NCBI GenBank assembly: GCA_009668945.1
Contig: SBEH01000005.1
Location: forward strand, 1-64,000
Direction: 5' to 3'
DNA: 64,000 nucleotides
Source: Actinomycetota bacterium
GTDB lineage: Bacteria > Actinomycetota > Coriobacteriia > Anaerosomatales > Anaerosomataceae
The notes under the pieces are model-generated. The model was not told the origin of the DNA. It saw only the letters and a program-made list of their open reading frames with translations, and made no database searches. Of the stretch, positions 1 to 64,000 are shown piece after piece (within the stretch, counting starts at the first letter, position 1; each line of letters begins with the position of its first letter). The translations under genes were made by a program, and so were the position numbers.

Positions 1-57
1 CATGCGCTAGGTTGAGACGAGGCCGCTCGTTCGCAGCTGAAGCACTGGACGTTAGCA
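1..57 (+). repeat. Partial attC site (3' half)
   Basis: Only the right part of the site is in the window. It ends in the core GTTAGCA (51-57), preceded by GCTGAAGC (37-44), which resembles the left flank of other attC right arms. The inverse core of the site at 1043 is TGCTAAC, the exact complement of GTTAGCA. That is expected if the cassette between them was inserted as a circle whose own two ends pair. Confidence 0.65.
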
Positions 58-83
58 GGAGCATCCGCACAATCGGAGGCCGC

Positions 84-1037
84 ATGGCGGAGCCAATCAT
101 TCGGCGTCAGATCGATTCGGCACTTTTTCCCCCAGTCGCCCGGGACCTCTCCTTCCTCATGCGACACGCACGTGAGTCTGCCGGCGATTTTGCCGTCGAG
201 CTGCGGGGCGACTACCTCACCGTCTACTACCAGGGAAACATCGCCGCAGCAGTCATCTTCAGAAGACCATCCAGCCGAGCGCGCGTCTTCACAACTCCCT
301 ACGCTGTGGACATCGGTGCCGCGTTTCTTCCGAAGACCCACCTCCTCCGCCATTTCGTCGAGAACGACCTGGGTCATGCACTCGTCGTGCAGGGCTATCA
401 GCGAGTCTACGCGGACGCCGAGCTTGTTCGGGCGATTCTGACACCCGCTCACCTTGAGGAACTGGCGGCTGCGATCCGCGATCGCGCGTACGGCCCTGAA
501 ATCACGGCGGAACAGGGGGTCATGGCCGCCAACCCGCCGCGACCTGAGTTCCTCCTGATTGACAGGCAAGTGTCCGACCGCAAGTGGCGAAGTCGAATGG
601 ATCTGCTCGCCCTCCGGCGTAACGATGAGAACTGCTATAGGTTCGCGGTACTCGAACTCAAAGTGGGCGCGAACTCCGCACTCAGCGGTCCGGTCCTCGC
701 GCAGCTCACCGACTACATGCGGCACATCGAGAAGTGCGGTGCCGTCTACGCGCGCTGCTACGAGACGGTCTACGCGCAGAAGCGCACGCTGGGGCTCCTG
801 CCGGCTGAGATGCCCGAGTCACTCAGTATTGACACCACGCGCGTCGACGGCGCGGTTGTGGTCGTCGGGGACCTGTCAGGGGCAGCAGAGCATCTTGCCG
901 CCCTACGAACGCGAGACCTCGGGGTCCCCGTGCTCTGTCCGGAAGGGCCGCTCGTGGACACAGACGGGGAGTGGTCCGCGGACGCAACCCGAAGGGCGAT
1001 GAACCTCGCAGGTGGGCAACGATCCGACGTTGAGTGA
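84..1037 (+). CDS. Cassette 1: PD-(D/E)XK nuclease-like protein of unknown function
   Basis: This 317-residue soluble protein is the single gene of the first complete cassette. The start is ATG at 84 with CGGAGG at 74-79; an in-frame start at 12 would lie inside the preceding attC site. The central part has R-M-D-L-L-A followed about 14 residues later by L-E-L-K, which fits the D...(D/E)XK core of restriction-endonuclease-like folds, then a conserved-looking Q-L-T-D-Y helix typical of such nucleases. The N-terminal third has no motif I recognise. Possible roles are DNA or RNA cleavage or a defence function, but the fold call rests on the short motif alone. The stop codon is 5 bases before its attC site. 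Confidence 0.7.
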   Translation: MAEPIIRRQIDSALFPPVARDLSFLMRHARESAGDFAVELRGDYLTVYYQGNIAAAVIFRRPSSRARVFTTPYAVDIGAAFLPKTHLLRHFVENDLGHALVVQGYQRVYADAELVRAILTPAHLEELAAAIRDRAYGPEITAEQGVMAANPPRPEFLLIDRQVSDRKWRSRMDLLALRRNDENCYRFAVLELKVGANSALSGPVLAQLTDYMRHIEKCGAVYARCYETVYAQKRTLGLLPAEMPESLSIDTTRVDGAVVVVGDLSGAAEHLAALRTRDLGVPVLCPEGPLVDTDGEWSADATRRAMNLAGGQRSDVE

Positions 1038-1042
1038 TGCCC

Positions 1043-1140
1043 TGCTAACAAGTGTATCCAGTCGGACGGCGCTCCGCATAGCGTAGAGTTGCCGTCAGCG
1101 ACCGCAAGGAGCGCCGCAGCTGATGCGCCCGACGTTGGCC
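1043..1140 (+). repeat. attC site 1
   Basis: Inverse core TGCTAAC (1043-1049), inner left arm CGGCGCTCC (1067-1075), inner right arm GGAGCGCCG (1108-1116) and core GTTGGCC (1134-1140). The inner arms are perfect 9-base complements. The inverse core is the complement of GTTAGCA at 51-57, the 5' end of the same cassette. Confidence 0.85.
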
Positions 1141-1238
1141 GTGGCTGGGAAGCTAGGTGCGTTGAACCACAGTCGCGCCAGCGGGAATATACTCGGGGAC
1201 TCGCGCGACTCCGTTCGAGTGCGAGAGGGGAGATCACC

Positions 1239-1586
1239 GTGCAAGACAAACGGAACGAACCATTCTCCGCAACCGAGCTCATCGATGCGCTGCCCTTCTT
1301 CGTGATGATTCTCGATTCGAATCACCGCATCATCGATGCCAACACGTTCTTCTGCCGGAACGTGGAGTACGACGCGGAGACCTGCCCCATGGAGTGCTAT
1401 GCGGCCGTGCACCATACAGGGAGTCCGCATCCTGACTGCCCCCTGCTCGAGTCGATTAGGACAGGTCTTCCTGCCACGAGGCTGCTCGCGGACGACCTGC
1501 ATCCAGCGCTGCAGGTCACGACCTACCCAATCGGGAGCAAGCCGCCGTTTGGCCAGCTGTACCTTCACTTCGCGCAAGCGGTGTGA
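1239..1586 (+). CDS. Cassette 2: stand-alone PAS-domain protein
   Basis: I place the start at GTG 1239, preceded by GGGGAG at 1227-1232, giving 115 residues; a longer frame begins at 1089 inside the attC site and is less likely. Nearly the whole protein is one PAS-like fold: an L-P-F-F-V-M-I-L-D-S start, then H-R-I-I-D-A-N and a C-P-M-E-C-Y segment with several cysteines and histidines, as seen in the sensory PAS domains of histidine kinases. No kinase, GGDEF or DNA-binding part is attached. It may sense a ligand or redox state and act through a partner, or be a fragment captured as a cassette. The partner is not visible. Confidence 0.7.
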   Translation: MQDKRNEPFSATELIDALPFFVMILDSNHRIIDANTFFCRNVEYDAETCPMECYAAVHHTGSPHPDCPLLESIRTGLPATRLLADDLHPALQVTTYPIGSKPPFGQLYLHFAQAV

Positions 1587-1615
1587 AGCTGCCGGTCATA
1601 GGCAACGCGCCGCAC

Positions 1616-1715
1616 GGCTAACCAGCGCGTCGAGGCGGACGGCGCGCCGTGGAGGTCTAGAATCAAGAGCAGGCGGCGCTTGGCGCGCCGCCGCTCACGC
1701 GCCACATCGTTCGAT
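1616..1715 (+). repeat. attC site 2
   Basis: Inverse core GGCTAAC (1616-1622), inner arms CGGCGCGCC (1640-1648) and GGCGCGCCG (1682-1690), perfectly complementary, and core GTTCGAT (1709-1715). The inverse core pairs with GTTGGCC at 1134-1140, the 5' end of the same cassette, with one mismatch. The core has C instead of a purine at position 4. Confidence 0.8.
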
Positions 1716-1740
1716 CAGACAACGGGGCTCTGGGAGTGCG

Positions 1741-2574
1741 GTGGCGAGGATGGACAGACAGTGGCTGTGGCTGATTGCCGTCGTCGTCCTCTGCTACGCG
1801 GGAATCGTCCTGTTCATGTTCCTCTCTCAGGACCAGACCGTGTATCCGGCCACCACCCTCACACCCGAGGACGCAGACGCTCTTGCGAAGCTCCAGGGTC
1901 TGGCGCCGTGGCCGCGGGGCGCGGTCATTCCCACGGCCTATCTGGCCGAGCCAACTACGGGTGCAGTGGGGACCGTGATCGTGTTCCACGGCAACGGCGG
2001 TCATGCCCTTGATCGCGGTTACTACGCCGCTGCCCTCAACCGCCGTGGATACCGCGTGCTCCTGGCGGAGTATCCGGGCTACGGCGCTCGACCCGGACCG
2101 TTCGGCGAGCATTCCTTCGTCTCAGACGCGCTGTCGACACTAGACGCGGCCTATGCGGAGTTCGGGCCGCCGATCTACGTGCTGGGCGAGTCTCTGGGCG
2201 CGGCCATCGCCTCCGCGATGGCTCGCGATCGGCCACAGCAGGTCGCCGGTGTCGCCCTGATCACCCCGTGGGACTCGCTTCCGGACCTCGCTCAGGCGAA
2301 GTACCCGCTGCTGCCCGCGCGGTACATCATGAAGTCGAGGTTCGACAACGTGGCGAATCTGGCCTCGTACGAGGGCCCAAAGGCTGTGGTCATGGCGAGC
2401 GAGGACGAGATCGTCCCCAACGTGCACACCCGTCGGCTGTACGACTCGCTCGGGCAGCCGAAGCGGCTCTGGACATTCGAGGGCGTCGGGCACAACGACT
2501 GGCCGGCGGGGCCCGAAGAAGCGTGGTGGTCCGAGCTCGTCGACTTCTGGGCGTCGACCGCCGACGAGAACTGA
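1741..2574 (+). CDS. Cassette 3: membrane-anchored alpha/beta hydrolase
   Basis: The protein is 277 residues from GTG 1741 (GGGAG at 1731-1735); an in-frame ATG at 1750 is an alternative. Residues about 8-26 form one hydrophobic segment, so the enzyme is probably anchored with its catalytic domain outside. The fold signature is complete: H-G-N-G-G oxyanion-hole loop, G-E-S-L-G nucleophile elbow, an acidic residue in A-S-E-D-E-I-V-P and a catalytic histidine in G-V-G-H-N-D. This resembles the BEM46/ABHD13-type serine hydrolases. The natural substrate (ester, lipid or peptide) cannot be told. It is the largest and best recognised product of the array. Confidence 0.85.
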   Translation: MARMDRQWLWLIAVVVLCYAGIVLFMFLSQDQTVYPATTLTPEDADALAKLQGLAPWPRGAVIPTAYLAEPTTGAVGTVIVFHGNGGHALDRGYYAAALNRRGYRVLLAEYPGYGARPGPFGEHSFVSDALSTLDAAYAEFGPPIYVLGESLGAAIASAMARDRPQQVAGVALITPWDSLPDLAQAKYPLLPARYIMKSRFDNVANLASYEGPKAVVMASEDEIVPNVHTRRLYDSLGQPKRLWTFEGVGHNDWPAGPEEAWWSELVDFWASTADEN

Positions 2575-2610
2575 ACGGCTCCACGCCTCGAGGACTCGAT
2601 GCCCCTGCCG

Positions 2611-2697
2611 ACCGAACCAGCGCCTGAACCTGACGCGCCGCAGCGCGCGCTACACTTGGCGGTGAAAGGCGCGCGGGTTACGCGCAACACGTTAGGC
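2611..2697 (+). repeat. attC site 3
   Basis: Inverse core ACCGAAC (2611-2617), inner arms CGCGCC (2634-2639) and GGCGCG (2668-2673), core GTTAGGC (2691-2697). The inverse core pairs with the 5' end of its own cassette, GTTCGAT at 1709-1715, with one mismatch, including the unusual fourth base. Length is 87 bases. Confidence 0.8.
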
Positions 2698-2713
2698 AGA
2701 TGCGGGGAGGGTT

Positions 2714-2761
2714 GAGAGACACGGACTTGGCCACCCCTGTGGCCCAACCGTTGTGTCTCTC
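2714..2761 (+). promoter_or_regulatory. Nested hairpin in the leader of cassette 4
   Basis: An outer perfect 9-bp stem (GAGAGACAC at 2714-2722 with GTGTCTCTC at 2753-2761) encloses an inner 6-bp stem (GGCCAC 2729-2734 with GTGGCC 2739-2744, loop CCCT). It lies between the attC core and the ribosome binding site (GGGGAG 2771-2776) of the membrane-protein gene. There is no T-run, so it is not a typical terminator; it may affect translation or be a protein-binding site. Confidence 0.55.
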
Positions 2762-2782
2762 GCGCAAATCGGGGAGCTGCCC

Positions 2783-3196
2783 ATGTTCGAGTCGTTTGAG
2801 GCCCCGTATCGGCGGGTCACTGTGATTCTCCTGGTACTCGCGGCGGTGGCAAAAGCTGGGGCGTTCCTGGTCGGTATCGACGACAATCCCCTCGGCACCG
2901 CCCTCGCGGCAATCGCGGGGACCGTCCTCGTGACGGCCTTTCTTCACCATTGGCGCTCACCCAAGCGCTTCCTCGCGCTTTCTGCCATCTCATTCGGCCT
3001 CGTCGTGATCTTGGTTGGGATCCTCATCGCGATCGACATCTCGGTCACGGGAGGTCGCCTTCCCGAACCGGTTGCTCCGTCGGTCGAGTCCGCGGGCAAT
3101 GCCCTCGCCCTGATGGTTGCGTTCGTCGCCGTACCATCCGTCTTCGTGGGGCTCGTGGGAGCCATCGTTGTATGGTTGGCTGGTCGACGGAAGTAG
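2783..3196 (+). CDS. Cassette 4: small integral membrane protein
   Basis: The 137-residue product starts at ATG 2783 after GGGGAG at 2771-2776; an upstream in-frame start at 2753 lies inside the hairpin and is less likely. Four hydrophobic segments are visible (about residues 13-32, 36-53, 63-83 and 106-129) with short charged loops, so it is a polytopic inner-membrane protein. I see no catalytic motif and do not recognise the family. The stop is 4 bases before the next attC site, which fits a one-gene cassette. Confidence 0.7.
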   Translation: MFESFEAPYRRVTVILLVLAAVAKAGAFLVGIDDNPLGTALAAIAGTVLVTAFLHHWRSPKRFLALSAISFGLVVILVGILIAIDISVTGGRLPEPVAPSVESAGNALALMVAFVAVPSVFVGLVGAIVVWLAGRRK

Positions 3197-3200
3197 CACT

Positions 3201-3295
3201 GCCCAACAAGCGCTTCGAGCGATCGGCGCAAGCAGGCGAGAATGGAGATGCGACGGCGGCAGGCGCGCCGCCGCTCAAGTGCAACCACGTTCGGC
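3201..3295 (+). repeat. attC site 4
   Basis: Inverse core GCCCAAC (3201-3207), then AAGCGCTTC shared with site 5, inner arms CGGCGC (3224-3229) and GCGCCG (3265-3270), core GTTCGGC (3289-3295). The inverse core pairs with the cassette's own 5' core GTTAGGC except at the central base. Confidence 0.8.
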
Positions 3296-3354
3296 AGAGA
3301 TGCGCATGGGGAACGATTCCTAGAAAGAGGCCGCTCGGATAGGGGGTGTTCGAG

Positions 3355-3711
3355 ATGTCGACTCCAACCGCGGTACCCGGAGCTCCAGGCTCCACGTCGA
3401 GGGCCACCCGCGTGGTCCCAAAGCGCGCTGTCGGCTGGTGGGCGTTCGGACTCAGCGTCGCGGGCATCGCGGCTTGGGTCATCCTGCCGGTGATCACGAC
3501 GGTCTTCCGTGAGTCCTACCCGATCACCGACACCGCCTTCATGCCAATCATCGGCGTGGCTCTCGTCGATGCCGCCGCGATCTTCAATGCGCTCGACCTG
3601 TTCCTGTGGAAAGAGCGCTCGGTCCTCAACATCGTGGCTGCAGCCATCACGATTCCGGCGGCGCTATTCCTCACTCTGACGTTCGTCGGGGAGGGTATCG
3701 GGGGAGTCTAG
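3355..3711 (+). CDS. Cassette 5: small integral membrane protein
   Basis: The 118-residue protein starts at ATG 3355 with AGGGGG at 3341-3346. A proline/threonine-rich N-terminal tail of about 25 residues leads into three hydrophobic segments (about 28-50, 62-82 and 92-110). The layout resembles small DUF-type membrane proteins that follow a proline-rich cytoplasmic tail, but I do not recognise the family and assign no function. The start is 60 bases after the attC core and the stop 17 bases before the next inverse core. Confidence 0.7.
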   Translation: MSTPTAVPGAPGSTSRATRVVPKRAVGWWAFGLSVAGIAAWVILPVITTVFRESYPITDTAFMPIIGVALVDAAAIFNALDLFLWKERSVLNIVAAAITIPAALFLTLTFVGEGIGGV

Positions 3712-3727
3712 GTGCGGATGACCTCCC

Positions 3728-3814
3728 GCCCAACAAGCGCTTCCAGCGGACGGCGGAGATGCGGTTGAGTGACGTGAGCGGCGTGCCCGCCGCCGAAGTG
3801 CAACGCCGTTAGGC
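3728..3814 (+). repeat. attC site 5 (last in array)
   Basis: Inverse core GCCCAAC (3728-3734), AAGCGCTTC (3736-3744) as in site 4, an imperfect inner arm pair (GGACGGCGG against CCGCCGCC) and core GTTAGGC (3808-3814). The array ends here; no further inverse core is found before dapA. Confidence 0.8.
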
Positions 3815-3832
3815 ACAGTGCTGGGGGTGCTC

Positions 3833-4016
3833 ATGACCGAGGGCGATTCTCCACAGCGTTGGTGGGTGAGAAGGCTGCCTCCTGCGGACTGCCCTGCGTG
3901 TCCTCCTTGGCGTCTTCCTCGTGCTCGTTGTCCAGTGGGGAGCGCGGTACGTGCGGACGAGTGTCCGACTGCGCCGCCTCAGGATGGCGGCGCCGATTTG
4001 GGTACGGCGAAGGTAA
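3833..4016 (+). pseudogene. Frameshifted small membrane protein after the last attC
   Basis: From ATG 3833 the frame reads about 15 plausible residues (rich in R and W) and then turns into an unnatural proline/cysteine-rich stretch. One base removed near 3875-3882 puts translation into a frame that gives a clear transmembrane helix (L-R-V-L-L-G-V-F-L-V-L-V-V) and an arginine-rich tail ending at TAA 4014-4016, about 60 residues in total. This looks like the gene of a terminal cassette broken by a single-base insertion, or a sequencing error. From 4017 to dapA I see no gene; CACAAT at 4068-4073 could be a -10 element but has no convincing -35. Confidence 0.45.
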
Positions 4017-4136
4017 CCCTCCAGTGCCAGACACGCGAGACACTCGGCGGTCAGGTGCGCCGTGTGGCACAATACACGCGTAGATTCACACGCTCGGGCG
4101 TCCTCTCGTACGCCTTGACCCAAGGGGCGATCCACC

Positions 4137-5030
4137 ATGGCAGAACCCAGATTCGGCCGTCTGCTCACAGCGATGGTCACTCCCTTCACGCCCGAAGGCG
4201 AACTCGACCTGCCGCGCGCTCAGGAGCTTGCTTTGCGCCTGCTGGACCAGGGAACGGAGGCGCTCGTGGTGTGTGGCACCACCGGCGAGTCGCCTACCGT
4301 CTTCTATGACGACAAGCTCCGGCTCTTCGAGGCCGTCCTCGAGGCCGTGAACGGCGCAGCGCCGGTCATCGCCAATGCCGGCGACAACTGCACCGACGAC
4401 TCGGTCGAGTTCGCGCAGCAGGTCGTGAAGCTCGGCGTGGACGCGGTCATGGCAGTCGTGCCGTACTACAACAAGCCGCCGCAGGAAGGCCTGTACCGGC
4501 ACTTCGGGGCCATCGCAAACGCGGTGGACGTACCGGTGATCATGTACAACATCCCGGGTCGCAGCGTCATCAATCTGGAGGCCGCCACCGCGCTTCGCCT
4601 GGCCGCCGACTTCGAGAACATCGTCGCCGTGAAGGAGGCGTCCTCCAACCTCACGCAGATCGCCTCGATCATCGACGGCTCACCGGTGGGCTTCGAGGTG
4701 CTCTCCGGCAATGACGAAGACACTCTGCCGATGATGGGCCTCGGCGCCACCGGCGTGATCTCGGTGGCCTCGCACGTAGCGGGCCCGCAGCTTTCAGAGA
4801 TGCTCACCGCGCAGGCACTCGGGGACCACACGCGGGCGCTCAAGATCCACCTGGAGCTGATGCCTCTGTTCAAGGCGCTGTTCATGACCGCAAACCCCAT
4901 CATGGTGAAGAAGGCGCTCGAACTCGTGGGCTTCGCGGTGGGGGACTGCCGCCTGCCACTCATTCCCGCCACCGACGCCCAGACCGCCGAGCTGTCGCGC
5001 ATCATGCAGCACTCAGGACTCCTCGCCTGA
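4137..5030 (+). CDS. dapA: 4-hydroxy-tetrahydrodipicolinate synthase
   Basis: DapA condenses pyruvate with aspartate semialdehyde, the first committed step towards diaminopimelate and lysine, in the cytoplasm. The 297-residue length is typical. Visible family landmarks are G47-T-T-G-E-S, the P-Y-Y-N-K-P loop (109-114), the catalytic tyrosine Y137 in M-Y-N-I-P and the Schiff-base lysine K166 in A-V-K-E-A-S. The start ATG 4137 follows AAGGGG at 4122-4127. It opens the conserved housekeeping block and is followed 69 bases later by rnj, the order seen in Mycobacterium and, with rnjB, in Bacillus. The cassette array lies immediately upstream. Confidence 0.97.
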   Translation: MAEPRFGRLLTAMVTPFTPEGELDLPRAQELALRLLDQGTEALVVCGTTGESPTVFYDDKLRLFEAVLEAVNGAAPVIANAGDNCTDDSVEFAQQVVKLGVDAVMAVVPYYNKPPQEGLYRHFGAIANAVDVPVIMYNIPGRSVINLEAATALRLAADFENIVAVKEASSNLTQIASIIDGSPVGFEVLSGNDEDTLPMMGLGATGVISVASHVAGPQLSEMLTAQALGDHTRALKIHLELMPLFKALFMTANPIMVKKALELVGFAVGDCRLPLIPATDAQTAELSRIMQHSGLLA

Positions 5031-5099
5031 CCGAAAGGCGCGGCACGCATCGCGCCTCGCGATATCCGCTCCAACACAGGGAGTACGACACAGCATTCC

Positions 5100-6770
5100 A
5101 TGACATCGAAGAAGAACCGCCTTCGCATCATCCCGCTCGGCGGGCTCGACGAAATAGGCAAGAACATGACCGTTCTCGAATACGGGAACGACATGATCGT
5201 CATCGACGCGGGGCTCATGTTTCCCGACGACGATCACCCCGGGATCGACCTCATACTGCCGGACTACAGCTACATCATCCAGCGCAAGGACAAGCTGCGC
5301 GGGATCATCATCACCCACGGCCATGAGGACCACACCGGCGCGCTGCCCTACCTTCTGCGCGACCTCGGCCAGCCCGTTTCGGTGCTCGGCACCAGACTCA
5401 CTCTCGGCCTCGTCAAGGACAAACTCGACGAGCACCGCATCAAGAAGCCACGGCTGCGCGAGGTCAAGCCGGGCGGTCACGTGAGCCTTGGGATGTTCGG
5501 CCTGGACTTCCTCGCGGTGAACCATTCCATCCCCGATGGCGTAGCGGTCTTCGTGCGCACGCCCGTTGGCACGGTGCTCCATACTGGTGACTTCAAGCTC
5601 GACCAGACGCCGGTGGACGGCCGCTTCACCGACTACGGCGCGTTCGCCAAGGCCGCCAAGGCCGGCGTCACGCTTCTCATGAGCGACTCCACCGGCGCCG
5701 AGAACCCTGGCCACACGCCTTCGGAGACCGAAGTCGGCGCCACGCTGCGCACGATCTTCATGCAGGCCGAGCAGCGCATCATCGTTGCGTCGTTCGCCTC
5801 GCACATCCACCGCGTGCAGCAAGTCTGCGACGCGGCGGTGGCGTCCGGCCGCAAGGTCGTCGTCACCGGTCGCTCGATGATCAACACCACCCGGATCGCG
5901 CGCGAGCTCGGCTACCTGCACATCGCGGACACCGACATGGTCGACGCCTACTCGATGGGCGACATCCCCGCCGAGCGCGTGGTGGTGCTCTGCACGGGCA
6001 GTCAGGGCGAACCGCTTTCGGCGCTTGCGCGCATCGCCAACGGCGACCACAAGACCGTGCAAGTCGAGGCCGGCGACACGGTCGTCATCTCGGCAAGCCC
6101 GGTGCCCGGCAACGAGAAGGCCGTGAGCCGCGTCATCAACCGGCTGTTCAAGGCGGGCGCGCACGTCGTTCATCGCGGCGTGGGCAGGGTGCATGTCTCC
6201 GGCCACGCCGCCGCTGAAGAACTCAAGCTCATGCTGAATCTCGCGCAGCCGTCGCACTTCATGCCGATCCACGGCGAGGCGCGGCATCTGCACGCACACT
6301 CCGAGCTCGCACAGGCAGTGGGGATACCGGCCGACAGAGTCTTCGTGCTCGAGAATGGCCGCTGCCTTGAGATCGACGAGGCCGGAGTGAGGGTAGGGGA
6401 GCACGTGCCGTCCGGCGTCGTGTACGTCGACGGCCTCGCCGTGGGCGACCTCGGCCAGGTAGTGCTTCGTGACCGGCAGGTCCTCGCCAGCGACGGTATG
6501 GCCATGATCATCGTCGCCATCGACGGTCAGACCGGCGCTGTGGTGGGCGAACCCGAACTCGTCACCCGTGGCCTGGTGATCGGCGCGTCGACCGACGACG
6601 CGCTTGACGGCGCGCGCGCGCGCATCGACAGGGTGCTCAAGCGGATGGCCGACGAGGGCGTCACCGACGCCGCAGTCGTCAAGAAGGCACTCCGCGACTC
6701 CGTGTCGCAGTACGTGTGGGAGTCCGCCCGACGCCGGCCGATGATCATCCCGGTCGTCATGGAGGTGTAG
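5100..6770 (+). CDS. rnj: Ribonuclease J
   Basis: RNase J is a metallo-beta-lactamase/beta-CASP enzyme with 5'-3' exonuclease and endonuclease activity in mRNA decay and rRNA maturation. The 556-residue protein has the H73-x-H75-x-D77-H78 zinc motif, a second metal-ligand region (H-T-G-D-F-K) and the beta-CASP segment ending in H-V-S-G-H-A. The C-terminal RNase J domain is present. The start ATG 5100 has only a distant GGGAG (5080-5084), so initiation may be weak or start choice uncertain. The stop codon directly abuts the uppP start, so the two are translationally coupled. Confidence 0.95.
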   Translation: MTSKKNRLRIIPLGGLDEIGKNMTVLEYGNDMIVIDAGLMFPDDDHPGIDLILPDYSYIIQRKDKLRGIIITHGHEDHTGALPYLLRDLGQPVSVLGTRLTLGLVKDKLDEHRIKKPRLREVKPGGHVSLGMFGLDFLAVNHSIPDGVAVFVRTPVGTVLHTGDFKLDQTPVDGRFTDYGAFAKAAKAGVTLLMSDSTGAENPGHTPSETEVGATLRTIFMQAEQRIIVASFASHIHRVQQVCDAAVASGRKVVVTGRSMINTTRIARELGYLHIADTDMVDAYSMGDIPAERVVVLCTGSQGEPLSALARIANGDHKTVQVEAGDTVVISASPVPGNEKAVSRVINRLFKAGAHVVHRGVGRVHVSGHAAAEELKLMLNLAQPSHFMPIHGEARHLHAHSELAQAVGIPADRVFVLENGRCLEIDEAGVRVGEHVPSGVVYVDGLAVGDLGQVVLRDRQVLASDGMAMIIVAIDGQTGAVVGEPELVTRGLVIGASTDDALDGARARIDRVLKRMADEGVTDAAVVKKALRDSVSQYVWESARRRPMIIPVVMEV

Positions 6771-7601
6771 GTGAGCCTCCTCCAAGCCATCGTTCTCGGC
6801 GTCACGCAGGGCATCACCGAGTTCCTTCCTATCTCCAGCGACGGCCACCTCATCCTCATCCCCGCGCTGCTGGGCTGGCAGCGGTTCGGCCTCGGGTTCG
6901 ACGTGGTCCTGCATGGCGCCACGCTGCTTGCAACGCTCGCGTACTTCCGTGCCGACGTCTGGCGCCTGCTGCGCGGGCTCTTCTCAGGCGGGGAGGCGCG
7001 CGCGCGCGAACGCAGGCTCGCGTGGGTACTCGTCGCCGCCACCGTGCCGAGCGTGATCGTCGCGCTTGCGCTGGAGCCGCTGGTAGAGAACGTCGAGACG
7101 CTCGCGATGGCCACGCAGGTCACGGTGGTGGCCGGCTTCATGCTCGTGACCGCCGGCGCCCTGTGGGGAGCCGAGCTCCTCGCCCGCACTACGCGCTCCA
7201 CCATCACAGCGGCTGAGGACATCCCCTGGAAGAGCGCGCTGCTCGTGGGGCTCGCCCAGGGATTCGCGGTCGCACCCGGTCTCTCGCGCTCGGGCACGAC
7301 TATCGCCTCCGGCGTCGCCCTCGGACTCCGGCGCGAGGAGGCAGCGCGGTTCTCCTTCCTGCTTTCGCTGCCTATCGTCTTTGCGGCCACCGCGAAGAAG
7401 GTGCTGCTCGATGTGATCGCTGGCGGACAGGCGCTTCCGGCGGCGGGACCGCTGATCGCGGCGCTCGTCACTACCACGGTTGTTGGCTACGCCGCGATCG
7501 CGCTGCTGCTGCCGTACGTCCGCGAGCATTCACTCGCGGCATTCGCCATCTACACGGCGCTCCTCGGTACGGCCATACTGACAGTAGGCGCGCTCACGTA
7601 G
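6771..7601 (+). CDS. uppP: Undecaprenyl-diphosphatase (BacA/UppP type)
   Basis: UppP dephosphorylates undecaprenyl diphosphate to regenerate the lipid carrier of cell-wall synthesis. The 276-residue polytopic membrane protein carries both family signatures: the N-terminal E-F-L-P-I-S-S-x-G-H-L motif (with D where most members have T or S) and the C-terminal G-L-S-R-S-G-T-T motif with the catalytic arginine. GTG 6771 begins on the base after the rnj stop; its ribosome binding site (GGAGGTG) is inside the last rnj codons. An alternating hydrophobic pattern gives about seven to eight membrane segments. Confidence 0.93.
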   Translation: MSLLQAIVLGVTQGITEFLPISSDGHLILIPALLGWQRFGLGFDVVLHGATLLATLAYFRADVWRLLRGLFSGGEARARERRLAWVLVAATVPSVIVALALEPLVENVETLAMATQVTVVAGFMLVTAGALWGAELLARTTRSTITAAEDIPWKSALLVGLAQGFAVAPGLSRSGTTIASGVALGLRREEAARFSFLLSLPIVFAATAKKVLLDVIAGGQALPAAGPLIAALVTTTVVGYAAIALLLPYVREHSLAAFAIYTALLGTAILTVGALT

Positions 7602-7620
7602 GCGTGCGTAAGGAGACTCG

Positions 7621-9879
7621 ATGGCCGCCGGCCGCTCGCAGAAGAAGACCACAGCCACCGGGCGCGGATCGCGCGGCCCTCAGACTACCCGACGCACACC
7701 GGCTCCGCCCGCGCCGCAGCGAGTGCTCGACGACGACAGCCGCCACGAGATCGTCGGGATCGTGCTGGGCGCGCTGTCCATCGCGCTCGGCATCAGCGTG
7801 CTCACGGAAGCCGCAGGTGTGGTGCCCAAGGCGGTCGCGACGATCCTGCGTCTCGGATTCGGCCTCGGCGCGTATGCGATACCGCTCATCGTGCTCGTCT
7901 GGGCGATCACGTTCTTCCTCACCTTCGTCAGGGTCGACGAGGTCAGAGTGGGGGCTGGCCTCGGCCTCGTGCTCGTGGCTGTACTCGCCACACTCTCTAT
8001 CGGCAATGACGTAGCGACTCAATGGGACCAGTCGGTCATCACAGGCACAGGCGGCTACGTCGGCGGTGCGCTGGCGTGGCTGTTGCGCACCCTGCTCGGC
8101 CATCCAATTGCGTATGTCGTGGCGATCGCGCTCGTGCTCGTCGGCCTGGTCATCGCCGGGCTCTCCATCACGAGCGTGGTCGACAGCGCCCGCGGCGCGC
8201 TCGCGCGGCCCCGCGCCGAGGACGGGGACCTGGCCGCGGATGTCCCGCGCCGGAGAGCGGCCAGGACGGTTCCCCTGCAGGAGTTCGAGCAGCCGGCGGG
8301 ATTCGAAGGAGAGTCCGAAACGCCCGGCGCCGGCAAGAAGCCGCGCGCTGTCGATCCCGAGCACGCCAAACCGACGCTGCCCATTCAGACGTCCGTCGCC
8401 CCACGCGCGCTCGAGGGATTCGAACTCCCGCCGCTGTCGATGCTCTCGCGCACCCCTGAGACCGCGGCCGCGCACAAGGCCTCGGAGAAGGAGCTGCGGC
8501 ACACTGCAGGGCTGATCGAGCAGACCTTCGCGACGTTCGACATCATGGCGCGCGTTGTGAACTGGATCCCGGGTCCAACCGTGACGATGTTCGAGGTGGA
8601 GATCGCCAAGGGCGTCAAGGTCAGCCGCGTCACCGCCCTCTCGGACGACCTCGCGCTCGCGCTTTCGGCGCCCACCATCCGCATCCTCGCGCCGATTCCC
8701 GGGAAGGCATACGTGGGCGTGGAAGTGCCCAACGCGGGTCGCACCACCGTGACGCTGGGCGACGTGCTGCATAGCGGTCTCGTGGCCGATCCGCGAGCGC
8801 TCATGCTGGCGATCGGCAAGGACGTCGCCGGTGAGAACATCGCCGCCGACCTCGCCTCTATGCCGCACCTGCTCATTGCGGGCTCCACCGGCACCGGCAA
8901 GAGCGTATGTATCAACGCGCTCATCGTGTCGATCATGATGCGTTCCACGCCCGCCGAGGTCCGGCTCATCCTGATCGACCCCAAGCGGATCGAGCTCAAT
9001 CTGTACAACGGCGTGCCGCACCTCTACGTGCCGGTCGTGACCGAAGCGAAGGAAGCCGCCTCGGCACTGCACTGGGCGGTGGGGGAGATGGAAGCGCGGC
9101 TGAAGCGCCTCCAGAAGGCTGGCGCCCGCAACATCTCGCAGTACAACACGTCCGTGCGCAGCGGCGATCTCGCCGACGGCGAGGAGATGCCGTACCTCGT
9201 CATCATCATCGACGAGCTCGCGGACCTCATGATGGTCGCCGCAAAGGAGGTCGAGGACTCCATCTGCCGCATCGCGCAGCTGGCGCGGGCGGCGGGCATT
9301 CACCTGATCGTCGCCACGCAGCGGCCGTCCACCGACATCATCACGGGTCTCATCAAGACCAACATCACGAACCGCATCGCGTTCGCGGTGTCCTCAGGCA
9401 TCGACAGCCGTGTCATCCTCGACCAGCCCGGCGCCGAGAAGCTCGTCGGCCTCGGCGACATGCTGTTCTCCACTCCAGCGTGGCCCAAGCCCAAGCGGAT
9501 CCAGGGTGCCTACGTCTCCGAAGACGAGATCAATCGCGTCGTGCAGCACGTCCGAGAGCAGGCCGAGCCGGACTATCACGAGGAGATTCTGCACCTCAAG
9601 GTGACCGGCCCCACCGGTACCCTCGAGAGCTCCGACGATGACGACCCGCTGCTGTGGGAGGCTGCGGACATCGTGGTCACGAGCGGAATGGGCTCCACAT
9701 CGCTGCTGCAGCGCCGTCTCAAGGTGGGCTACGCGCGCGCCGGACGGATCATGGACATGCTGGAGATGAAGGGTATCGTCGGCCAGCCCGACGGGAGCCG
9801 TCCTCGGGAGGTGCTCGTCGACATAGAGGAGCTCGAGTCGCTGAAGATCTTCGAGCGCGAGGAGCGCGACGATGCATAG
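7621..9879 (+). CDS. ftsK: DNA translocase FtsK/SpoIIIE
   Basis: FtsK pumps DNA through the closing septum and aids chromosome dimer resolution. The 752-residue protein has four N-terminal membrane segments (about 40-185), a short linker, then the alpha/beta RecA-like motor with Walker A G-S-T-G-T-G-K-S (421-428) and Walker B with D-E-L-A-D, and a C-terminal winged-helix gamma domain (R-L-K-V-G-Y-A-R-A) that reads KOPS-type DNA. The linker is short, as in SpoIIIE. ATG 7621 follows AAGGAG at 7610-7615. It keeps the expected position downstream of dapA-rnj and upstream of rodZ and pgsA. Confidence 0.96.
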   Translation: MAAGRSQKKTTATGRGSRGPQTTRRTPAPPAPQRVLDDDSRHEIVGIVLGALSIALGISVLTEAAGVVPKAVATILRLGFGLGAYAIPLIVLVWAITFFLTFVRVDEVRVGAGLGLVLVAVLATLSIGNDVATQWDQSVITGTGGYVGGALAWLLRTLLGHPIAYVVAIALVLVGLVIAGLSITSVVDSARGALARPRAEDGDLAADVPRRRAARTVPLQEFEQPAGFEGESETPGAGKKPRAVDPEHAKPTLPIQTSVAPRALEGFELPPLSMLSRTPETAAAHKASEKELRHTAGLIEQTFATFDIMARVVNWIPGPTVTMFEVEIAKGVKVSRVTALSDDLALALSAPTIRILAPIPGKAYVGVEVPNAGRTTVTLGDVLHSGLVADPRALMLAIGKDVAGENIAADLASMPHLLIAGSTGTGKSVCINALIVSIMMRSTPAEVRLILIDPKRIELNLYNGVPHLYVPVVTEAKEAASALHWAVGEMEARLKRLQKAGARNISQYNTSVRSGDLADGEEMPYLVIIIDELADLMMVAAKEVEDSICRIAQLARAAGIHLIVATQRPSTDIITGLIKTNITNRIAFAVSSGIDSRVILDQPGAEKLVGLGDMLFSTPAWPKPKRIQGAYVSEDEINRVVQHVREQAEPDYHEEILHLKVTGPTGTLESSDDDDPLLWEAADIVVTSGMGSTSLLQRRLKVGYARAGRIMDMLEMKGIVGQPDGSRPREVLVDIEELESLKIFEREERDDA

Positions 9880-9912
9880 CGCGCGCGATATTTCCGAAGC
9901 TGGAGGCCACAA

Positions 9913-10650
9913 ATGCCGGTAGGCGCCACTCTCACAGCCCTCCGCCGCGAGCGTGGGAAGACGGTTGCGGATGTGGTGTCGGCCACCAAGATCATGGAGC
10001 GCATGATCTTGGCGCTCGAGAACGAGCGCTGGGACGATCTGCCCGCGCAAGTCTACGTGCGAGGCTACATCCAGAACTACGCGGACTTCCTCGGCGTCGA
10101 TTACGCACCGCTTCTCGCCGAATACGGCCGCGACATCGGTCCCCGCCGCGAGCACGTACCCCTGCGACGCATCCCTGAGGAGACGGTCGTGCCCCATCGG
10201 CTCGACGTCCACGACATCCCGAAGCAAGCGTGGGTGATCGCCGCCGTCGCAATCGTGGCGATCGCTCTGGTGGCCTGGGGCATCGCGGCTCTTCTCGGAC
10301 GCCGCGACACCCCGCCGCCTATCGCTCCGGAGACGACCTCAACGCCGGATGCCACGACGGGGGAGACCGGTGGCGGCTCAATCGTCGCGGCGCCCGAAGG
10401 AGGCTTCGTCCTGACGGTCGAGGTGGTGCAGGGGCAGTCCTCGTGGCTGCAGATTCGCATCGACGACCTCATCGCATACGAGGGCACGCTGCCCGGCGGC
10501 GAGGCGAAGTCGTGGTCGGTGGCCGACGCGGCTGTCGTCCGGATCGGCAAGCCATCGGCAGTGACCGTGTCCCGCGACGGAATGCCGGTCGAGATCCCGC
10601 CAGCCACCGACGGCATCGCGCAGGTGTCGCTTACCGCAGGAACCCAGTAG
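9913..10650 (+). CDS. rodZ: RodZ-like HTH membrane protein
   Basis: The 245-residue protein has an N-terminal Cro-type helix-turn-helix (residues about 3-65, L-T-A-L-R-R-E-R-G start), a basic stretch, one transmembrane helix (about 112-130), a proline/threonine-rich linker and a C-terminal beta-rich DUF4115 domain outside the membrane. This is the RodZ/YmfM layout; in rods RodZ links MreB to the wall machinery. ATG 9913 has GGAGG at 9902-9906. Its place between ftsK and pgsA is the same as ymfM in Bacillus. Whether it controls shape or transcription here cannot be read from sequence. Confidence 0.85.
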   Translation: MPVGATLTALRRERGKTVADVVSATKIMERMILALENERWDDLPAQVYVRGYIQNYADFLGVDYAPLLAEYGRDIGPRREHVPLRRIPEETVVPHRLDVHDIPKQAWVIAAVAIVAIALVAWGIAALLGRRDTPPPIAPETTSTPDATTGETGGGSIVAAPEGGFVLTVEVVQGQSSWLQIRIDDLIAYEGTLPGGEAKSWSVADAAVVRIGKPSAVTVSRDGMPVEIPPATDGIAQVSLTAGTQ

Positions 10651-10677
10651 CCCGCCCCGCGGGCTTGAGGAGGACGT

Positions 10678-11175
10678 ATGGCCAAGGACCAGAGCTTCGA
10701 TGTCGTCTCGCAGGTCGACATGCAGGAAGTCGACAATGCCGTCCAGCAGTCGGTCAAGGAGATCGCGCAGCGCTACGACCTCAAGGACAGCGGCTCGACG
10801 ATCTCATTCGACCGGCATGCCGCCACGATCACGCTGGCCGCACCGAGCGACTTCGTGCTCGGGCAGGTCAAAGACGTGCTCGCCTCCAAGCTCGTTCGCC
10901 GCTCGATCGACCTCAAGGCGGTCTCGTGGGGCAAGATCGAGGCCGCCTCGGGCGGCTCGTCGCGCAGCGTCGGTACCGTCGTCAACGGCATCGAGACCGA
11001 CATCGCACGGCAGATCAACAAGGACATCCGTGACGAGAAGTTCAAGACGAAGGTGCAGATCGAAGGCGACAAGGTCCGTGTGTTCAGCCCGAGCCGCGAT
11101 GAGCTTCAGGCCGTCATCGGCTTCTTGAAGGAGCACGACTACGGGATTCCGTTGCAGTTCGTGAACTACCGGTAG
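10678..11175 (+). CDS. yajQ: YajQ-family nucleotide-binding protein
   Basis: The 165-residue protein matches the YajQ/UPF0234 family throughout: the S-F-D-V-V-S-Q-V-D start, the Q-R-Y-D-L-K-D-S-G segment and the I-N-K-D-I-R-D motif in the second ferredoxin-like fold. Family members bind nucleotides, and some bind cyclic di-GMP. A Bacillus homologue is involved in phage lysogeny and a Xanthomonas one in virulence. The start ATG 10678 has GAGGAGG at 10668-10674. rimO begins 5 bases after the stop. A link with the c-di-GMP proteins elsewhere in this window is only speculation. Confidence 0.92.
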   Translation: MAKDQSFDVVSQVDMQEVDNAVQQSVKEIAQRYDLKDSGSTISFDRHAATITLAAPSDFVLGQVKDVLASKLVRRSIDLKAVSWGKIEAASGGSSRSVGTVVNGIETDIARQINKDIRDEKFKTKVQIEGDKVRVFSPSRDELQAVIGFLKEHDYGIPLQFVNYR

Positions 11176-11180
11176 GCAGA

Positions 11181-12476
11181 GTGCCCGACGCGCCGGCGAT
11201 AGCGTTCGTCACTCTCGGCTGTCCGAAGAACGAGGTCGACTCGGACCGCATGGCGGCCGCGGCGCTCGCCGCCGGCTTCCGCATCGTTCCGTCGACCGAA
11301 GACGCCGACGTCGCCGTGCTGAACACGTGCGCGTTCATCCAGGCAGCCACCGAGGAGTCCATCGCCGAGGCCTTGGCCCTCGTCGGCGCGTGGCGAGAGG
11401 CGCGCCCCGGACGCAAGGTGGTCGTCGCAGGCTGCATGGTCTCGCGCTACGGGGACGACCTGCGCGAGGCTATGCCAGAGCCCGACGCATTCGTTGCGGT
11501 AGCCGACGAGGGTCGTATCGCTGAAGTCCTCGCGGGACTGCTCGACCGCCAGGCGATTCCTACGCCCGCTGCTGCTGTCCGCACGACTCCAGGCCCCACG
11601 GCGTACCTCAAGGTGAGCGAAGGCTGCGACCGGGGCTGCACGTACTGCGCGATCCCATCCATCCGCGGGCGGTTCGTCTCCACGCCGCTTGCCGACCTGC
11701 TCGTTGAGGCCTCGTTCCTCGTCGGTGGCGGCGCGAAGGAGCTCGTGCTTGTCGGCCAGGACATCGCGAGCTACGGCCACGATCTGACCGAGCCGTGCAG
11801 TCTCGCGGAGCTAGTGACCGCGCTCGACGCGCTCGAGAGCGACTTCCGCATCCGACTCATGTACCTGCAGCCCGACGGCGTGACCGACGAGCTGCTCGAG
11901 GCGATAGGACGCAGCGCGCGTGTGTGCCACTACCTCGACATCCCGCTGCAGCACGCCTCCGCGGAGGTCCTCGACGCAATGGGCCGCTCCGGAGACTCCG
12001 TGCAGCACCGCAGGCTCGTCGCGCGCATCCGGAAGGCGCTTCCGGGCATCGCGCTCCGCACGACCGTGATTGCCGGATTCCCGGGCGAGACCGAAGAGCA
12101 CGCCGCGGAGCTCGAAGCGTTCCTCGCAGAGGTCGGCTTCGATTTCGTCGGCGTCTTCCCCTTCAGCCCCGAGGAGGGGACCCCCGCCGCCTCGATGCCC
12201 GGTCAGGTGCCGGAGGACGTGCGCCTCGCGCGAGCGCAGCGCCTGCGCGACACCGCTGACGATGCGGGCTTCGCGCGCGCCGCAGCGCTCGTCGACACCG
12301 TCCAGAGCGTGCTGGTCGACGGCTACGAGGACGGCGAGCTAATCGGCAGGACTGCGACCCAGGCGCCAGAGGTCGACGGGATCACGGCGATACAAGGCGA
12401 TCTAGCTGTCGGGACACTCGCCGATGTGCGTATCATCGCTGCAGCAGGCTACGACCTTGTGGGTGTACCCGTATGA
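11181..12476 (+). CDS. rimO: Ribosomal protein S12 methylthiotransferase
   Basis: RimO adds a methylthio group to a conserved aspartate of ribosomal protein S12, using two [4Fe-4S] clusters. The 431-residue protein has the N-terminal UPF0004 domain (L-G-C-P-K-N-E-V-D-S and the N-T-C-A-F motif), the radical-SAM cluster motif C149-x3-C153-x2-C156 and a C-terminal TRAM domain. The L-G-C-P-K-N signature separates RimO from MiaB, which is encoded at 20980. GTG 11181 is used; no strong Shine-Dalgarno is seen, so coupling to yajQ is likely. It overlaps pgsA by four bases. Confidence 0.95.
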   Translation: MPDAPAIAFVTLGCPKNEVDSDRMAAAALAAGFRIVPSTEDADVAVLNTCAFIQAATEESIAEALALVGAWREARPGRKVVVAGCMVSRYGDDLREAMPEPDAFVAVADEGRIAEVLAGLLDRQAIPTPAAAVRTTPGPTAYLKVSEGCDRGCTYCAIPSIRGRFVSTPLADLLVEASFLVGGGAKELVLVGQDIASYGHDLTEPCSLAELVTALDALESDFRIRLMYLQPDGVTDELLEAIGRSARVCHYLDIPLQHASAEVLDAMGRSGDSVQHRRLVARIRKALPGIALRTTVIAGFPGETEEHAAELEAFLAEVGFDFVGVFPFSPEEGTPAASMPGQVPEDVRLARAQRLRDTADDAGFARAAALVDTVQSVLVDGYEDGELIGRTATQAPEVDGITAIQGDLAVGTLADVRIIAAAGYDLVGVPV

Positions 12477-13111
12477 TCCGCAACCTCAATCTGGCCAACA
12501 GGATCACGCTCGCGCGTGTCGTGCTCATCCCCGTGTTCCTGGTAGTGCTGCTCGGCGAGTTCCCGCAGAGCGTCGCGATTCCCGAATGGTGGCGCATCGC
12601 CCAGCCTTGGATCGCAGCGCTCATCTTCATCGCGCTGGCCGCAAGTGACGCGGTCGACGGCTACGTCGCCCGCAGCCGGAACCAGGTGACGACATTCGGT
12701 AAGTTCATCGACCCGCTCGCCGACAAGCTCCTCGTGATGGCCGCACTCGTCGCACTCGTGGACCTGGAGCGGCTCCCGTCCTGGATAGCGCTCGTGATCA
12801 TCGCGCGCGAGCTCGTCGTGAGCGGGCTTCGCATGGTCGCCATCGCCGAAGGACGCGTCATCGCGGCATCGAGCTTCGGCAAGGTCAAGACGGTCCTGCA
12901 GATCACGGCGATCGTCGGCCTCCTGCTGAAGGAGAGCAAACTCCTCGCGGGCGTGCTGGGCGAAACGGGTATGGCCTACTACGACGGTCTCGCGTGGGTC
13001 GTCATGGCAGCCGCGCTCGTCATGACGATCGCCTCCATGGTGGACTACTTCTACCACGCACGCGACATCCTCACGGGACCGTGGGACGCAGGACAAACCC
13101 GGGAGAGCTAG
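12473..13111 (+). CDS. pgsA: CDP-diacylglycerol-glycerol-3-phosphate 3-phosphatidyltransferase
   Basis: PgsA makes phosphatidylglycerol phosphate, the precursor of phosphatidylglycerol and cardiolipin. The 212-residue membrane protein carries the CDP-alcohol phosphatidyltransferase motif D-G-x2-A-R-x8-G-x3-D-x3-D within its second membrane region (D-A-V-D-G-Y-V-A-R ... G-K-F-I-D-P-L-A-D-K). The ATG lies inside the last codons of rimO (ATGA-type overlap). Its place before cinA and recA matches other Gram-positive bacteria. A second family member is encoded at 62375-63043. Confidence 0.93.
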   Translation: MIRNLNLANRITLARVVLIPVFLVVLLGEFPQSVAIPEWWRIAQPWIAALIFIALAASDAVDGYVARSRNQVTTFGKFIDPLADKLLVMAALVALVDLERLPSWIALVIIARELVVSGLRMVAIAEGRVIAASSFGKVKTVLQITAIVGLLLKESKLLAGVLGETGMAYYDGLAWVVMAAALVMTIASMVDYFYHARDILTGPWDAGQTRES

Positions 13112-13113
13112 GC

Positions 13114-14352
13114 GTGCCGAATCCGCCCGCAGCCGCTATCGTGACCGTCGGGACCGAGCTCACCACCGGCCTTCGGCAAGACACGAACACGACGGACATC
13201 GCGCGGGTCCTCACCGAAGCAGGCTATCGCGTGCGCGAGACCGCTTCCGTACCCGATGACGCGCCGCTGGTGGAGAAGGCGATCCGAGCTCTTGTGACGT
13301 CCTGTGAGCTCGTTGTGGTCACAGGCGGACTCGGACCCACTCATGACGACATCACCCGCGAGGCGGCCGCTCGTGCGCTTGGAAGGCCACTTCTGCGCGA
13401 CGGTTCACTCGCCGAAGGACTTCAGGCGCTCGCTGCGCGTCACACCCGTCCGGAGTCGCGTGATCGCATGCTGCGGCAGGCGGACGTCATCCAGGGTGCC
13501 ACCGTCCTCACGGCCGTCACGGGAAGCGCGCCCGGGCAGGTAGTCGAAACCGATGCAGGCACGACCTTGGTGCTGCTCCCGGGTCCGCCGGGGGAGATGC
13601 GCCCGCTACTGTCCGCCTTTCTCGAGGGCCGCGGCGAGACGCTTCGGCCCGTCCGGCTCAAGTGCGCGGGGCTGACCGAATCCGACACACAGCACATCGT
13701 CCAGGATGCGCTCGGCGACCTTCCCGTCGACCTCACGCTCCTCGCGGCGCCCGGTGATGTGGAGGTCGTCCTCTTCGCACGAGACGCCGACACGGGGACG
13801 CTTGACGCTGCAGCCACGGCTGTGCGCGAGGCGCTCGGCACAGCGTGCTACTCGTCGGACGGCTCGACGCTGGCCGAGACCGTCGTGCGGCTTGCGCGCG
13901 AGGCAGGGGAGGTCCTCGTATGCGCCGAGTCGTGCACCGGCGGCATGGTCTCTGCGGCGATCACAGACGTGCCGGGTGCTTCGGATGTCTTTGCAGGCGG
14001 CGTAGTCGCGTACGCGAACGAGGTCAAGATCAGCACGCTCGGGGTGCCGGCCGGCCTGCTTGCGCAGTACGGCGCCGTGAGCGAGGAGTGCGCACGTGCG
14101 ATGACCGAGGGTGCTCTTGCACTTCCGGGGGCCACGATCGCCGTAGCGGTCACCGGTGTGGCGGGTCCGGACGGCGGAACCGCCGAGAAGCCGGTGGGGC
14201 TCGTTTGGCTCGCTGTGGCTCGCAAGGACGGTCGCGTTCAGGCGCGCGAGCGGCGCCTCGGCGGCGACCGGGAGGTCGTGAGGCGCAGGGCGGTCACCAC
14301 TGCTCTCGACATGCTACGGCTCGAGATCATGCAGGGGGCCGGCGATGCCTAG
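13114..14352 (+). CDS. cinA: CinA: competence/damage-inducible protein, NMN deamidase
   Basis: CinA has an N-terminal MoCF-like domain that hydrolyses ADP-ribose and a C-terminal domain that deamidates NMN in pyridine-nucleotide recycling. The 412-residue protein has both: the molybdopterin-binding-like part (T-G-G-L-G-P-T-H-D-D) and the C-terminal C-A-E-S-C-T-G-G motif. I use GTG 13114, two bases after the pgsA stop, with GGGAGA at 13101-13106; a longer frame would run back into pgsA. It overlaps thpR by eight bases. The pgsA-cinA-recA order is widespread. Confidence 0.95.
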   Translation: MPNPPAAAIVTVGTELTTGLRQDTNTTDIARVLTEAGYRVRETASVPDDAPLVEKAIRALVTSCELVVVTGGLGPTHDDITREAAARALGRPLLRDGSLAEGLQALAARHTRPESRDRMLRQADVIQGATVLTAVTGSAPGQVVETDAGTTLVLLPGPPGEMRPLLSAFLEGRGETLRPVRLKCAGLTESDTQHIVQDALGDLPVDLTLLAAPGDVEVVLFARDADTGTLDAAATAVREALGTACYSSDGSTLAETVVRLAREAGEVLVCAESCTGGMVSAAITDVPGASDVFAGGVVAYANEVKISTLGVPAGLLAQYGAVSEECARAMTEGALALPGATIAVAVTGVAGPDGGTAEKPVGLVWLAVARKDGRVQARERRLGGDREVVRRRAVTTALDMLRLEIMQGAGDA

Positions 14353-14929
14353 GGCCTTCCTCGCCATCTCACTGCCACTTGCGATCCGGTCGACGTTCGT
14401 CGCGTGCCGCGAGGCGTTCACATGCGAGGACCCGCAGTGGCGTGAAGAGAAGTGGGTCACCGAGCAGAACCTCCACGTCACCCTCCGGTTCCTCGGCACG
14501 ATCTCGGAGCCTGCCGTGCCGCACGTGATCGACGCCGTCCGTACGGAGCTGTCATCGATGGTGCCGTATCGGCTCCGGCTGGACGTAGCGCGCGCCGTCC
14601 CGCGTCCGCGTTCCGCGTCGCTGGTGTGGGTCGCCTGCAGCGTCGGAGGGGAGGAGACGGCCGATCTTGCAGAACGCATCGCGCGAGCGGTGCGTTTCCT
14701 CGACTACGAGCCCGACGGACGCGCCTTCAAGACCCACGTGACTCTCTGCCGGGCTCGCCACCCCCGGCGCGTGATTCCCGCTGCCCTCGACGAGATCGAG
14801 CACCTGCTTCGGCGCTCGGAGGACCGCGCCGTGGAGATGTCAGTGCGCGAGGCTACGCTGTACGCGTCGACACTCACGCCGCGCGGTCCGCTCTACGAGG
14901 AGCTCGCGATCATCCCGTTCGGCGGATGA
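14345..14929 (+). CDS. thpR: RNA 2',3'-cyclic phosphodiesterase
   Basis: This 194-residue protein is a 2H phosphoesterase with both H-x-T-L motifs (L-H-V-T-L-R-F-L-G near residue 43 and T-H-V-T-L-C-R-A-R near 127). The ThpR/LigT family opens 2',3'-cyclic phosphates on RNA. The start ATG 14345 lies inside the end of cinA. The stop (14927-14929) touches the -35 element of the recA promoter, so thpR closes the upstream operon. Confidence 0.92.
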   Translation: MPRAFLAISLPLAIRSTFVACREAFTCEDPQWREEKWVTEQNLHVTLRFLGTISEPAVPHVIDAVRTELSSMVPYRLRLDVARAVPRPRSASLVWVACSVGGEETADLAERIARAVRFLDYEPDGRAFKTHVTLCRARHPRRVIPAALDEIEHLLRRSEDRAVEMSVREATLYASTLTPRGPLYEELAIIPFGG

Positions 14930-14958
14930 TTGACATCGAACGTATGTTCGTGTAGTTT
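14930..14958 (+). promoter_or_regulatory. recA promoter with embedded LexA (SOS) box
   Basis: TTGACA (14930-14935) and TAGTTT (14953-14958) are spaced by exactly 17 bases. The spacer contains CGAACGTATGTTCG (14937-14950), a perfect palindrome-type Gram-positive LexA box of the CGAAC-N4-GTTCG form. LexA bound here would cover the RNA polymerase site. The same 14-mer occurs upstream of the LysM gene at 28865-28878. Confidence 0.93.
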
Positions 14959-15009
14959 CGAAGTGGCCCCAGGGGGTCGCACGCACAGGATAAGGAGCTG
15001 TGGCTGACC

Positions 15010-16074
15010 ATGGAACGCGAGAAGGAGAAGGTCCTCGATCTCACGCGCGAGCAGATCGAGCGCAAGTTCGGCAAGGGTTCGCTCATGCGCCTGGGTGAGC
15101 ATGCGGCGCTGCAGGTCATCGACTCGATTCCCACGGGCTCGCTGGCCCTCGATGCCGCACTCGGTATAGGCGGCGTGCCGCGCGGCAGGATCGTCGAGAT
15201 CTTCGGGCCGGAGTCCTCCGGCAAGACGACCCTGGCCCTACAGATCGTGGCCGAAGCGCAACGGTGCGGTGGGGTAGCGGCATTCGTGGATGCCGAGCAC
15301 GCCCTCGATCCGGCGTACGCAGCGCGTCTTGGTGTCGACATCGACGACATCCTCATCTCGCAGCCCGACACCGGCGAGCAAGCCCTCGAGATCACCGACA
15401 TGCTCGTGCGGTCGGGCGCTATCGACGTGATCGTGGTCGACTCGGTCGCCGCACTCGTGCCCCGCGCCGAGCTCGAGGGAGAGATGGGCGACGTCACTGT
15501 CGGGTTGCAGGCGCGTCTCATGAGCCAGGCGATGCGCAAACTCGCCGGTTCGCTCAACAAGTCCAGGACCACCTGCATCTTCATCAACCAGCTTCGCGAG
15601 AAGGTCGGCGTGATGTTCGGCAATCCCGAGACGACCTCCGGCGGTCGGGCATTGAAGTTCTACGCCTCGGTGCGCATCGATATCCGCCGTATCGACTCCA
15701 TCAAACTGGGCGCCGACATGGTCGGCAACCGCGTCCGGGCGAAAGTCGTGAAGAACAAGGTCGCCCCGCCGTTCCGTCAGGCGGAGTTCGACATCATGTA
15801 CGGGCAGGGGATCTCGAAGGAGGGCTCGCTGCTCGACCTCGGCGTCGAGGAGGGTATCGTTCAGAAGTCGGGCGCCTGGTACACCTACGGCGAGGAGCGC
15901 CTCGGGCAAGGGCGTGAGGCAGCGAAGGACTTCCTGCGCGATCACTCCGAGCTCCGGGACACCATCGAGGCGCAGATCCGCGAGCATCTCGGGCTTCCGC
16001 TCGGCGGGCAGTCTCCGTCGGTCGCGGAGCCTGAAGTCGAGCCTGAGACCGTGAAGTCGGCCGCCAAGGGATAG
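15010..16074 (+). CDS. recA: Recombinase RecA
   Basis: RecA forms filaments on single-stranded DNA, drives homologous recombination and stimulates LexA self-cleavage. The 354-residue protein has Walker A G66-P-E-S-S-G-K-T73, the Walker B region ending in V-V-D-S-V-A-A-L, the L2 loop ([11 protein letters not shown]) and a short C-terminal tail. ATG 15010 follows AAGGAG at 14992-14997, a rather long 12-base spacing. It is transcribed from its own SOS promoter and followed seven bases later by recX, its modulator. Confidence 0.99.
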
Positions 16075-16081
16075 GCCGGGC

Positions 16082-16702
16082 GTGCCGCGGATCACGCGCA
16101 TACAACGCCACAGCGGTTCGCCGGCCAGGTGCACCGTCCACCTCGACGGAGAGCCGTGGCGCGCGATGCCCGCCGACGTCTTGCGGGAACTCGGTGTCGC
16201 CGAGGGCGATTCCATCGACCCGGGGAGCGACGCCGAGCGCATCGCCGGGCTTGAGGAGTCATGTGCGTGGCAGCGCGCGCTTCGGCTCCTTCGCTATCGC
16301 GGTCGCGGGAGTGGAGAGCTCGCGGGCCGTCTGCGCGACGACGGCTGCTCTGCGGAGGTCACCGCGCTTGTGATCGAGCGGCTTACGTCCTGCGGGCTGC
16401 TCGACGACGAGCGGTTCGCCGAGGCGCTCGCGCATACGCTTGTCGACGAGCGCGGGTTCAGTCGCTTCCGCGCATCACGCGAGATGCTCGCGAAAGGCCT
16501 CCCGGATGAGCTTGTGCGGCATGCGCTCGATGCGGTCCTGGAGGCGGAATCCGGGCGAGATCGGGCTTTCGAGACCGCGGAGCGGCTGTACCGCACGAGC
16601 GACACAGCGGAGCGCCTCGCAGGTCGCCTCGTGAGGCGCGGATACGCTCCCGGCGATTCGCTCAGGGCTGCGCGGCAGGTCTTGGAGGAACACCCTCTCT
16701 AG
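16082..16702 (+). CDS. recX: Regulatory protein RecX
   Basis: RecX binds RecA filaments and limits their activity. The 206-residue protein has the helical three-repeat RecX layout: L-L-R-Y-R-G-R-G near residue 68, a G-L-L-D-D-E-R-F motif near residue 105 and a third repeat near the C-terminus (L-V-R-R-G-Y). GTG 16082 is seven bases after recA; it has no strong ribosome binding site, which fits translation coupled to recA and low RecX amounts. It should share the SOS promoter. Confidence 0.92.
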   Translation: MPRITRIQRHSGSPARCTVHLDGEPWRAMPADVLRELGVAEGDSIDPGSDAERIAGLEESCAWQRALRLLRYRGRGSGELAGRLRDDGCSAEVTALVIERLTSCGLLDDERFAEALAHTLVDERGFSRFRASREMLAKGLPDELVRHALDAVLEAESGRDRAFETAERLYRTSDTAERLAGRLVRRGYAPGDSLRAARQVLEEHPL

Positions 16703-16736
16703 GCGATATTCGTGCTGCTCAGAGCCACTCTGCTAC

Positions 16737-16766
16737 TTGACGAAAGTCGCCGCACGCGAGTACCAT
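16737..16766 (+). promoter_or_regulatory. Candidate promoter for rny
   Basis: TTGACG (16737-16742) and TACCAT (16761-16766) with an 18-base spacer lie in the 301-base gap between recX and rny. If used, the transcript has a leader of about 230 bases that includes the hairpin at 16913-16940. The rest of the gap (16703-17003) shows no gene. Confidence 0.5.
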
Positions 16767-16912
16767 TGCCGCGGCAAATGTGATCGAGACGACACCAGTA
16801 GCAGGTTGTCGTGTCGTGTGAGGTTCTTCAGCATGTATCGGGACCACCGCCCCAGAGTATGGGCGGTTCGTCGCGTATATACGGAACGGGAACCCACCGC
16901 ATCGATCTCACG

Positions 16913-16940
16913 AGCCGGACGATCGTTCGTCCGGCTTTTC
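16913..16940 (+). terminator. Intrinsic terminator hairpin upstream of rny
   Basis: A perfect 10-bp stem (AGCCGGACGA 16913-16922 with TCGTCCGGCT 16927-16936) and a TCGT loop, followed by TTT (16937-16939). It could end the recA-recX transcript. Because a promoter candidate lies upstream, it could also be a conditional terminator within the rny leader. Confidence 0.75.
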
Positions 16941-17003
16941 GGCGTCACAGATGCCGCGAGACACGACAAAGAGACACGCTCCTGGTAAAGGAGGGGACGT
17001 CAC

Positions 17004-18533
17004 ATGGAATTCGTCTACGCATTGATAGCACTTGCGCTCGGTGTCGTCCTCGGCTTCGTCATCAACCGCTTCGTGGTCGCAGGGAAGGCGCAGCAGGCTC
17101 GCCAGTCGGCGGAACGCACGCTTGCCGACGCTCAGAAACAGGGCGAGACCACGAAGAAGGAGATGCTCCTCGAGGCCAAGGACGAGATCTTCCACATGAA
17201 GGCCCAGGCCGAGGAAGAGATGAAGGAGCGTCGCAAGGACATCACCGCTATGGAGTCACGACTGCTGCAGCGCGAGGAGTCCATCGAGCGGCGCGCCGAG
17301 GCCCAGGACAAGCGGGAGCACCAGCTATCGAGCGAGGCCGGGCAGGTCGCGAAGCGCGCCAAGGACCTTGAGGACGCCATCACCGAAGAGAAAGCCCGGC
17401 TCGAGGCTCTCGCCGGAATGTCGTCGGAACAGGCCAAGACGGTCTTGCTCGAGCGGGTCAAGCAGGACGTCGCACACGACGCGGCCATCGTCATCCGCGA
17501 AGCGGAGCAGCGCGCTCGCGAGGAGGCCGACCGCAAAGCCCGCAACATAATCGGCATCGCGATAGGCCGTGTGGCGGCCGACCACGCCGCGGAATCAACC
17601 GTCTCGGTCGTTCATATTCCGAGCGACGACCTCAAGGGCCGCATCATCGGGCGTGAGGGACGAAACATCCGCGCTTTCGAGCAGCTCACAGGCATCAACC
17701 TCATCATCGACGACACCCCTGAGGCGGTGATCCTCTCGAGTTTCGATCCCGTACGCCGGGAAGTCGGACGCATCACGCTCGAGAACCTCATCGCGGATGG
17801 ACGCATCCATCCGGCGCGGATCGAGGAGATGTTCACGAAGGCCGAAGCGCTCGTCGATCAGCAGGTTCGCGAAGCGGGGGAGCAGGCAGTCTTCGACGCC
17901 GGCGTTCCGGCTGTTCACAGCGACATAGTGCGCACGCTCGGCCGGCTGCGATACCGCACGAGCTACGGCCAGAACGTCCTCAACCACTCGCTCGAGGTCG
18001 CGTACCTCGCCGGGGTGGTAGCCGCGGAACTGGGCCTCGACCCGGCGCTCGCGAAGCGCGCCGGGCTGCTCCACGACCTCGGGAAGGCCATAGACCACGA
18101 GGTCGAAGGGCCGCACGCGGTCATCGGCGCCGACCTGGCACGCCGCCTAGGCGAGAACAAGGAAGTCGTCCACTGCATCGAGGCTCACCACGGTGACGTG
18201 GAGCCGCAAACGGTAGAGGCCGTCATCGTCCAGGCTGCCGACGCCATCTCCGCTGCACGACCGGGCGCGCGTCGCGAGACACTCGAGAGCTACATCAAGC
18301 GTCTCGAGAAGCTGGAATCGCTGGCGGAATCCTTCAAGGGCGTGGAGAAGTCCTACGCGATGCAGGCCGGCCGTGAGATCCGCGTCATGGTCAAGCCCGA
18401 GGAGATCTCCGATGCCGAGGCGACACTCATGGCGCGTGACCTCGCGAAGCAGATCGAGGCCGAGCTGCAGTATCCAGGTCAGATCAAGGTCATGATCATC
18501 CGCGAGAGCCGCGCGGTCGACTACGCCAAGTAA
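17004..18533 (+). CDS. rny: Ribonuclease Y
   Basis: RNase Y is a membrane-anchored endoribonuclease that starts mRNA decay. The 509-residue protein shows an N-terminal transmembrane helix (about 4-22), a long charged coiled coil (about 30-185), a KH domain ([17 protein letters not shown] near 210) and an HD domain with H-D-L-G-K-A. ATG 17004 follows AAAGGAGGGG at 16987-16996. The recA-recX-rny-spoVS-miaB order resembles the Bacillus recA-rny-spoVS-miaB region; mycobacteria keep recA, recX and miaB but lack this enzyme. Confidence 0.97.
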
Positions 18534-18560
18534 CCTGCGGCGCTGCTGGACCTGCGAGCG

Positions 18561-18592
18561 CTGAGGGGACCACACCGGTCCCCTCAGTCTTG
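18561..18592 (+). terminator. Hairpin terminator after rny
   Basis: A perfect 11-bp stem (CTGAGGGGACC 18561-18571 with GGTCCCCTCAG 18577-18587, loop ACACC) 28 bases after the rny stop. The following bases are only weakly T-rich (TCTTG), so termination may be incomplete. Confidence 0.65.
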
Positions 18593-18625
18593 AGAACCGC
18601 CTCAGCCCGTGGCACGCTGGAGGAC

Positions 18626-19705
18626 ATGATGGGCGAGCAGGACTCCCTCATAGACTTCGTCACTTCGGTGTCCGGCGACGGCTACCTCAAGGTCGAGGAG
18701 ACCCTCGGCGACGGGTACGTCCGCCTCCGGGTGCCCGAGGCCGAGCGCCGCCAGGCCAAGCACGACATCCGCAGTTTCGAAGACGTCGTCATAGAGCTCC
18801 TGCGCAACGCCCGCGATGCCCATGCCCAGCGCATATTCGTCGCCACGACACGTGAGGGCAACACGCGCATGCTCACGATGCTCGATGACGGAATCGGGAT
18901 CCCGACGGCACTCCAGAGCACGATCTTCGAACCACGCGTCACATCGAAGCTCGAGACCATGGTCATGGACCGCTGGGGCGTCCACGGCCGGGGCATGGCG
19001 CTGTACTCGGTCCGTGAGAACACCACGTCGGCCCGCGTCGCCGCCTCCGCACCCCACAAGGGCGCGTCGGTGGCCGTGGAGGCCGATACGGGCTCGCTGC
19101 CGGAGCGCGCAGACCAGTCCACGTGGCCGACCGTGGAACCCGACGAGACCGGTGCGCCGCGTGTCACGAGGGGGCCGCACAACATCGTCCGTCGCCTGGT
19201 CGAGTTCGCCTGCGAGCACCCTGAACTCGAAGTGTATGCCGGCACCCCGACCGAAGTGCTCGCGACGCTCCATGCGCTCGGTCGTCGCCATCTCGACGTA
19301 GCGGACCTCATGTTCTGCGAGAACCTCGACCGCCTGGTCGTGTGGCAGCGCCCCGCTGCCTGTGGTGACGCCGTCGAGCTCGGCGACGTTTCGGCATCGA
19401 TCGGACTTCCCGTCTCGGAGCGCACCGCCCACCGGATCCTTGCCGGGGAGATCGCTCCGCTCGAACCCATACTCGCCCAGCTCACCACACAGGACGAGCC
19501 TGAGGACAAGGCCGCGCCGGACATCTACCGCGACCGCCGCTCACTCCATATCCACCACGGCGATCTAGCCGCATTCAGGACCGAACTCGCCCGCGCATTC
19601 GATATGCTCGCCGAACGCTACTACCTCAACCTCAAGAGCGAGCCGAGGGTGACCGTGGGCCGCGACTCCATCACCGTACGCTTCCCGGTCGAGAAGGACG
19701 ACTGA
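18626..19705 (+). CDS. GHKL-type ATPase domain protein
   Basis: The 359-residue protein has a Bergerat-fold ATP-binding site: N box E-L-L-R-N-A-R-D-A (near 55), G1 box D-D-G-I-G-I-P and G2 box G-R-G-M-A-L-Y-S-V. There is no phosphoacceptor-histidine domain, sensor or membrane segment, so it is not an ordinary histidine kinase. The layout is closer to MutL/Hsp90/topoisomerase-VI-type or orphan GHKL ATPases. The C-terminal half is unrecognised. ATG 18626 or 18629 is possible (GGAGG at 18619-18623 favours 18629). It sits between rny and spoVS where Bacillus has ymdB. Confidence 0.75.
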   Translation: MMGEQDSLIDFVTSVSGDGYLKVEETLGDGYVRLRVPEAERRQAKHDIRSFEDVVIELLRNARDAHAQRIFVATTREGNTRMLTMLDDGIGIPTALQSTIFEPRVTSKLETMVMDRWGVHGRGMALYSVRENTTSARVAASAPHKGASVAVEADTGSLPERADQSTWPTVEPDETGAPRVTRGPHNIVRRLVEFACEHPELEVYAGTPTEVLATLHALGRRHLDVADLMFCENLDRLVVWQRPAACGDAVELGDVSASIGLPVSERTAHRILAGEIAPLEPILAQLTTQDEPEDKAAPDIYRDRRSLHIHHGDLAAFRTELARAFDMLAERYYLNLKSEPRVTVGRDSITVRFPVEKDD

Positions 19706-19867
19706 GCCGATCCACGTCTGTCCGCTTTGGGTGCGCACGGGCCCTGTTCTGCGCTATACTCCGAGCACGCCGCCTCCCGCGGCCGCAGCGCATGAAGCAG
19801 ATTCGTCGAACCAGCTATCCGAACAGCGACTACCGCACGCATTCGCAGCACAGGAGGCGCCGCCGCC

Positions 19868-20143
19868 GTGGAAGTACTCAAGGTATCCACAAAGTCCAGC
19901 CCCAACTCCGTCGCAGGCGCGCTTGCAGGCGTTATCAGGGAGCAGGGCGTCGTCGAGATCCAGATCGTCGGGGCGGGGGCGCTCAACCAGGCCATCAAGG
20001 CGATCGCCATCGCTCGCGGTTTCGTAGCACCTACCGGTCTCGACCTCATCTGCACTCCGGCCTTCGCGGATATCGAGATCAACGGCGAAGAGCGCACGGC
20101 CATTCGCCTCCTTGTGGAGCCACGCCCGTCCCACCATCAGTGA
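19868..20143 (+). CDS. spoVS: Stage V sporulation protein S family
   Basis: The 91-residue protein is SpoVS-like over its full length: E-V-L-K-V-S start, S-V-A-G-A-L-A-G, the G-A-G-A-L-N-Q-A-I-K-A core and I-N-G-E-E-R-T-A. SpoVS is an Alba-like fold nucleic-acid-binding protein needed late in Bacillus sporulation, but it also occurs in many non-sporulating bacteria. GTG 19868 has AGGAGG at 19852-19857. TATACT at 19755-19760 could be a -10 element, though I see no good -35. Neighbouring rny suggests a role in RNA or nucleoid biology rather than spores. Confidence 0.92.
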   Translation: MEVLKVSTKSSPNSVAGALAGVIREQGVVEIQIVGAGALNQAIKAIAIARGFVAPTGLDLICTPAFADIEINGEERTAIRLLVEPRPSHHQ

Positions 20144-20149
20144 GTCCGC

Positions 20150-20983
20150 GTGTCAGGCCCCGATCTGCATGTCCACTCCACGGCGTCGGATGGCGTGCTG
20201 ACGCCGTCTGAGATCGTGTCGCTGGCCATTCGCTCAGACTGTCCGGCCATCGCGCTGACCGACCACGATAGCGTTGACGGGGTAGCCGAAGCCCTTGCTG
20301 CAGCTGACGGCACCGCACTCATCGTGATTCCCGCAGTGGAACTCTCCGCCGGCATCGGCGATCGCGGAGTGCACGTGCTCGGCTACTGGATCGACCACAC
20401 TGACCCGACGCTGCTTCAGCGCCTCGAGCACCTTCGACGGATTCGGGTGGAGCGAGCGACGATAATCGTTCAGGCCCTAAGTGCCGGCGGCTTCCCGGTC
20501 ACGATCGAAGACGTACTCGCTGCAGCCGATGGGGGCGCTGTGGGCCGCGCGCACATCGCACAGCTGCTCGTGGCCACCGGATACGTCGACTCCGTCCAGG
20601 AGGCCTTCGAGCGACTTCTTGGCAGCTCGGCACCGTATTACGTTGCCAAACCCGTCTACCCGCCCGCGGAGGTCATCTCCTGGATCACGGACGCCGGCGG
20701 TGTCGCGGTACTGGCGCACCCCGGACTGAGTGAGGTCGACGATCTCATACCCGGCCTTGTCGCCGACGGCATCGTCGGGCTTGAGGCCTACCACCCGGCT
20801 CACGACCGGGACGCCGCTTTGACCTACTCCGGTATGGCCGCATCGCTGCAGATGATCGTCACGGGTGGCTCGGACTTCCACGGTCTCGGTAGAGAACGGG
20901 ACCGTCTCGGCTCCGAAGATGTCCCGGAGATCGTGCTGCCACAGCTGCTCGCGGCACGGGAACGGGCCGGCAGGTCGTCATGA
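20150..20983 (+). CDS. PHP-domain metal-dependent phosphoesterase
   Basis: The 277-residue protein starts with D-L-H-V-H-S-T-A-S-D-G, the first motif of the PHP metal site, followed by T-D-H-D-S, A-H-P and a C-terminal G-S-D-F-H-G motif, so the trinuclear metal site looks complete. The best analogy is the YciV/TrpH type (RNase AM, 3',5'-nucleoside bisphosphate phosphatase), which trims 5' ends of RNA. GTG 20150 is six bases after spoVS. It overlaps miaB by four bases (ATGA). An RNA-processing role would fit the surrounding genes. Confidence 0.85.
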   Translation: MSGPDLHVHSTASDGVLTPSEIVSLAIRSDCPAIALTDHDSVDGVAEALAAADGTALIVIPAVELSAGIGDRGVHVLGYWIDHTDPTLLQRLEHLRRIRVERATIIVQALSAGGFPVTIEDVLAAADGGAVGRAHIAQLLVATGYVDSVQEAFERLLGSSAPYYVAKPVYPPAEVISWITDAGGVAVLAHPGLSEVDDLIPGLVADGIVGLEAYHPAHDRDAALTYSGMAASLQMIVTGGSDFHGLGRERDRLGSEDVPEIVLPQLLAARERAGRSS

Positions 20984-22305
20984 GGAGCTACTTCATCCGC
21001 ACGTTCGGCTGCCAGATGAACAAGCACGACTCCGAGCGGATGGCTGGCCTCCTTGAGGGTGCCGGCTTTGCCCCGGCGAAGTCGATCGAGTCTGCGGATG
21101 TCATTGTGTTCAACACCTGCTGCGTGCGGGAGACCGCCGACGAGCGGCTCTACGGCCAGGTCTGCTCGCTCAAGGCGCTCAAGACCGGCGGACGCCCGGA
21201 CGTCATCATCGCGGTCGGCGGCTGTGTCGGCCAAAGAGACGGGGCGTCCGTTCTCAAACACGCTCCGCACGTCGATGTCGTCTTCGGAACGCACAACATC
21301 CACGAACTCCCGTCACTCCTCGAGGCCGCCGAGCGCGGAAGGCCTGCGGTCAGCATCGTGGGAGCAGGAGAGTCGTTCTCCAGCGATCTCCCGTACGTGC
21401 GCGAGCACGCATGGCATGCATGGGTGTCCATCATGGTGGGATGCGACAACCACTGTGCGTACTGTGTCGTGCCGTCGGTCCGCGGGCCCGAACGGAGCCG
21501 GACGGTGGAGGAGATAGTTGCCGAGGTGTCACACCTTGTCGCCGACGGCGTAGTCGAGGTCACCCTTCTGGGTCAGAACGTCAACTCGTACGGCAGGGAC
21601 CGCTACGGTGAGCCCCGGTTCGCCGCTCTGCTCGAGGCCGTGGCAGCCACGGGGATTCGGCGCATCCGATTCGCCACCAGCCACCCAAAGGACCTCTCGG
21701 ACGAGACGATCGCCGCGATGGCCGCGCTTCCCGCGCTCATGCCGTTCCTGCATCTCCCGGTCCAGCACGGCTCCAACCGAGTGCTCGCCGCGATGAACCG
21801 CCGCTACACGCGTGAGACGTACTTCCAGCGCATCGCCGCTCTCCGCGCGGCCATACCGGATATCGCCCTATCCACCGACATCATCGTCGGATTTCCGGGC
21901 GAGACCGAAGAGGACTTCCTTGAGACCCTCGACCTTGTCGGGCGCGTCGCCTTCGATCACGCGTTCACTTTCATCTACTCACCGCGTGAGGGAACGCCCG
22001 CCGCGTCGCTCACAGAGACGGTTCCCCGAGAAGTCGCCCAGGACAGGTTCGATCGTCTCGCCGCACTCGTCCACTCACTTTCGCTCGCCTCGAACGAGCG
22101 GGAAGTAGGCGCCGTTTGCGAGTGCCTCATCGAGGGTGCATCTCGACGGGATGCCGCCGTTCTGTCGGCACGGACGCCACAGAACCGGCTCGTTCACCTG
22201 CCCCTGCCCGACGGGACCTCCCCGGATTCGCTTGCGGGCACATTCCGCCAGGTACGCATAAGTGCGGCCCACCCGTGGTTCCTGTCCGGCGAGTTCGCCG
22301 AGTAG
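20980..22305 (+). CDS. miaB: tRNA-2-methylthio-N6-dimethylallyladenosine synthase
   Basis: MiaB methylthiolates i6A37 in tRNAs reading UNN codons. The 441-residue protein has the T-F-G-C-Q-M-N-K-H-D-S-E MiaB start, C-C-V-R-E-T-A as second region, the radical-SAM motif C155-x3-C159-x2-C162 and a C-terminal TRAM domain. It acts on the product of MiaA, encoded 1.4 kb downstream. Translation is coupled to the PHP gene by ATGA overlap. Confidence 0.96.
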   Translation: MRSYFIRTFGCQMNKHDSERMAGLLEGAGFAPAKSIESADVIVFNTCCVRETADERLYGQVCSLKALKTGGRPDVIIAVGGCVGQRDGASVLKHAPHVDVVFGTHNIHELPSLLEAAERGRPAVSIVGAGESFSSDLPYVREHAWHAWVSIMVGCDNHCAYCVVPSVRGPERSRTVEEIVAEVSHLVADGVVEVTLLGQNVNSYGRDRYGEPRFAALLEAVAATGIRRIRFATSHPKDLSDETIAAMAALPALMPFLHLPVQHGSNRVLAAMNRRYTRETYFQRIAALRAAIPDIALSTDIIVGFPGETEEDFLETLDLVGRVAFDHAFTFIYSPREGTPAASLTETVPREVAQDRFDRLAALVHSLSLASNEREVGAVCECLIEGASRRDAAVLSARTPQNRLVHLPLPDGTSPDSLAGTFRQVRISAAHPWFLSGEFAE

Positions 22306-22363
22306 CGCCGTTTGCGGCCCTCCGCGCGCGGGAATGCAAACGGTGGTCCTGGAGGCGAGACCC

Positions 22364-23737
22364 ATGAACGCTGACACGCTCGGAATCATCGCTCCGCATC
22401 CGCCGATCATGGTGCCCGAGGTCGGCGGAGCACGTGCCTCGGCGACAGCGGCATCGGGAGGGGCGATGGAGACAGCAGCGGCCCTGCTCGCGTCCTTCGC
22501 CCCCGAGACAGTCGTCCTGATGTCGCCCCATGCGCCCGTAGTGCGCGATGCGTTCACCATAGCCGCCGGCGCCCACAGTTCGGGCGATCTCGGAGCATTC
22601 GGCGCGAGTGAGGTACGAATCGACTCTTCGGGCGATCCCGCGCTCGCGCGGGCGATCATCGACGAGGCCGCATCGGCCGGCATTCCGGTCGTCCCGCGCT
22701 CGGCCGACCGGCTCCTCGACGACGGAGTGCTCGACCACGGCGCGCTGGTGCCGCTCAGCTTCTTGGACCGAGCCGGACGCTACCGGCTCATTGAACTCTC
22801 GCTTTCGTTCCTGCCGTTTGCAGTGCACCGCGAGCTGGGAGGTGCCGTCCGACGCGCGTCCGAGGCGCTCGGCAGGCGCGTCGCATTCGTCGCCAGCGGC
22901 GACTGCAGCCACCGCCTCACTCCGTCGGCTCCTGCGGGGTACGCACCGCGGGGCAAGGACTTCGACGAGGAGCTCGCACGCATCATCTCCCGCGGCGACT
23001 TCGCCGAACTTGAGCGTATCGATCCGGACCTCGTCGAGGAGGCAGGGGAGTGCGGACTGCGGTCGTTCATCGCCCTCGGCGGCTTCCTCCAAGGGCAGGC
23101 GGTCGAGACGCGTCTGCTCTCCTACGAGGGACCGTGGGGCGTCGGCTATCTCACGGCCGTCTCCGCATCACCGGAGCTGCTCGGCCACATCGACACGCCT
23201 GTCACCGGCGCGAAGGGAGGAGTCCCTGGCGATGCCGAGTCCGAGTTGGTGGCACTCGCACGGCGCACCATCGAAGCGTACGTTCGCGACGAGCGGGTGC
23301 TAGAAGCGGTGGCAGCTGGCGAGCTGCTCTCGTCGCGTCACGGTGCGTTCGTGAGCCTGCATCGCGGAGGTATGCTGCGCGGTTGCATCGGCACCATTGC
23401 ACCCACCGAGGGAGATCTCGCGCACGAGATCGTTCGCAACGCGATCCAGGCGGCCACTGCAGACCCCCGGTTTGCGCCGCTGCGACCCGACGAGCTGGCA
23501 GACCTCGAGATCTCGGTCGACGTGCTTCAGCCCGCGGAACCGGCGGCACTCGAGGACCTCGATCCGCGAACGTACGGCGTGATCGTCTCGGCTGACTGGC
23601 GCAAAGGGCTGCTGCTGCCCGATCTCGAAGGCGTGGACACCGTGGAGGATCAGGTGGCGATCGCCTGCCGCAAGGCTGGCATCGCGCCTGGCGAGGACGT
23701 CCGTCTGGAACGCTTCCGAGTCGACAGGTTCCACTAG
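22364..23737 (+). CDS. MEMO/extradiol-dioxygenase-like and AMMECR1 fusion protein
   Basis: The 457-residue protein joins two domains of the AmmeMemoRadiSam set. Residues about 1-265 resemble the class III extradiol dioxygenase/MEMO fold (A-P-H-P-P-I-M-V-P-E, S-P-H-A-P, S-G-D-C-S-H). Residues about 290-457 are an AMMECR1 domain with its G-C-I-G-T motif. In other genomes these go with a radical-SAM partner, not seen here. ATG 22364 follows GGAGG at 22351-22355. Its biochemical role is not settled. It directly abuts miaA. Confidence 0.88.
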   Translation: MNADTLGIIAPHPPIMVPEVGGARASATAASGGAMETAAALLASFAPETVVLMSPHAPVVRDAFTIAAGAHSSGDLGAFGASEVRIDSSGDPALARAIIDEAASAGIPVVPRSADRLLDDGVLDHGALVPLSFLDRAGRYRLIELSLSFLPFAVHRELGGAVRRASEALGRRVAFVASGDCSHRLTPSAPAGYAPRGKDFDEELARIISRGDFAELERIDPDLVEEAGECGLRSFIALGGFLQGQAVETRLLSYEGPWGVGYLTAVSASPELLGHIDTPVTGAKGGVPGDAESELVALARRTIEAYVRDERVLEAVAAGELLSSRHGAFVSLHRGGMLRGCIGTIAPTEGDLAHEIVRNAIQAATADPRFAPLRPDELADLEISVDVLQPAEPAALEDLDPRTYGVIVSADWRKGLLLPDLEGVDTVEDQVAIACRKAGIAPGEDVRLERFRVDRFH

Positions 23738-24682
23738 GTGACAGCCGCGTCAAACGTCATCGGCATCGTAGGTCCCACAGGCGTGGGCAAGACGTCTTTG
23801 GCCGACGGCCTGGCGCGCCGCATCGTCGGCGAAGTAGTAGGCGCCGACTCCATGCAGGTGTATCGCGGCATGGACATCGGGACCGCCAAGCAGCCGCACT
23901 CGTCTCGCGGAGTGCCGTACCACTGCATCGACATTCTTGACCCCGGTGAGGCCTACTCCGCGGCGCTCTACCAGCGCGAAGCGCGTGCTGCAATCGAGGA
24001 CATCGTCAGCCGAGGCAACACGCCCATCCTCGTCGGCGGCACGGGCCTGTACGTGCGAGCGGCGCTGGACGAACTCGACTTCCCGTTGGGCGAACTCACG
24101 GGTCCTACGCGCAAGGAGCTCGAGCGTCGTGCCGCAGAATTCGGACCTGATGTCCTCTACGCCGAGCTTCAAGCTCTGGACCCCGAGGCCGCCGCGCGCA
24201 TCCACCCCAACAACGTCCGCCGCACGATACGGGCGCTGGAGATGCTGGGCAGCGGTGTCTCGTACGCGACTCAGGCCGCCGGCTTCTCATCACGCCGGTT
24301 TCACTACCCTGGAGCGAGGCTCGTCGGGATTGAGATGGCACGAGACGAGCTCTACGCCCGCATAGACGCGCGGGTGCGCGAGATGATTCGAGAAGGGCTG
24401 GTGAGCGAAGTGGAGGCCCTGCTTGCCCAGGGCTACCGGGGCGCCCTTACCGCGTCTCAGGCGATCGGCTACAAGGAGATCGTACGGGTGATCGACGGCT
24501 ATGAGTCCCTCGACTCAGCGACCGAGTCCATACAGCAGGCTTCTCGGCGCTACGCCAAGAGACAGCTGACCTGGTTCCGCGCGGACCCGCGCATCGAGTG
24601 GCTCGACGTCACCGGACTGTCAGCCCCAGAGGCACTCCAGGCCGCACTCGACCTGCTATCATCTGCCAAACCGAACGCCTAG
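23738..24682 (+). CDS. miaA: tRNA dimethylallyltransferase
   Basis: MiaA transfers a dimethylallyl group to A37 of tRNA. The 314-residue protein shows the P-loop G-P-T-G-V-G-K-T (11-18), the D-S-M-Q-V-Y-R-G-M-D-I-G-T-A-K region that binds substrate and the Q-A-I-G-Y-K-E motif near 240. GTG 23738 starts immediately after the previous stop, so translation is coupled. The miaB-miaA-dapF-hflX order is typical of Actinobacteria. Confidence 0.96.
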   Translation: MTAASNVIGIVGPTGVGKTSLADGLARRIVGEVVGADSMQVYRGMDIGTAKQPHSSRGVPYHCIDILDPGEAYSAALYQREARAAIEDIVSRGNTPILVGGTGLYVRAALDELDFPLGELTGPTRKELERRAAEFGPDVLYAELQALDPEAAARIHPNNVRRTIRALEMLGSGVSYATQAAGFSSRRFHYPGARLVGIEMARDELYARIDARVREMIREGLVSEVEALLAQGYRGALTASQAIGYKEIVRVIDGYESLDSATESIQQASRRYAKRQLTWFRADPRIEWLDVTGLSAPEALQAALDLLSSAKPNA

Positions 24683-24692
24683 GGAGGAACAC

Positions 24693-25559
24693 GTGCCGCT
24701 CGAGTTCGTCAAGATGAACGGCATCGGCAACGACTTCATCCTCATCGACGACCTGGATGCCACGCTGGAGATGGAGCCTGAAGCGGTCGCCTGGTTCTGC
24801 GACCGTCACTTCGGAATCGGCGCAGATGGCCTGATCCTCGTGCGCCCGGCGACCTCCCCGGACGCGGACTTCTACATGCACTACTTCAACGCCGACGGTT
24901 CGATCGCCGAGATGTGCGGCAACGGCGCGCGGTGTTTCGCGAAGCACGTCATCGATTCGGGGCTCGTTTCCAGTAGCGCGGATTCGCTCGTGATCGAGAC
25001 GCTCGGCGGCCTCAGGCCCGTCACGTTCACCCGCGATTCCGACGGCCAGATGCTCACCGCAACGATCGATATGGGCGAGCCGGCGCTGGCACCAGAGAGG
25101 ATCCCCACCGGGATTCCCGGAACGCACGTCTACGACTGCCCGATCGAGACGCCCCAGGGCGAGGTGCGGATCACCGCCGTCAACATGGGGAATCCGCACG
25201 TGGTGACTTGGGTGGACGATGTCGACGCCGCCCCCGTCGAGACCGTGGGACCGTTCCTGGAGCATCACGGGCTCTTCCCGCAGGGCACGAACGTGGAGTT
25301 CGCGGAGTTCGTCGACGACCAGACCCTCCGTATCCGCGTGTGGGAACGGGGTGTGGGGGAGACGCTCGCCTGCGGTACCGGCGCGTGCGCCGCGATGGTC
25401 GCCGGCGTTCTCTCGTGCCGCACCGGCAGACAAGCCACCGTGGAGCTGCCCGGAGGCGAACTCCTCGTACGCTGGCACGAGAACGAGCACGTCTACCTCA
25501 CCGGCTCGGCCGCCGTCTCCTTCGCTGGTACGGTCGAACTGCCGGATGACGACGAGTAG
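24693..25559 (+). CDS. dapF: Diaminopimelate epimerase
   Basis: DapF converts LL- to meso-diaminopimelate for peptidoglycan and lysine. The 288-residue protein has both catalytic cysteines, C75 (M-C-G-N-G-A-R) and C227 (A-C-G-T-G-A), and the K-M-N-G-I-G-N-D-F start. GTG 24693 follows AGGGAGGA at 24682-24689. Its substrate is the product of the aminotransferase encoded next (25636), a meaningful pairing. Confidence 0.97.
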   Translation: MPLEFVKMNGIGNDFILIDDLDATLEMEPEAVAWFCDRHFGIGADGLILVRPATSPDADFYMHYFNADGSIAEMCGNGARCFAKHVIDSGLVSSSADSLVIETLGGLRPVTFTRDSDGQMLTATIDMGEPALAPERIPTGIPGTHVYDCPIETPQGEVRITAVNMGNPHVVTWVDDVDAAPVETVGPFLEHHGLFPQGTNVEFAEFVDDQTLRIRVWERGVGETLACGTGACAAMVAGVLSCRTGRQATVELPGGELLVRWHENEHVYLTGSAAVSFAGTVELPDDDE

Positions 25560-25635
25560 CGCTGGCCGGGGCACGGCGCGGCTCTGCTACCATGACCAGG
25601 AACACCGTCCGGTACTGCCGAGAGGATGACGCACG

Positions 25636-26793
25636 TTGAGGATCGCCAGCCGTATGGCCAACCTTCCCCCGTATTTGTTCGCCGAGATCGACCGCAAGCG
25701 GGCACTCAAAGAGGCGGAGGGCGTTGACGTCATCTCGCTCGGCATCGGCGATCCAGACATGCCCACGCCGCAGCGCATCGTGGACGCGATGGCGAAGGCG
25801 ATCGCCGTCCCGAGGAACCACCAGTATCCTGCGTACGCCGGCTCGAAGCCCTACCGCGCTGCGTGCTCGGAATGGATGCGGCGGCGCTTCGCTGTGGAGC
25901 TGGACCCCGACACCGAAGTGCTCGCGCTCATCGGCTCCAAAGAGGGCATCGCACACCTCTTCCCGGCGTTCATCGACGTTGGCGACTACACGCTTGTCCC
26001 GGGCGTGGGGTATCCGGTGTACACCACCGGAGGCGTGCTCATCGGCGGCCAGACCCACTACATGCACATGGGCGACGACAACGACTGGCTGGCGGACTTC
26101 GAATCGACGCCTGCAGATGTGCTGGCGAAAGCCAAGATGATGTTCATCAGCTATCCGAACAACCCGGCGGCTGTCTCTGCTCCAGTCGAGTACTTCGACC
26201 GCGCAATCGCGTTCGCGAAGGAGCACGACCTGCTGCTCGTGCATGACAACGCGTACTCCGAGATCGGATTCGACGGCTACATGCCGCCGAGCATCCTCGA
26301 GCGCCCGGGCGCCCGTGATGTGGCAATCGAGCTGTTCAGCTGCTCGAAGGCGTACAACATGACCGGCTGGCGTGTCGCCTTCGCGTGCGGGAATGCGACA
26401 GCCATCAAGGCACTCGGCACCGTGAAGAGCAACATCGACTCCGGCGTGTTCACCGCCGTTCAGGACGCTGCCATCGAGGCCATGCTCGGTCCCCAGGACG
26501 ATGTCGCCACCATGCGCGACGTCTACCAGCGCCGCCGTGACGCGGTGCTTGCCGCGCTACCCGAGGTCGGCCTGAAGGCACGACCGTCGGCGGGAACCAT
26601 CTACGTCTGGGCGAGGATTCCGGAGGGACACACTTCTGCCGAGTACGCGGGGCTCGTTCTCGACAAGGCCGGAGTCATCGTTCCCCATGGGAATGCATAC
26701 GGGCCGGACGGCGAGGGCTACATCCGGATCTCGCTTGCGACCCCCGACGACCGCCTTGCCGAGGCCCTCGAGCGCATCAAGACACAGCTGTAG
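25636..26793 (+). CDS. dapL: LL-diaminopimelate aminotransferase
   Basis: This 385-residue class I/II PLP aminotransferase has the PLP lysine K238 in [12 protein letters not shown], the S-L-G-I-G-D-P-D start, N-N-P-A near 176 and the phosphate-binding arginine of M-T-G-W-R. Among relatives it matches DapL, which makes LL-diaminopimelate from tetrahydrodipicolinate in one step and replaces DapD/DapC/DapE. Adjacent dapF supports this. A TTG start at 25636 is used, with GAGAGGA at 25620-25626. A related methionine-type aminotransferase cannot be excluded by motifs alone. Confidence 0.85.
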
Positions 26794-26809
26794 GGGAATC
26801 TCCCACCAC

Positions 26810-28105
26810 ATGCCAAGAGAAGCATACGAGGTCTCCGAGCAGGGCTCCGACCGCGCGATCCTCGTTGGCATCGACCGCGCAGACTCCGGCGGTTGGACGC
26901 TCGACGATGATTTGGCAGAGCTCCAGCGGCTTGCAGACACTGCTGGAGCGGTCGCTGTCGGAAGCGTCACACAGCGTCTCGAGCGCGCAAACCCGCGTAC
27001 ATTCATCGGCTCCGGGAAGGTGGACGAAGTCGAAGGCCTGGCCTTCGAGACGGGCGCGAACACCGTCATCTTCGACGACGAGCTCACCCCCAGCCAGCAA
27101 GCCAACCTCGAGGGACTGCTGCCGCGCGTCAGGGTCATCGACCGCACTCAGCTCATCCTCGACATCTTCGCGCTTCATGCCGTCAGCCATGAGGGTAAAC
27201 TTCAGGTCGAGCTTGCGAGGTTGGAGTACCTGCTGCCGCGCCTGAGAGGCATGTGGGGCCACCTCGAGGCCGAACGCCTCGGCGGCGGCAGGGGAGCGCG
27301 GTTCGGGGCAGGTGAATCGCAGCTCGAGGCGGACCGCCGGCTCACGCGAAAACGGATCTCGGAGCTGAAGCGCGAGCTCAAGACCGTAGCGCGCACGCGT
27401 GAGACGCAGCGCGCTTCTCGCGCCCGATCGGGCGTCTTCCGGGTCGCGCTGGTCGGCTACACGAATGCCGGCAAGTCCACGCTTCTCAACGCCCTCACCG
27501 AGGCCGACGTGCTGGTGCAGGACCAGCTGTTCGCGACGTTGGACGCTACTACGCGGCGGCTCGATCTCCCAGACGGCCGGGCAATCACCCTGACCGACAC
27601 CGTCGGGTTCATCAACAAGCTGCCGCACGGTCTCGTAGAAGCGTTCAAGTCCACGCTCGACGAGGTCCGGGAGGCGGACCTCCTCCTGCACGTCGTCGAC
27701 GCCTCGCATCCCAACGCGATCGCACAGGCCGCGGCGGTGAAGGTCGTGCTGGAGGAGATCGCCGCGTCCGCCAGACCCCAGCTCGTCGTCTACAACAAGA
27801 GCGATGTGCTGCCTGCCGACGAGCAGAGCCGTCTGGGGTCGCTGCCGGGCAGCGTCGTGGTGTCTGCGCGAGCGCGTACCGGCCTGGACGCACTCCTGGA
27901 GAAGGTGGCCGTCATCGCCGCGCAAAGCGGGGCATCGCTGCGGGTGCTAGTTCCATACCAGCGAGGAGACCTTGTGGAACTCGCGCACGAACGTGCGCAC
28001 GTGCTCTCAGAGGAGCACACGCCCGCCGGGACGCTCCTGACTCTGACGGCGCCGCCAGCCGTGGCAGCCCGGTTCGCCGGTCTGGAAGCGGACCCGTCTG
28101 ACTAG
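26810..28105 (+). CDS. hflX: GTPase HflX
   Basis: HflX is a ribosome-binding GTPase that splits stalled or hibernating 70S ribosomes under stress. The 431-residue protein has the N-terminal HflX domain (F-I-G-S-G-K-V near 65), the glycine-rich linker (G-G-G-R-G) and the GTPase domain with G1 G216-Y-T-N-A-G-K-S223, G3 D-T-V-G-F and G4 N-K-S-D. ATG 26810 has GGGGAA at 26793-26798. Its stop overlaps the lexA stop on the other strand (shared CTAG). Confidence 0.95.
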
Positions 28106-28734
28106 ATCCGGCGGAAGAGCGCGACTACCCTGCCCAGGACCGCGAAGTCCACGTGCTGGTCTGCGTAGATGGGATCCATGGAGGAGTTCTCCGGCTGGAG
28201 ACGCACTCGATCTCCTTCACGGAAGAAGCGCTTCACAGTAGCTTCCTCATCGATCATCGCCACCACGATGTCACCGTTGCTGGCGGTGCGCTGCTGCCGG
28301 ACAACGACGTAGTCGCCATCGAGGATTCCGGCGTCGACCATGCTGTCGCCCTTGACACGGAGCACGAACGTCTCTTCGCCTGCGAACGAGGCCGGGAGGG
28401 GGAGCGTGGCCTCGATGTTCTCGGCAGCCAGAATGGGCGCTCCTGCCGCTACCTGGCCCACCAGAGGCACCGCCTGGACGCTCTCGTAGTCGATCCCGCG
28501 CTCGGTGTCACGGTAGTCCAGCACCTCCAGCGCCCGCGGCTTTGAGGGATCCCGCCGAAGCAGGCCCTTCGCCTCAAGAGCGGCGAGATGCGAATGCACG
28601 GTCGACGACGAGGATAGCCCGACCGCCTCGCCGATCTCTCGAACGGACGGCGGGAAGCCACGCCGATGAATCTCAGCCCGGACAAAGTCGAGGATCTCCC
28701 GCTGCCGCGGCGTCAACTCACGCTTGTATGCCAT
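28102..28734 (-). CDS. lexA: SOS repressor LexA
   Basis: LexA represses DNA-damage genes until RecA filaments make it cut itself. The 210-residue protein has the winged helix-turn-helix ([12 protein letters not shown], 29-40), the cleavage site A97-G98 and the catalytic pair S131 (G-D-S-M) and K168. The start ATG 28734 is chosen because the [11 protein letters not shown] beginning is typical; a longer frame runs into the operators. The upstream region carries three LexA boxes, so it is autoregulated and shares control with the divergent LysM gene. Confidence 0.98.
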
Positions 28735-28805
28735 CGGTACCCCCTGGTTGAGGCAGCACGTACCGCCGGTTCCGGACCTAGTGTACGTTACTGCTATCGG
28801 AGGTG

Positions 28806-28825
28806 CAAACACACGTTCGTGTCAA
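28806..28825 (-). promoter_or_regulatory. LexA box and -35 element of lexA
   Basis: On the minus strand TTGACA (28825-28820) is followed directly by CGAACGTGTGTTTG (28819-28806), a LexA box with one change from CGAAC-N4-GTTCG. The same -35-then-box layout is seen at recA. No good -10 stands 17 bases downstream, so the exact promoter is uncertain. Confidence 0.65.
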
Positions 28826-28828
28826 GCC

Positions 28829-28857
28829 TTGCGCATCGAACAGCTGTTCGCTATAGT
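28829..28857 (+). promoter_or_regulatory. Promoter of the LysM gene with LexA box
   Basis: TTGCGC (28829-28834) and TATAGT (28852-28857) with a 17-base spacer that contains CGAACAGCTGTTCG (28837-28850), a perfectly symmetric LexA box. LexA binding would block this promoter. Confidence 0.88.
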
Positions 28858-28864
28858 GTCCATG

Positions 28865-28878
28865 CGAACGTATGTTCG
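28865..28878 (+). promoter_or_regulatory. Second LexA box of the LysM gene
   Basis: CGAACGTATGTTCG, identical to the recA box, lies just downstream of the -10 element at about the transcription start. The three box centres in this region are 31 and 28 bases apart, close to three helical turns, so repressors would sit on nearly the same DNA face. Confidence 0.85.
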
Positions 28879-28944
28879 ATGCGTATTCCGTGTCATACCC
28901 CCGCGCTAGGCTGGACACGCGATAGGCGAGGAAGGGACACGCTC

Positions 28945-29361
28945 ATGTCTGCGGCAACAGCGTGGACGGCTCTTGGCACGACGGGAACGCGCCGAACCGG
29001 CGCCCGGCCCAGCCTGCATGCCGTCAGCAGGCCCGTCCGTCGCGCCCGGCACCAGGCATCGTACTGGGCGCAGCGTGGAGTCGTTGGATCGCTGCTCGCA
29101 GCGACGATCCTGGTCGTCACGCTATCCGTCGCCTTGTCGCCCGCACGGCCGGAAGCCCAGGGGTGGACCACAGTCGAGGTCGGGGCCAACAGCACGCTGT
29201 GGGAGCTGGCACGCGAGCATCCGATCCCCGGACTGGACACGCGCACGACAGTCGATCGGATCCAGGCCCGCAACGGTCTCGTCTCGCCGACTCTCATGCC
29301 GGGACAGTCGGTGCTGGTCCCGGACCGGCCCCCAAGCGGCGTGACCGTCGCCAGCCGCTAG
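28945..29361 (+). CDS. SOS-controlled LysM protein, candidate cell-division inhibitor
   Basis: The 138-residue protein has a basic N-terminal tail, one transmembrane helix (about 49-68) and an extracytoplasmic LysM domain (S-T-L-W-E-L-A-R-E ... L-M-P-G-Q-S-V-L-V-P). ATG 28945 has GAGGAAGGGA at 28929-28938. The gene is divergent from lexA, under two LexA boxes and next to nrdR. This is the arrangement of yneA in Bacillus and Rv2719c in Mycobacterium, LysM proteins that stop division during SOS. By analogy it should act at the septum outside the membrane. Sequence identity to those proteins is low, so function rests mainly on context. Confidence 0.8.
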   Translation: MSAATAWTALGTTGTRRTGARPSLHAVSRPVRRARHQASYWAQRGVVGSLLAATILVVTLSVALSPARPEAQGWTTVEVGANSTLWELAREHPIPGLDTRTTVDRIQARNGLVSPTLMPGQSVLVPDRPPSGVTVASR

Positions 29362-29428
29362 CTGTCGCCGCCGCTGCGCTTGCCGGCATTCGAGCCCCGG
29401 TCCGGCTGCCGTCTTTCGCCACGGTCTG

Positions 29429-29480
29429 TTGTCGCCCTATATCTTGTGTGCTAGGCTTTCCGCAGTCCAAGATATAGGGG
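29429..29480 (+). promoter_or_regulatory. nrdR promoter with two NrdR boxes
   Basis: TTGTCG (29429-29434) and TAGGCT (29452-29457) are 17 bases apart. NrdR-box-like 16-mers lie at 29434-29449 (core CTATATCTTG) and 29465-29480 (core CAAGATATAG), facing each other as inverted copies with starts 31 bases apart, the usual spacing for NrdR operators. The first covers the promoter spacer; the second ends eight bases before the nrdR start codon. The nrdR gene is probably autorepressed. Confidence 0.82.
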
Positions 29481-29488
29481 ATGGTCGC

Positions 29489-29935
29489 ATGAAGTGTCCG
29501 TTCTGCGGTCACAGCGAGACCAAAGTCGTCGACTCGCGCGATTCCGATGCCCAAGACGCGATTCGCCGTCGCCGAGAGTGCCTGGAGTGCACGAAGCGCT
29601 TCACTACCTACGAGCGACGCGAAGAGATGCCCCTGATGGTCATCAAGAAGGATGGCTCAACCGAGCCTTTCGATCGGGGGAAACTCCTCAGGGGCCTTGT
29701 TGTTGCCACTGCCAAGCGTCCGGTTCATACATCGGTCCTTGAGGCCCTCATCGACGATATCGAAACCGACCTTCACAACGCGATGCAGTACGAGATCCCG
29801 GCCAAGCGGCTCGGGGACATGGTACTCGTGAGACTGCTCGACCTCGACAAGGTGGCCTACATCAGGTTCGCCTCCGTCTACAAGGAGTTCGGTGACCTCG
29901 ACGAGTTCACCTCGGAACTGAAGAAGCTCGGCTGA
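29489..29935 (+). CDS. nrdR: Transcriptional repressor NrdR
   Basis: NrdR senses ATP/dATP and represses ribonucleotide reductase genes. The 148-residue protein has the zinc ribbon C3-x2-C6 ... C31-x2-C34 and an ATP-cone domain (about 46-136, M-V-I-K-K-D-G-S start). ATG 29489 is chosen because M-K-C-P-F-C-G is the invariant start. No reductase gene is in the window. The gene is followed by a small redoxin and dut, all nucleotide-related. Confidence 0.97.
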   Translation: MKCPFCGHSETKVVDSRDSDAQDAIRRRRECLECTKRFTTYERREEMPLMVIKKDGSTEPFDRGKLLRGLVVATAKRPVHTSVLEALIDDIETDLHNAMQYEIPAKRLGDMVLVRLLDLDKVAYIRFASVYKEFGDLDEFTSELKKLG

Positions 29936-29979
29936 TCTAGAGGCCTGCAAGACGACAACGAACAGCGGGAGCGACACAA

Positions 29980-30225
29980 GTGGAAGTCAAGCTCTTCGTC
30001 CGTGAAGACTGTCCCGAATGCCCGGCCGCGCGCCGCGCGTGTGAGGGCATCGCCAATCTCGCCATCTACGACATCGGCGAACTGCAGGGCATTGCCGAGG
30101 CGTCGGCGCTGGGCATCGTGAACGTGCCGTCGGTAGTCATCGTCGACTCATCCGGTCGTGAAGTCGCAGGGTGGCGCGGGACAGCCCCGGACCCTTCGGA
30201 CCTCCGCGCCGTATTGGCGAACTGA
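29980..30225 (+). CDS. Small thioredoxin-fold (glutaredoxin/NrdH-like) protein
   Basis: The 81-residue protein begins V-K-L-F-V-R-E-D-C-P-E-C-P-A and has a cis-proline region V-P-S-V-V-I-V, the two marks of a minimal thioredoxin fold. The CPEC active site differs from CPYC (glutaredoxin) and CVQC (NrdH). GTG 29980 has GGGAG at 29968-29972. It lies 44 bases after nrdR and four before dut. It could deliver electrons to, or sense redox for, a ribonucleotide reductase. That role is inference from position. Confidence 0.75.
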   Translation: MEVKLFVREDCPECPAARRACEGIANLAIYDIGELQGIAEASALGIVNVPSVVIVDSSGREVAGWRGTAPDPSDLRAVLAN

Positions 30226-30228
30226 CCC

Positions 30229-30669
30229 ATGCACTCTCTCGAAGTACGCGTGAAGCGGACAGACCCTTCGTTGCCGTTGCCGGAGTACGCGCACGACGGC
30301 GATGCGGGACTCGACCTGTACGCGGCGGAGAACGCTTCTCTTAGGCCATTCGAGCGGTCCCTGATCGCCACCGGCATCGCCGTGGCCATCCCGGAAGGGT
30401 ACGCCGGCTTCGTCCAGCCCCGCAGCGGGCTGGCGCTACGAAACGGGCTCACATTCGTGAACACCCCGGGACTCATCGACTCCCACTACCGCGGTGAGAT
30501 CAAGCTGGTGGCCGTCAACCTCGACCCTCAGGAGACGCTCGTCATCAACAAGGGACAGAAGATCGCCCAGCTGGTGATCCAAAGCGTAGGACGCGCGTCT
30601 CTCGTGGAAGTGGACGATCTTGGGCCCACCGTCCGGGGAACGAACGGCTTCGGCAGTACGGGTATCTGA
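30229..30669 (+). CDS. dut: dUTP diphosphatase
   Basis: Dut hydrolyses dUTP to dUMP, keeping uracil out of DNA. The 146-residue trimeric-type protein shows the five motifs: A-G-L-D-L-Y-A, P-R-S-G-L-A, G-L-I-D-S-H-Y-R-G, the K-G-Q-K-I-A-Q-L segment and C-terminal R-G-T-N-G-F-G-S-T-G. It begins three bases after the redoxin stop and closes the nrdR operon. Confidence 0.97.
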   Translation: MHSLEVRVKRTDPSLPLPEYAHDGDAGLDLYAAENASLRPFERSLIATGIAVAIPEGYAGFVQPRSGLALRNGLTFVNTPGLIDSHYRGEIKLVAVNLDPQETLVINKGQKIAQLVIQSVGRASLVEVDDLGPTVRGTNGFGSTGI

Positions 30670-30966
30670 GGGCATTCGCCGGCACGGGTAGCGTCGGCCG
30701 CCGCTGGACGACCTCCCAGACAACGACGGCCCCGGGCTGCGAACACGCGGTCCGGGGCTGCTTCGTCCTCGCGACAACCCGACAATCGGAGACCAGCGCG
30801 TTCACACGCCACGCTTCCGCAGTGTGTGTGGCTGTATCCAACGCCTGATAATGTATCTTATGACGACTAGAGATTTCGGCCGTATCCCCTGTGTCCGGGA
30901 ACGCCTCGCCAATCCTGTCCGATCTGCGATTCAGTGAGAACGGCCACGCTCCGCTAGCAGGCGGGC
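30670..30966. other. Intergenic region between convergent genes
   Basis: I see no gene in this 297-base gap. It contains a 7-bp hairpin (GCCCCGG 30729-30735 with CCGGGGC 30752-30758, 16-base loop) that could end dut transcription, although no T-run follows. A short AT-rich patch at about 30845-30870 has no clear promoter. Confidence 0.5.
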
Positions 30967-31278
30967 TCAGGGCGCTTCGTCCGGGAAGTAGGCTTCCTCG
31001 AACTCGGACTTGGTCATGTCGCGCAGTTCATCGTCGCGAGCCTGCATCCAGTCACGAGCTTCGAGCGCGTCTGCAAAGCGCGCCAGCCGGTACGTCGCGT
31101 CCTCGTCATCGAGCAGGACCGCTTCCACGACGTACGCCTCCTCGTCAACGATGTCCGTTGTCGGCGGGCGGCGGTAGAGGATGTCGTCGCGCCACTCGAA
31201 ATCGACCTCGTCGGTCGTGTCCAGTGCCATGACACGCAGCCGGTAGAAGTCAGCGGCGTTGCCTATCGTCTTGGACAT
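30967..31278 (-). CDS. Uncharacterised small acidic protein
   Basis: The 103-residue protein is soluble and acidic (D/E-rich throughout, ending P-D-E-A-P), with no membrane segment or motif I recognise. ATG 31278 is preceded by GGAGGAG on the minus strand, so it is well supported as a gene. It lies 11 bases after the SH3-like gene, in the tail of the minus-strand run that begins with iorA. Confidence 0.65.
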   Translation of the reverse strand: MSKTIGNAADFYRLRVMALDTTDEVDFEWRDDILYRRPPTTDIVDEEAYVVEAVLLDDEDATYRLARFADALEARDWMQARDDELRDMTKSEFEEAYFPDEAP

Positions 31279-31289
31279 CCTCGCTCCTC

Positions 31290-31688
31290 CTATGGTGTCA
31301 CAAGCTCGGTGTAGCGACCTCCGGCGGCCACCCAGCCCTCGGTGCCGTCGGGATCCTTCACGTGATACCAGCCGGTGCCTTCTTCGATGAATAGCAGCCT
31401 GGCCTCGCCTTCGAGGACCTTCAGCACGGCGGCTCCTGTCGAAGGCTCAGCGCGCAGGTTCAGCCCGTCGCTGAGGACGACGACGTACGGCCCACCCTCG
31501 GGCACACCACCGACCGTCGCCGGCTCGACCGTCGCGGTCGGCTCACCCGCACCCGTGGCGGATCGATAGTCGATCACGAACGACCACAGGGCCGCAACGA
31601 CGACGACAAGACCCACCCACGGGACGATCACGCGCGCGGCGCGTCGAAGCACGTTCTCGGGGTGAGTTGGGTCCTCCGGTCCGCTCAT
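31290..31688 (-). CDS. Membrane-anchored SH3-domain protein
   Basis: The 132-residue protein has a short cytoplasmic tail, one transmembrane helix (about 20-42) and a C-terminal bacterial SH3 domain (S-D-G-L-N-L-R-A-E-P-S, G-T-G-W-Y-H-V-K, E-G-W-V-A). SH3b domains of this kind often bind peptidoglycan or other envelope ligands. The start is ATG 31688; GTG 31691 is an alternative. No enzyme domain is attached. Its partner is unknown. Confidence 0.8.
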   Translation of the reverse strand: MSGPEDPTHPENVLRRAARVIVPWVGLVVVVAALWSFVIDYRSATGAGEPTATVEPATVGGVPEGGPYVVVLSDGLNLRAEPSTGAAVLKVLEGEARLLFIEEGTGWYHVKDPDGTEGWVAAGGRYTELVTP

Positions 31689-31703
31689 CACGTTCTCCCC
31701 GCC

Positions 31704-32246
31704 TCAGATGTACAATCCCCCGCCGTACACTGCGGGGTCTATGGGTCCGTATATGCCTTGAGCAGCAGCGATGTGTCCGTCTGCGTCCTGGAGTGCGCTT
31801 CTGACGGGCGTCAGGTCGAGAGAGTCAAGAGCGTCTAGCACGGCCTCGCCTTCGGTGTCCCCTACCCCGCCGCTGGCAGACGCCAGCTCACCCGCGCTGG
31901 CCTGAAGGCTATCCGCAAGCGGCCAGAGACTCTTCGGAAGCGCGAGGTCAGCGAGTTCTGCCGTCTCGATCCGCATCCTCTCGGCCACTTCCGCGAAGAC
32001 TCGACGCTCCTCAGAGTCGGGATGGGCGAACGCCAACAGGTCGTCGACCGTACCTGCTGCCAGGGTGCGAACCGCGCCCTCGATGGTCTTCACCGCCGCT
32101 CCGACCGCCTCGCGGCGTCCAACGAGACCCAGAAGATACCGGTGCACCTGGCGCCGCCAGGCGATGCGCGACACGAGGATCGTGACTGCGGTGAGCGCCA
32201 ACGCGGCCCCGGCTATGATCACGTACGGGAGCCAACCCTCGAGCAT
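31704..32246 (-). CDS. Membrane-anchored helical protein of unknown function
   Basis: The 180-residue protein has an N-terminal transmembrane helix (about 5-28), then a mostly helical soluble part rich in A, L, E and D, and a G/Y-rich tail. ATG 32246 has AGGAGG nearby on the minus strand. I recognise no family. Together with the two following small genes it forms an uncharacterised set downstream of paaK. Confidence 0.65.
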   Translation of the reverse strand: MLEGWLPYVIIAGAALALTAVTILVSRIAWRRQVHRYLLGLVGRREAVGAAVKTIEGAVRTLAAGTVDDLLAFAHPDSEERRVFAEVAERMRIETAELADLALPKSLWPLADSLQASAGELASASGGVGDTEGEAVLDALDSLDLTPVRSALQDADGHIAAAQGIYGPIDPAVYGGGLYI

Positions 32247-32279
32247 GCGGTCCTCCTTCGAGGCGCCTCGCCCGAAGCC

Positions 32280-33584
32280 CTACTGGGGCTGTCGGCGGTC
32301 GACGACCCTGCGGGCCTTGCCGGCGGTCCGCTCTATAGTACCAGGCTCGACGAGCGTGACTCTGGCATTCAGCCCCACGGCGGAGGTGATCCGGTCCGAA
32401 ACGCCCTTGGTGAATGCCACCATGTCCTTCATGGCATCCGAGAACAGCGCATCGGCGACCTCGATCTGCACCTCGATCTGATCCATCGCGCCGACGCGGT
32501 CGACGACTATCAGATAGTGCGGCTGGACGCCCTCGACTTCCATCAAAACGTCCTCGATCTGACTCGGGAACACATTCACGCCGCGGACGATCAGCATGTC
32601 GTCAGTCCTTGCACGCACCTTCCGCATGCGCGCCAGCGTGCGACCGCATTGGCAGATCGCGCTGTCGACCGTCGTCAGGTCGTGCGTACGGTACCTGAGC
32701 ACCGGGAAGGCCTCCTTCGTGAGCGAGGTGATGATAAGCTCGCCCTCCTCCCCTTCTGCACGCGGCTCGCCGGTTTCCGGGTCGACGACCTCGAAGAGGA
32801 AGTGGTCCTCCGCCATGTGCAGGCCGCACTGGTGCTCACATTCCCCGGAGACACCGGGGCCCATCACTTCGGACAGCCCATAGTTGTCGGTGGCAAGAAT
32901 TCCCAGCCGTGACTCGATCTCGTCCCTCATGCCTTCTCCTGAAGGCTCGCCCCCGAAGAGCCCGACCCGCAGCGGCAGGGACTTCACATCGATCCCGGAC
33001 TTCTCGGCAACCTCGGCGATGTACAGCGCGTAGCTCGGTGTGCACACGAGAACGGTCGTGCCGAAGTCCTGCATCATCATGAGCTGCCGCTCCGTGTTCC
33101 CGGAACCTGCGGGAAACACGCTCGCCCCCACGCGCTCGATCCCGTAGTGCATGCCCCACCCGCCGGTGAACATGCCGTACAGGAAGGCCATCTGAACCCG
33201 ATCGTGCGAGGTGACGCCCGCCGCCGACGCGATACGCGCCGTGAGTTCGCTCCAGGTATTGAGGTCCCCCTTCGTGTAGCCGACGACTATCGGCTTGCCA
33301 GTCGTGCCCGACGAGGAGTGCACTCGCACGACCTGCTCCATCGGCACCGCGAACATGCCGAACGGGTATGTGTCGCGCAGGGCGGTCTTGTCGGTCATCG
33401 GCAGACGACGGACGTCTTCAAGAGAGCGAATGTCACGCGGTTTCACACCACGTTCGTCCAGAGCCTGGCGGTAGTAGGGCACCCGCTCGTGCACCCAGGA
33501 CACGCACGACTGGAGTCTTCGGAGCTGAAGCGCCTCGAGCTCGCCGCGGTCCATGGTCTCGTATTCCGGGCTCCAGATAGGCAT
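32280..33584 (-). CDS. paaK: Phenylacetate-CoA ligase family enzyme (copy 1)
   Basis: The 434-residue protein is an AMP-forming acyl-CoA ligase of the PaaK family: adenylate motif S-S-S-G-T-T-G-K-P-I-V-V-G-Y-T (near 90), G-L-S-E-V-M-G-P-G-V near 240 and a C-terminal lysine region. PaaK activates aryl acids such as phenylacetate. It is the last enzyme gene of the ior-liv run, seven bases after livF. In anaerobes such ligases pair with 2-oxoacid:ferredoxin oxidoreductases and may run in either direction between aryl-acetyl-CoA and the free acid. A paralogue is encoded at 56527. Confidence 0.92.
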   Translation of the reverse strand: MPIWSPEYETMDRGELEALQLRRLQSCVSWVHERVPYYRQALDERGVKPRDIRSLEDVRRLPMTDKTALRDTYPFGMFAVPMEQVVRVHSSSGTTGKPIVVGYTKGDLNTWSELTARIASAAGVTSHDRVQMAFLYGMFTGGWGMHYGIERVGASVFPAGSGNTERQLMMMQDFGTTVLVCTPSYALYIAEVAEKSGIDVKSLPLRVGLFGGEPSGEGMRDEIESRLGILATDNYGLSEVMGPGVSGECEHQCGLHMAEDHFLFEVVDPETGEPRAEGEEGELIITSLTKEAFPVLRYRTHDLTTVDSAICQCGRTLARMRKVRARTDDMLIVRGVNVFPSQIEDVLMEVEGVQPHYLIVVDRVGAMDQIEVQIEVADALFSDAMKDMVAFTKGVSDRITSAVGLNARVTLVEPGTIERTAGKARRVVDRRQPQ

Positions 33585-33591
33585 GAGTGGC

Positions 33592-34332
33592 TCATCCCCT
33601 CGAATCGTGGCGGGCGCCGAGGTAGATATGGCGCACGTCGTCGTTCTCCAGAAGCTGTGCGCCAGTACCTGCCAGCGCGATTTCGCCCGTCCTCATCACG
33701 TACCCGCGGTCGGCGTGCCTAAGCGCCAGGCGTGCGTCCTGCTCGACCAGAAGGATCGACAGACCCTCCGAGCGCAGCGACTTGAGCACGCGGAAGATGT
33801 CGGCGATGACCTTTGGCGCAAGACCGAGCGAGGGCTCATCCAGAAGCAACACTCTCGGGCTGCTCATCAGCGCCCTGCCGACGGCAAGCATCTGCTGCTC
33901 TCCGCCCGAGAGGGTGGCTGCCGGCTGAGAGGAGCGCTCCACCAACACAGGGAATAGCGCGGACACCCGGTCCATGTCGGTACGGACACTCTCGTCGCGG
34001 CGGGGCCGGGAGTGTGCGCCGAGAAGAAGGTTCTCAGTCACCGTCATCGGACCGAACAGCATCCGGCCCTCGGGGACGAGCGCCATGCCCTGCCTTACTA
34101 GGCGCTCCGGCGCCATGCCCGTGACGTCGGCTCCCTCCAGCCACACACGACCTCCAGAGGGCTTCAGGAGACCTGCGAGCGACCGCAGCAGCGTCGTCTT
34201 GCCCGCGCCGTTCGCCCCGATCAGGGCAACCATCTCCCCCGCCGCCAGATCGACCGAGACATCCCGCAGGACGGCCACACGACCGTAGCCCGCGCTGAGC
34301 CGCTCGACGGCGAGGATCGAGTCAGACGTCAT
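33592..34332 (-). CDS. livF: Branched-chain amino acid ABC transporter ATPase LivF
   Basis: The 246-residue ATPase has Walker A (G-A-N-G-A-G-K-T), the L-S-G-G-E-Q-Q-M signature and Walker B (L-L-L-D-E-P-S-L-G-L-A). LivF is one of two ATPases of the LIV permease. ATG 34332 overlaps the end of livG by 11 bases and is preceded by GAGGAGG inside livG; an in-frame start nine bases upstream is possible. The L-G-L-A-P-K motif is typical of LivF. Confidence 0.95.
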   Translation of the reverse strand: MTSDSILAVERLSAGYGRVAVLRDVSVDLAAGEMVALIGANGAGKTTLLRSLAGLLKPSGGRVWLEGADVTGMAPERLVRQGMALVPEGRMLFGPMTVTENLLLGAHSRPRRDESVRTDMDRVSALFPVLVERSSQPAATLSGGEQQMLAVGRALMSSPRVLLLDEPSLGLAPKVIADIFRVLKSLRSEGLSILLVEQDARLALRHADRGYVMRTGEIALAGTGAQLLENDDVRHIYLGARHDSRG

Positions 34333-35095
34333 CGTCCTCAACCTCCTCGCCGAGATACGCCTCGATCACCGCTACGTCCTTCTGGATCAGCAACGGCGGA
34401 CCTTCCGCGATCTTGCGACCGCGGTCCAACACGAGAATCTCCTCGCTCACTTCCATGACGAGGCCCATGTCATGCTCGACGACGACGATCGTGGCGCCGT
34501 GATCGCGAATGCGGTACAGCGCGGCAGCCAGGCTCTGAGTCTCAGCTCCGTTCAACCCGGCGGCCGGCTCGTCCAGAAGCAGCACCTGAGGTCCGGTCGC
34601 CAACGCGCGCGCGATCTCCACCGAACGCCGGACGCCGTGCGGGATGTCGGCGGCGATCACGTCGCGCCACCGTTCGATGTCGAGAAGCCGCAGGATGTGG
34701 TCGGCACGCTCCCGCGCGTCGCGCTCCTCGGCGCGAATCCCAATACGCAGCGCCGAGCGGACAAACCCGGCCCGCAGAGACGGCTCCACGCCCACAAGCA
34801 CGTTCTCATGCGCGGTCAGCTCCTCGAAGAGCTGCGTGTTCTGGAAGGTCCGCGCGACCCCCCTGCGGACAACGGTGTCCGGCCGCCGACCGAGCAGGTC
34901 CCCGCCCAGAAACGTAGCGGCCCCGGAATCAGCCCGATCGAACCCCGTGAGGAGGTTGAAGAGCGTGCTCTTCCCCGCACCGTTCGGGCCGATGACCGCC
35001 TTTATGCTCCCCTCGTGGACATCGAAAGACAGGTCGTCCACCGCGGTCAGTCCACCGAAACGCTTGGTCACGTGCGAGACCTTGAGGAGGCTCAT
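34322..35095 (-). CDS. livG: Branched-chain amino acid ABC transporter ATPase LivG
   Basis: The 257-residue ATPase has Walker A G-P-N-G-A-G-K-S, the G-V-R-R-S-V-E-I-A signature region in place of the usual LSGGQ and Walker B L-L-L-D-E-P-A-A-G-L-N, as usual for LivG. ATG 35095 overlaps the livM stop (ATGA). It forms the nucleotide-binding pair with LivF. Confidence 0.95.
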   Translation of the reverse strand: MSLLKVSHVTKRFGGLTAVDDLSFDVHEGSIKAVIGPNGAGKSTLFNLLTGFDRADSGAATFLGGDLLGRRPDTVVRRGVARTFQNTQLFEELTAHENVLVGVEPSLRAGFVRSALRIGIRAEERDARERADHILRLLDIERWRDVIAADIPHGVRRSVEIARALATGPQVLLLDEPAAGLNGAETQSLAAALYRIRDHGATIVVVEHDMGLVMEVSEEILVLDRGRKIAEGPPLLIQKDVAVIEAYLGEEVEDDDV

Positions 35096-36078
35096 CCGGT
35101 CTCCTCTGCCCTGGAGCGCGAACGTGCGGCTCGGATCAGCCCGCCGATGCCTTTGGGGGCCAGCACCACGACAACGATCATCGCAATCCCGTAGATGTCA
35201 GCCTCCCAGTCCTGGAGGAACGCGATCACGTCCTTGCCGAGTCCTGGAATGAGAGCGTCCGCATAGGGCAGCAGCGTGAGCGCGATCGACGCAATCACCG
35301 GTCCAGCGAGCGATCCCGTACCGCCGACCACGACGATCGCAAGAAGGACAACCGATTGCTCGAGCGAGAAGGTCGACGGAGCGACAAAGCCGACGGCATG
35401 CGCGTAGAGCGTGCCTGCAAGTCCCGCAAGTCCGGCAGAGACCGCGAAGGTGCGGATCTTCAGCCGCGCGACGTCCACACCGCATGCAAGTGCCCCGATC
35501 TCGCTCCCGTGCAGGCCCCGCATCGCGCGGCCTGGCCGGCCGCGCACGATGTTCGCAACCAAGAAGACCACCACGAGCGCGGTTCCCCATACCAGCAGAT
35601 AGATGCTGGCCGGAGTGTCCATCCGAACACCCAGGACTTCGGGGAACGGTATTCCCGATAGCCCGTCGTTGCCGCCTGTCACGGCGCGAGCCTCCCGGAA
35701 GATCACGTACATGATCTCGTTGAAACCGAGGGTCGCCATCGCCAGGTAGTGTCCGCGCAACCGCAGGCTCGGCATCGCGAGCAGCAGTCCGCCGATCGCT
35801 GCAAGCGTCGTTCCGGCCAGCACCCCGACCAGCCACGGAAGCCCCAGCCCTGATGTGACATACGCACTCGCGTACGCACCGATGCCCACGAACGCGGCGT
35901 GTCCGAGAGAGATCTGTCCCGCATAGCCGAAGAGGAGCGCGAGGCCAGACACGATGATGACGTTGATCCCGACGAACACGAGCACCTTGAGCAGGTATCT
36001 GTCGTCAGTGAGGAGCGGCACGGCGCCGATCACCGCGACGAGCGCCATCCAGGCCGCTACTCCCATGGAGCGCTTCAT
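35092..36078 (-). CDS. livM: Branched-chain amino acid ABC transporter permease LivM
   Basis: The 328-residue protein has about ten hydrophobic segments and the LivM family core (L-F-G-Y-A-G-Q-I-S-L-G-H-A-A-F and, later, V-V-V-G-G-T-G-S-L-A-G-P). It forms the inner-membrane channel with LivH. ATG 36078 has AAGGTG upstream, inside the livH end; the gap from livH is four bases. Confidence 0.95.
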   Translation of the reverse strand: MKRSMGVAAWMALVAVIGAVPLLTDDRYLLKVLVFVGINVIIVSGLALLFGYAGQISLGHAAFVGIGAYASAYVTSGLGLPWLVGVLAGTTLAAIGGLLLAMPSLRLRGHYLAMATLGFNEIMYVIFREARAVTGGNDGLSGIPFPEVLGVRMDTPASIYLLVWGTALVVVFLVANIVRGRPGRAMRGLHGSEIGALACGVDVARLKIRTFAVSAGLAGLAGTLYAHAVGFVAPSTFSLEQSVVLLAIVVVGGTGSLAGPVIASIALTLLPYADALIPGLGKDVIAFLQDWEADIYGIAMIVVVVLAPKGIGGLIRAARSRSRAEETG

Positions 36079-36082
36079 CGCG

Positions 36083-36961
36083 TCACACCTTCTCGCGTCG
36101 CGCTCGCCCGATCAGCCCCTGGGGCCTCAGGAACAGCACGATCAGCAAGACGATCAGCGCGATAGCGTCCTTGTACGTCGAGGACAGAAACGCGACCGAG
36201 AGGCTCTCCAGCAGCCCTAGGACCAGCCCTCCGATCACCGACGCGACAGGATTCCCGAGCCCGCCGAGGATGGCCGCCGCAAAGCCCTTCATGCCTGCGG
36301 TGGCTCCCACGTCCCAGGCCGTCTGCGTGAGAGGCGTCACCGCGAGGCCCGCAAGCGCCCCAAGTGCCGCCGCAAGCCCGAAGCTCACCATGACGACGCG
36401 TGCTGTGTCGATACCCATGAGGCGCGCCGCGTCATGGCTCAGCGAACACGCGCGCATCGCCCTGCCGAACCTCGTCTTCCGATAGAGCCAGGTGAGCGCA
36501 AGGACCGCGACAATGGTGAGCCCCCACAGCCACAGCGCCTGCCGCTCGATGGCAACGCCCCCGAAGGCTATCGAGGGTCCCGGTGTGAACTCGGGAAGCG
36601 TCGCCTCATCAGGTCCGAAGATGTGCCGCGTCAGGGACTTCATCACCATCGAGCCGCCGATGGTGATGATGATGAGAACCAGCGCGCCGGCGTCCCTCCT
36701 CGGACGGAGCGCCAGCCTCTCGAACGCGAGACCGACACCCGCGGTCGTCACGACTCCGGCTAGGGCCGCCAGCAGCAGCGGCAGCCCTAGCCGGTAGTAG
36801 AACACCGAGAGCACTCCGCCGAGCATGAAGAACTCGCCCTGAGCGAAGTTGATGATGCCGGTCGACCCGTAGACTAGGGTGAAGCCGAGCGCCACCAATG
36901 CGTATATCGCGCCGCTCTTGAACCCTGCGACTACGTATTGGAGGAGCTCGGCGCTACCCAT
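36083..36961 (-). CDS. livH: Branched-chain amino acid ABC transporter permease LivH
   Basis: The 292-residue permease has the LivH beginning G-A-I-Y-A-L-V-A-L-G-F-T-L-V-Y and I-N-F-A-Q-G-E, and a C-terminal G-G-L-G-N-P-V-A-S-V-I-G-G segment. About eight membrane helices are visible. ATG 36961 starts three bases after the upstream binding-protein stop, so the genes are coupled. Confidence 0.95.
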   Translation of the reverse strand: MGSAELLQYVVAGFKSGAIYALVALGFTLVYGSTGIINFAQGEFFMLGGVLSVFYYRLGLPLLLAALAGVVTTAGVGLAFERLALRPRRDAGALVLIIITIGGSMVMKSLTRHIFGPDEATLPEFTPGPSIAFGGVAIERQALWLWGLTIVAVLALTWLYRKTRFGRAMRACSLSHDAARLMGIDTARVVMVSFGLAAALGALAGLAVTPLTQTAWDVGATAGMKGFAAAILGGLGNPVASVIGGLVLGLLESLSVAFLSSTYKDAIALIVLLIVLFLRPQGLIGRARREKV

Positions 36962-36964
36962 CCC

Positions 36965-38152
36965 CTATTCGGCCAGCTTCCAGGTACCGCCCTCGATCAC
37001 ATACATCACGAGATCGTCCTCTGTCAGGCCGTTGTGGTCTTCGGCGCTGTAGGAGAACGTCCCACCGACGCCTATCCAGCCGTCGGTCGCCTCTATGGCA
37101 TCACGGAGAGCCGCGGGTGTCGCCTCTCCTTCGACGCGCCCGAGCGCGTCGACCACCAGACCGAACGCGTCATACGCGTGGCCTGCGAAGATGTCGGGGG
37201 CCTCGCCATACTCCTCGGTGTAGCGATCGATGAAGCTCGTCGCCACCTCGTACTCCTCAGTGCCCTCACCGTACGCTTCCGGCACCAGAATCTTGCCGGT
37301 GCCGAGCTTGACGCCTTCGGCAGCCTCGCCCGCGCCAGAGATGAACTCCAGACGCGCAATCCCCGACCCGCCGTAGATCGGCTGGGTCATGTTGAGCTGC
37401 CGGGCATTCTTGGCGATGGTTGCGGCTTCCTTGCCCGCAGCCCAAACGAGCACCGCGTCGGGATTGGCGCCGCGCATCTTCGTGAGCTGCGCGGTCATGT
37501 CCGCGTCACCCGGGTTGTAGGTCTCGTCCGCGACTATGGTGACACCCGCGTCCGCCGCGCTCTTCACGATCACGTCGTGACCGTCGACACCGTAGCCGCC
37601 CGTGTCGCTGATCACCGCGATGTTCTTGTAGCCGTCGGCTGCCATTGCTTTGAGCACGAAGGGAACGACGATCCGGTTCGGCCACGGAGTCTGGAACACC
37701 CACTCCGATAGCTGCGCGGTGACCGCCGATCCACCGGCCATCGAGATCTGAGGAACGCCCGCACGCTCGATGTCGGCGCGCATGGCCATCGTCTGGCCGG
37801 TTCCGCTCGCACCGAGAACGGCGATCACACCCACCTCATCGATCAGGCGCACGACTGCCGCCTGCGCTTTGGCAGCGTCGGTAGCGTCGTCCTCGTACAC
37901 GATCTCGATCGGATGACCGTTCACGCCACCCTCGGCGTTGATCCGGGCAACCTCCATGTCGATCGCCTTCTGCTCTGGACCGCCGAGTCCCGCATAGGTG
38001 CCACTCAGCGAAATGACCACGCCTATCCGATACGGCTCCGCGCTTGCCTCGGGTAGGCTTGACTCATCCTCGCCAGGCTTCCCTGCGCAGCCAAGCGCCC
38101 ACAGCAGTGCCACGATCGTCAGAAGCACCAGGATCACTCTAGTTCGCTTCAT
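36965..38152 (-). CDS. livK: LIV-type substrate-binding lipoprotein (copy 1)
   Basis: The 395-residue protein begins with a signal peptide ending in a lipobox (W-A-L-G-C, about residue 22), so it is a membrane-tethered lipoprotein. The mature part is a type I periplasmic-binding-protein fold (Y-R-I-G-V-V-I-S-L-S-G-T-Y-A-G-L-G). I use ATG 38152 preceded by TGGAGC on the minus strand; a longer frame has no signal. It is closely similar to the copy at 38181-39374 and probably binds branched-chain or aromatic amino acids. Confidence 0.92.
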   Translation of the reverse strand: MKRTRVILVLLTIVALLWALGCAGKPGEDESSLPEASAEPYRIGVVISLSGTYAGLGGPEQKAIDMEVARINAEGGVNGHPIEIVYEDDATDAAKAQAAVVRLIDEVGVIAVLGASGTGQTMAMRADIERAGVPQISMAGGSAVTAQLSEWVFQTPWPNRIVVPFVLKAMAADGYKNIAVISDTGGYGVDGHDVIVKSAADAGVTIVADETYNPGDADMTAQLTKMRGANPDAVLVWAAGKEAATIAKNARQLNMTQPIYGGSGIARLEFISGAGEAAEGVKLGTGKILVPEAYGEGTEEYEVATSFIDRYTEEYGEAPDIFAGHAYDAFGLVVDALGRVEGEATPAALRDAIEATDGWIGVGGTFSYSAEDHNGLTEDDLVMYVIEGGTWKLAE

Positions 38153-38180
38153 GCAATTGCTCCAGTCCGACGGACCGACC

Positions 38181-39374
38181 CTACTCGGCAAGCACCCACT
38201 TGCCGTCCTTCACCTCGTACATCACAAGATCCGATGCATCGAGCCCGTTGTGGTTCTCGGCTGAGTACGTGAACACGCCACCTATGCCTACGAAACTGTC
38301 CGTCTTCTCGATCTGATCGCGCAGGTCCGACGGCGTGAAGCCCTCGTCCAGGTCGCCGATGGCGTTCGTGATGATGTAGAGCGCATCGTAGGCGTGTCCC
38401 GCGAAGGTGTCCGGACCCTTGCCATAGGCCGCCGTGTAGCGCTCCTTGAAGTCTGTCGCCACCGTGTAGCTCAAGGTGTCCTCCCCGTAGGTCTCCGGGA
38501 TGAGGATCTTGCCTGCGGCGAACTTGAATCCTTCGGCTGCGGCCCCAGCACCCTCGATGAACTCGGTTCGGGCGTTGCCATGGCTGCCGAATAGGGGGAT
38601 CTGCATGTTGAGCTGCTGCATGTTCTTCGCCACGATCGCGGCTTCCTTGCCGGCGCTCCACAGCACGACAGCCTCGGCGTCCGAGGCCTTGATCTTCGTG
38701 AGCTGAGCGGTCATGTCGGTGTCGCCCGGATTGAAGGTCTCGGATGCCACGATCGTCATGCCGGCCTTCGCAGCCTGGGCCTGGAGAACCGCGAGACCGT
38801 CTGCGCCGAAACCGCCGGTATCGGTGATGAGGGCGATCTTCTTGATCCCCTTGTCCTTCAAGTAGTCCAACGTGAACGGCACCACGAGCGAGTTCGACCA
38901 CGGGGTCTGGAAGACCCACTTGCTGAACGTGCTCGTGATAACGGTGCCGCCCGCGACAGAGACCTGGGGCACCTGCGCTCTCTCGATGTCGGCGCGCATG
39001 GCCATGGTCCCGCCCGTGCCCGTCGCACCGATGACGGCGATCACGCCTTCCTGCTCGATAAGCCTGACGACCGCGGCTTGCGCCTTGGCCGCATCGGTAG
39101 CGTCGTCCTCATACACGATCTCGATGGGGTGACCGTCTACGCCGCCGTCGGCGTTGATGCGGGCGACCTCCATGTCGAGCGTGTTCTTCTCGGGCGCACC
39201 AAGACCTGCGTACGTCCCCGTCAGAGAGAGGACCGCACCGATCCGGTACGGTTCCTTCGGCTCCTCGGTCACGGTCTCCTCTGTGTCTGTCTCCTCGGGA
39301 GCAGCGCATCCCACGAGCGGCACGATCACAAGAGCGAGAACAAGAACGAGTGCCAACCACTTCCGCGTGCCCAT
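38181..39374 (-). CDS. livK: LIV-type substrate-binding lipoprotein (copy 2)
   Basis: The 397-residue lipoprotein has a signal peptide with lipobox P-L-V-G-C and an acidic E/T-rich tether before the binding fold (Y-R-I-G-A-V-L-S-L-T-G-T-Y-A-G-L-G). ATG 39374 is preferred (GAGGAGGG with suitable spacing), with ATGs at 39380 and 39383 as alternatives. It shares long stretches with copy 1, for instance E-I-V-Y-E-D-D-A-T-D-A-A-K, so the pair arose by tandem duplication. They may give the one permease two substrate ranges. Confidence 0.92.
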   Translation of the reverse strand: MGTRKWLALVLVLALVIVPLVGCAAPEETDTEETVTEEPKEPYRIGAVLSLTGTYAGLGAPEKNTLDMEVARINADGGVDGHPIEIVYEDDATDAAKAQAAVVRLIEQEGVIAVIGATGTGGTMAMRADIERAQVPQVSVAGGTVITSTFSKWVFQTPWSNSLVVPFTLDYLKDKGIKKIALITDTGGFGADGLAVLQAQAAKAGMTIVASETFNPGDTDMTAQLTKIKASDAEAVVLWSAGKEAAIVAKNMQQLNMQIPLFGSHGNARTEFIEGAGAAAEGFKFAAGKILIPETYGEDTLSYTVATDFKERYTAAYGKGPDTFAGHAYDALYIITNAIGDLDEGFTPSDLRDQIEKTDSFVGIGGVFTYSAENHNGLDASDLVMYEVKDGKWVLAE

Positions 39375-39440
39375 ACCCATCATCCCTCCTCGATTCGCGT
39401 CCCTCTCGCTCCCCCAGCGCAACGCGACGGACGGCCTGCC

Positions 39441-39875
39441 CTATGACGGCGGTCGCGCGATGTCGTCCTGCGAGACAAGCCGGATCGGCCGGTCTCCGAG
39501 CATCTGCACCGCCTGGTCCACGTCTGCGACGTTGATGACGACAAACGTCGCGACCAGCGAGTAGACGTACTCTATGTTGACCCCTGCCTCCGCTACGATC
39601 CTGAGAACACCCGCAAGACCGCCGGGCCTGTCGGGCAGGTCTATGCAGATGACCGGGTCTTCGCGAACGGTGAAGCCCGCTCCCCGCAACGTCGCCAGGG
39701 CTTCGTCCGGCTTGTCCACGACGAGCCTCAAGATTCCGTAGTCGATGGTGTCGGACACCGAGAAACCGCGGATGTTCACACCCGCATCTCCCAGCAGCCC
39801 GGTCACCTCGCTCACACGGCCTGCCTCATTGGCGATGAAGACCGAGATCTGCCTGACGGTGGGGCTGTCGCTCAT
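39441..39875 (-). CDS. Tandem ACT-domain protein (copy 1)
   Basis: The 144-residue protein consists of two ACT domains (about 8-72 and 76-140), each opening with a V-F-I-A-N-E-A-G-R-V or I-D-L-P-D-R-P-G-G-L motif. ACT domains bind amino acids. This type commonly accompanies ior and paaK genes. The ATG overlaps the iorB stop (ATGA). It probably senses an amino acid substrate or product and modulates these enzymes, though no DNA-binding part is present. A similar gene lies beside the second paaK (56090). Confidence 0.85.
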   Translation of the reverse strand: MSDSPTVRQISVFIANEAGRVSEVTGLLGDAGVNIRGFSVSDTIDYGILRLVVDKPDEALATLRGAGFTVREDPVICIDLPDRPGGLAGVLRIVAEAGVNIEYVYSLVATFVVINVADVDQAVQMLGDRPIRLVSQDDIARPPS

Positions 39876-40462
39876 GCTTCGCATACCCCCTTCGCGCACG
39901 CGTTCGATCCCAATTCGAAGGCGCGGAGGTTGGCCTCCACCGTCTTCGGGGGGACACGCTCTCCGATCACACGACACCACGTCTCCCGTGCGAACGGCAA
40001 CCCGTACGCGGCCGTGCCGAGCAGCACCACGTTCGCGGACTTCGGACTGCCTGCCTCGCACGCGAGCGCCTCAGCGTCGAGGAACACCGCCCCTTCGGCG
40101 CTCAGCGCCGGTTCGAGGTCTTCCGGCATCGGAAGGTCGCCTATCAGCACGGGTAGCGGCGCTACCGTCCGGCGGTTCACCACCAAACGGCCGTCCGGCC
40201 GAAGGAACCGCAACGCGCGCGCCGCTTCGATCATCTCGAACGCGATCAGGTGCTCAGCCACGCCCGGGTCCACCACCGGGGAACGAACGTCGTCGCCGAA
40301 CCGCACCACCGTGTCGACCGAGCCTCCGCGCTGGGCCATGCCGTGCACTTCTGAGAGCTTCACATCATAGCCCTCGGCGACTGCTACCTTCGCCAGCACG
40401 TCGCCCGCGAGGATCGTACCCTGGCCGCCGACGCCTGCAAGAACGACTGTCGTGACGCTCAC
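39872..40462 (-). CDS. iorB: Indolepyruvate:ferredoxin oxidoreductase, beta subunit
   Basis: The 196-residue protein is the gamma/beta-type subunit of a 2-oxoacid:ferredoxin oxidoreductase, opening with V-V-L-A-G-V-G-G-Q-G-T-I-L-A. With IorA it oxidises aryl pyruvates to aryl-acetyl-CoA and reduced ferredoxin. GTG 40462 is chosen; it overlaps the iorA stop by four bases (GTGTGA context), and longer frames run into iorA. Confidence 0.93.
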   Translation of the reverse strand: MSVTTVVLAGVGGQGTILAGDVLAKVAVAEGYDVKLSEVHGMAQRGGSVDTVVRFGDDVRSPVVDPGVAEHLIAFEMIEAARALRFLRPDGRLVVNRRTVAPLPVLIGDLPMPEDLEPALSAEGAVFLDAEALACEAGSPKSANVVLLGTAAYGLPFARETWCRVIGERVPPKTVEANLRAFELGSNACAKGVCEA

Positions 40463-42210
40463 ACGCCACCTCCGAGGTCGCAGGACGGCCCCACGCGAAC
40501 GATCGCGTCGAAACGGCAGACCTGTACGCACTGGCTACAGCCTACGCAGAGCGCTGTATCGATGATCGCCCGCGAGTTCTCATCCCGCGAGATCGCGGGG
40601 CAGCCGAGGCGCACACAGGCACCGCACTTGGTGCACGCCTCCTCGTCCACGGCGTACGGATCCTTCGGCTCGCGCACGAGCAGCGCGCACGGGGCCTTCG
40701 CGATCACCACGCTCAGGTGGTCCTCAGCGACCTCCTGCCTGAGCACCTCAAGAGTCCCTGACAGGTCGTGAGGATCGACTGTCCGAACGGAGTCCGCTCC
40801 CATCGCCTTCGCGAGCGTCTCGAGGTCGAGCGCACGTGCGGGCCCTCCCCCGAGCGCGACGCCGCTCACCGGATTGCCTTGATGCCCGGTCATCGCCGTC
40901 GTGCGGTTGTCCAGCACCACAACCGTACCGCCTTTGCCGCTGTACGCCATGTGGAGAAGACCGGTCATCCCGGAGTGCGCGAAGGTAGAGTCCCCGATCA
41001 CGCCCACCACGGGACCTTCCGTCGTCCCGGCGAGTGCGGCGCCGTGCGCCATGCCTATGCTCGCACCCATGCATACGCAGCTGTCCATCGCGGTCAACGG
41101 CGCCAATGCGGCGAGCGTGTAGCAGCCGATGTCCCCGGTGACGACTGCGCGCATCTTGCCGAGGGCGTGGAAGACCCCCCGGTGCGGGCATCCCGGGCAC
41201 AGAAGGGGCGGCCGCGGCGGGAGATCGGCTACCTGCGCGCGTGTTTCGGGAGCGCTGCCGCCGAACGCCCGCAGCACCGTGACGGGCGACAGCTCGCCGA
41301 TGGCTGACAGGCCGGTATCCATCTGCTCGATATCCAAGCTGCGAAGCCTCAGGCTCAGGTAAGGCCCGAGTTCCTCGACAACCGCGACACGGCTCACCTT
41401 CGAGCAGAAGTCGAGGATCAAATCATCCGGAAGCGGGTTGGTGAACCCGAGTTTGAGCACGGACGCATCGGGCATCGATTCACGCACATACTGGTACGCG
41501 ACGCCGGAAGTGATGATCCCTAGCGCCACGTCGCGCATCTCGATCCGGTTCGCGTCGGTCGTTCCGGCGTACTCGGCCAGGGCCGCGAGTCTCGAGTCCA
41601 GGTCCACACGCCTCACGCGCGCCATGCCAGGCATCATGACGTACTTCTGGGGACGCTTCTCGTATGGTATCCGCTCGATCTCGGTCCGCTCGCCCGCCTT
41701 CGTGAGCGACTTCGAATGTGAAACGCGGGTCGTCATCCTTACGATAACCGGCACGTCGAAGCGCTCGGAGACGTCGAACGCCTTCCGGACGAACTCCAGC
41801 GCCTCCTGGCTGTCGGCCGGCTCGAAGACCGGCACGTGCGCGGCGGCCGCCAGGTTCCGGGTATCCTGCTCGTTCTGGGAGCTGTGCATGCCGGGGTCGT
41901 CCGCCACGAGATAGACCAGACCACCCGTGACTCCCGTGTACGCCTGCGTGAACAGCGGGTCCGCCGCCACGTTCAGCCCAACGTGCTTCATGGTCACAAG
42001 GGCCCGACGCCCGCCGAAGGAGACTCCGCCTGCGACCTCTGCGGCCACCTTCTCGTTCGGTGCCCACTCGCATCGCACTCCGTCGTACCGCACGAGGTTC
42101 TCGAGCACCTCTGTGGAGGGTGTTCCGGGGTAGCCCACGCCGACGGCTACGCCGGCTTCCCAGGCGCCGCGCGCCACGGCCTCGTTTCCGGACATCAGAG
42201 CGCGGGCCAC
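40459..42210 (-). CDS. iorA: Indolepyruvate:ferredoxin oxidoreductase, alpha subunit
   Basis: The 583-residue subunit binds thiamine diphosphate and carries the catalytic domains: N-terminal pyrimidine domain (G-Y-P-G-T-P-S-T-E), central TPP-binding part (G-D-S-T-F-A-H-S-G), and a C-terminal double [4Fe-4S] ferredoxin region (C-T-K-C-G-A-C ... C-V-G-C-S-Q-C). GTG 42210 follows a near-perfect GGAGGTGAT on the minus strand. It heads the ior-ACT-liv-paaK run. The enzyme works in anaerobic catabolism of tryptophan, phenylalanine and tyrosine, and is oxygen-sensitive in relatives. Confidence 0.95.
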   Translation of the reverse strand: MARALMSGNEAVARGAWEAGVAVGVGYPGTPSTEVLENLVRYDGVRCEWAPNEKVAAEVAGGVSFGGRRALVTMKHVGLNVAADPLFTQAYTGVTGGLVYLVADDPGMHSSQNEQDTRNLAAAAHVPVFEPADSQEALEFVRKAFDVSERFDVPVIVRMTTRVSHSKSLTKAGERTEIERIPYEKRPQKYVMMPGMARVRRVDLDSRLAALAEYAGTTDANRIEMRDVALGIITSGVAYQYVRESMPDASVLKLGFTNPLPDDLILDFCSKVSRVAVVEELGPYLSLRLRSLDIEQMDTGLSAIGELSPVTVLRAFGGSAPETRAQVADLPPRPPLLCPGCPHRGVFHALGKMRAVVTGDIGCYTLAALAPLTAMDSCVCMGASIGMAHGAALAGTTEGPVVGVIGDSTFAHSGMTGLLHMAYSGKGGTVVVLDNRTTAMTGHQGNPVSGVALGGGPARALDLETLAKAMGADSVRTVDPHDLSGTLEVLRQEVAEDHLSVVIAKAPCALLVREPKDPYAVDEEACTKCGACVRLGCPAISRDENSRAIIDTALCVGCSQCVQVCRFDAIVRVGPSCDLGGGV

Positions 42211-42328
42211 AATCACCTCCGAGCGGATACTGCCCTGGTCAAAGGGGAATTTCGGAGAATCATAGCATAGCGCTGATGCAAATCCGGGTACGTGGACGTA
42301 CGGGGACAAACGTCTTGTGCGGCGATCC

Positions 42329-43462
42329 CTAGATGCGCGACGCTCCGACGTAGTCGCCCCTGCTGGATATGCGGGCGGTGAGCGAGTCCACGCGAACGAC
42401 CGTTCCCGTGTACGGCGCGTGGACGTAGTTGCCGTCACCCACGTACATGCCGACGTGGTGCACTCTGCCGGCATCGCCATCCGTCCCGAAGAACACCAGG
42501 TCACCGGGCTGAAGCAGGTCCAGGCGGTCGCGCGCGATGTGTTGTCCGGTCTGGTACTGCGACTGGCTCGTTCTCGGGATCGATACGCCGATCTCCTTGT
42601 AGCAGTACTGCGTCAGACCGGAGCAGTCGAACCCACTCGGTGATGACGAACCCCAGACGTATGGGACACCGAGGTACCTCAGGGCGATGTCCACGACCTC
42701 CGGATGCCCTGCGCCGAGCGACGACGGATCGGTCGCCGCACGCTCGGCGGCGCTCTTCCCGGACGCGGCGCGCGCCGCCGCCGCAGCTGCGGCCTGCCGT
42801 GCGCGCTCGGCCGCGAGCTGACGCTGGCGTTCTTCTTCGGCTGCGATGAGCGCCTCAACTTCGCCGTTGAGCTGGCCGACGAACGCTTCCTGTGCCCGAA
42901 CATCGGCCTCGATCTGCCCGGCGCGAATGCCCGCCTCGCTCTGAAGCGCGATCTGCTCGGCCTGCCTCTGCTCCAGCGCCATGGCCGTCTCCTCGACGCG
43001 CGCCTTCGCGCCCTTCACGGCTGCGATCAGCTCCGCGTCCGCACGCCCGATACGCACCGCGAGATCGACCCGCGTCAGGAAGTCGTCGAACGAACGGGCA
43101 CCGAGGAACACGTCGATGACGGCCATCCGCCCGCCCTTGTACATCGTTGTCACGCGATCGCCGAGCTTCGAGTTCGCGTCCGCAAGCGAGACCTCCGCGG
43201 CCTCCAACTCGGCTCTCGTCTCGCGTATCTCCTCGCGCGTGCGGTCCAAGGATTCGGTGATCGCGTTGTACTCCTCGATCTGAACCTCAAGCGCGGAGTT
43301 CATGCGGTCGAGCTCGGCCTGCGCCGCGTCCGCCTCAGCCTGCTTCCCCGCGATCGCCGGCGTTGATGGAATCGCCAGAGCGGTCGCAGGCACAGCGGTC
43401 ACCAACAGGACGCCTGCGAGAGCGGCGCACGCCCGACGATAGCAGGTGGCGGTGATCCGCAT
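42329..43462 (-). CDS. Secreted coiled-coil NlpC/P60 peptidoglycan hydrolase
   Basis: The 377-residue protein has a signal peptide (about 1-31), a long coiled coil (about 35-240) rich in E, A and R, and a C-terminal NlpC/P60 cysteine-peptidase domain with F-D-C-S-G-L, H-H-V-G-M-Y and H-A-P. This is the RipA/PcsB-like layout in which the coiled coil restrains the hydrolase. The start ATG 43462 has GGAGG in front. It is divergent from the RlpA-like gene, whose N-terminal half has the same type of coiled coil. It probably acts in cell separation. Confidence 0.92.
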   Translation of the reverse strand: MRITATCYRRACAALAGVLLVTAVPATALAIPSTPAIAGKQAEADAAQAELDRMNSALEVQIEEYNAITESLDRTREEIRETRAELEAAEVSLADANSKLGDRVTTMYKGGRMAVIDVFLGARSFDDFLTRVDLAVRIGRADAELIAAVKGAKARVEETAMALEQRQAEQIALQSEAGIRAGQIEADVRAQEAFVGQLNGEVEALIAAEEERQRQLAAERARQAAAAAAARAASGKSAAERAATDPSSLGAGHPEVVDIALRYLGVPYVWGSSSPSGFDCSGLTQYCYKEIGVSIPRTSQSQYQTGQHIARDRLDLLQPGDLVFFGTDGDAGRVHHVGMYVGDGNYVHAPYTGTVVRVDSLTARISSRGDYVGASRI

Positions 43463-43613
43463 CGACAACCTCCGTGCTGCGACTTCCTGGTGTGAGCAGA
43501 GGCTTCCGGTGGAGGCGTCGACCACGCCTCCGTCCGTCGAGTGTACCACACCCTACCTGCAGCTTCTGCTAACATTGACGACCGCGCCGACGTTTCGCCC
43601 GAGCGGAGGTGTT

Positions 43614-44726
43614 ATGCGCCCGAGCCGACCGATCGCACTCGCAGCGGCCGTGTTCGCGCTGACCGTTCACTTCGCAGCGCCGGCGTACGCGCAGGAGGCT
43701 GCCCCGGCCTCACAGGCCGCCGGCTCCCTGTCGCCGTCGATACCCTTCGCCGGACTCTCTGAAGCGGTCATAGGAATCCGCGAGGACCTCGATGCCGCGA
43801 CCGCTCGGGCGTACGAACTCGAGGCCGAGATCACGGCGCTGGACGAAGACAACCGCGCGCTCGCTGAGCGTATCGCCGTCACGGCCGGACGGATCGCGGA
43901 GCAGCAGGCTCTCGTGGACGCCGCCGAGATCCGGCTTGCAGAGGCGCAGGCCCGGTATCGCAAGCGACTCATCGAGGTCTACAAGCGCGGCTCCTTCGAC
44001 CCGTTCACACTCCTGCTGTCGTCCGACACGCTCTCGGAACTCATCTCACGTGCCGCCATACTCACGCGTATCGCCGAGGAGGACGCACGCGTGGTGTCCG
44101 ACCTTAACGTCGCTGCAGCAGACGCACGCTATCAGCGCACTGTTCTGGCTGACATGCAGGCGCAGGACCGCTCATTGAAGCAAGCTCAAGACGAGCGCCT
44201 CAAGACCCTGAAGCGCCTTCTCGAAGAGCAGGACGCTCTTGTCGCCAGGCTGACCGTGGAGGCGCGTGAGGCCCTCCTGAAGGCGCGCACGCTCACAGCC
44301 GAGACCCGCCAGCAATGGCGCGCCTCATCGATTCCCATCGGCACGCAGATTCCGCGAGCGACCGCGACCGTCGACGCTCACCCGGACCTTGAGTACGTGA
44401 TCTCGGGCTACATGCCGCGCGCCTACACCTCGACCGGGCAGACGTTCACAGCGGTATGCAGCTGGTACGGCCCCGGGTTCAACGGACGCGGATCGGCCTC
44501 GGGCCAGATATTCAACGAGGACGATCTCACCTGTGCCTCCCGCACCCTGCCCTTCGGGACGGTCCTGGCGCTGACCAGGGGCGAACACAGGATCATCGTC
44601 TACGTGAACGACCGTGGCCCGTATATCGAGGGCCGGGATCTCGACCTGTCCAAGGCGGCCGCGGCGGAACTCGGATTCAGCGGAGTCGCGACCGTTCAGG
44701 CCGAGATCGTCGTGCCCGTGCAGTAG
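43614..44726 (+). CDS. Secreted coiled-coil protein with RlpA-like domain
   Basis: The 370-residue protein has a signal peptide ending near A-Y-A-Q (about 22), a coiled coil (about 55-235) and a C-terminal double-psi beta-barrel of RlpA type (W-Y-G-P-G-F-N-G-R-G, R-T-L-P-F-G-T, V-N-D-R-G-P-Y, D-L-S-K-A-A-A). RlpA proteins are septal and, in some species, lytic transglycosylases. Two residues of the known acid-base motif are seen (D in N-D-R-G-P, D in D-L-S). ATG 43614 follows GGAGGTG. The shared N-terminal architecture with the divergent gene suggests a common regulation. Confidence 0.88.
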   Translation: MRPSRPIALAAAVFALTVHFAAPAYAQEAAPASQAAGSLSPSIPFAGLSEAVIGIREDLDAATARAYELEAEITALDEDNRALAERIAVTAGRIAEQQALVDAAEIRLAEAQARYRKRLIEVYKRGSFDPFTLLLSSDTLSELISRAAILTRIAEEDARVVSDLNVAAADARYQRTVLADMQAQDRSLKQAQDERLKTLKRLLEEQDALVARLTVEAREALLKARTLTAETRQQWRASSIPIGTQIPRATATVDAHPDLEYVISGYMPRAYTSTGQTFTAVCSWYGPGFNGRGSASGQIFNEDDLTCASRTLPFGTVLALTRGEHRIIVYVNDRGPYIEGRDLDLSKAAAAELGFSGVATVQAEIVVPVQ

Positions 44727-44789
44727 GCCGACGGACCATCCGCCCTCGGCGGGTGACATCCCAGTGCCGGCCTGACGCGATCTTCGACT

Positions 44790-45305
44790 TCAGGAGACGT
44801 GTATCAGAGAGACGATCTTCGGCTCGCCGAGCTTCTCTCGTCCGCCGAGGAAATCGAGCTCGATCAGGAACGCGAATCCCGCCACCTTGGCGCCGATCTT
44901 CTCGACAAGGCTTGCTTTGGCCGCAGCCGTGCCGCCCGTCGCTAGAACGTCGTCGACTATCAGCACCACGTCGTCGGCGATGAACGCGTCGGTGTGAACC
45001 TCGAGCGAGTCGGTGCCGTACTCGAGTTCATACGTGTGAGAGGTCGTGTTCCATGGCAGTTTGCCTGGCTTGCGCGCGGGAACAAAGCCCGCTCCGAGCT
45101 TGTACGCTAGCGCCCCTCCGAAGATGAAGCCCCGAGCCTCGGCTCCCATCACCTTGGTCACGCCCGCATCAGCATAGGCTGCGGCGATGGTGTCGATGGC
45201 ACCGCGGAATCCTTCGGGACTTGCCAGCAGTGGCGTGATGTCCTTGAACACTATCCCCTCTTTGGGGAAGTCGGGAATGTCACGGATGTACTGTTCAAGC
45301 TCCAC
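44790..45305 (-). CDS. apt: Adenine phosphoribosyltransferase
   Basis: Apt salvages adenine to AMP. The 171-residue enzyme has the PRPP-binding motif V-L-I-V-D-D-V-L-A-T-G-G-T and the R-G-F-I-F-G loop. GTG 45305 with AGAGGAGG five bases upstream gives the usual length; the longer frame from 45338 adds an unusual N-terminus. It follows hpt by 51 bases, pairing two purine-salvage genes. Confidence 0.95.
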   Translation of the reverse strand: MELEQYIRDIPDFPKEGIVFKDITPLLASPEGFRGAIDTIAAAYADAGVTKVMGAEARGFIFGGALAYKLGAGFVPARKPGKLPWNTTSHTYELEYGTDSLEVHTDAFIADDVVLIVDDVLATGGTAAAKASLVEKIGAKVAGFAFLIELDFLGGREKLGEPKIVSLIHVS

Positions 45306-45356
45306 GCGTTCCTCCTCTAGTGCCTTCGGATGCATCAAGTGTAGCGCAGCGCCGGA

Positions 45357-45905
45357 CTACCGCTCCCAGACTTCCTCGTGCAGTGTGGCGACGTACGGAA
45401 GGTTCCGCCACACCCCGTCGAGGTCCAGCCCGTAGCCGACGAGGAACCGGTCGGGGACCCGAAAGCCACGATACTCGATCGGTAGGTCGACGAGGCGCCG
45501 GACGTCCTTGTCCAGCAGGGTGCACACCGCGAGACTCGCCGGCTTCCGCTCGCGGAGCACCCTCATCAGGTAGTTGAGGGTCAGCCCGGTGTCGATGATG
45601 TCCTCGACCATCAGGACGTCCCGTCCTTCGATGGGATCGTCGAGATCCTTCGTGATCCTGACCGCGCTCTCGGCTCCAGGTCCGTACGAGGATATCGCCA
45701 TGAAGTCGACAGTAAGCGGAAGATCGATGGATCGACACAGATCCGCAAGGAAGAAGAGACCCCCTTTCAGCACCGTGATCAACACCAGGTCTCGGCCTGC
45801 GTAGTCGGCGACTATCCTTGAACCGAGATCGGCGACTTGCGCTGCAATCTCGTCCCCCGTGAGCAGCACTCGGTCGATTCGCGAGTCGGACAGATGCAGC
45901 TTCAT
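45357..45905 (-). CDS. hpt: Hypoxanthine phosphoribosyltransferase
   Basis: The 182-residue purine-salvage enzyme has V-L-K-G-G-L-F-F, the PRPP motif V-E-D-I-I-D-T-G-L-T and F-L-V-G-Y-G-L-D near the C-terminus, matching Hpt. The ATG overlaps the stop of the upstream gene by four bases (ATGA). Confidence 0.95.
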   Translation of the reverse strand: MKLHLSDSRIDRVLLTGDEIAAQVADLGSRIVADYAGRDLVLITVLKGGLFFLADLCRSIDLPLTVDFMAISSYGPGAESAVRITKDLDDPIEGRDVLMVEDIIDTGLTLNYLMRVLRERKPASLAVCTLLDKDVRRLVDLPIEYRGFRVPDRFLVGYGLDLDGVWRNLPYVATLHEEVWER

Positions 45906-46357
45906 GCGTTCGACTGGTCAGCGTCTCTGACCGCGTCGAGTCCACCGCCTTCAGAATGCTCGCGCGATACCACAGGGATGCCGTACTTGAATAGCAGCTT
46001 GCGGAAGTCGCGCTGGTACAGGACGCGGATGGATACGTCCGGGTAGAGCTCCTTCAGCCTGCGGACTTTGCGATTCTTCTTCGTGACGAGCTTCTGGCTC
46101 ATCGTCGTGAGCTCGATGTAGAGGTCGAACTCGGGCAGGTAGAAGTCCGGTGAGAACGAGGCTAGGACGTTGCCCTGGCGGTCCCATTCCAGCGGGAAAG
46201 TGGTCGGTTCGTATTCCCAGGCGATACGATAGTAGTCAAGGATCTGCGCGGCCACGCGCTCGCTCGGATGCGCAAACGCCGTCCGGGCTACCCGGTCGGA
46301 CAGAGGCAGACCCGCCGCCTGATCCTCGAAAGGCTCGTCGAGCGGTTCGTCGTTCAT
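45902..46357 (-). CDS. PD-(D/E)XK-like conserved protein
   Basis: The 151-residue protein contains S-P-D-F-Y-L-P-E-F-D-L-Y-I-E-L-T, fitting the PD...(D/E)XK order of a small restriction-endonuclease-like fold, followed by K-K-N-R-K and the R-V-L-Y-Q-R-D segment. The usual last motif lysine is not obvious (E-L-T in place of E-x-K), so catalysis is uncertain. No methyltransferase or toxin partner is nearby. It overlaps hpt by four bases. ATG 46357 lies only five bases from the MerR stop. Confidence 0.65.
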   Translation of the reverse strand: MNDEPLDEPFEDQAAGLPLSDRVARTAFAHPSERVAAQILDYYRIAWEYEPTTFPLEWDRQGNVLASFSPDFYLPEFDLYIELTTMSQKLVTKKNRKVRRLKELYPDVSIRVLYQRDFRKLLFKYGIPVVSREHSEGGGLDAVRDADQSNA

Positions 46358-46362
46358 AGTGT

Positions 46363-47073
46363 TCAGGCGATGTCCTCGAACAGGCTTGAGACGGCGCGAC
46401 GTATCATGTGGTCTTTCAGCTCGCCGGTCTTGCTCATCAAGTCGACTAGCGTCTCCACCAACTTCTGACGCGCCTCCGGCGTACGGTGCCGCACTGAGGG
46501 CATCAGGATTTGCTGGTAGAAGGCCGCTTCACGTTCCGCGAACGTCTCGTACATGCGCATATGCCGCGGTTCGATTCCGAATCTGCGCAGTTCCCAGCAC
46601 GTGTGCGCAACGCGGATGTCCGGACCGGGCAGCTCCTCACCGCGTTCTCCAGACACCAGAGTCACGATCCCGAACGACGCCAACTCCCGGATGAACGCCG
46701 TCGGCAGTCCGAGGACGTCCGGCGCCCGGTCCAAGGGGACCGTCTCGGCGTCATCGAGCGGCAGCGCCATCGCTTCTGACTGCTCTACCGCCGGCTTGAT
46801 CTCCGGAGGGAGCTTCCCGTGGTCCAGGTCGTCGAGCTTCTCTCGGATGACGGAGAGAGGCATGAAGTGGTCCTTCTGCAGTCTCAGGACGAGTTCGAGG
46901 CGCTGCACGTCGGCCGGGCGGTACTTGCGATAGCCTCCCGCCGTACGCTCCGGAGAGATGAGGCGCTCCTCCTCGAGGAAACGAACCTTGGAGATCGTGA
47001 GGTCTGGGTGTGCGGCGGATAGCTTCTCCACGACTTCCCCGATAGTCAGGTAGTCGCGCACAGTCGCTGACAT
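46363..47073 (-). CDS. ftsR: MerR-family regulator, FtsR-like
   Basis: The 236-residue protein has an N-terminal MerR winged helix (L-T-I-G-E-V-V-E-K-L-S, V-R-F-L-E-E-E-R-L-I-S-P-E-R) and a long helical C-terminal part. It resembles Mycobacterium Rv1828/Corynebacterium FtsR, a MerR-like activator of ftsZ-related functions. The FHA gene directly upstream matches the GarA-FtsR order of Actinobacteria. The start is ATG 47073; the long open frame that continues upstream is a shadow of the FHA gene. Confidence 0.85.
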   Translation of the reverse strand: MSATVRDYLTIGEVVEKLSAAHPDLTISKVRFLEEERLISPERTAGGYRKYRPADVQRLELVLRLQKDHFMPLSVIREKLDDLDHGKLPPEIKPAVEQSEAMALPLDDAETVPLDRAPDVLGLPTAFIRELASFGIVTLVSGERGEELPGPDIRVAHTCWELRRFGIEPRHMRMYETFAEREAAFYQQILMPSVRHRTPEARQKLVETLVDLMSKTGELKDHMIRRAVSSLFEDIA

Positions 47074-47075
47074 CT

Positions 47076-47522
47076 CTAGGCACCTCCGCCACTGAGGAAG
47101 ACCATCTGGAACCGCCCTATTTGAACGGTATCGCCGCTCCTGAGCGTCGCGTTGGTGACGATGTCGTCGTTGACGTACGTTCCGTTCAGCGACCCCACGT
47201 CTTCGATACGTACGCCGCCCGCGTCTACGTGGAGGACAGCGTGGCAGCGCGACACGGTCACATCGTTCAGGAAGATGTCGCTTCCGGGATCGCGGCCGAT
47301 GCCGATTCGTGGCTGTTCGAGGTAGAACCGCTCCCCGACCTCGACTCCCTTGCGCACGATGAGTACCGGGACCTCCGTAACACCGACATCGATGGCAGTC
47401 GACGGCTCGGCGATCTCGCCGACCGCCTCGAATGAGGCCGTGGCTCCTTCGGAGTGCAATCCGCACTCGTCGCAGACGCCTTCCGCGAATCCGTCGGCGC
47501 CGCACACGGGGCACCGATCCAT
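47076..47522 (-). CDS. Zinc-ribbon FHA protein, GarA-like
   Basis: The 148-residue protein combines an N-terminal zinc ribbon (C-P-V-C-G ... C-D-E-C-G, 4-21) with a C-terminal FHA domain (G-I-G-R-D-P-G-S-D-I, V-S-R-C-H-A, S-L-N-G-T-Y-V-N). FHA domains bind phosphothreonine. Actinobacterial GarA regulates glutamate/2-oxoglutarate enzymes when its N-terminal threonine motif is phosphorylated. That E-T-T-S motif is replaced here by the zinc ribbon, so regulation must differ. The start is ATG 47522; ATG 47531 and GTG 47528 are alternatives. Confidence 0.82.
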   Translation of the reverse strand: MDRCPVCGADGFAEGVCDECGLHSEGATASFEAVGEIAEPSTAIDVGVTEVPVLIVRKGVEVGERFYLEQPRIGIGRDPGSDIFLNDVTVSRCHAVLHVDAGGVRIEDVGSLNGTYVNDDIVTNATLRSGDTVQIGRFQMVFLSGGGA

Positions 47523-47565
47523 CGTCACCATCTCCTCGCAGGCGCGCGAGAGCACCTGCATCCGC

Positions 47566-47826
47566 CTAGGACAGGAGTCCGAAGTCCTTGGTCTTGAAGG
47601 ACTGCGATATCTGCTCTTCAAGCGCCGCCACGACCTCTGGCGTCTCCAGCACCTTCGCGAGACGCTCCTCGCTGAGCCGGTTCCTCACGTACGGGTCGGC
47701 AAGCGCGTCGGTCAGCTTGCGGCCCGTGTGTACCTCTCGGATGACGTACTCGACGACCCTCTCCTCCACCGCATCGACGGCAAGCTCGTCGAGGAACTCC
47801 TGGATCTTGTCGGCAACACTCGACAC
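47566..47826 (-). CDS. Uncharacterised small helical protein
   Basis: The 86-residue protein is predicted to be helical and charged, with I-Q-E-F-L-D-E-L near the start and K-T-K-D-F-G-L-L-S at the end. No family is recognised. It lies between the RsiG-like and FHA genes on the same strand, 39 bases from the former, so it is probably co-transcribed with the regulators. Confidence 0.65.
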   Translation of the reverse strand: MSSVADKIQEFLDELAVDAVEERVVEYVIREVHTGRKLTDALADPYVRNRLSEERLAKVLETPEVVAALEEQISQSFKTKDFGLLS

Positions 47827-47865
47827 CCGTACCTCCTCGTCACGTGCTGAACGCGCTACGCGCGT

Positions 47866-48189
47866 TCACTCCTCGTCCTCGTCCTCGTCCTCGTCTTCCA
47901 CATCGACGGTCACGTCGTACCGAGACACGCCGTGGAGATCGTTCGCCAGGATCTCGATCAGTCGCTCTATGTCTCTGCCCGAGACAACGCCCTTGCCGGA
48001 ATCCCGGTCCTCCTTCAGTCTGCGCACAAGCTCGGCGCGAAGGATATCGATCTTCCCGTGAAGGACCCTGCGCCGGTAGCTGACCTTCTGCTCCTCTTCG
48101 TACAGCTCGTCCAGCAGCCCGCGCAGCTGATCGACCGTACGCTCCCTGAGATTGAGCAGCGTGTCGTCGGCAGCCCTTTTCCCGCTCAC
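47866..48189 (-). CDS. RsiG-like c-di-GMP-binding anti-sigma factor (candidate)
   Basis: The 107-residue protein has a two-helix coiled-coil core with E33-x3-S37-x2-R40-x3-H44-x3-D48. This matches the RsiG c-di-GMP motif E(x3)S(x2)R(x3)Q(x3)D apart from H for Q. RsiG holds a sigma factor of the WhiG/FliA class when c-di-GMP is bound. One motif per chain suggests a homodimer, as known for Rubrobacter. The tail is strongly acidic and encoded by four CCTCGT repeats (minus strand ACGAGG). No sigma factor gene is in the window. The call rests on a short motif. Confidence 0.58.
   Translation of the reverse strand: MSGKRAADDTLLNLRERTVDQLRGLLDELYEEEQKVSYRRRVLHGKIDILRAELVRRLKEDRDSGKGVVSGRDIERLIEILANDLHGVSRYDVTVDVEDEDEDEDEE
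47871..47894. repeat. Four CCTCGT repeats
   Basis: Four perfect copies of the hexamer CCTCGT lie within the coding sequence of the RsiG-like gene and encode an alternating D/E tail. Slippage here would change tail length without a frameshift. Confidence 0.85.
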
Positions 48190-48223
48190 GTTCCCTCCTC
48201 TGCCGTGTCATCCGGTTCGCGCT

Positions 48224-48251
48224 ATTGTATCAGAGACCGGTGACGTCTCTG
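48224..48251 (-). promoter_or_regulatory. Extended -10 promoter with inverted repeat
   Basis: On the minus strand TACAAT (48229-48224) is preceded by TGA, an extended -10. Two bases upstream is a 7-bp inverted repeat, CAGAGAC (48251-48245 on the minus strand) and GTCTCTG (48237-48231), with a 7-base spacer. It covers the -35 region, which has no good hexamer. This would suit a regulator-controlled promoter for the RsiG-FHA-MerR-hpt-apt run. Confidence 0.6.
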
Positions 48252-48285
48252 CTTCGACCTCTACTCGACCTAGACCCGGACCGCC

Positions 48286-49098
48286 TCACCTACCAGGCGT
48301 CGACTGACCCTGTGTCGCGGTCTCAAGCGCCACCAGGAATGACTCCTCCAGCCTGCCCGCCGCCGCCGCCGCCGCCTCTTCGTCCGACAGAGGCTCCTCC
48401 TCCAGCGTCACTCCGAGTCCTTGTTGGACCCCGCCCACGAGAGCGCTGACGATCGTGTCGCCGTCGGGCCGGTAGCCCAACACGTCGGCGATAGCCCTTG
48501 TAGCCCGGCGCAGACCGGCGCTTCCAGCCTCGCCCAACCGGAAGACGCGTGCTTCCAGATCCGCATCACGTGAGATCACGAGAGAACCGTGCTGCAGGCA
48601 GCTGTCCCGACTCCACACCTGCGCGCTGCCGGACAGCTTCGCAGCCCCGAATGAGAGATCCGCGCCCGTTGCGTGCAGGTAGCAGGCACCGGCGCCCCGC
48701 CGACCCCTCGGCCGGGCCGTCAGCTCCGCCTCGATGCCCAGCTCGCGGTACGCGGCCACGAGTGCGCCACAGAGGAAGCGGTAGCTCGCGCCCACCCCTC
48801 GAGGAAGCCCGTCGCGTACCCCGCCGATGATGGAGTACGTGATCTCGTCGTCGTGCAGCACGCCCCTGCCACCGGTCGGCCTTCGGCAGATGTCCACGCC
48901 GAATCGCCTGCAAGCGCCGCAATCTACGTCTCCGACGTCCTGGAACCGGCCGAGAGACACGGTCGGACGGCTCCAGCCGTAGATGCGCAGAGTTGGAGGG
49001 AGTACGCCGGCCGCATGCTCATCGAGAAGCGCGCGATCCACCGCCATGTTCCGCGCGCCGTCCTGAGGCCCGTCAACGATCAGACGCCAGCTGGACAT
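48286..49098 (-). CDS. lipM: Lipoate-protein ligase A family, LipM-like octanoyltransferase
   Basis: The 270-residue protein has the LplA/BPL fold: R-R-P-T-G-G-R-G-V-L-H-D-D (72-84) and K-L-S-G-S-A-Q-V. A cysteine at C139 in G-A-C-Y fits the catalytic cysteine of LipM-type octanoyltransferases rather than ATP-dependent LplA. It would attach octanoyl/lipoyl groups to GcvH, encoded in the same run. It begins three bases after the gcvPB stop. Confidence 0.82.
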   Translation of the reverse strand: MSSWRLIVDGPQDGARNMAVDRALLDEHAAGVLPPTLRIYGWSRPTVSLGRFQDVGDVDCGACRRFGVDICRRPTGGRGVLHDDEITYSIIGGVRDGLPRGVGASYRFLCGALVAAYRELGIEAELTARPRGRRGAGACYLHATGADLSFGAAKLSGSAQVWSRDSCLQHGSLVISRDADLEARVFRLGEAGSAGLRRATRAIADVLGYRPDGDTIVSALVGGVQQGLGVTLEEEPLSDEEAAAAAAGRLEESFLVALETATQGQSTPGR

Positions 49099-49101
49099 GT
49101 C

Positions 49102-50592
49102 CTACCCGCCGACGACCGGACCCGGCCGCCAGGCGAGATCCGGGCGCTTGACGGCGGCAGCCTCGTCGAGGCGGCGCACCGGTGTTGTGTACGGAGCCCC
49201 GTGCAGGAGATCCGGATTCTCGGCGGCCTCTTCGGCAATCCGCAACAGGACCGCCGCAAACCGATCGAGCGTGGCTTTCCCCTCGGTCTCGGTCGGTTCG
49301 ATCATCATCGCTTCGTCCACGATCAGCGGGAAGTACACCGTGGGCGGATGGTAGCCGTAGTCGAGCAGCCGCTTCGCGACGTCAAGCGTGCGTACGCCGT
49401 GCTCCTTGCGCATTTGCGCACCCGAGAGCACGAATTCGTGCATGCAAACGCGGTCGTACGCGAGCGGCCAGGCCTGTCGCAGGAGCTCCTTCAGGTAGTT
49501 GGCGGACAGCACCGCCTGTTCGGAGACCTCGGCGAGCCCCAAGCGTCCCATCGCCCGCATGTACGCGTACGCTCGCACAAGTACCCCGAAGTTGCCCGCA
49601 AACGACCGCATCCGGCCGATCGAACTCTCGGGAATCGAGAGCGAGTACGTCCCTTCCCCGTCCCGGGTCGCGACCGGGCCGGGAAGGTACTCCGCGAGCT
49701 GCGCGCTGACAGCCACCGGCCCTGCACCGGGCCCGCCGCCGCCGTGCGGCGTCGCAAACGTCTTGTGCAGGTTGATGTGCAGAGCGTCGAAGCCCATATC
49801 GCCAGGGCGCGACTTCCCTAGAATCGCGTTCAGATTCGCTCCGTCGCAGTACACCAGCGCGCCGATGGCGTGGACGGCTTCCGTGATCCGCGCGATGTTC
49901 TCGTCGAACAGCCCAAGCGTGTTGGGATTGGTCAGCATGAGCGCCGCAACGTCCGTGTCCAGCAGACCTTTCAGCGCCTCCAAGTCCACTCCGCCGCGCT
50001 CGTCGCTCGGCACCTGCACGACCTCGTAACCGCACATCGCGACCGTGGCCGGATTCGTCCCATGCGCCGAGTCCGGGACGAGGACCTTCTTCCGCGAGTC
50101 GCCTCGAGCCGAGTGGTACGCGCGGATCACCAGAAGACCCGTCAGCTCGCCGTGCGCGCCGGCCGCAGGCTGCAGGGTCACGGCAGGCAGACCCGCGATT
50201 TCGCCAAGCATTCCTTGAAGCTCCCACATGAGCTCCAGCGCGCCCTGCGCGCTCGACTCCGGCTGATACGGGTGAACGCCGGCGAAGCCGGGAAGCCTGC
50301 ATGCCCACTCATCGACCTTCGGGTTGTACTTCATGGTGCAGCTTCCAAGCGGGTAGAAGCCGCTGTCCACACCGAAGTTGGCGCTGGCGAGACGTTCGTA
50401 GTGCCGGGCGATGTCGACCTCGGTCACGTGCGGGAGCGCGGGAGGCACGGTGCGGACCTGTTCGCCGAGCGCGGCCTGCAGATCTACCTGCGGAACGTCG
50501 GCCCGGGGCGGCTCGACGCACCGTGACTCCTCTGCGCCGAGTTCGAATATCAGCGTGCCGATGCGCCGTTCGCGAAGGTCGTCCCCTCTCAC
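49102..50592 (-). CDS. gcvPB: Glycine dehydrogenase (decarboxylating) subunit 2
   Basis: GcvPB is the PLP-binding half of the split P protein of the glycine cleavage system. The 496-residue subunit carries the PLP lysine K277 in N-L-H-K-T-F-A-T-P-H-G-G-G-G. GTG 50592 overlaps the gcvPA stop (GTGA), so the two halves are translated together. Glycine is decarboxylated and its aminomethyl group passed to GcvH. Confidence 0.97.
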   Translation of the reverse strand: MRGDDLRERRIGTLIFELGAEESRCVEPPRADVPQVDLQAALGEQVRTVPPALPHVTEVDIARHYERLASANFGVDSGFYPLGSCTMKYNPKVDEWACRLPGFAGVHPYQPESSAQGALELMWELQGMLGEIAGLPAVTLQPAAGAHGELTGLLVIRAYHSARGDSRKKVLVPDSAHGTNPATVAMCGYEVVQVPSDERGGVDLEALKGLLDTDVAALMLTNPNTLGLFDENIARITEAVHAIGALVYCDGANLNAILGKSRPGDMGFDALHINLHKTFATPHGGGGPGAGPVAVSAQLAEYLPGPVATRDGEGTYSLSIPESSIGRMRSFAGNFGVLVRAYAYMRAMGRLGLAEVSEQAVLSANYLKELLRQAWPLAYDRVCMHEFVLSGAQMRKEHGVRTLDVAKRLLDYGYHPPTVYFPLIVDEAMMIEPTETEGKATLDRFAAVLLRIAEEAAENPDLLHGAPYTTPVRRLDEAAAVKRPDLAWRPGPVVGG

Positions 50593-51926
50593 AGCGCACC
50601 TACCTCGGCCACGAACCGGTCGATCTCCACTCGGGTTCTCTTCTCGGTCACCGCGAACAGGACGAGCCCGGCCAGATCCGATGAGGTCCTTCCGAGGTCG
50701 AGACCGGCCAGGAACCCCCGCTCCAGCATCGCGCTCTGCATCGCGGCAACGTCACCGCGGTACCGGAGGGTGAACTCGTGGCCGAACGGAGCAGCAAACT
50801 CCCTCGCGAATCGTCCGGTCGCCACAAGCGCGTCCGCGAAGTAGTGCGCTTTCGAAATGCACGATCGCGCGATCCCGGCCAGGCCCTCACTCCCGACGGC
50901 GGAAAGGTACACCGCTGCTGCCAGGGCGTTCAGCGCGTGGTTCGAACAGATGTTGGATGTCGCCTTCTCGCGGCGGATGTGCTGCTCACGCGTGGAGAAG
51001 GTGAGCACGAACCCGGGACGGCCGTCGACGTCCACGGTCCGCCCGGCCACGCGGCCGGGCATCTGCCGCAGGTGCTCTTGCCGGCACGCGAACATGCCCA
51101 GCCCCGGCCCCCCGAACGACATCGGGTTGCCGAGCGGCTGGCCCTCGGCGACGGCGATATCGGCACCTTGGGCCGCCGGGGACTCAAGCACCCCGAGGAG
51201 AATGGGGTTCGCACCCAGTACGAGCAGCGCACCCGCCGAGTGCGTCGCAGCGGCGATCGCCGGCACGTCCTCCAGCGTGCCGAAGAACGTCGGCGAGGCC
51301 ACCATGACAGCTGCGACATCGTCGGCAAGCGCGCTTGTCAGCGCCTTGGCCTCGGTCACCCCTTCGCGCGACTGTACCGCTTCCACGACGGCGGCGCCGC
51401 CTTCGACATACGTACGCAGCGTCTCGAGCCATTCGGGATGCACCGCGCCCGAGACGAGCACCCTCCGCCGCTTCGTGATCCGCACGGCCATGAGCGCGGC
51501 CTCGGCAAATGCGGTCGCCCCGTCGTACATCGACGCGTTCGCGACCTCCATGCCGGTGAGCTGGCAGACCATGGACTGGTACTCGTAGATCGCCTGCAGC
51601 GTGCCCTGACTGACCTCGGGCTGGTAGGGCGTGTATGCCGTGAAGAAGGCGGGCTTGCTGACGACGGCATCCACGATCGCCGGGATGTAGTGGTCGTAGC
51701 AGCCTGCGCCCAGAAACGACACGACCCCTTCCGAGTCTGCGTTGCGCGCCGCAAGCCCTCTCAGATGAGCCGCAAGTTCCACTTCGCCCATCGGTTCGGG
51801 CAACGCGAGAGGACGCGCGAGCCGCGCGTCCTCGGGCAGATCCGCGAAGAGCTCCTCTACCGAATCGACACCGACCACCGCCAGCATCTCGGCCCGCTCC
51901 TCGCAGGTGACCGGGATGAAGCGCAC
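50589..51926 (-). CDS. gcvPA: Glycine dehydrogenase (decarboxylating) subunit 1
   Basis: The 445-residue subunit is the N-terminal half of the split P protein, a PLP-transferase fold without the active lysine (F-L-G-A-G-C-Y-D-H-Y-I-P near 73). GTG 51926 is used, four bases after the gcvH stop. A split P protein is typical of Firmicutes, Thermotogae and deep Actinobacteria rather than mycobacteria. Confidence 0.97.
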   Translation of the reverse strand: MRFIPVTCEERAEMLAVVGVDSVEELFADLPEDARLARPLALPEPMGEVELAAHLRGLAARNADSEGVVSFLGAGCYDHYIPAIVDAVVSKPAFFTAYTPYQPEVSQGTLQAIYEYQSMVCQLTGMEVANASMYDGATAFAEAALMAVRITKRRRVLVSGAVHPEWLETLRTYVEGGAAVVEAVQSREGVTEAKALTSALADDVAAVMVASPTFFGTLEDVPAIAAATHSAGALLVLGANPILLGVLESPAAQGADIAVAEGQPLGNPMSFGGPGLGMFACRQEHLRQMPGRVAGRTVDVDGRPGFVLTFSTREQHIRREKATSNICSNHALNALAAAVYLSAVGSEGLAGIARSCISKAHYFADALVATGRFAREFAAPFGHEFTLRYRGDVAAMQSAMLERGFLAGLDLGRTSSDLAGLVLFAVTEKRTRVEIDRFVAEVGAL

Positions 51927-51930
51927 GGAC

Positions 51931-52314
51931 CTAGGCTTCCTCGGCCAGGAACTCCTGGTAGCCGTCGGCGTCCATCAGGCCGTCTACTTGGGAGGTGTCC
52001 GACAGCCTGACTTTGATCATCCAGCCCTCGCCGTAGCAGTCCTCGTTCACCGTCTCGGGCGAATCCGAGAGTGCGTCATTGACCTCGACGATCTCGCCCG
52101 TGACCGGCGAGAAGAGCTCTGAGACGGACTTGACTGACTCCACTTCGCCGAAGGAGACGCCGGCGGTCACACTGTCTCCCGCAGACGGGAGATCAACGTA
52201 CACGACCTCACCCAGCTGGTCTTGGGCGAAGAAGGAGATGCCGATCGTCGCGACGTCGCCTTCAGCGCGTACCCACTCGTGCTCGCGGTCGTACTTGAGG
52301 TCTTTCGGATACAT
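51931..52314 (-). CDS. gcvH: Glycine cleavage H protein
   Basis: GcvH shuttles the aminomethyl group on its lipoyl arm between P, T and L proteins. The 127-residue protein carries the lipoylated lysine K62 in G-E-V-E-S-V-K-S-V-S. ATG 52314 is clear. The lipM gene in the same run could supply its octanoyl precursor. No L protein gene is present here. Confidence 0.97.
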   Translation of the reverse strand: MYPKDLKYDREHEWVRAEGDVATIGISFFAQDQLGEVVYVDLPSAGDSVTAGVSFGEVESVKSVSELFSPVTGEIVEVNDALSDSPETVNEDCYGEGWMIKVRLSDTSQVDGLMDADGYQEFLAEEA

Positions 52315-52345
52315 GTACTGATCGCGCTCCTTCTAGGTCCGGCGC

Positions 52346-53455
52346 CTACGACCTGATGGCCGAGAGCGACGTGTTCTTCACGAACGGCGGGCGCGTGACG
52401 ACCGCCGGTACCACCTTGCGCCTGATCTCGATCTCGAGCGGTGTGCCCTCGCCCGCAAGCGCTGAGGGAACGTACGCGGTAGCGATACCGTGTCCCAGCG
52501 TTGGAGAGAAGGTGCCGCTTGCCACCTTACCCACCATTACACCCTCGTGCAACACGCCGTAGCCGTGACGTGGTACCCCCTCCGCAACCGTCAAGCCCAC
52601 GAGCCGCGTCGCCGGTCCTCCGTCGCGGATGCGTCCAATCGCCTCAGCTCCGATGAAACCCGACTTCGTGGAAGGAACCACCCAGCCAAGCGCCGCGGAG
52701 ATCGGGTCGACGCCCCGGTCCATGTCGCTGCCGTACAACGGGTAGCCCATCTCCAACCTGAGCGTGTCCCGCGAGCCAAGACCGCACGGCACGACCTCAG
52801 GGAAGCTCAGGAGCAGTCGCCACAGGGCGACTGCGTTGCTCGCGTGGCAGAAGACCTCGATACCGTCCTCGCCGGTATAGCCCGTGCGCGCCGCGAGCGC
52901 ACCCACGGTGCCGAGATCGACCTCGTTCAGCTCGAACCGGTCCGGCGGGCTCCAGGACGCCTCTGCCAGCTCGCCTACCACAGCGAGCGCGCCGGGTCCT
53001 TGCACGGCGATCAGCGCGGTCCTGTCGCTCTCGTCGACCGCCTCGACCGACTCGGGCAGATGCGCCGTGATCCAGTCCCAATCTGTCTCGCGGTTCGCGG
53101 CGTTCGCAACCACCAGGAACTCAAGATCTCCCGAACGGTAGACGATGAGGTCGTCGATGATCCCGCCGTCCTCATCGCACATAGCCGTGTACAGGGCATC
53201 TCCCACGTGAGAGAGCTTCGCCAAATCGTTCGTGATGATCCTTTGAAGGCCAGTCTCCGCCTCGGCCCCGAAGAACCTGAACTCACCCATGTGAGACACG
53301 TCGAATATGCCCACGCCCGAGCGAACGGCGTTGTGCTCCTCGATGATGCCGGTGTACTGCACGGGCATCTGCCAGCCGGCGAAGTCCACCATTCGTGCGC
53401 CCAGGGCGACGTGCTCGTCGTAAAGCGGTGTCTTGCGCACCGAGCCGTCCATCAT
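52346..53455 (-). CDS. gcvT: Glycine cleavage T protein (aminomethyltransferase)
   Basis: The 369-residue T protein releases ammonia and passes the methylene group to tetrahydrofolate. It shows H-M-G-E-F near 55 and the G-L-G-S-R-D-T-L-R-L-E-M-G-Y-P-L-Y-G region. ATG 53455 or 53452 may be used (GAGAGG upstream). Only seven bases separate it from the D-Ala-D-Ala carboxypeptidase gene, so no glycine riboswitch fits in front of it. Confidence 0.97.
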   Translation of the reverse strand: MMDGSVRKTPLYDEHVALGARMVDFAGWQMPVQYTGIIEEHNAVRSGVGIFDVSHMGEFRFFGAEAETGLQRIITNDLAKLSHVGDALYTAMCDEDGGIIDDLIVYRSGDLEFLVVANAANRETDWDWITAHLPESVEAVDESDRTALIAVQGPGALAVVGELAEASWSPPDRFELNEVDLGTVGALAARTGYTGEDGIEVFCHASNAVALWRLLLSFPEVVPCGLGSRDTLRLEMGYPLYGSDMDRGVDPISAALGWVVPSTKSGFIGAEAIGRIRDGGPATRLVGLTVAEGVPRHGYGVLHEGVMVGKVASGTFSPTLGHGIATAYVPSALAGEGTPLEIEIRRKVVPAVVTRPPFVKNTSLSAIRS

Positions 53456-53462
53456 CGTCCTC

Positions 53463-54701
53463 TCACATGATAGCCACGGCGGCGGCCTGTCGTTCTCCGC
53501 CGAACAGACTTCGCCACAAGCGGGTGAACCAGATGCCCGCGGCTTCCCATCCGTCCGGAGCCGGAACGTCCGCGGCAGCGACTACGGGCACCTGCGCGAG
53601 AAGCCGCGTGCCCTGCACGACGCTTAGGGTGCCCAGTCTCCGCCCGGCAGCCACCGGTGCGTCCACCTCCGGCACGATATCCACCCGGCTCACCACGTCT
53701 CCGTCCAGATCGAACACAGGAACTAAGGCGTCGGCCGCCACTACCGCCGGCACCGTTCTGTCCAGATAGTCGGTCACCGGCACAAGCGCGGCGGTCGTCT
53801 CGGCCGAGGCAACAGGGACCTCGGCGTAGTGCGCGAATCCCCAATCGAGCAAGTCCCTCGCCTGAACGAATCGGTCGTCCTCGCTGGCCGTGCCCAGCAC
53901 CACGGCGACGAAGGACACTGCACCCCTTCGTGCCGACGCCACCAGGCAGTAGCCCGCGTCGTTCGTCCATCCGGTCTTCACGCCGGTCGCCCCCTCGTAG
54001 GTGCCGACGAGCGTGTTCGAGTTCTCATACCGGGTGGTCCGACCGCCGGTCGTGACGGTCACGAACGGCATCCCCACGATCGCAGCGAAGCGCGGGTCGG
54101 CCATGGCCACCGACGTCAGGGTCGCGAGATCGCCGGCCGACGTATGGTGACCGGCCTCGTCCAGTCCGTGCGCGTTGGTGAACGCCGTGTGCGTCAGCCC
54201 GAGCTCCGCTGCCTTGGCGTTCATGAGACCCACGAACGCATCCTCGCCGCCGCTCACATGCTCGGCAAGTGCGTACGCAGCGTCGTTCGCCGAGTGGACC
54301 AGCATCGTCTCCAGGAGCTGCTGCACCGTGAACGCGTCCCCCGCGACCAGGTCGACCCCGGACTCTCCCACTGCGGCTGCGGCCGGCGAGATCGTTACCG
54401 TCTCTCCCGGATCCGCTTCCGCGAGAACCACCAGCGCCGTCATGATCTTCGTCGTCGATGCCATGGCACGCTCTGCGTCGGCCTCGCGGTCCCAGAGGGT
54501 CCGTCCGTCCTGGGTTCGCAGCACGCCTGCGGGCATCGCCACTTTCGGCGCGGCCGCAGCGAGGGCCGGATTCACGTCGACATCAACGCCACCCACGTGC
54601 TCGATCGCCAAGGCGCAGACAGAAGGGTTGAGGAATCCAAACGCGATAACCGTTAGAATGAGCGCGTGCCCGAGGCGTCGTGCAAAGCGATCCAGGAACA
54701 C
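53463..54701 (-). CDS. dacF: D-alanyl-D-alanine carboxypeptidase (DacF-like)
   Basis: The 412-residue secreted penicillin-binding protein trims peptidoglycan stem peptides. It has a signal/anchor segment (about 10-32), the S-x-x-K motif in A-S-T-T-K-I-M, S-x-N in V-H-S-A-N-D and K-T-G in G-V-K-T-G-W, then a C-terminal beta domain. GTG 54701 has GAGGAG at a good distance; an in-frame extension to 54788 is unlikely. It heads the run that continues into gcvT. The unrelated functions suggest read-through rather than shared purpose. Confidence 0.93.
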   Translation of the reverse strand: MFLDRFARRLGHALILTVIAFGFLNPSVCALAIEHVGGVDVDVNPALAAAAPKVAMPAGVLRTQDGRTLWDREADAERAMASTTKIMTALVVLAEADPGETVTISPAAAAVGESGVDLVAGDAFTVQQLLETMLVHSANDAAYALAEHVSGGEDAFVGLMNAKAAELGLTHTAFTNAHGLDEAGHHTSAGDLATLTSVAMADPRFAAIVGMPFVTVTTGGRTTRYENSNTLVGTYEGATGVKTGWTNDAGYCLVASARRGAVSFVAVVLGTASEDDRFVQARDLLDWGFAHYAEVPVASAETTAALVPVTDYLDRTVPAVVAADALVPVFDLDGDVVSRVDIVPEVDAPVAAGRRLGTLSVVQGTRLLAQVPVVAAADVPAPDGWEAAGIWFTRLWRSLFGGERQAAAVAIM

Positions 54702-54882
54702 GCGCGGCTCCTCATCGTCTGGAGTGGTGGGGGCGACACGATTGTACGGGTTGTCGCCAGAGGGCGCACGTTGGGAGCGCATCCGCACAACTCACTCATG
54801 GGAGGCGAGTCGCGTGCCGATAGTGCCTGCAAGACCGAGCGTTCTTCATACCTTCGGCTTCCTGAAGACCCGGGAGAATAGC

Positions 54883-55224
54883 ATGATAGCCAGCCCCCTC
54901 CGGCACGACACCGACATGGGGTTCACGCTCATCGAGCTGATGACCGTGGTGGTCATCATCGCGATCCTGCTCGCAGTCGCAGTCGCAACGTTCATGTCCA
55001 CTACTGCCTCCGCCAACGCGGCGGCATGCAAGTACAACCAGCGTTCACTCAACGAAGGTATCGCCGTCATGACCAGTGACGCGGATGCGCCTGCGATCGC
55101 CGCAGTTGAGGACGTCAGGCCATACGTCAAGAACTTCAACACCGTGTCCAAGTGCCCGTCCGACGGAACACCGCTCCAGCTCGACGCTGGCGCCCACTCC
55201 GTCATCTGCCCGAACCACCCGTAG
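54883..55224 (+). CDS. Type IV prepilin-like protein
   Basis: The 113-residue protein has a short charged leader and the class III cleavage site with G-F-T-L-I-E-L-M-T-V-V, followed by a hydrophobic helix (to about 35) and a small domain with two cysteines (C-P-S, I-C-P). This is a pilin/pseudopilin layout. ATG 54883 has CGGGAGAA at 54870-54877. There are no assembly genes nearby, so the machinery must be encoded elsewhere. It lies 32 bases before the degenerate GGDEF gene. Confidence 0.9.
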   Translation: MIASPLRHDTDMGFTLIELMTVVVIIAILLAVAVATFMSTTASANAAACKYNQRSLNEGIAVMTSDADAPAIAAVEDVRPYVKNFNTVSKCPSDGTPLQLDAGAHSVICPNHP

Positions 55225-55256
55225 GCCACACGCGGGTTCCTTAGTGAGGAGAGCAC

Positions 55257-56108
55257 GTGAAGTACACACATTTCGAGGTACTGGCGTTCGTACTGGGCAG
55301 TGCAGCGGTAGTCACCAGTATCTTCTTGGCGCCCACAGAGTTCCCGCAGGCCGCTGAGGTCACCGCGCAGCTGCTGCTCATCGCCGTGCTCGCCGGCGCG
55401 CTCCACTGGGGCCGCAACGGCGGCTTCCTGTCGGCACTCGTAGCGATCGCGGTATACGTCGCCATGCGGGTACCGCTGCTTCACTCCGAGGGGCTGTCCC
55501 GAGAGCTGCTCACGCTTCTTGGAACCCGCGCACTGACCTACGCACTCGTCGGTGTCGTCGGCGGCGAGCTCGCCGCACGCATCAAGTACCTCTTCGCCCG
55601 CATCGAGAACGACAGTCTCGTGGACCCGTTCAGCGGTGTATACAGCGCCCGCTACGCTGCAGACTCGATCTTGTCAGGTGTCGGCCAATGGGACCGCTAC
55701 CAGACCGAATATTCGGTCGTCACGGTCACTCTGTCGGACGAGATGTTCGCGTCGTACAAGTCCCGCAGGATCAGGCACATGGTGCGGCAAGTCGCGAACT
55801 ACGTCCGAAACGACATCCGCATGGTCGATGACCTAGCGACCGGCGGTGTCGGCACCTTCTACATCCTCTTGCCGCGCACCGATGCGGGAGGAGCGGCAGT
55901 GGTGGCCGCGAGACTCTCCGCCGGCGTACGCGACTCGCTCGGTGTCACCGAGGACGCAGTACACGCGACGGTTCTCTCGGCCGCCCAAGATGCGCCGACC
56001 CTGAAGAGCCTCGCTGCGGAACTCAGTCCCGTAGCGCGCGTGAGTGCGCCACAGCCGGTGTCTGATGACCGGCGCGCAAGCGCGACCCCTCAGGAGCCGC
56101 TCGCGTAG
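55257..56108 (+). CDS. Membrane protein with degenerate GGDEF-like domain
   Basis: The 283-residue protein has four hydrophobic segments (about 5-110) and a cytoplasmic GGDEF-like domain (D-P-F-S-G-V-Y-S-A-R-Y). The catalytic GGDEF position reads G-V-G-T-F, so diguanylate cyclase activity is not expected; it may bind a nucleotide or a partner. GTG 55257 has GAGGAG at 55245-55250. Following the prepilin gene it may regulate pilus assembly. Its 3' end overlaps the ACT gene on the other strand by 19 bases. Confidence 0.8.
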   Translation: MKYTHFEVLAFVLGSAAVVTSIFLAPTEFPQAAEVTAQLLLIAVLAGALHWGRNGGFLSALVAIAVYVAMRVPLLHSEGLSRELLTLLGTRALTYALVGVVGGELAARIKYLFARIENDSLVDPFSGVYSARYAADSILSGVGQWDRYQTEYSVVTVTLSDEMFASYKSRRIRHMVRQVANYVRNDIRMVDDLATGGVGTFYILLPRTDAGGAAVVAARLSAGVRDSLGVTEDAVHATVLSAAQDAPTLKSLAAELSPVARVSAPQPVSDDRRASATPQEPLA

Positions 56109-56524
56109 ACCTCGTCCTCGCCTAGCACGCGGATCCCGGCAGCGCGAAGCGCGTCGGTCACCGTTCTGGCATCGTCCACACGGAAGATGTCGATCGCCGA
56201 GTTCCCGCCGGGCTCCACAAAACAGTAGGCGTACTCGACGTTCGCGTCCACAGAGCCGATGACCTCCAGCACGTCTGCGAGGCCGCCGGGACGATCGGGA
56301 ACTTCCACCGCGATCACGGTCGTGACGCTCACACTGAAGCCGGCGCCCTCAAGCGCACCGCGCGCGACCTCGGGCCGGTCGCAGATGATCCGCACGACCC
56401 CGAACTCGGCAGTATCGGCAACCATGAGCGCACGCATGTTCACTCCCGCGTTCCCAAGAGCGCGCGTGAGACCGGCAAGCCTGCCGGGACTGTTCTCCAG
56501 AAACACTGTCAGCTGCATGACCAC
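56090..56524 (-). CDS. Tandem ACT-domain protein (copy 2)
   Basis: The 144-residue protein consists of two ACT domains like the one encoded at 39441 (V-F-L-E-N-S-P-G-R-L and V-E-V-P-D-R-P-G-G-L). GTG 56524 fits GAGGGGAG upstream; ATG 56518 is an alternative. It follows the second paaK by two bases. The repeated paaK-ACT association suggests the ACT protein serves the ligase pathway. Confidence 0.85.
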   Translation of the reverse strand: MVMQLTVFLENSPGRLAGLTRALGNAGVNMRALMVADTAEFGVVRIICDRPEVARGALEGAGFSVSVTTVIAVEVPDRPGGLADVLEVIGSVDANVEYAYCFVEPGGNSAIDIFRVDDARTVTDALRAAGIRVLGEDEVYASGS

Positions 56525-56526
56525 GG

Positions 56527-57828
56527 CTACTCACTCCCCTCGTTGCGCAGGTCGACCACGCGTTTCGCCTTGCCCTCGGAGCGTTGGATGGACTTTGGCT
56601 CGACCAGCTTGACGTCAAGGCTGACCGCGAGAGTCGACGCGATCTCGCTCGCCACACGGTTGCGCAGACGCTCGAGTGTCTTGATCTCGTCAAACGCCAC
56701 CTCGGGACCGACTTCCACATGCACCTCGACGTGGTCCATGCTGCCGCGCTTCGACAGGACGACCTGGTAGTGCGGCGCAACGCCGGGGATACCCGCGAGC
56801 ACCTGCTCGATCTGCGACGGGAAGACGTTGACGCCACGGATGATCAGCATGTCGTCGGTCCGGCCGGTGACACGCTCCATCCGACGGAACGTACGGCCGC
56901 ACTGGCACTCGCCCGGAATGATGCGGGAGATGTCGCGGGTCCGGTACCTGATGACCGGGATGCCCTCCTTGGTGAGCGTGGTGAACACCACCTCGCCCTG
57001 CTCGCCGTCCGGCACGGGAAGGAGTGTCTCGGGATCAACGATCTCGATGATGAAATGGTCCTCGTTCACGTGCAGGCCGTGCTTCTCGAGGCACTCGCTC
57101 GCAACGCCAGGGCCTAGCACTTCGGAGAGGCCGTAGATGTCGATAGCGGTGATGCCGAGCATCTCCTCGATCTGGGTGCGCATGTTGTCGCTCCACGGCT
57201 CTGCACCAAAGACGCCTGCCCGCAGCGGCAGGTCGTGCGGGTCGATGCCCATTTCCATGGCGGTCTCGCCGATCAGTACCGCGTAGCTCGGCGTGCACGC
57301 CAGAATGGTCGTGCCGAAGTCCTTCATGACCTGGACCTGGCGCTTGGTGTTGCCGCCCGATATCGGAATCGCGGTGGCGCCGAGCCGCTCCGCACCGTAG
57401 TGGACTCCGAGCCCACCGGTGAACAGCCCGTATCCGTACGCGATCTGCACTACGTCGTCAGCGGTGCCTCCCGCGCAGGCGATCGTGCGCGCCATCATGT
57501 CCGCCCAGCGCGAGATGTCGCCCTCGGTGTACCCGACGACGGTGATCTGCCCCGTCGTCCCCGAGGACGAGTGCACGCGCACGATGTCGTGAAGAGGAAC
57601 GGCGAACATGCCGTACGGGTACGCAGCGCGCAGGTCGTCCTTCACCGTGAACGGCAGGCCGGCCAGCCCCGCCAGATCATCCACGTGCGGCCGGGTACCC
57701 GCGGAATCGAACTTCTCACGATATGTTGGAACGTTCGCGTACGCGCGCTCAAGAAGCGCGTTCAGCCGCTCGAGCTGCAGACTGTCGAGCTCGGCGCGCA
57801 CCATGGACTCGACCTCGGGCTGAAACAC
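56527..57828 (-). CDS. paaK: Phenylacetate-CoA ligase family enzyme (copy 2)
   Basis: The 433-residue enzyme has the same motifs as copy 1: S-S-S-G-T-T-G-Q-I-T-V-V-G-Y-T, G-L-S-E-V-L-G-P-G-V and P-V-I-R-Y-R-T-R-D. GTG 57828 has AAGGGGGT upstream. It is followed directly by an ACT gene. The two copies probably differ in substrate, for example phenylacetate, indoleacetate or other aryl acids. The true substrate cannot be read from sequence. Confidence 0.92.
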   Translation of the reverse strand: MFQPEVESMVRAELDSLQLERLNALLERAYANVPTYREKFDSAGTRPHVDDLAGLAGLPFTVKDDLRAAYPYGMFAVPLHDIVRVHSSSGTTGQITVVGYTEGDISRWADMMARTIACAGGTADDVVQIAYGYGLFTGGLGVHYGAERLGATAIPISGGNTKRQVQVMKDFGTTILACTPSYAVLIGETAMEMGIDPHDLPLRAGVFGAEPWSDNMRTQIEEMLGITAIDIYGLSEVLGPGVASECLEKHGLHVNEDHFIIEIVDPETLLPVPDGEQGEVVFTTLTKEGIPVIRYRTRDISRIIPGECQCGRTFRRMERVTGRTDDMLIIRGVNVFPSQIEQVLAGIPGVAPHYQVVLSKRGSMDHVEVHVEVGPEVAFDEIKTLERLRNRVASEIASTLAVSLDVKLVEPKSIQRSEGKAKRVVDLRNEGSE

Positions 57829-57874
57829 CTGACCCCCTTCCCCGTCCGGAACCGCATCACGGTCCGGCCCCGCT

Positions 57875-59737
57875 CTACGGCGAGACTGTCGCAGGAGTGG
57901 ACGGCACCGCAGTGCCGGTACCCACCCTGACTACCTCCTCGGCGGCCTTGTACGCCGACTTGAACGTGTCCGTACGGATCTCGACTCCGTTTTGCAGCAC
58001 ATGTCGCACGACCACGCACTTGCGTCCGCTGACGCCCTTCTCCTCCACAACCCTACTCCCAGCCGGAAGTGTGGGATCGGGAACCTCACGGATCGGCGGG
58101 GCGACGATATCGGTCCACGGTCCGGTCTCGTACGTCACTTCGTACCCCGGCTTCGTGCCGTAAAGCGAGATCGTGATCGTTGAACTGGAATACCCCGTGG
58201 CCACCAGCACCCAGTTCGGCGTGTCGTTCTTGAACTTGAAGTCCGCGCCGCCCCAGGTGACGGTCGCGTCGCGGCCGGTCGGATAGTGGCTGATGTAGAG
58301 GGAGTGGTTGTGCCGCTCAACGACCGGCAGTCCCGAGAAGAACACCGTGTTGAAGATCGTCGTGCCCACCTGACAGATGCCGCCTCCGAGTTGCGGAACC
58401 AGCTTGCCGTTGACGATCGCATTGGCCTCCTGGTAGCCCTTCTCCGCAGTACGAGGCCCGATGGTCTCGTTGAAGCTGAACGTGCCACCCGGCGGTATGA
58501 GCGTGCCGTCGAGTGCGTCTGCAAGGATATGGATGTTGTTCACCCGCGGCTTGTTCGAAGCCGCATAGTCCGTCGTGAACGTGGAGAGGCGCTCCACGAT
58601 GCCCATCGCCTGAGCCTCTTCGGTGGTGATCTCAGGCGCGACCCGATGCATGGTGAGCTCCGCGCGTCGCTCCCCGCTCCCAGTCAGCACGCCGGTCAGA
58701 CGCAGTGCCAGATCCTCCGCGTCCGCCTGCAACCCGTCTTCGGCGGGCACGATGGCCACGACCCCATTGGAGACCTGGAACCCGGCGTCGCGGGCCGGCT
58801 TGCCGACCTCGGCCACCATCGGCAGCACCGTCGACGAAACGTCCTCGGAGACGATGTATGCCTCGATGGCAGGAGGGTCGATGCCCTCGACGCGGCGGAA
58901 TCCGATCCATCCGCCGATCGTCTCAGGGTCGACATCCCACGACTTCTCGGCGTAGTAGAGCGTGACGGGCGCCGAGACCATCATGAGCGCATCCCGGTAT
59001 GCCTGCTCGGCCCCGGCAGAATCGACCTCGGGCGAGATCGGTCCTAGCCCCAACAGGACGGTGCGGTCCGTGGACAGAAACGCGTCGAGCACCCGCGACC
59101 GGGCATCCTCCGACGTGACGCCCACGCCGTCCTTCGGCTCGATTCGGGTGACCGACTCCCCGTCCACTTTCACCCCGGCATCGACCGCCGGGGTGGCAAC
59201 GGCCTCGTTGATGCTATCGATGATGCCTCTCAGCGCGCCCTCGTCGCATGAAAGCCGCATCGGCACGATGACGCCGCCGAAGATCGCGCGAAGGCGCCCC
59301 GCCAGTGCCGCACCGGCGTCGCCCCGTCCCACCGAGTACGCGGCCTCCGCCAGGCCCGTCGCGTCCACCGAGAGTGCCACCGACTCCGCGGTGACTTCCC
59401 ACGAGGAGCCAGCAGCCTGGATGACCACTGGCGTCGCGGCCTGCGCGATGACATACGACGAGATCGCCTCGCGTGCCTCGGCCGACGTCTTGCCACCTAC
59501 GGCAAGCGCGCCTACGCTGACGCCCGGATGCACCCGGCCGGCAGATGCGATCGCATCGAGCCCGCCCGCGATGACAGCGATCGTCAAGACGCCCGCTACT
59601 ACCAGAACGGCCGCACGCGCAGGGGCCGGCATGGACGCGAGCCATCCGGGCATGCGCGGACCGCGCCGCCGCGCGGATCTGGTGGTCCTGCGCGGGGTGT
59701 GGGAGACGCTCTCGGGACTCTTCGGCTCGGTGGTCAT
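57875..59737 (-). CDS. VanW-family protein with G5 domain
   Basis: The 620-residue protein has a basic N-terminal tail, a transmembrane anchor (about 43-62), two peptidoglycan-binding-4-like regions (about 70-350), a VanW domain (I-P-P-G-G-T-F-S-F-N-E-T, G-G-G-I-C-Q-V, N-H-S-L-Y) and a C-terminal G5-type beta region. VanW occurs in cell-wall and vancomycin-related proteins of Gram-positives; its biochemical role is not settled. No vanA-type ligase is nearby, so resistance should not be inferred. Confidence 0.9.
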   Translation of the reverse strand: MTTEPKSPESVSHTPRRTTRSARRRGPRMPGWLASMPAPARAAVLVVAGVLTIAVIAGGLDAIASAGRVHPGVSVGALAVGGKTSAEAREAISSYVIAQAATPVVIQAAGSSWEVTAESVALSVDATGLAEAAYSVGRGDAGAALAGRLRAIFGGVIVPMRLSCDEGALRGIIDSINEAVATPAVDAGVKVDGESVTRIEPKDGVGVTSEDARSRVLDAFLSTDRTVLLGLGPISPEVDSAGAEQAYRDALMMVSAPVTLYYAEKSWDVDPETIGGWIGFRRVEGIDPPAIEAYIVSEDVSSTVLPMVAEVGKPARDAGFQVSNGVVAIVPAEDGLQADAEDLALRLTGVLTGSGERRAELTMHRVAPEITTEEAQAMGIVERLSTFTTDYAASNKPRVNNIHILADALDGTLIPPGGTFSFNETIGPRTAEKGYQEANAIVNGKLVPQLGGGICQVGTTIFNTVFFSGLPVVERHNHSLYISHYPTGRDATVTWGGADFKFKNDTPNWVLVATGYSSSTITISLYGTKPGYEVTYETGPWTDIVAPPIREVPDPTLPAGSRVVEEKGVSGRKCVVVRHVLQNGVEIRTDTFKSAYKAAEEVVRVGTGTAVPSTPATVSP

Positions 59738-59876
59738 CTCCAGCCTTCATGAAGACGCGCCTTCAGGCGGCGCACTCAAGCCCGCCCATAGCAAGAATTC
59801 CGCCACCCGTGAGCAGCGATGATACCGCAGAAGCAGGCCGTCCGTCACACCACCGGCGCTCACGTGCTCCGCGGGT

Positions 59877-62378
59877 CTAGCCGTTCGCGATCGCATCCTG
59901 CACGAGCGCCACGTACTTCGCGAGGGTCCCTGCGGCAGACTCGGCAGAATGACCCTCGGCGTGAACATGCACAAGAGCTTCGATCGCGTGGGGCAAGATC
60001 AGCGCCCAACCATCGTCGGTGGGTATCCTAACGCCCTCCACGACCGAGCCGATCTCCCCGAGTGCAGCCATCGTGCGCATGACGGCACCTTTCCGATCGA
60101 ACGGGCAGAATACCGACTCCTCCCGAAGGTGGAACTCGGGCAGCCGGTCAATCACATCGTCGAGGGTCTTCTCCTGTCGGTCTAGCATCCGGAGGAGCAT
60201 TCCGAACGACATCACCGCATCGTATGCGGCCAGGAACTGCGGGAACACGTAGCCGCCACGACGAGAACCGGCGAACCCGATCGCGGGGTCGCAGGACGCC
60301 GCGGACAGCGCGCGGCGCGATGTACCGGTGCGCTTGACGTGTCTGTCGCATGCGAGAGCGATCTTCTCCACGACCGACGAGGCGGTCACGGGCACCGCGA
60401 CCCCCCGCGCATCGCCCCCGGTCTCAGCGCCACACCAGAGCGACACCATGGCGTGAAGGGCGGTATCGTGGTCGAGCACGCGGCCTGCGCCGGTGATGAG
60501 CGTGACACGCTCCGCGGTCGAGTCGATGGATATGCCGAGGTCGGCCTGGAACACGTCCACCGAGTTGGCGAGCTGGCCGACCTGGCTGTCGCGCTCCTCA
60601 GGCGCCAGCCTTGCGTGCTCCGAATCCACGTAGGCGCGCAGCGTGATGACGTCGATCCCCCACTCGGAAGACACGAGCGGCAACACGAAGGACGCGGGGC
60701 TCAACCCGAGATCGGCTACCACCTTGAACCGACGCCGCACCGGACCCGCTTGGTCGAGCGCTACGCCGAGACCGGCGACGTAGTACTCGAGCGCGCGCGG
60801 CGGGTAGATGATCTCCCCTACCTCCTCGAAGAAGGCCCGGCGGAACTCCTGCCTGAAGTAGAGTCGCTCGATCTTCTTCTCGAGCCCGGTCGAGAGGTCG
60901 ATGCCGTCGCAATCGTAGATGTGGATCTCCAACGACTGCGGGTCGTTGTCGGCAGCGCACACGTGGATCCCTCCGAGCGCCCGCGTATCGCGGGTGGTGA
61001 ACCGCGTGATGGCAGGCGACGCGACCCTCAAGTCGCGAACATGACAGCCGGTCGAGTTGAGGCCGGCGACCATCGCACGCTTCATCATGCGCGCCGAACG
61101 GCTCGCGTCACGGCTCACGACCACGTGCGCCTTGCTCTGCAGCAGGCTTCCGTACGCCTGTGAGACCCGGAGCGACATCTCCGGAGTCACGTCGATGTTG
61201 ACGAGTCCCGAGATGCCGTCGGGGCCGAACAGGGTCCTCAAGCCGCGCGACTCCCAGATCAGCGACGACGTGACGAGCGCTCCGGCGTCGATCCGCTTGT
61301 AGGGATACACCTGCACGTCGTTTCCCACCGACGCACCATGACCGACCACGCTCTCGTCGCCGATCACTGCGCCCTGCCCCACGCGGGACCCCGCCCGGAC
61401 ATCGACGCTCCGGCACAGCACCGCACCGTTCACCTGCGTGTTCTTCCCGATGAAGGCATCGTTCCAGATGATCGAGTGCGAGATCTCGGCATCGGCGCCT
61501 ACGAGACAGTTGTCACCGATGATCGTGTACGGTCCCAGCTTCGCTCCAGCCCTGACCTTCGTGTTCGCGCCGATCACGACCTTCGAAGCGATGCTCGCTG
61601 ACGGGTCTATGTCTGCCCCCGGTCCGACCCAGACGTCATCCTTCGTCCTGGCGCCGGGCACGTAGATCATCGCCTTGCCGTCCAGGATGTCCCTGTGGAC
61701 GTCGATGTAGCCGTCCAGACTTCCCACGTCTGCCCAGTAGCCTTCGACCACACACCCGTACAGGTCGTATCCGTTCTTCATGAGCAGTGGGAACAACTCC
61801 GAAGAGAAGTCGTACGGCTTTCCCTCAGGGATGAAGTCGAAGACGAGCGGATCGACGACGTAGATCCCCGTGTTGATGGTGTCCGAGAAGACCTGACCCC
61901 ATGAGGGCTTCTCCAGGAAGCGTTCGATCTTGCCGCCCTCGTCGGTGATCACCACGCCGAACTCCAGCGGGTCGGGCACACGCTTGAGAGCGATAGTGAC
62001 CGCTCCGCCCTTCTGCTTGTGGAAGTCGATGACCTCGGTGAGGTTGATGTCGGTAAGCGCATCGCCGGATATGACAACGAACGGCTCGGCGAGCGCGTCT
62101 GCGGCATTGCGTACGGAACCCGCGGTGCCCAGCGGCGTCTCCTCCACCGCGTAGGTGACGTCCATCCCCCACTCTTCGCCGTCACCGAAGTAGTCCTCTA
62201 TGACCTGTGGCATGAATGCGAGAGTTGCGACGACCTCGTTCATGCCGTGGTGCTTCACGAGCCCGAGGATGTGCTCCATCACCGGCTGATTGACAATCGG
62301 GACCATCGGCTTCGGGCGCATGCTGGTCAGCGGCCGCAGTCGCGTCCCTTCCCCGCCGGCCATGACGACGGCCTTCAC
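59877..62378 (-). CDS. Sugar-phosphate nucleotidyltransferase-phosphomannomutase fusion
   Basis: The 833-residue protein joins an N-terminal nucleotidyltransferase ([15 protein letters not shown], about 1-230), a left-handed beta-helix of hexapeptide repeats (about 245-370) and a phosphomannomutase/phosphoglucomutase-like part. In the last, the active-site serine region reads S-R-D-A-S-R-S and the metal loop D-S-T-A-E-R instead of D-x-D-x-D-R, so mutase activity is doubtful. It would make GDP-mannose or another NDP-sugar for envelope polymers. GTG 62378 overlaps the upstream stop by four bases. Confidence 0.9.
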
Positions 62379-63043
62379 GCAGCATCCCCCTCCCGAGCCG
62401 CAATCGCTCGTGCCCGAGCCTTGCGTGCGATGACCGTGTACTGCGCGGCCGCCGTCACAGAGAGCACTATGCCGGCGTACGCGAGCCAGATGCCGAGTGC
62501 CGCCGGCTGGCTGCCCCACCCAGGCAGCCAGGATGACTCCAGCACGCCAAGACCTGGTAGCTCCGGCCACCCGGCGATGAGTGAGCTGAAACCGGCGAGA
62601 AGGACGGTAGTGGTGAGTTTTCCCGCGCGAGTGACTGGGAGGATCACATGGTAGTGTTCCAGACGGTACGCGCCCTGGAGCAGGTACACATCCCGTGCGA
62701 TCAGTACGAGTGGGACCCAGGGGGGCAGTACGTCGATCAGGTACAGCCCGACGACTCCGGATGCGAGCAGCAGCCGATCGACGAGCGGATCGACGATCTT
62801 CCCGAACTGCGTGACTGTGTGTGTCCGCCGGGCTATCTGGCCGTCGATCCAGTCCGTCGAGGCGGCGACAGCATAGATCAGGAAGGCGGTAAGCCGACCG
62901 CGTTCACCCTGTGAGCTGACGAGGACGGCGAAGAAGAAAGGCACGAGCAGCAGGCGCAGGATAGTTATGAGGTTCGCCACCGAGTAGACCGTGTGGTGAA
63001 CCTCCTCCGGCTCCGGCTGCTTGTCGTGCTCCTCTACCACCAC
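62375..63043 (-). CDS. CDP-alcohol phosphatidyltransferase (second PgsA-like)
   Basis: The 222-residue membrane protein has the motif D-G-x2-A-R-x8-G-x3-D-x3-D (D-W-I-D-G-Q-I-A-R ... [10 protein letters not shown]). GTG 63043 follows AGGAGGAAAGA. It may act as cardiolipin synthase, phosphatidylinositol-type or phosphatidylglycerolphosphate synthase; sequence motifs alone do not decide. It overlaps corA by ten bases and the nucleotidyltransferase gene by four. Confidence 0.88.
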
Positions 63044-63987
63044 TCTTTCCTCCTGAAGAAGGCGACCATCCAGACACCGATGGCGACCATCGTCCCGATC
63101 ACCGCGGCGAACGACCACCAGGCCCCGGCCGGCGGCCACATGCCCTTCAACACGTTCATTCCGTATATGCCCGAGATGAGCGTGAGAGGCATGAAGATGG
63201 TGGCCACCACCGTGAGCTGCTTCATGATGCTGTTCATGCGGTTGCTCTGCGAGGACAGGTAGATGTCCATCGTGCCGTTCGCGACCTCGCGATAGGTGTC
63301 GATCTGATCGGCGAGCCGCGCCAGATGGTCGCCGACGTCCTGGAAGTACATGTAGGCGTCCGGCTCAACGAAGGCCTCCAGGCGCGCCAGACCGCGCACG
63401 ACCTCGCGCTCCGGGCTGACCAACTTGTGCAGCTTCACGAGCGCGCGCTTGGCCGAGTAGAGACGCTGCAGGTACTCCGGGCGGGCGTCGGAGAGCATCA
63501 GATCCTCCAGTTGCTCCAGCTCATCCGAGAGCACCTCGACCACCGGGAACACCTCATCCACGGCGGCGTCGAGGATCGCGTGCAGCGTCCACTCGGCGCC
63601 TCGGGCGAGATACGCGTCGGCGTGCTCGAGGATGCGGTCGAGCGCCGGCACGTCCGCCCGGTGGATGGTGATGAGATGCTCTTCGCCGAGGAAGACGTCG
63701 ATCTCATGCGTGGCGACGCCGTCATCGACGATCATCTGGGGAAGCAGCCAGATCAGGAACGTCTGCTCCTGATAAGCGTCGAGCTTGGGGCGTTGCGGGA
63801 AATGGAGGCAGTCTTCGATCGCGAGCGGCGGGAGCGGAATCCGCGAGCTCACTGCCTGCAGCGCCGCCTCGTCCGGCTCGCTCACGTCGATCCACACCGG
63901 CACGGTGAGGTCTTTCGGCAGAGCTTCGAGCCCGTCGGAACGCAGAACTCCATCGGCGATCCATCTGGCGGTGATCTGTGCGGCCAA
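63034..63987 (-). CDS. corA: CorA-family divalent cation transporter
   Basis: The 317-residue protein has the cytoplasmic funnel domain and two C-terminal transmembrane helices with the Y-G-M-N selectivity motif at the periplasmic loop. CorA imports Mg2+ (or Co2+, Ni2+). TTG 63987 is preceded by GGGGAGG. The gene is complete; the window ends 13 bases upstream of its start. Confidence 0.95.
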   Translation of the reverse strand: MAAQITARWIADGVLRSDGLEALPKDLTVPVWIDVSEPDEAALQAVSSRIPLPPLAIEDCLHFPQRPKLDAYQEQTFLIWLLPQMIVDDGVATHEIDVFLGEEHLITIHRADVPALDRILEHADAYLARGAEWTLHAILDAAVDEVFPVVEVLSDELEQLEDLMLSDARPEYLQRLYSAKRALVKLHKLVSPEREVVRGLARLEAFVEPDAYMYFQDVGDHLARLADQIDTYREVANGTMDIYLSSQSNRMNSIMKQLTVVATIFMPLTLISGIYGMNVLKGMWPPAGAWWSFAAVIGTMVAIGVWMVAFFRRKEWW

Positions 63988-64000
63988 TCGTCCTCCCCCT

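Follow-up and report, generated by a model that had tools for sequence, protein, structure and literature searches.

The window, the whole 64,000-nucleotide stretch of DNA analysed here, is contig C7 read from its first base and belongs to the genome (G000) of an actinobacterium of the class Coriobacteriia, order Anaerosomatales (OPB41). Positions 1-3815 hold five complete attC and one partial attC, all on the + strand, with five one-gene cassettes in between, as the initial annotation had claimed and as the open reading frames and the covariance model R2 now bear out; the sites also vary in length and loop, as claimed. R2 was built from 72 attC of other genomes only, in order to avoid circularity. 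The features are, in order:

1..58, + strand: truncated attC with L' and R' halves and GTTAGCA from 51, covering R2 model positions 37-102, the 5' part being cut by the contig start; R2 21 bits, E 6e-4
52..1134, + strand: cassette 1 (including its attC); ORF 84-1037, 317 aa, no family
1041..1141, + strand: attC site 1; R'' TGCTAAC, R' GTTGGCC at 1134; loop TAGCGT and TAGAGT; R2 50.1 bits, E 3e-13
1135..1709, + strand: cassette 2 (including its attC); ORF 1239-1586, GTG start, about 115 aa
1614..1716, + strand: attC site 2; R' GTTCGATC at 1709; loop TAGAAT 1658-1663; R2 67.1 bits, E 1e-18
1710..2691, + strand: cassette 3 (including its attC); ORF 1750-2574, alpha/beta hydrolase, PF12146 E 3e-19
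2609..2698, + strand: attC site 3; R'' GACCGAAC, R' GTTAGGC at 2691; loop TACACT 2651-2656; R2 56.0 bits, E 4e-15
2692..3289, + strand: cassette 4 (including its attC); ORF 2783-3196, predicted from its sequence to be a small membrane protein, no family
3199..3296, + strand: attC site 4; R'' GCCCAAC, R' GTTCGGC at 3289; R2 62.1 bits, E 5e-17
3290..3808, + strand: cassette 5 (including its attC); ORF 3355-3711, predicted from its sequence to be a small membrane protein, no family
3726..3815, + strand: attC site 5, the last of the array; R'' GCCCAAC, R' GTTAGGC at 3808; R2 52.9 bits, E 4e-14
3816..4060, + strand: tail from the last attC to the dapA promoter; no R2 match
4137..5030, + strand: dapA, the chromosomal gene at the right border of the array; PF00701 E 3e-86

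The protein of cassette 1 has no match in Pfam, PADLOC or NCBIfam, is present in 2 of the 69 genomes of the order, and gave an uninformative AlphaFold model (pLDDT 37); the stretch RMDLLAL...AVLELKVG suggests a PD-(D/E)XK-like element. The cassette 2 ORF has a weak PAS match that lies under the cut-off (PF00989, E 0.009), and the cassette 3 hydrolase carries a hydrophobic segment at its N-terminus. PADLOC detected no defence family on the cassettes. The tail at 3816-4060 is possibly a decayed cassette.

Two covariance models were used for attC detection. The first, R1, was made from the five window attC and six attC of one relative, and picked up sites in many genomes. With the second, R2, the complete window sites scored 50-67 bits (E 3e-13 to 1e-18), far above background, which was the outcome of the covariance check put forward in the initial annotation, and the rest of the 64-kb window gave nothing above chance (best other match E 0.5). 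Over the 42 matches on this genome's contigs, standard pairs make up 88.9 % of the stem pairs and the covariation score is 0.336; shuffling lowers this score to 0.102 ± 0.010, and sliding the structure leaves no more than 0.074. The bottom-strand-folding type of check put forward alongside did not set the sites apart: with a generic single-strand DNA fold the window attC behaved like their shuffled versions (z -1.9 to +0.2). Folding energy taken by itself thus carries no weight, and it is the covariance model and the covariation that count as evidence. No Rfam family was matched at the gathering threshold, and a hand-written attC scanner was dropped because it did not separate true sites from background. 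The genome contains about 35-40 attC in total, clustered on seven contigs, which beyond the window contig are C2, C4, C8, C9, C20 (start) and C24 (end). Positions 1-3815 are confirmed as a genuine integron-type cassette array of a Coriobacteriia genome, in agreement with the initial annotation, and both the covariance sites and the finding of no fixed repeat in relatives support this.

The cassette boundaries were examined by comparing the R'' of each cassette with its own first bases after GTT, with the flanking R', and with permuted starts. If cassettes were once circles cut at G|TT, R'' should pair with its own start and not with the bases of the next cassette. Among 90 cassettes, R'' matches the own 5' end at 5.78 of 7 bases and the flanking R', which belongs to the next cassette, at 3.33 of 7, with permuted starts (2000) giving 3.24 ± 0.11 of 7 and a maximum of 3.64. 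Within the window, the 5' end of cassette 1, GTTAGCAGGA, agrees with the reverse complement of its R'', GTTAGCAGGG, at 9 of 10 bases, and that of cassette 2 agrees at 6 of the 7 bases after GTT. These matches are indirect, sequence-based evidence that the cassette units moved as circles with G|TT boundaries.

The sole true IntI of the genome is encoded at C21:252099-253040. It scores 472 bits with TIGR02249 (cut-off 265) and is a full-length match to Vibrio cholerae IntI4 (2a3v; E 2.5e-84), the alignment spanning the integron-specific insert, through KYPSAAGEWKWQWVFPQ; the R, H, R, H and Y positions of tyrosine recombinases are invariant in 22 IntI sequences of the order. The locus is ordered polyprenyl synthase-fprA-intI-attI-array, with fprA likewise upstream of intI in about ten family members. 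At the end of C21 an attI-like site with the blocks TTACACAGACTGC and GCGGTCTGGATACTAGTTGTTAG follows intI, and the contig stops within the first cassette. This two-block attI downstream of intI is conserved in many genomes of the order, where the first cassette starts at its GTT. The genome thus holds an IntI with the additional domain, an attI beside intI whose core is GTT, cassettes of one gene each that all point the same way, and attC with R''/L''-L'/R' pairing, which are the hallmarks of an integron.

C7 begins inside the array, so the contig has no sequence upstream of it in which intI could lie. In this genome C24 contains lysC (amino acid kinase and ACT domains) followed by attC to the contig end, and C7 starts with attC and runs to dapA; G022 and G025, two congeners, each have the three elements lysC, array and dapA in this order on a single contig. 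The intI array of G022 has one flank matching C21 and the other matching C20, so the window array is a second, separate array. The ends of C24 and C7 share no overlap of at least 12 bases, and their join rests on synteny with G022 and G025. A direct run of C21, with intI, into C7 was considered and rejected, as synteny pairs C21 with C20 and C24 with C7, and contamination of the metagenome-assembled genome was rejected because intI and both arrays adjoin host genes in the same order in the congeners, and because a six-contig assembly of the family has intI and an array too.

Comparison of the region upstream of dapA across relatives, a check also suggested at the outset, found no fixed repeat there: in about 15 family members nothing is inserted and dapA follows lysC directly, with a lysC-dapA gap of 99-196 bases in all empty-junction relatives read save G014. 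None of the lysC-dapA array proteins of the two congeners is >50% identical to those of this genome's array pieces. Taken together, the comparisons indicate that the contents of the lysC-dapA array turn over and its borders stay. A CALIN is defined as at least two attC no more than 4 kb apart with no neighbouring intI, and the window array falls under this definition, having five attC in 2.8 kb, with no intI at lysC-dapA in the congeners. It is not a complete integron, since its left border consists of lysC and an attI-like site (in G000, G022 and G025) and intI is at the fprA locus. The initial placement of an integron-type array in an actinobacterial chromosome holds; the array is not the one adjacent to intI, being instead the second one, a CALIN at lysC-dapA.

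The attI-like site on C24 lies between the lysC stop and the first cassette. It starts about 20 bases past the stop with TTATGCAGACTGC, followed about 110 bp on by GCGGTCTGGATACTAGGTGTTAG, which together constitute both attI blocks. Its global alignment with the C21 attI scores 103, against 58.7 ± 5.4 (maximum 78.5) for shuffles, a distance of about 8 SD. The exact first-block pattern has three occurrences in the genome, and the third attI-motif match, on C12, was discounted because it is inside a coding gene reading as threonine synthase. The lysC-side arrangement is shared by G022, G025 and G014; in these genomes and in G000 the first cassette begins exactly at the site, with its own R'' matching at 9 of 10 bases; such starts with an own-end match imply that the sites have been used for insertion. 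The attI core of G025 is weaker (GTTATG), and this genome retains attI and arrays with no intI found, which indicates that the lysC-side platform can outlive its integrase; the platform of G025 may be inactive.

The motif TANNNT occurs in the loop of 92 of the 108 long attC of the order, where 15 are expected from base composition and 16.6 ± 3.7 from dinucleotide shuffles, and it is present in three of the five window attC. TA...T ranks first among 192 spaced triplets, with its middle three bases varying (23 versions), and the reverse-strand form is seen in only 31 of the 108 sites. Long attC of other phyla have no excess of it (12 of 29, against 13.4 expected). The fixed bases correspond to the invariant positions of the sigma-70 -10 box, and the boxes point towards the next cassette; no conserved -35 pattern was detected in the long attC of the order. 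The attC-loop TANNNT is perhaps a promoter, a lead drawn from related sites that are not independent of one another.

The reading preferred here, given a probability of roughly 0.78, is that positions 1-3815 form the end nearest dapA of a sedentary chromosomal cassette array, and that the lysC-dapA array is filled in trans by the single IntI. Each cassette would be a circle of one gene and one attC, and IntI would join the folded attC to a double-stranded attI at G|TT, with attC presumably used as the folded bottom strand, by analogy with known integrons. Platform 1 would comprise intI, its own attI and an array (end of C21 to start of C20), and platform 2 the lysC-dapA array (end of C24 to start of C7), with its own attI-like site and no integrase; the sole IntI most likely supplies and reshuffles the cassettes of this second platform in trans. 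Because the first cassette is inserted exactly at the lysC-side attI in four genomes, one IntI probably serves two platforms, and if the stand-alone attI is real, integrons can run more than one platform. Should the TANNNT boxes in the attC loops act as promoters, this would explain how cassettes far from Pc are expressed, and each cassette would supply a promoter for the next insert, and for itself while circular. The combined model of one integrase, two distant attI (one without intI) and a promoter in the attC loop brought by each cassette is advanced only tentatively.

The lysC-dapA array could alternatively be the relic of a complete integron that has lost intI and is no longer served, which we regard as unlikely. 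The attI-like site is still in place, as such a relic would have it, and loss of intI does occur in the family, since in G008 the gene survives near a cassette cluster as a broken fragment that contains an internal TAG; G025 is also without intI. Nevertheless, no intI remnant lies between the lysC stop and the attI-like motif in the genomes read, intact IntI is present elsewhere in the window genome and in G022, and turnover has left the congeners with different array contents. An ordinary CALIN, formed by off-target insertion of cassettes at an attG-type secondary site with no real attI, is less probable again, although insertion of this kind is a proposed origin of CALINs (PMC8618304) and attG sites are, in a passage of PMC12444791 that cites the work, experimentally described. 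The border of an attG-type array would be without attI features, whereas the left border here has both attI blocks, set about 100-120 bp apart as is usual, stands clear of the shuffles in its similarity to the intI-linked attI, and is repeated in three other genomes. Similar imperfect palindromes between short same-strand genes would also be produced by ordinary intergenic repeats (REP/BIME-like) separating unrelated genes, an explanation left with next to no weight by the attC-specific model, the covariation, the own-5'-end matching, the IntI and attI in the genome, and the empty site in relatives.

The integrase is widespread in the order, with IntI in 47 of its 69 genomes (probably Anaerosomatales) at E < 1e-60. 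Across 298 evenly sampled Coriobacteriia, every one of the 47 IntI positives falls in this order, and about 229 others gave none. On a quick tree the IntIs of the order need 4 label changes, versus 26.4 for shuffled labels; spirochaete IntIs are close by, and one branch is shared with Planctomycetota, Chlorobiota and Omnitrophota. This pattern points to long residence of IntI in the order with some transfer. Integrons are present in this actinobacterium, as initially annotated, and the finding is to be widened, because they are a stable trait of the whole order and no isolated import. With an entire actinobacterial order keeping IntI, attI and long arrays, the question why some clades have no integrons becomes testable inside one class.

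When complete genomes were surveyed with IntegronFinder 2.0, Actinobacteria yielded no complete integron, and the survey called integrons extremely rare in that group (PMC9024848); a review names Actinobacteriota among the integron-bearing phyla (PMC8618304). Our literature search found no treatment of integrons of OPB41/Anaerosomatales and no description of a promoter inside attC, absences which are no proof of novelty.

The Treponema denticola type comprises sedentary chromosomal integrons whose intI is oriented like the cassettes. The integrons described here are like these and like those of archaea, in which attI is immediately downstream of intI (PMC9668308), in having an IntI with the insert, attI downstream of intI, and tandem attC in one orientation; they differ in having an Actinomycetota order as host, a second attI-bearing array without intI, and -10-like boxes in the attC loops. 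CALINs occur at conserved chromosomal positions, for example in Xanthomonas (PMC12444791), and the window array is like them in its several attC <4 kb apart with no intI alongside. It differs in the attI-like site at its proximal end, a feature outside the CALIN definition and of which no example was described in the literature consulted. Cassette-borne promoters give Pc-independent expression, as for cmlA, qnrVC, toxin-antitoxin and ORF-less cassettes (PMC8876359), and the candidate promoter would likewise make cassette expression independent of Pc. In resistance cassettes these promoters are in the 5' UTR of the cassette's own gene (PMC8876359), whereas here the candidate -10 box is in the attC loop and would fire into the next cassette.

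The lysC-dapA junction, where the window array lies, contains an attI, one cassette and a putative PASTA-type serine/threonine kinase gene (identified by reading) in genome G014 (contig C14, stretch L100), and is empty in G013, a congener of G014. Several relatives contain two or three additional attC clusters, and the exact upstream attI motif was not found among the ends of these clusters that were read. The additional clusters are located as follows:
G022, contig C14
G025, contigs C9 and C2
G013, contigs C1 and C2
G014, contigs C7 and C11

Putative toxin-antitoxin genes (BrnT-like and YefM-like, by reading) lie directly 3' of intI in many relatives (stretches L012, L018, L019, L013, L009 and L014), where they precede any clear attI core. 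In the relative G008, a piece of intI that contains a stop codon within its frame is located close to a cassette cluster:
G008:C1:446352-446474 (also L260), intI fragment

This fragment and its cluster are an integron without its former integrase. Window positions 3816-4060, 3' of the last attC, contain no recognisable attC and are possibly a decayed cassette. The array of G009 is broken by a putative IS110-type transposase gene (by reading; about 8000-9110 of L037); IS110-type transposases are a family with attC-like target sites.

IntIs labelled as Planctomycetota, Omnitrophota, Chlorobiota and Desulfuromonas (L148, L149, L150, L151, L152 and L153) fall inside the IntIs of the order, probably Anaerosomatales, and either their contigs are mis-binned or transfer out of the order has occurred.

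A -10-like box, TANNNT, is present in 92 of the 108 long attC loops across the order, with a strand bias. Examples from window attC loops are:
1658-1663, TANNNT
2651-2656, TANNNT

The TANNNT excess is absent from the attC loops of other phyla, and the box in the loops of the order is possibly a promoter aimed at the following cassette.
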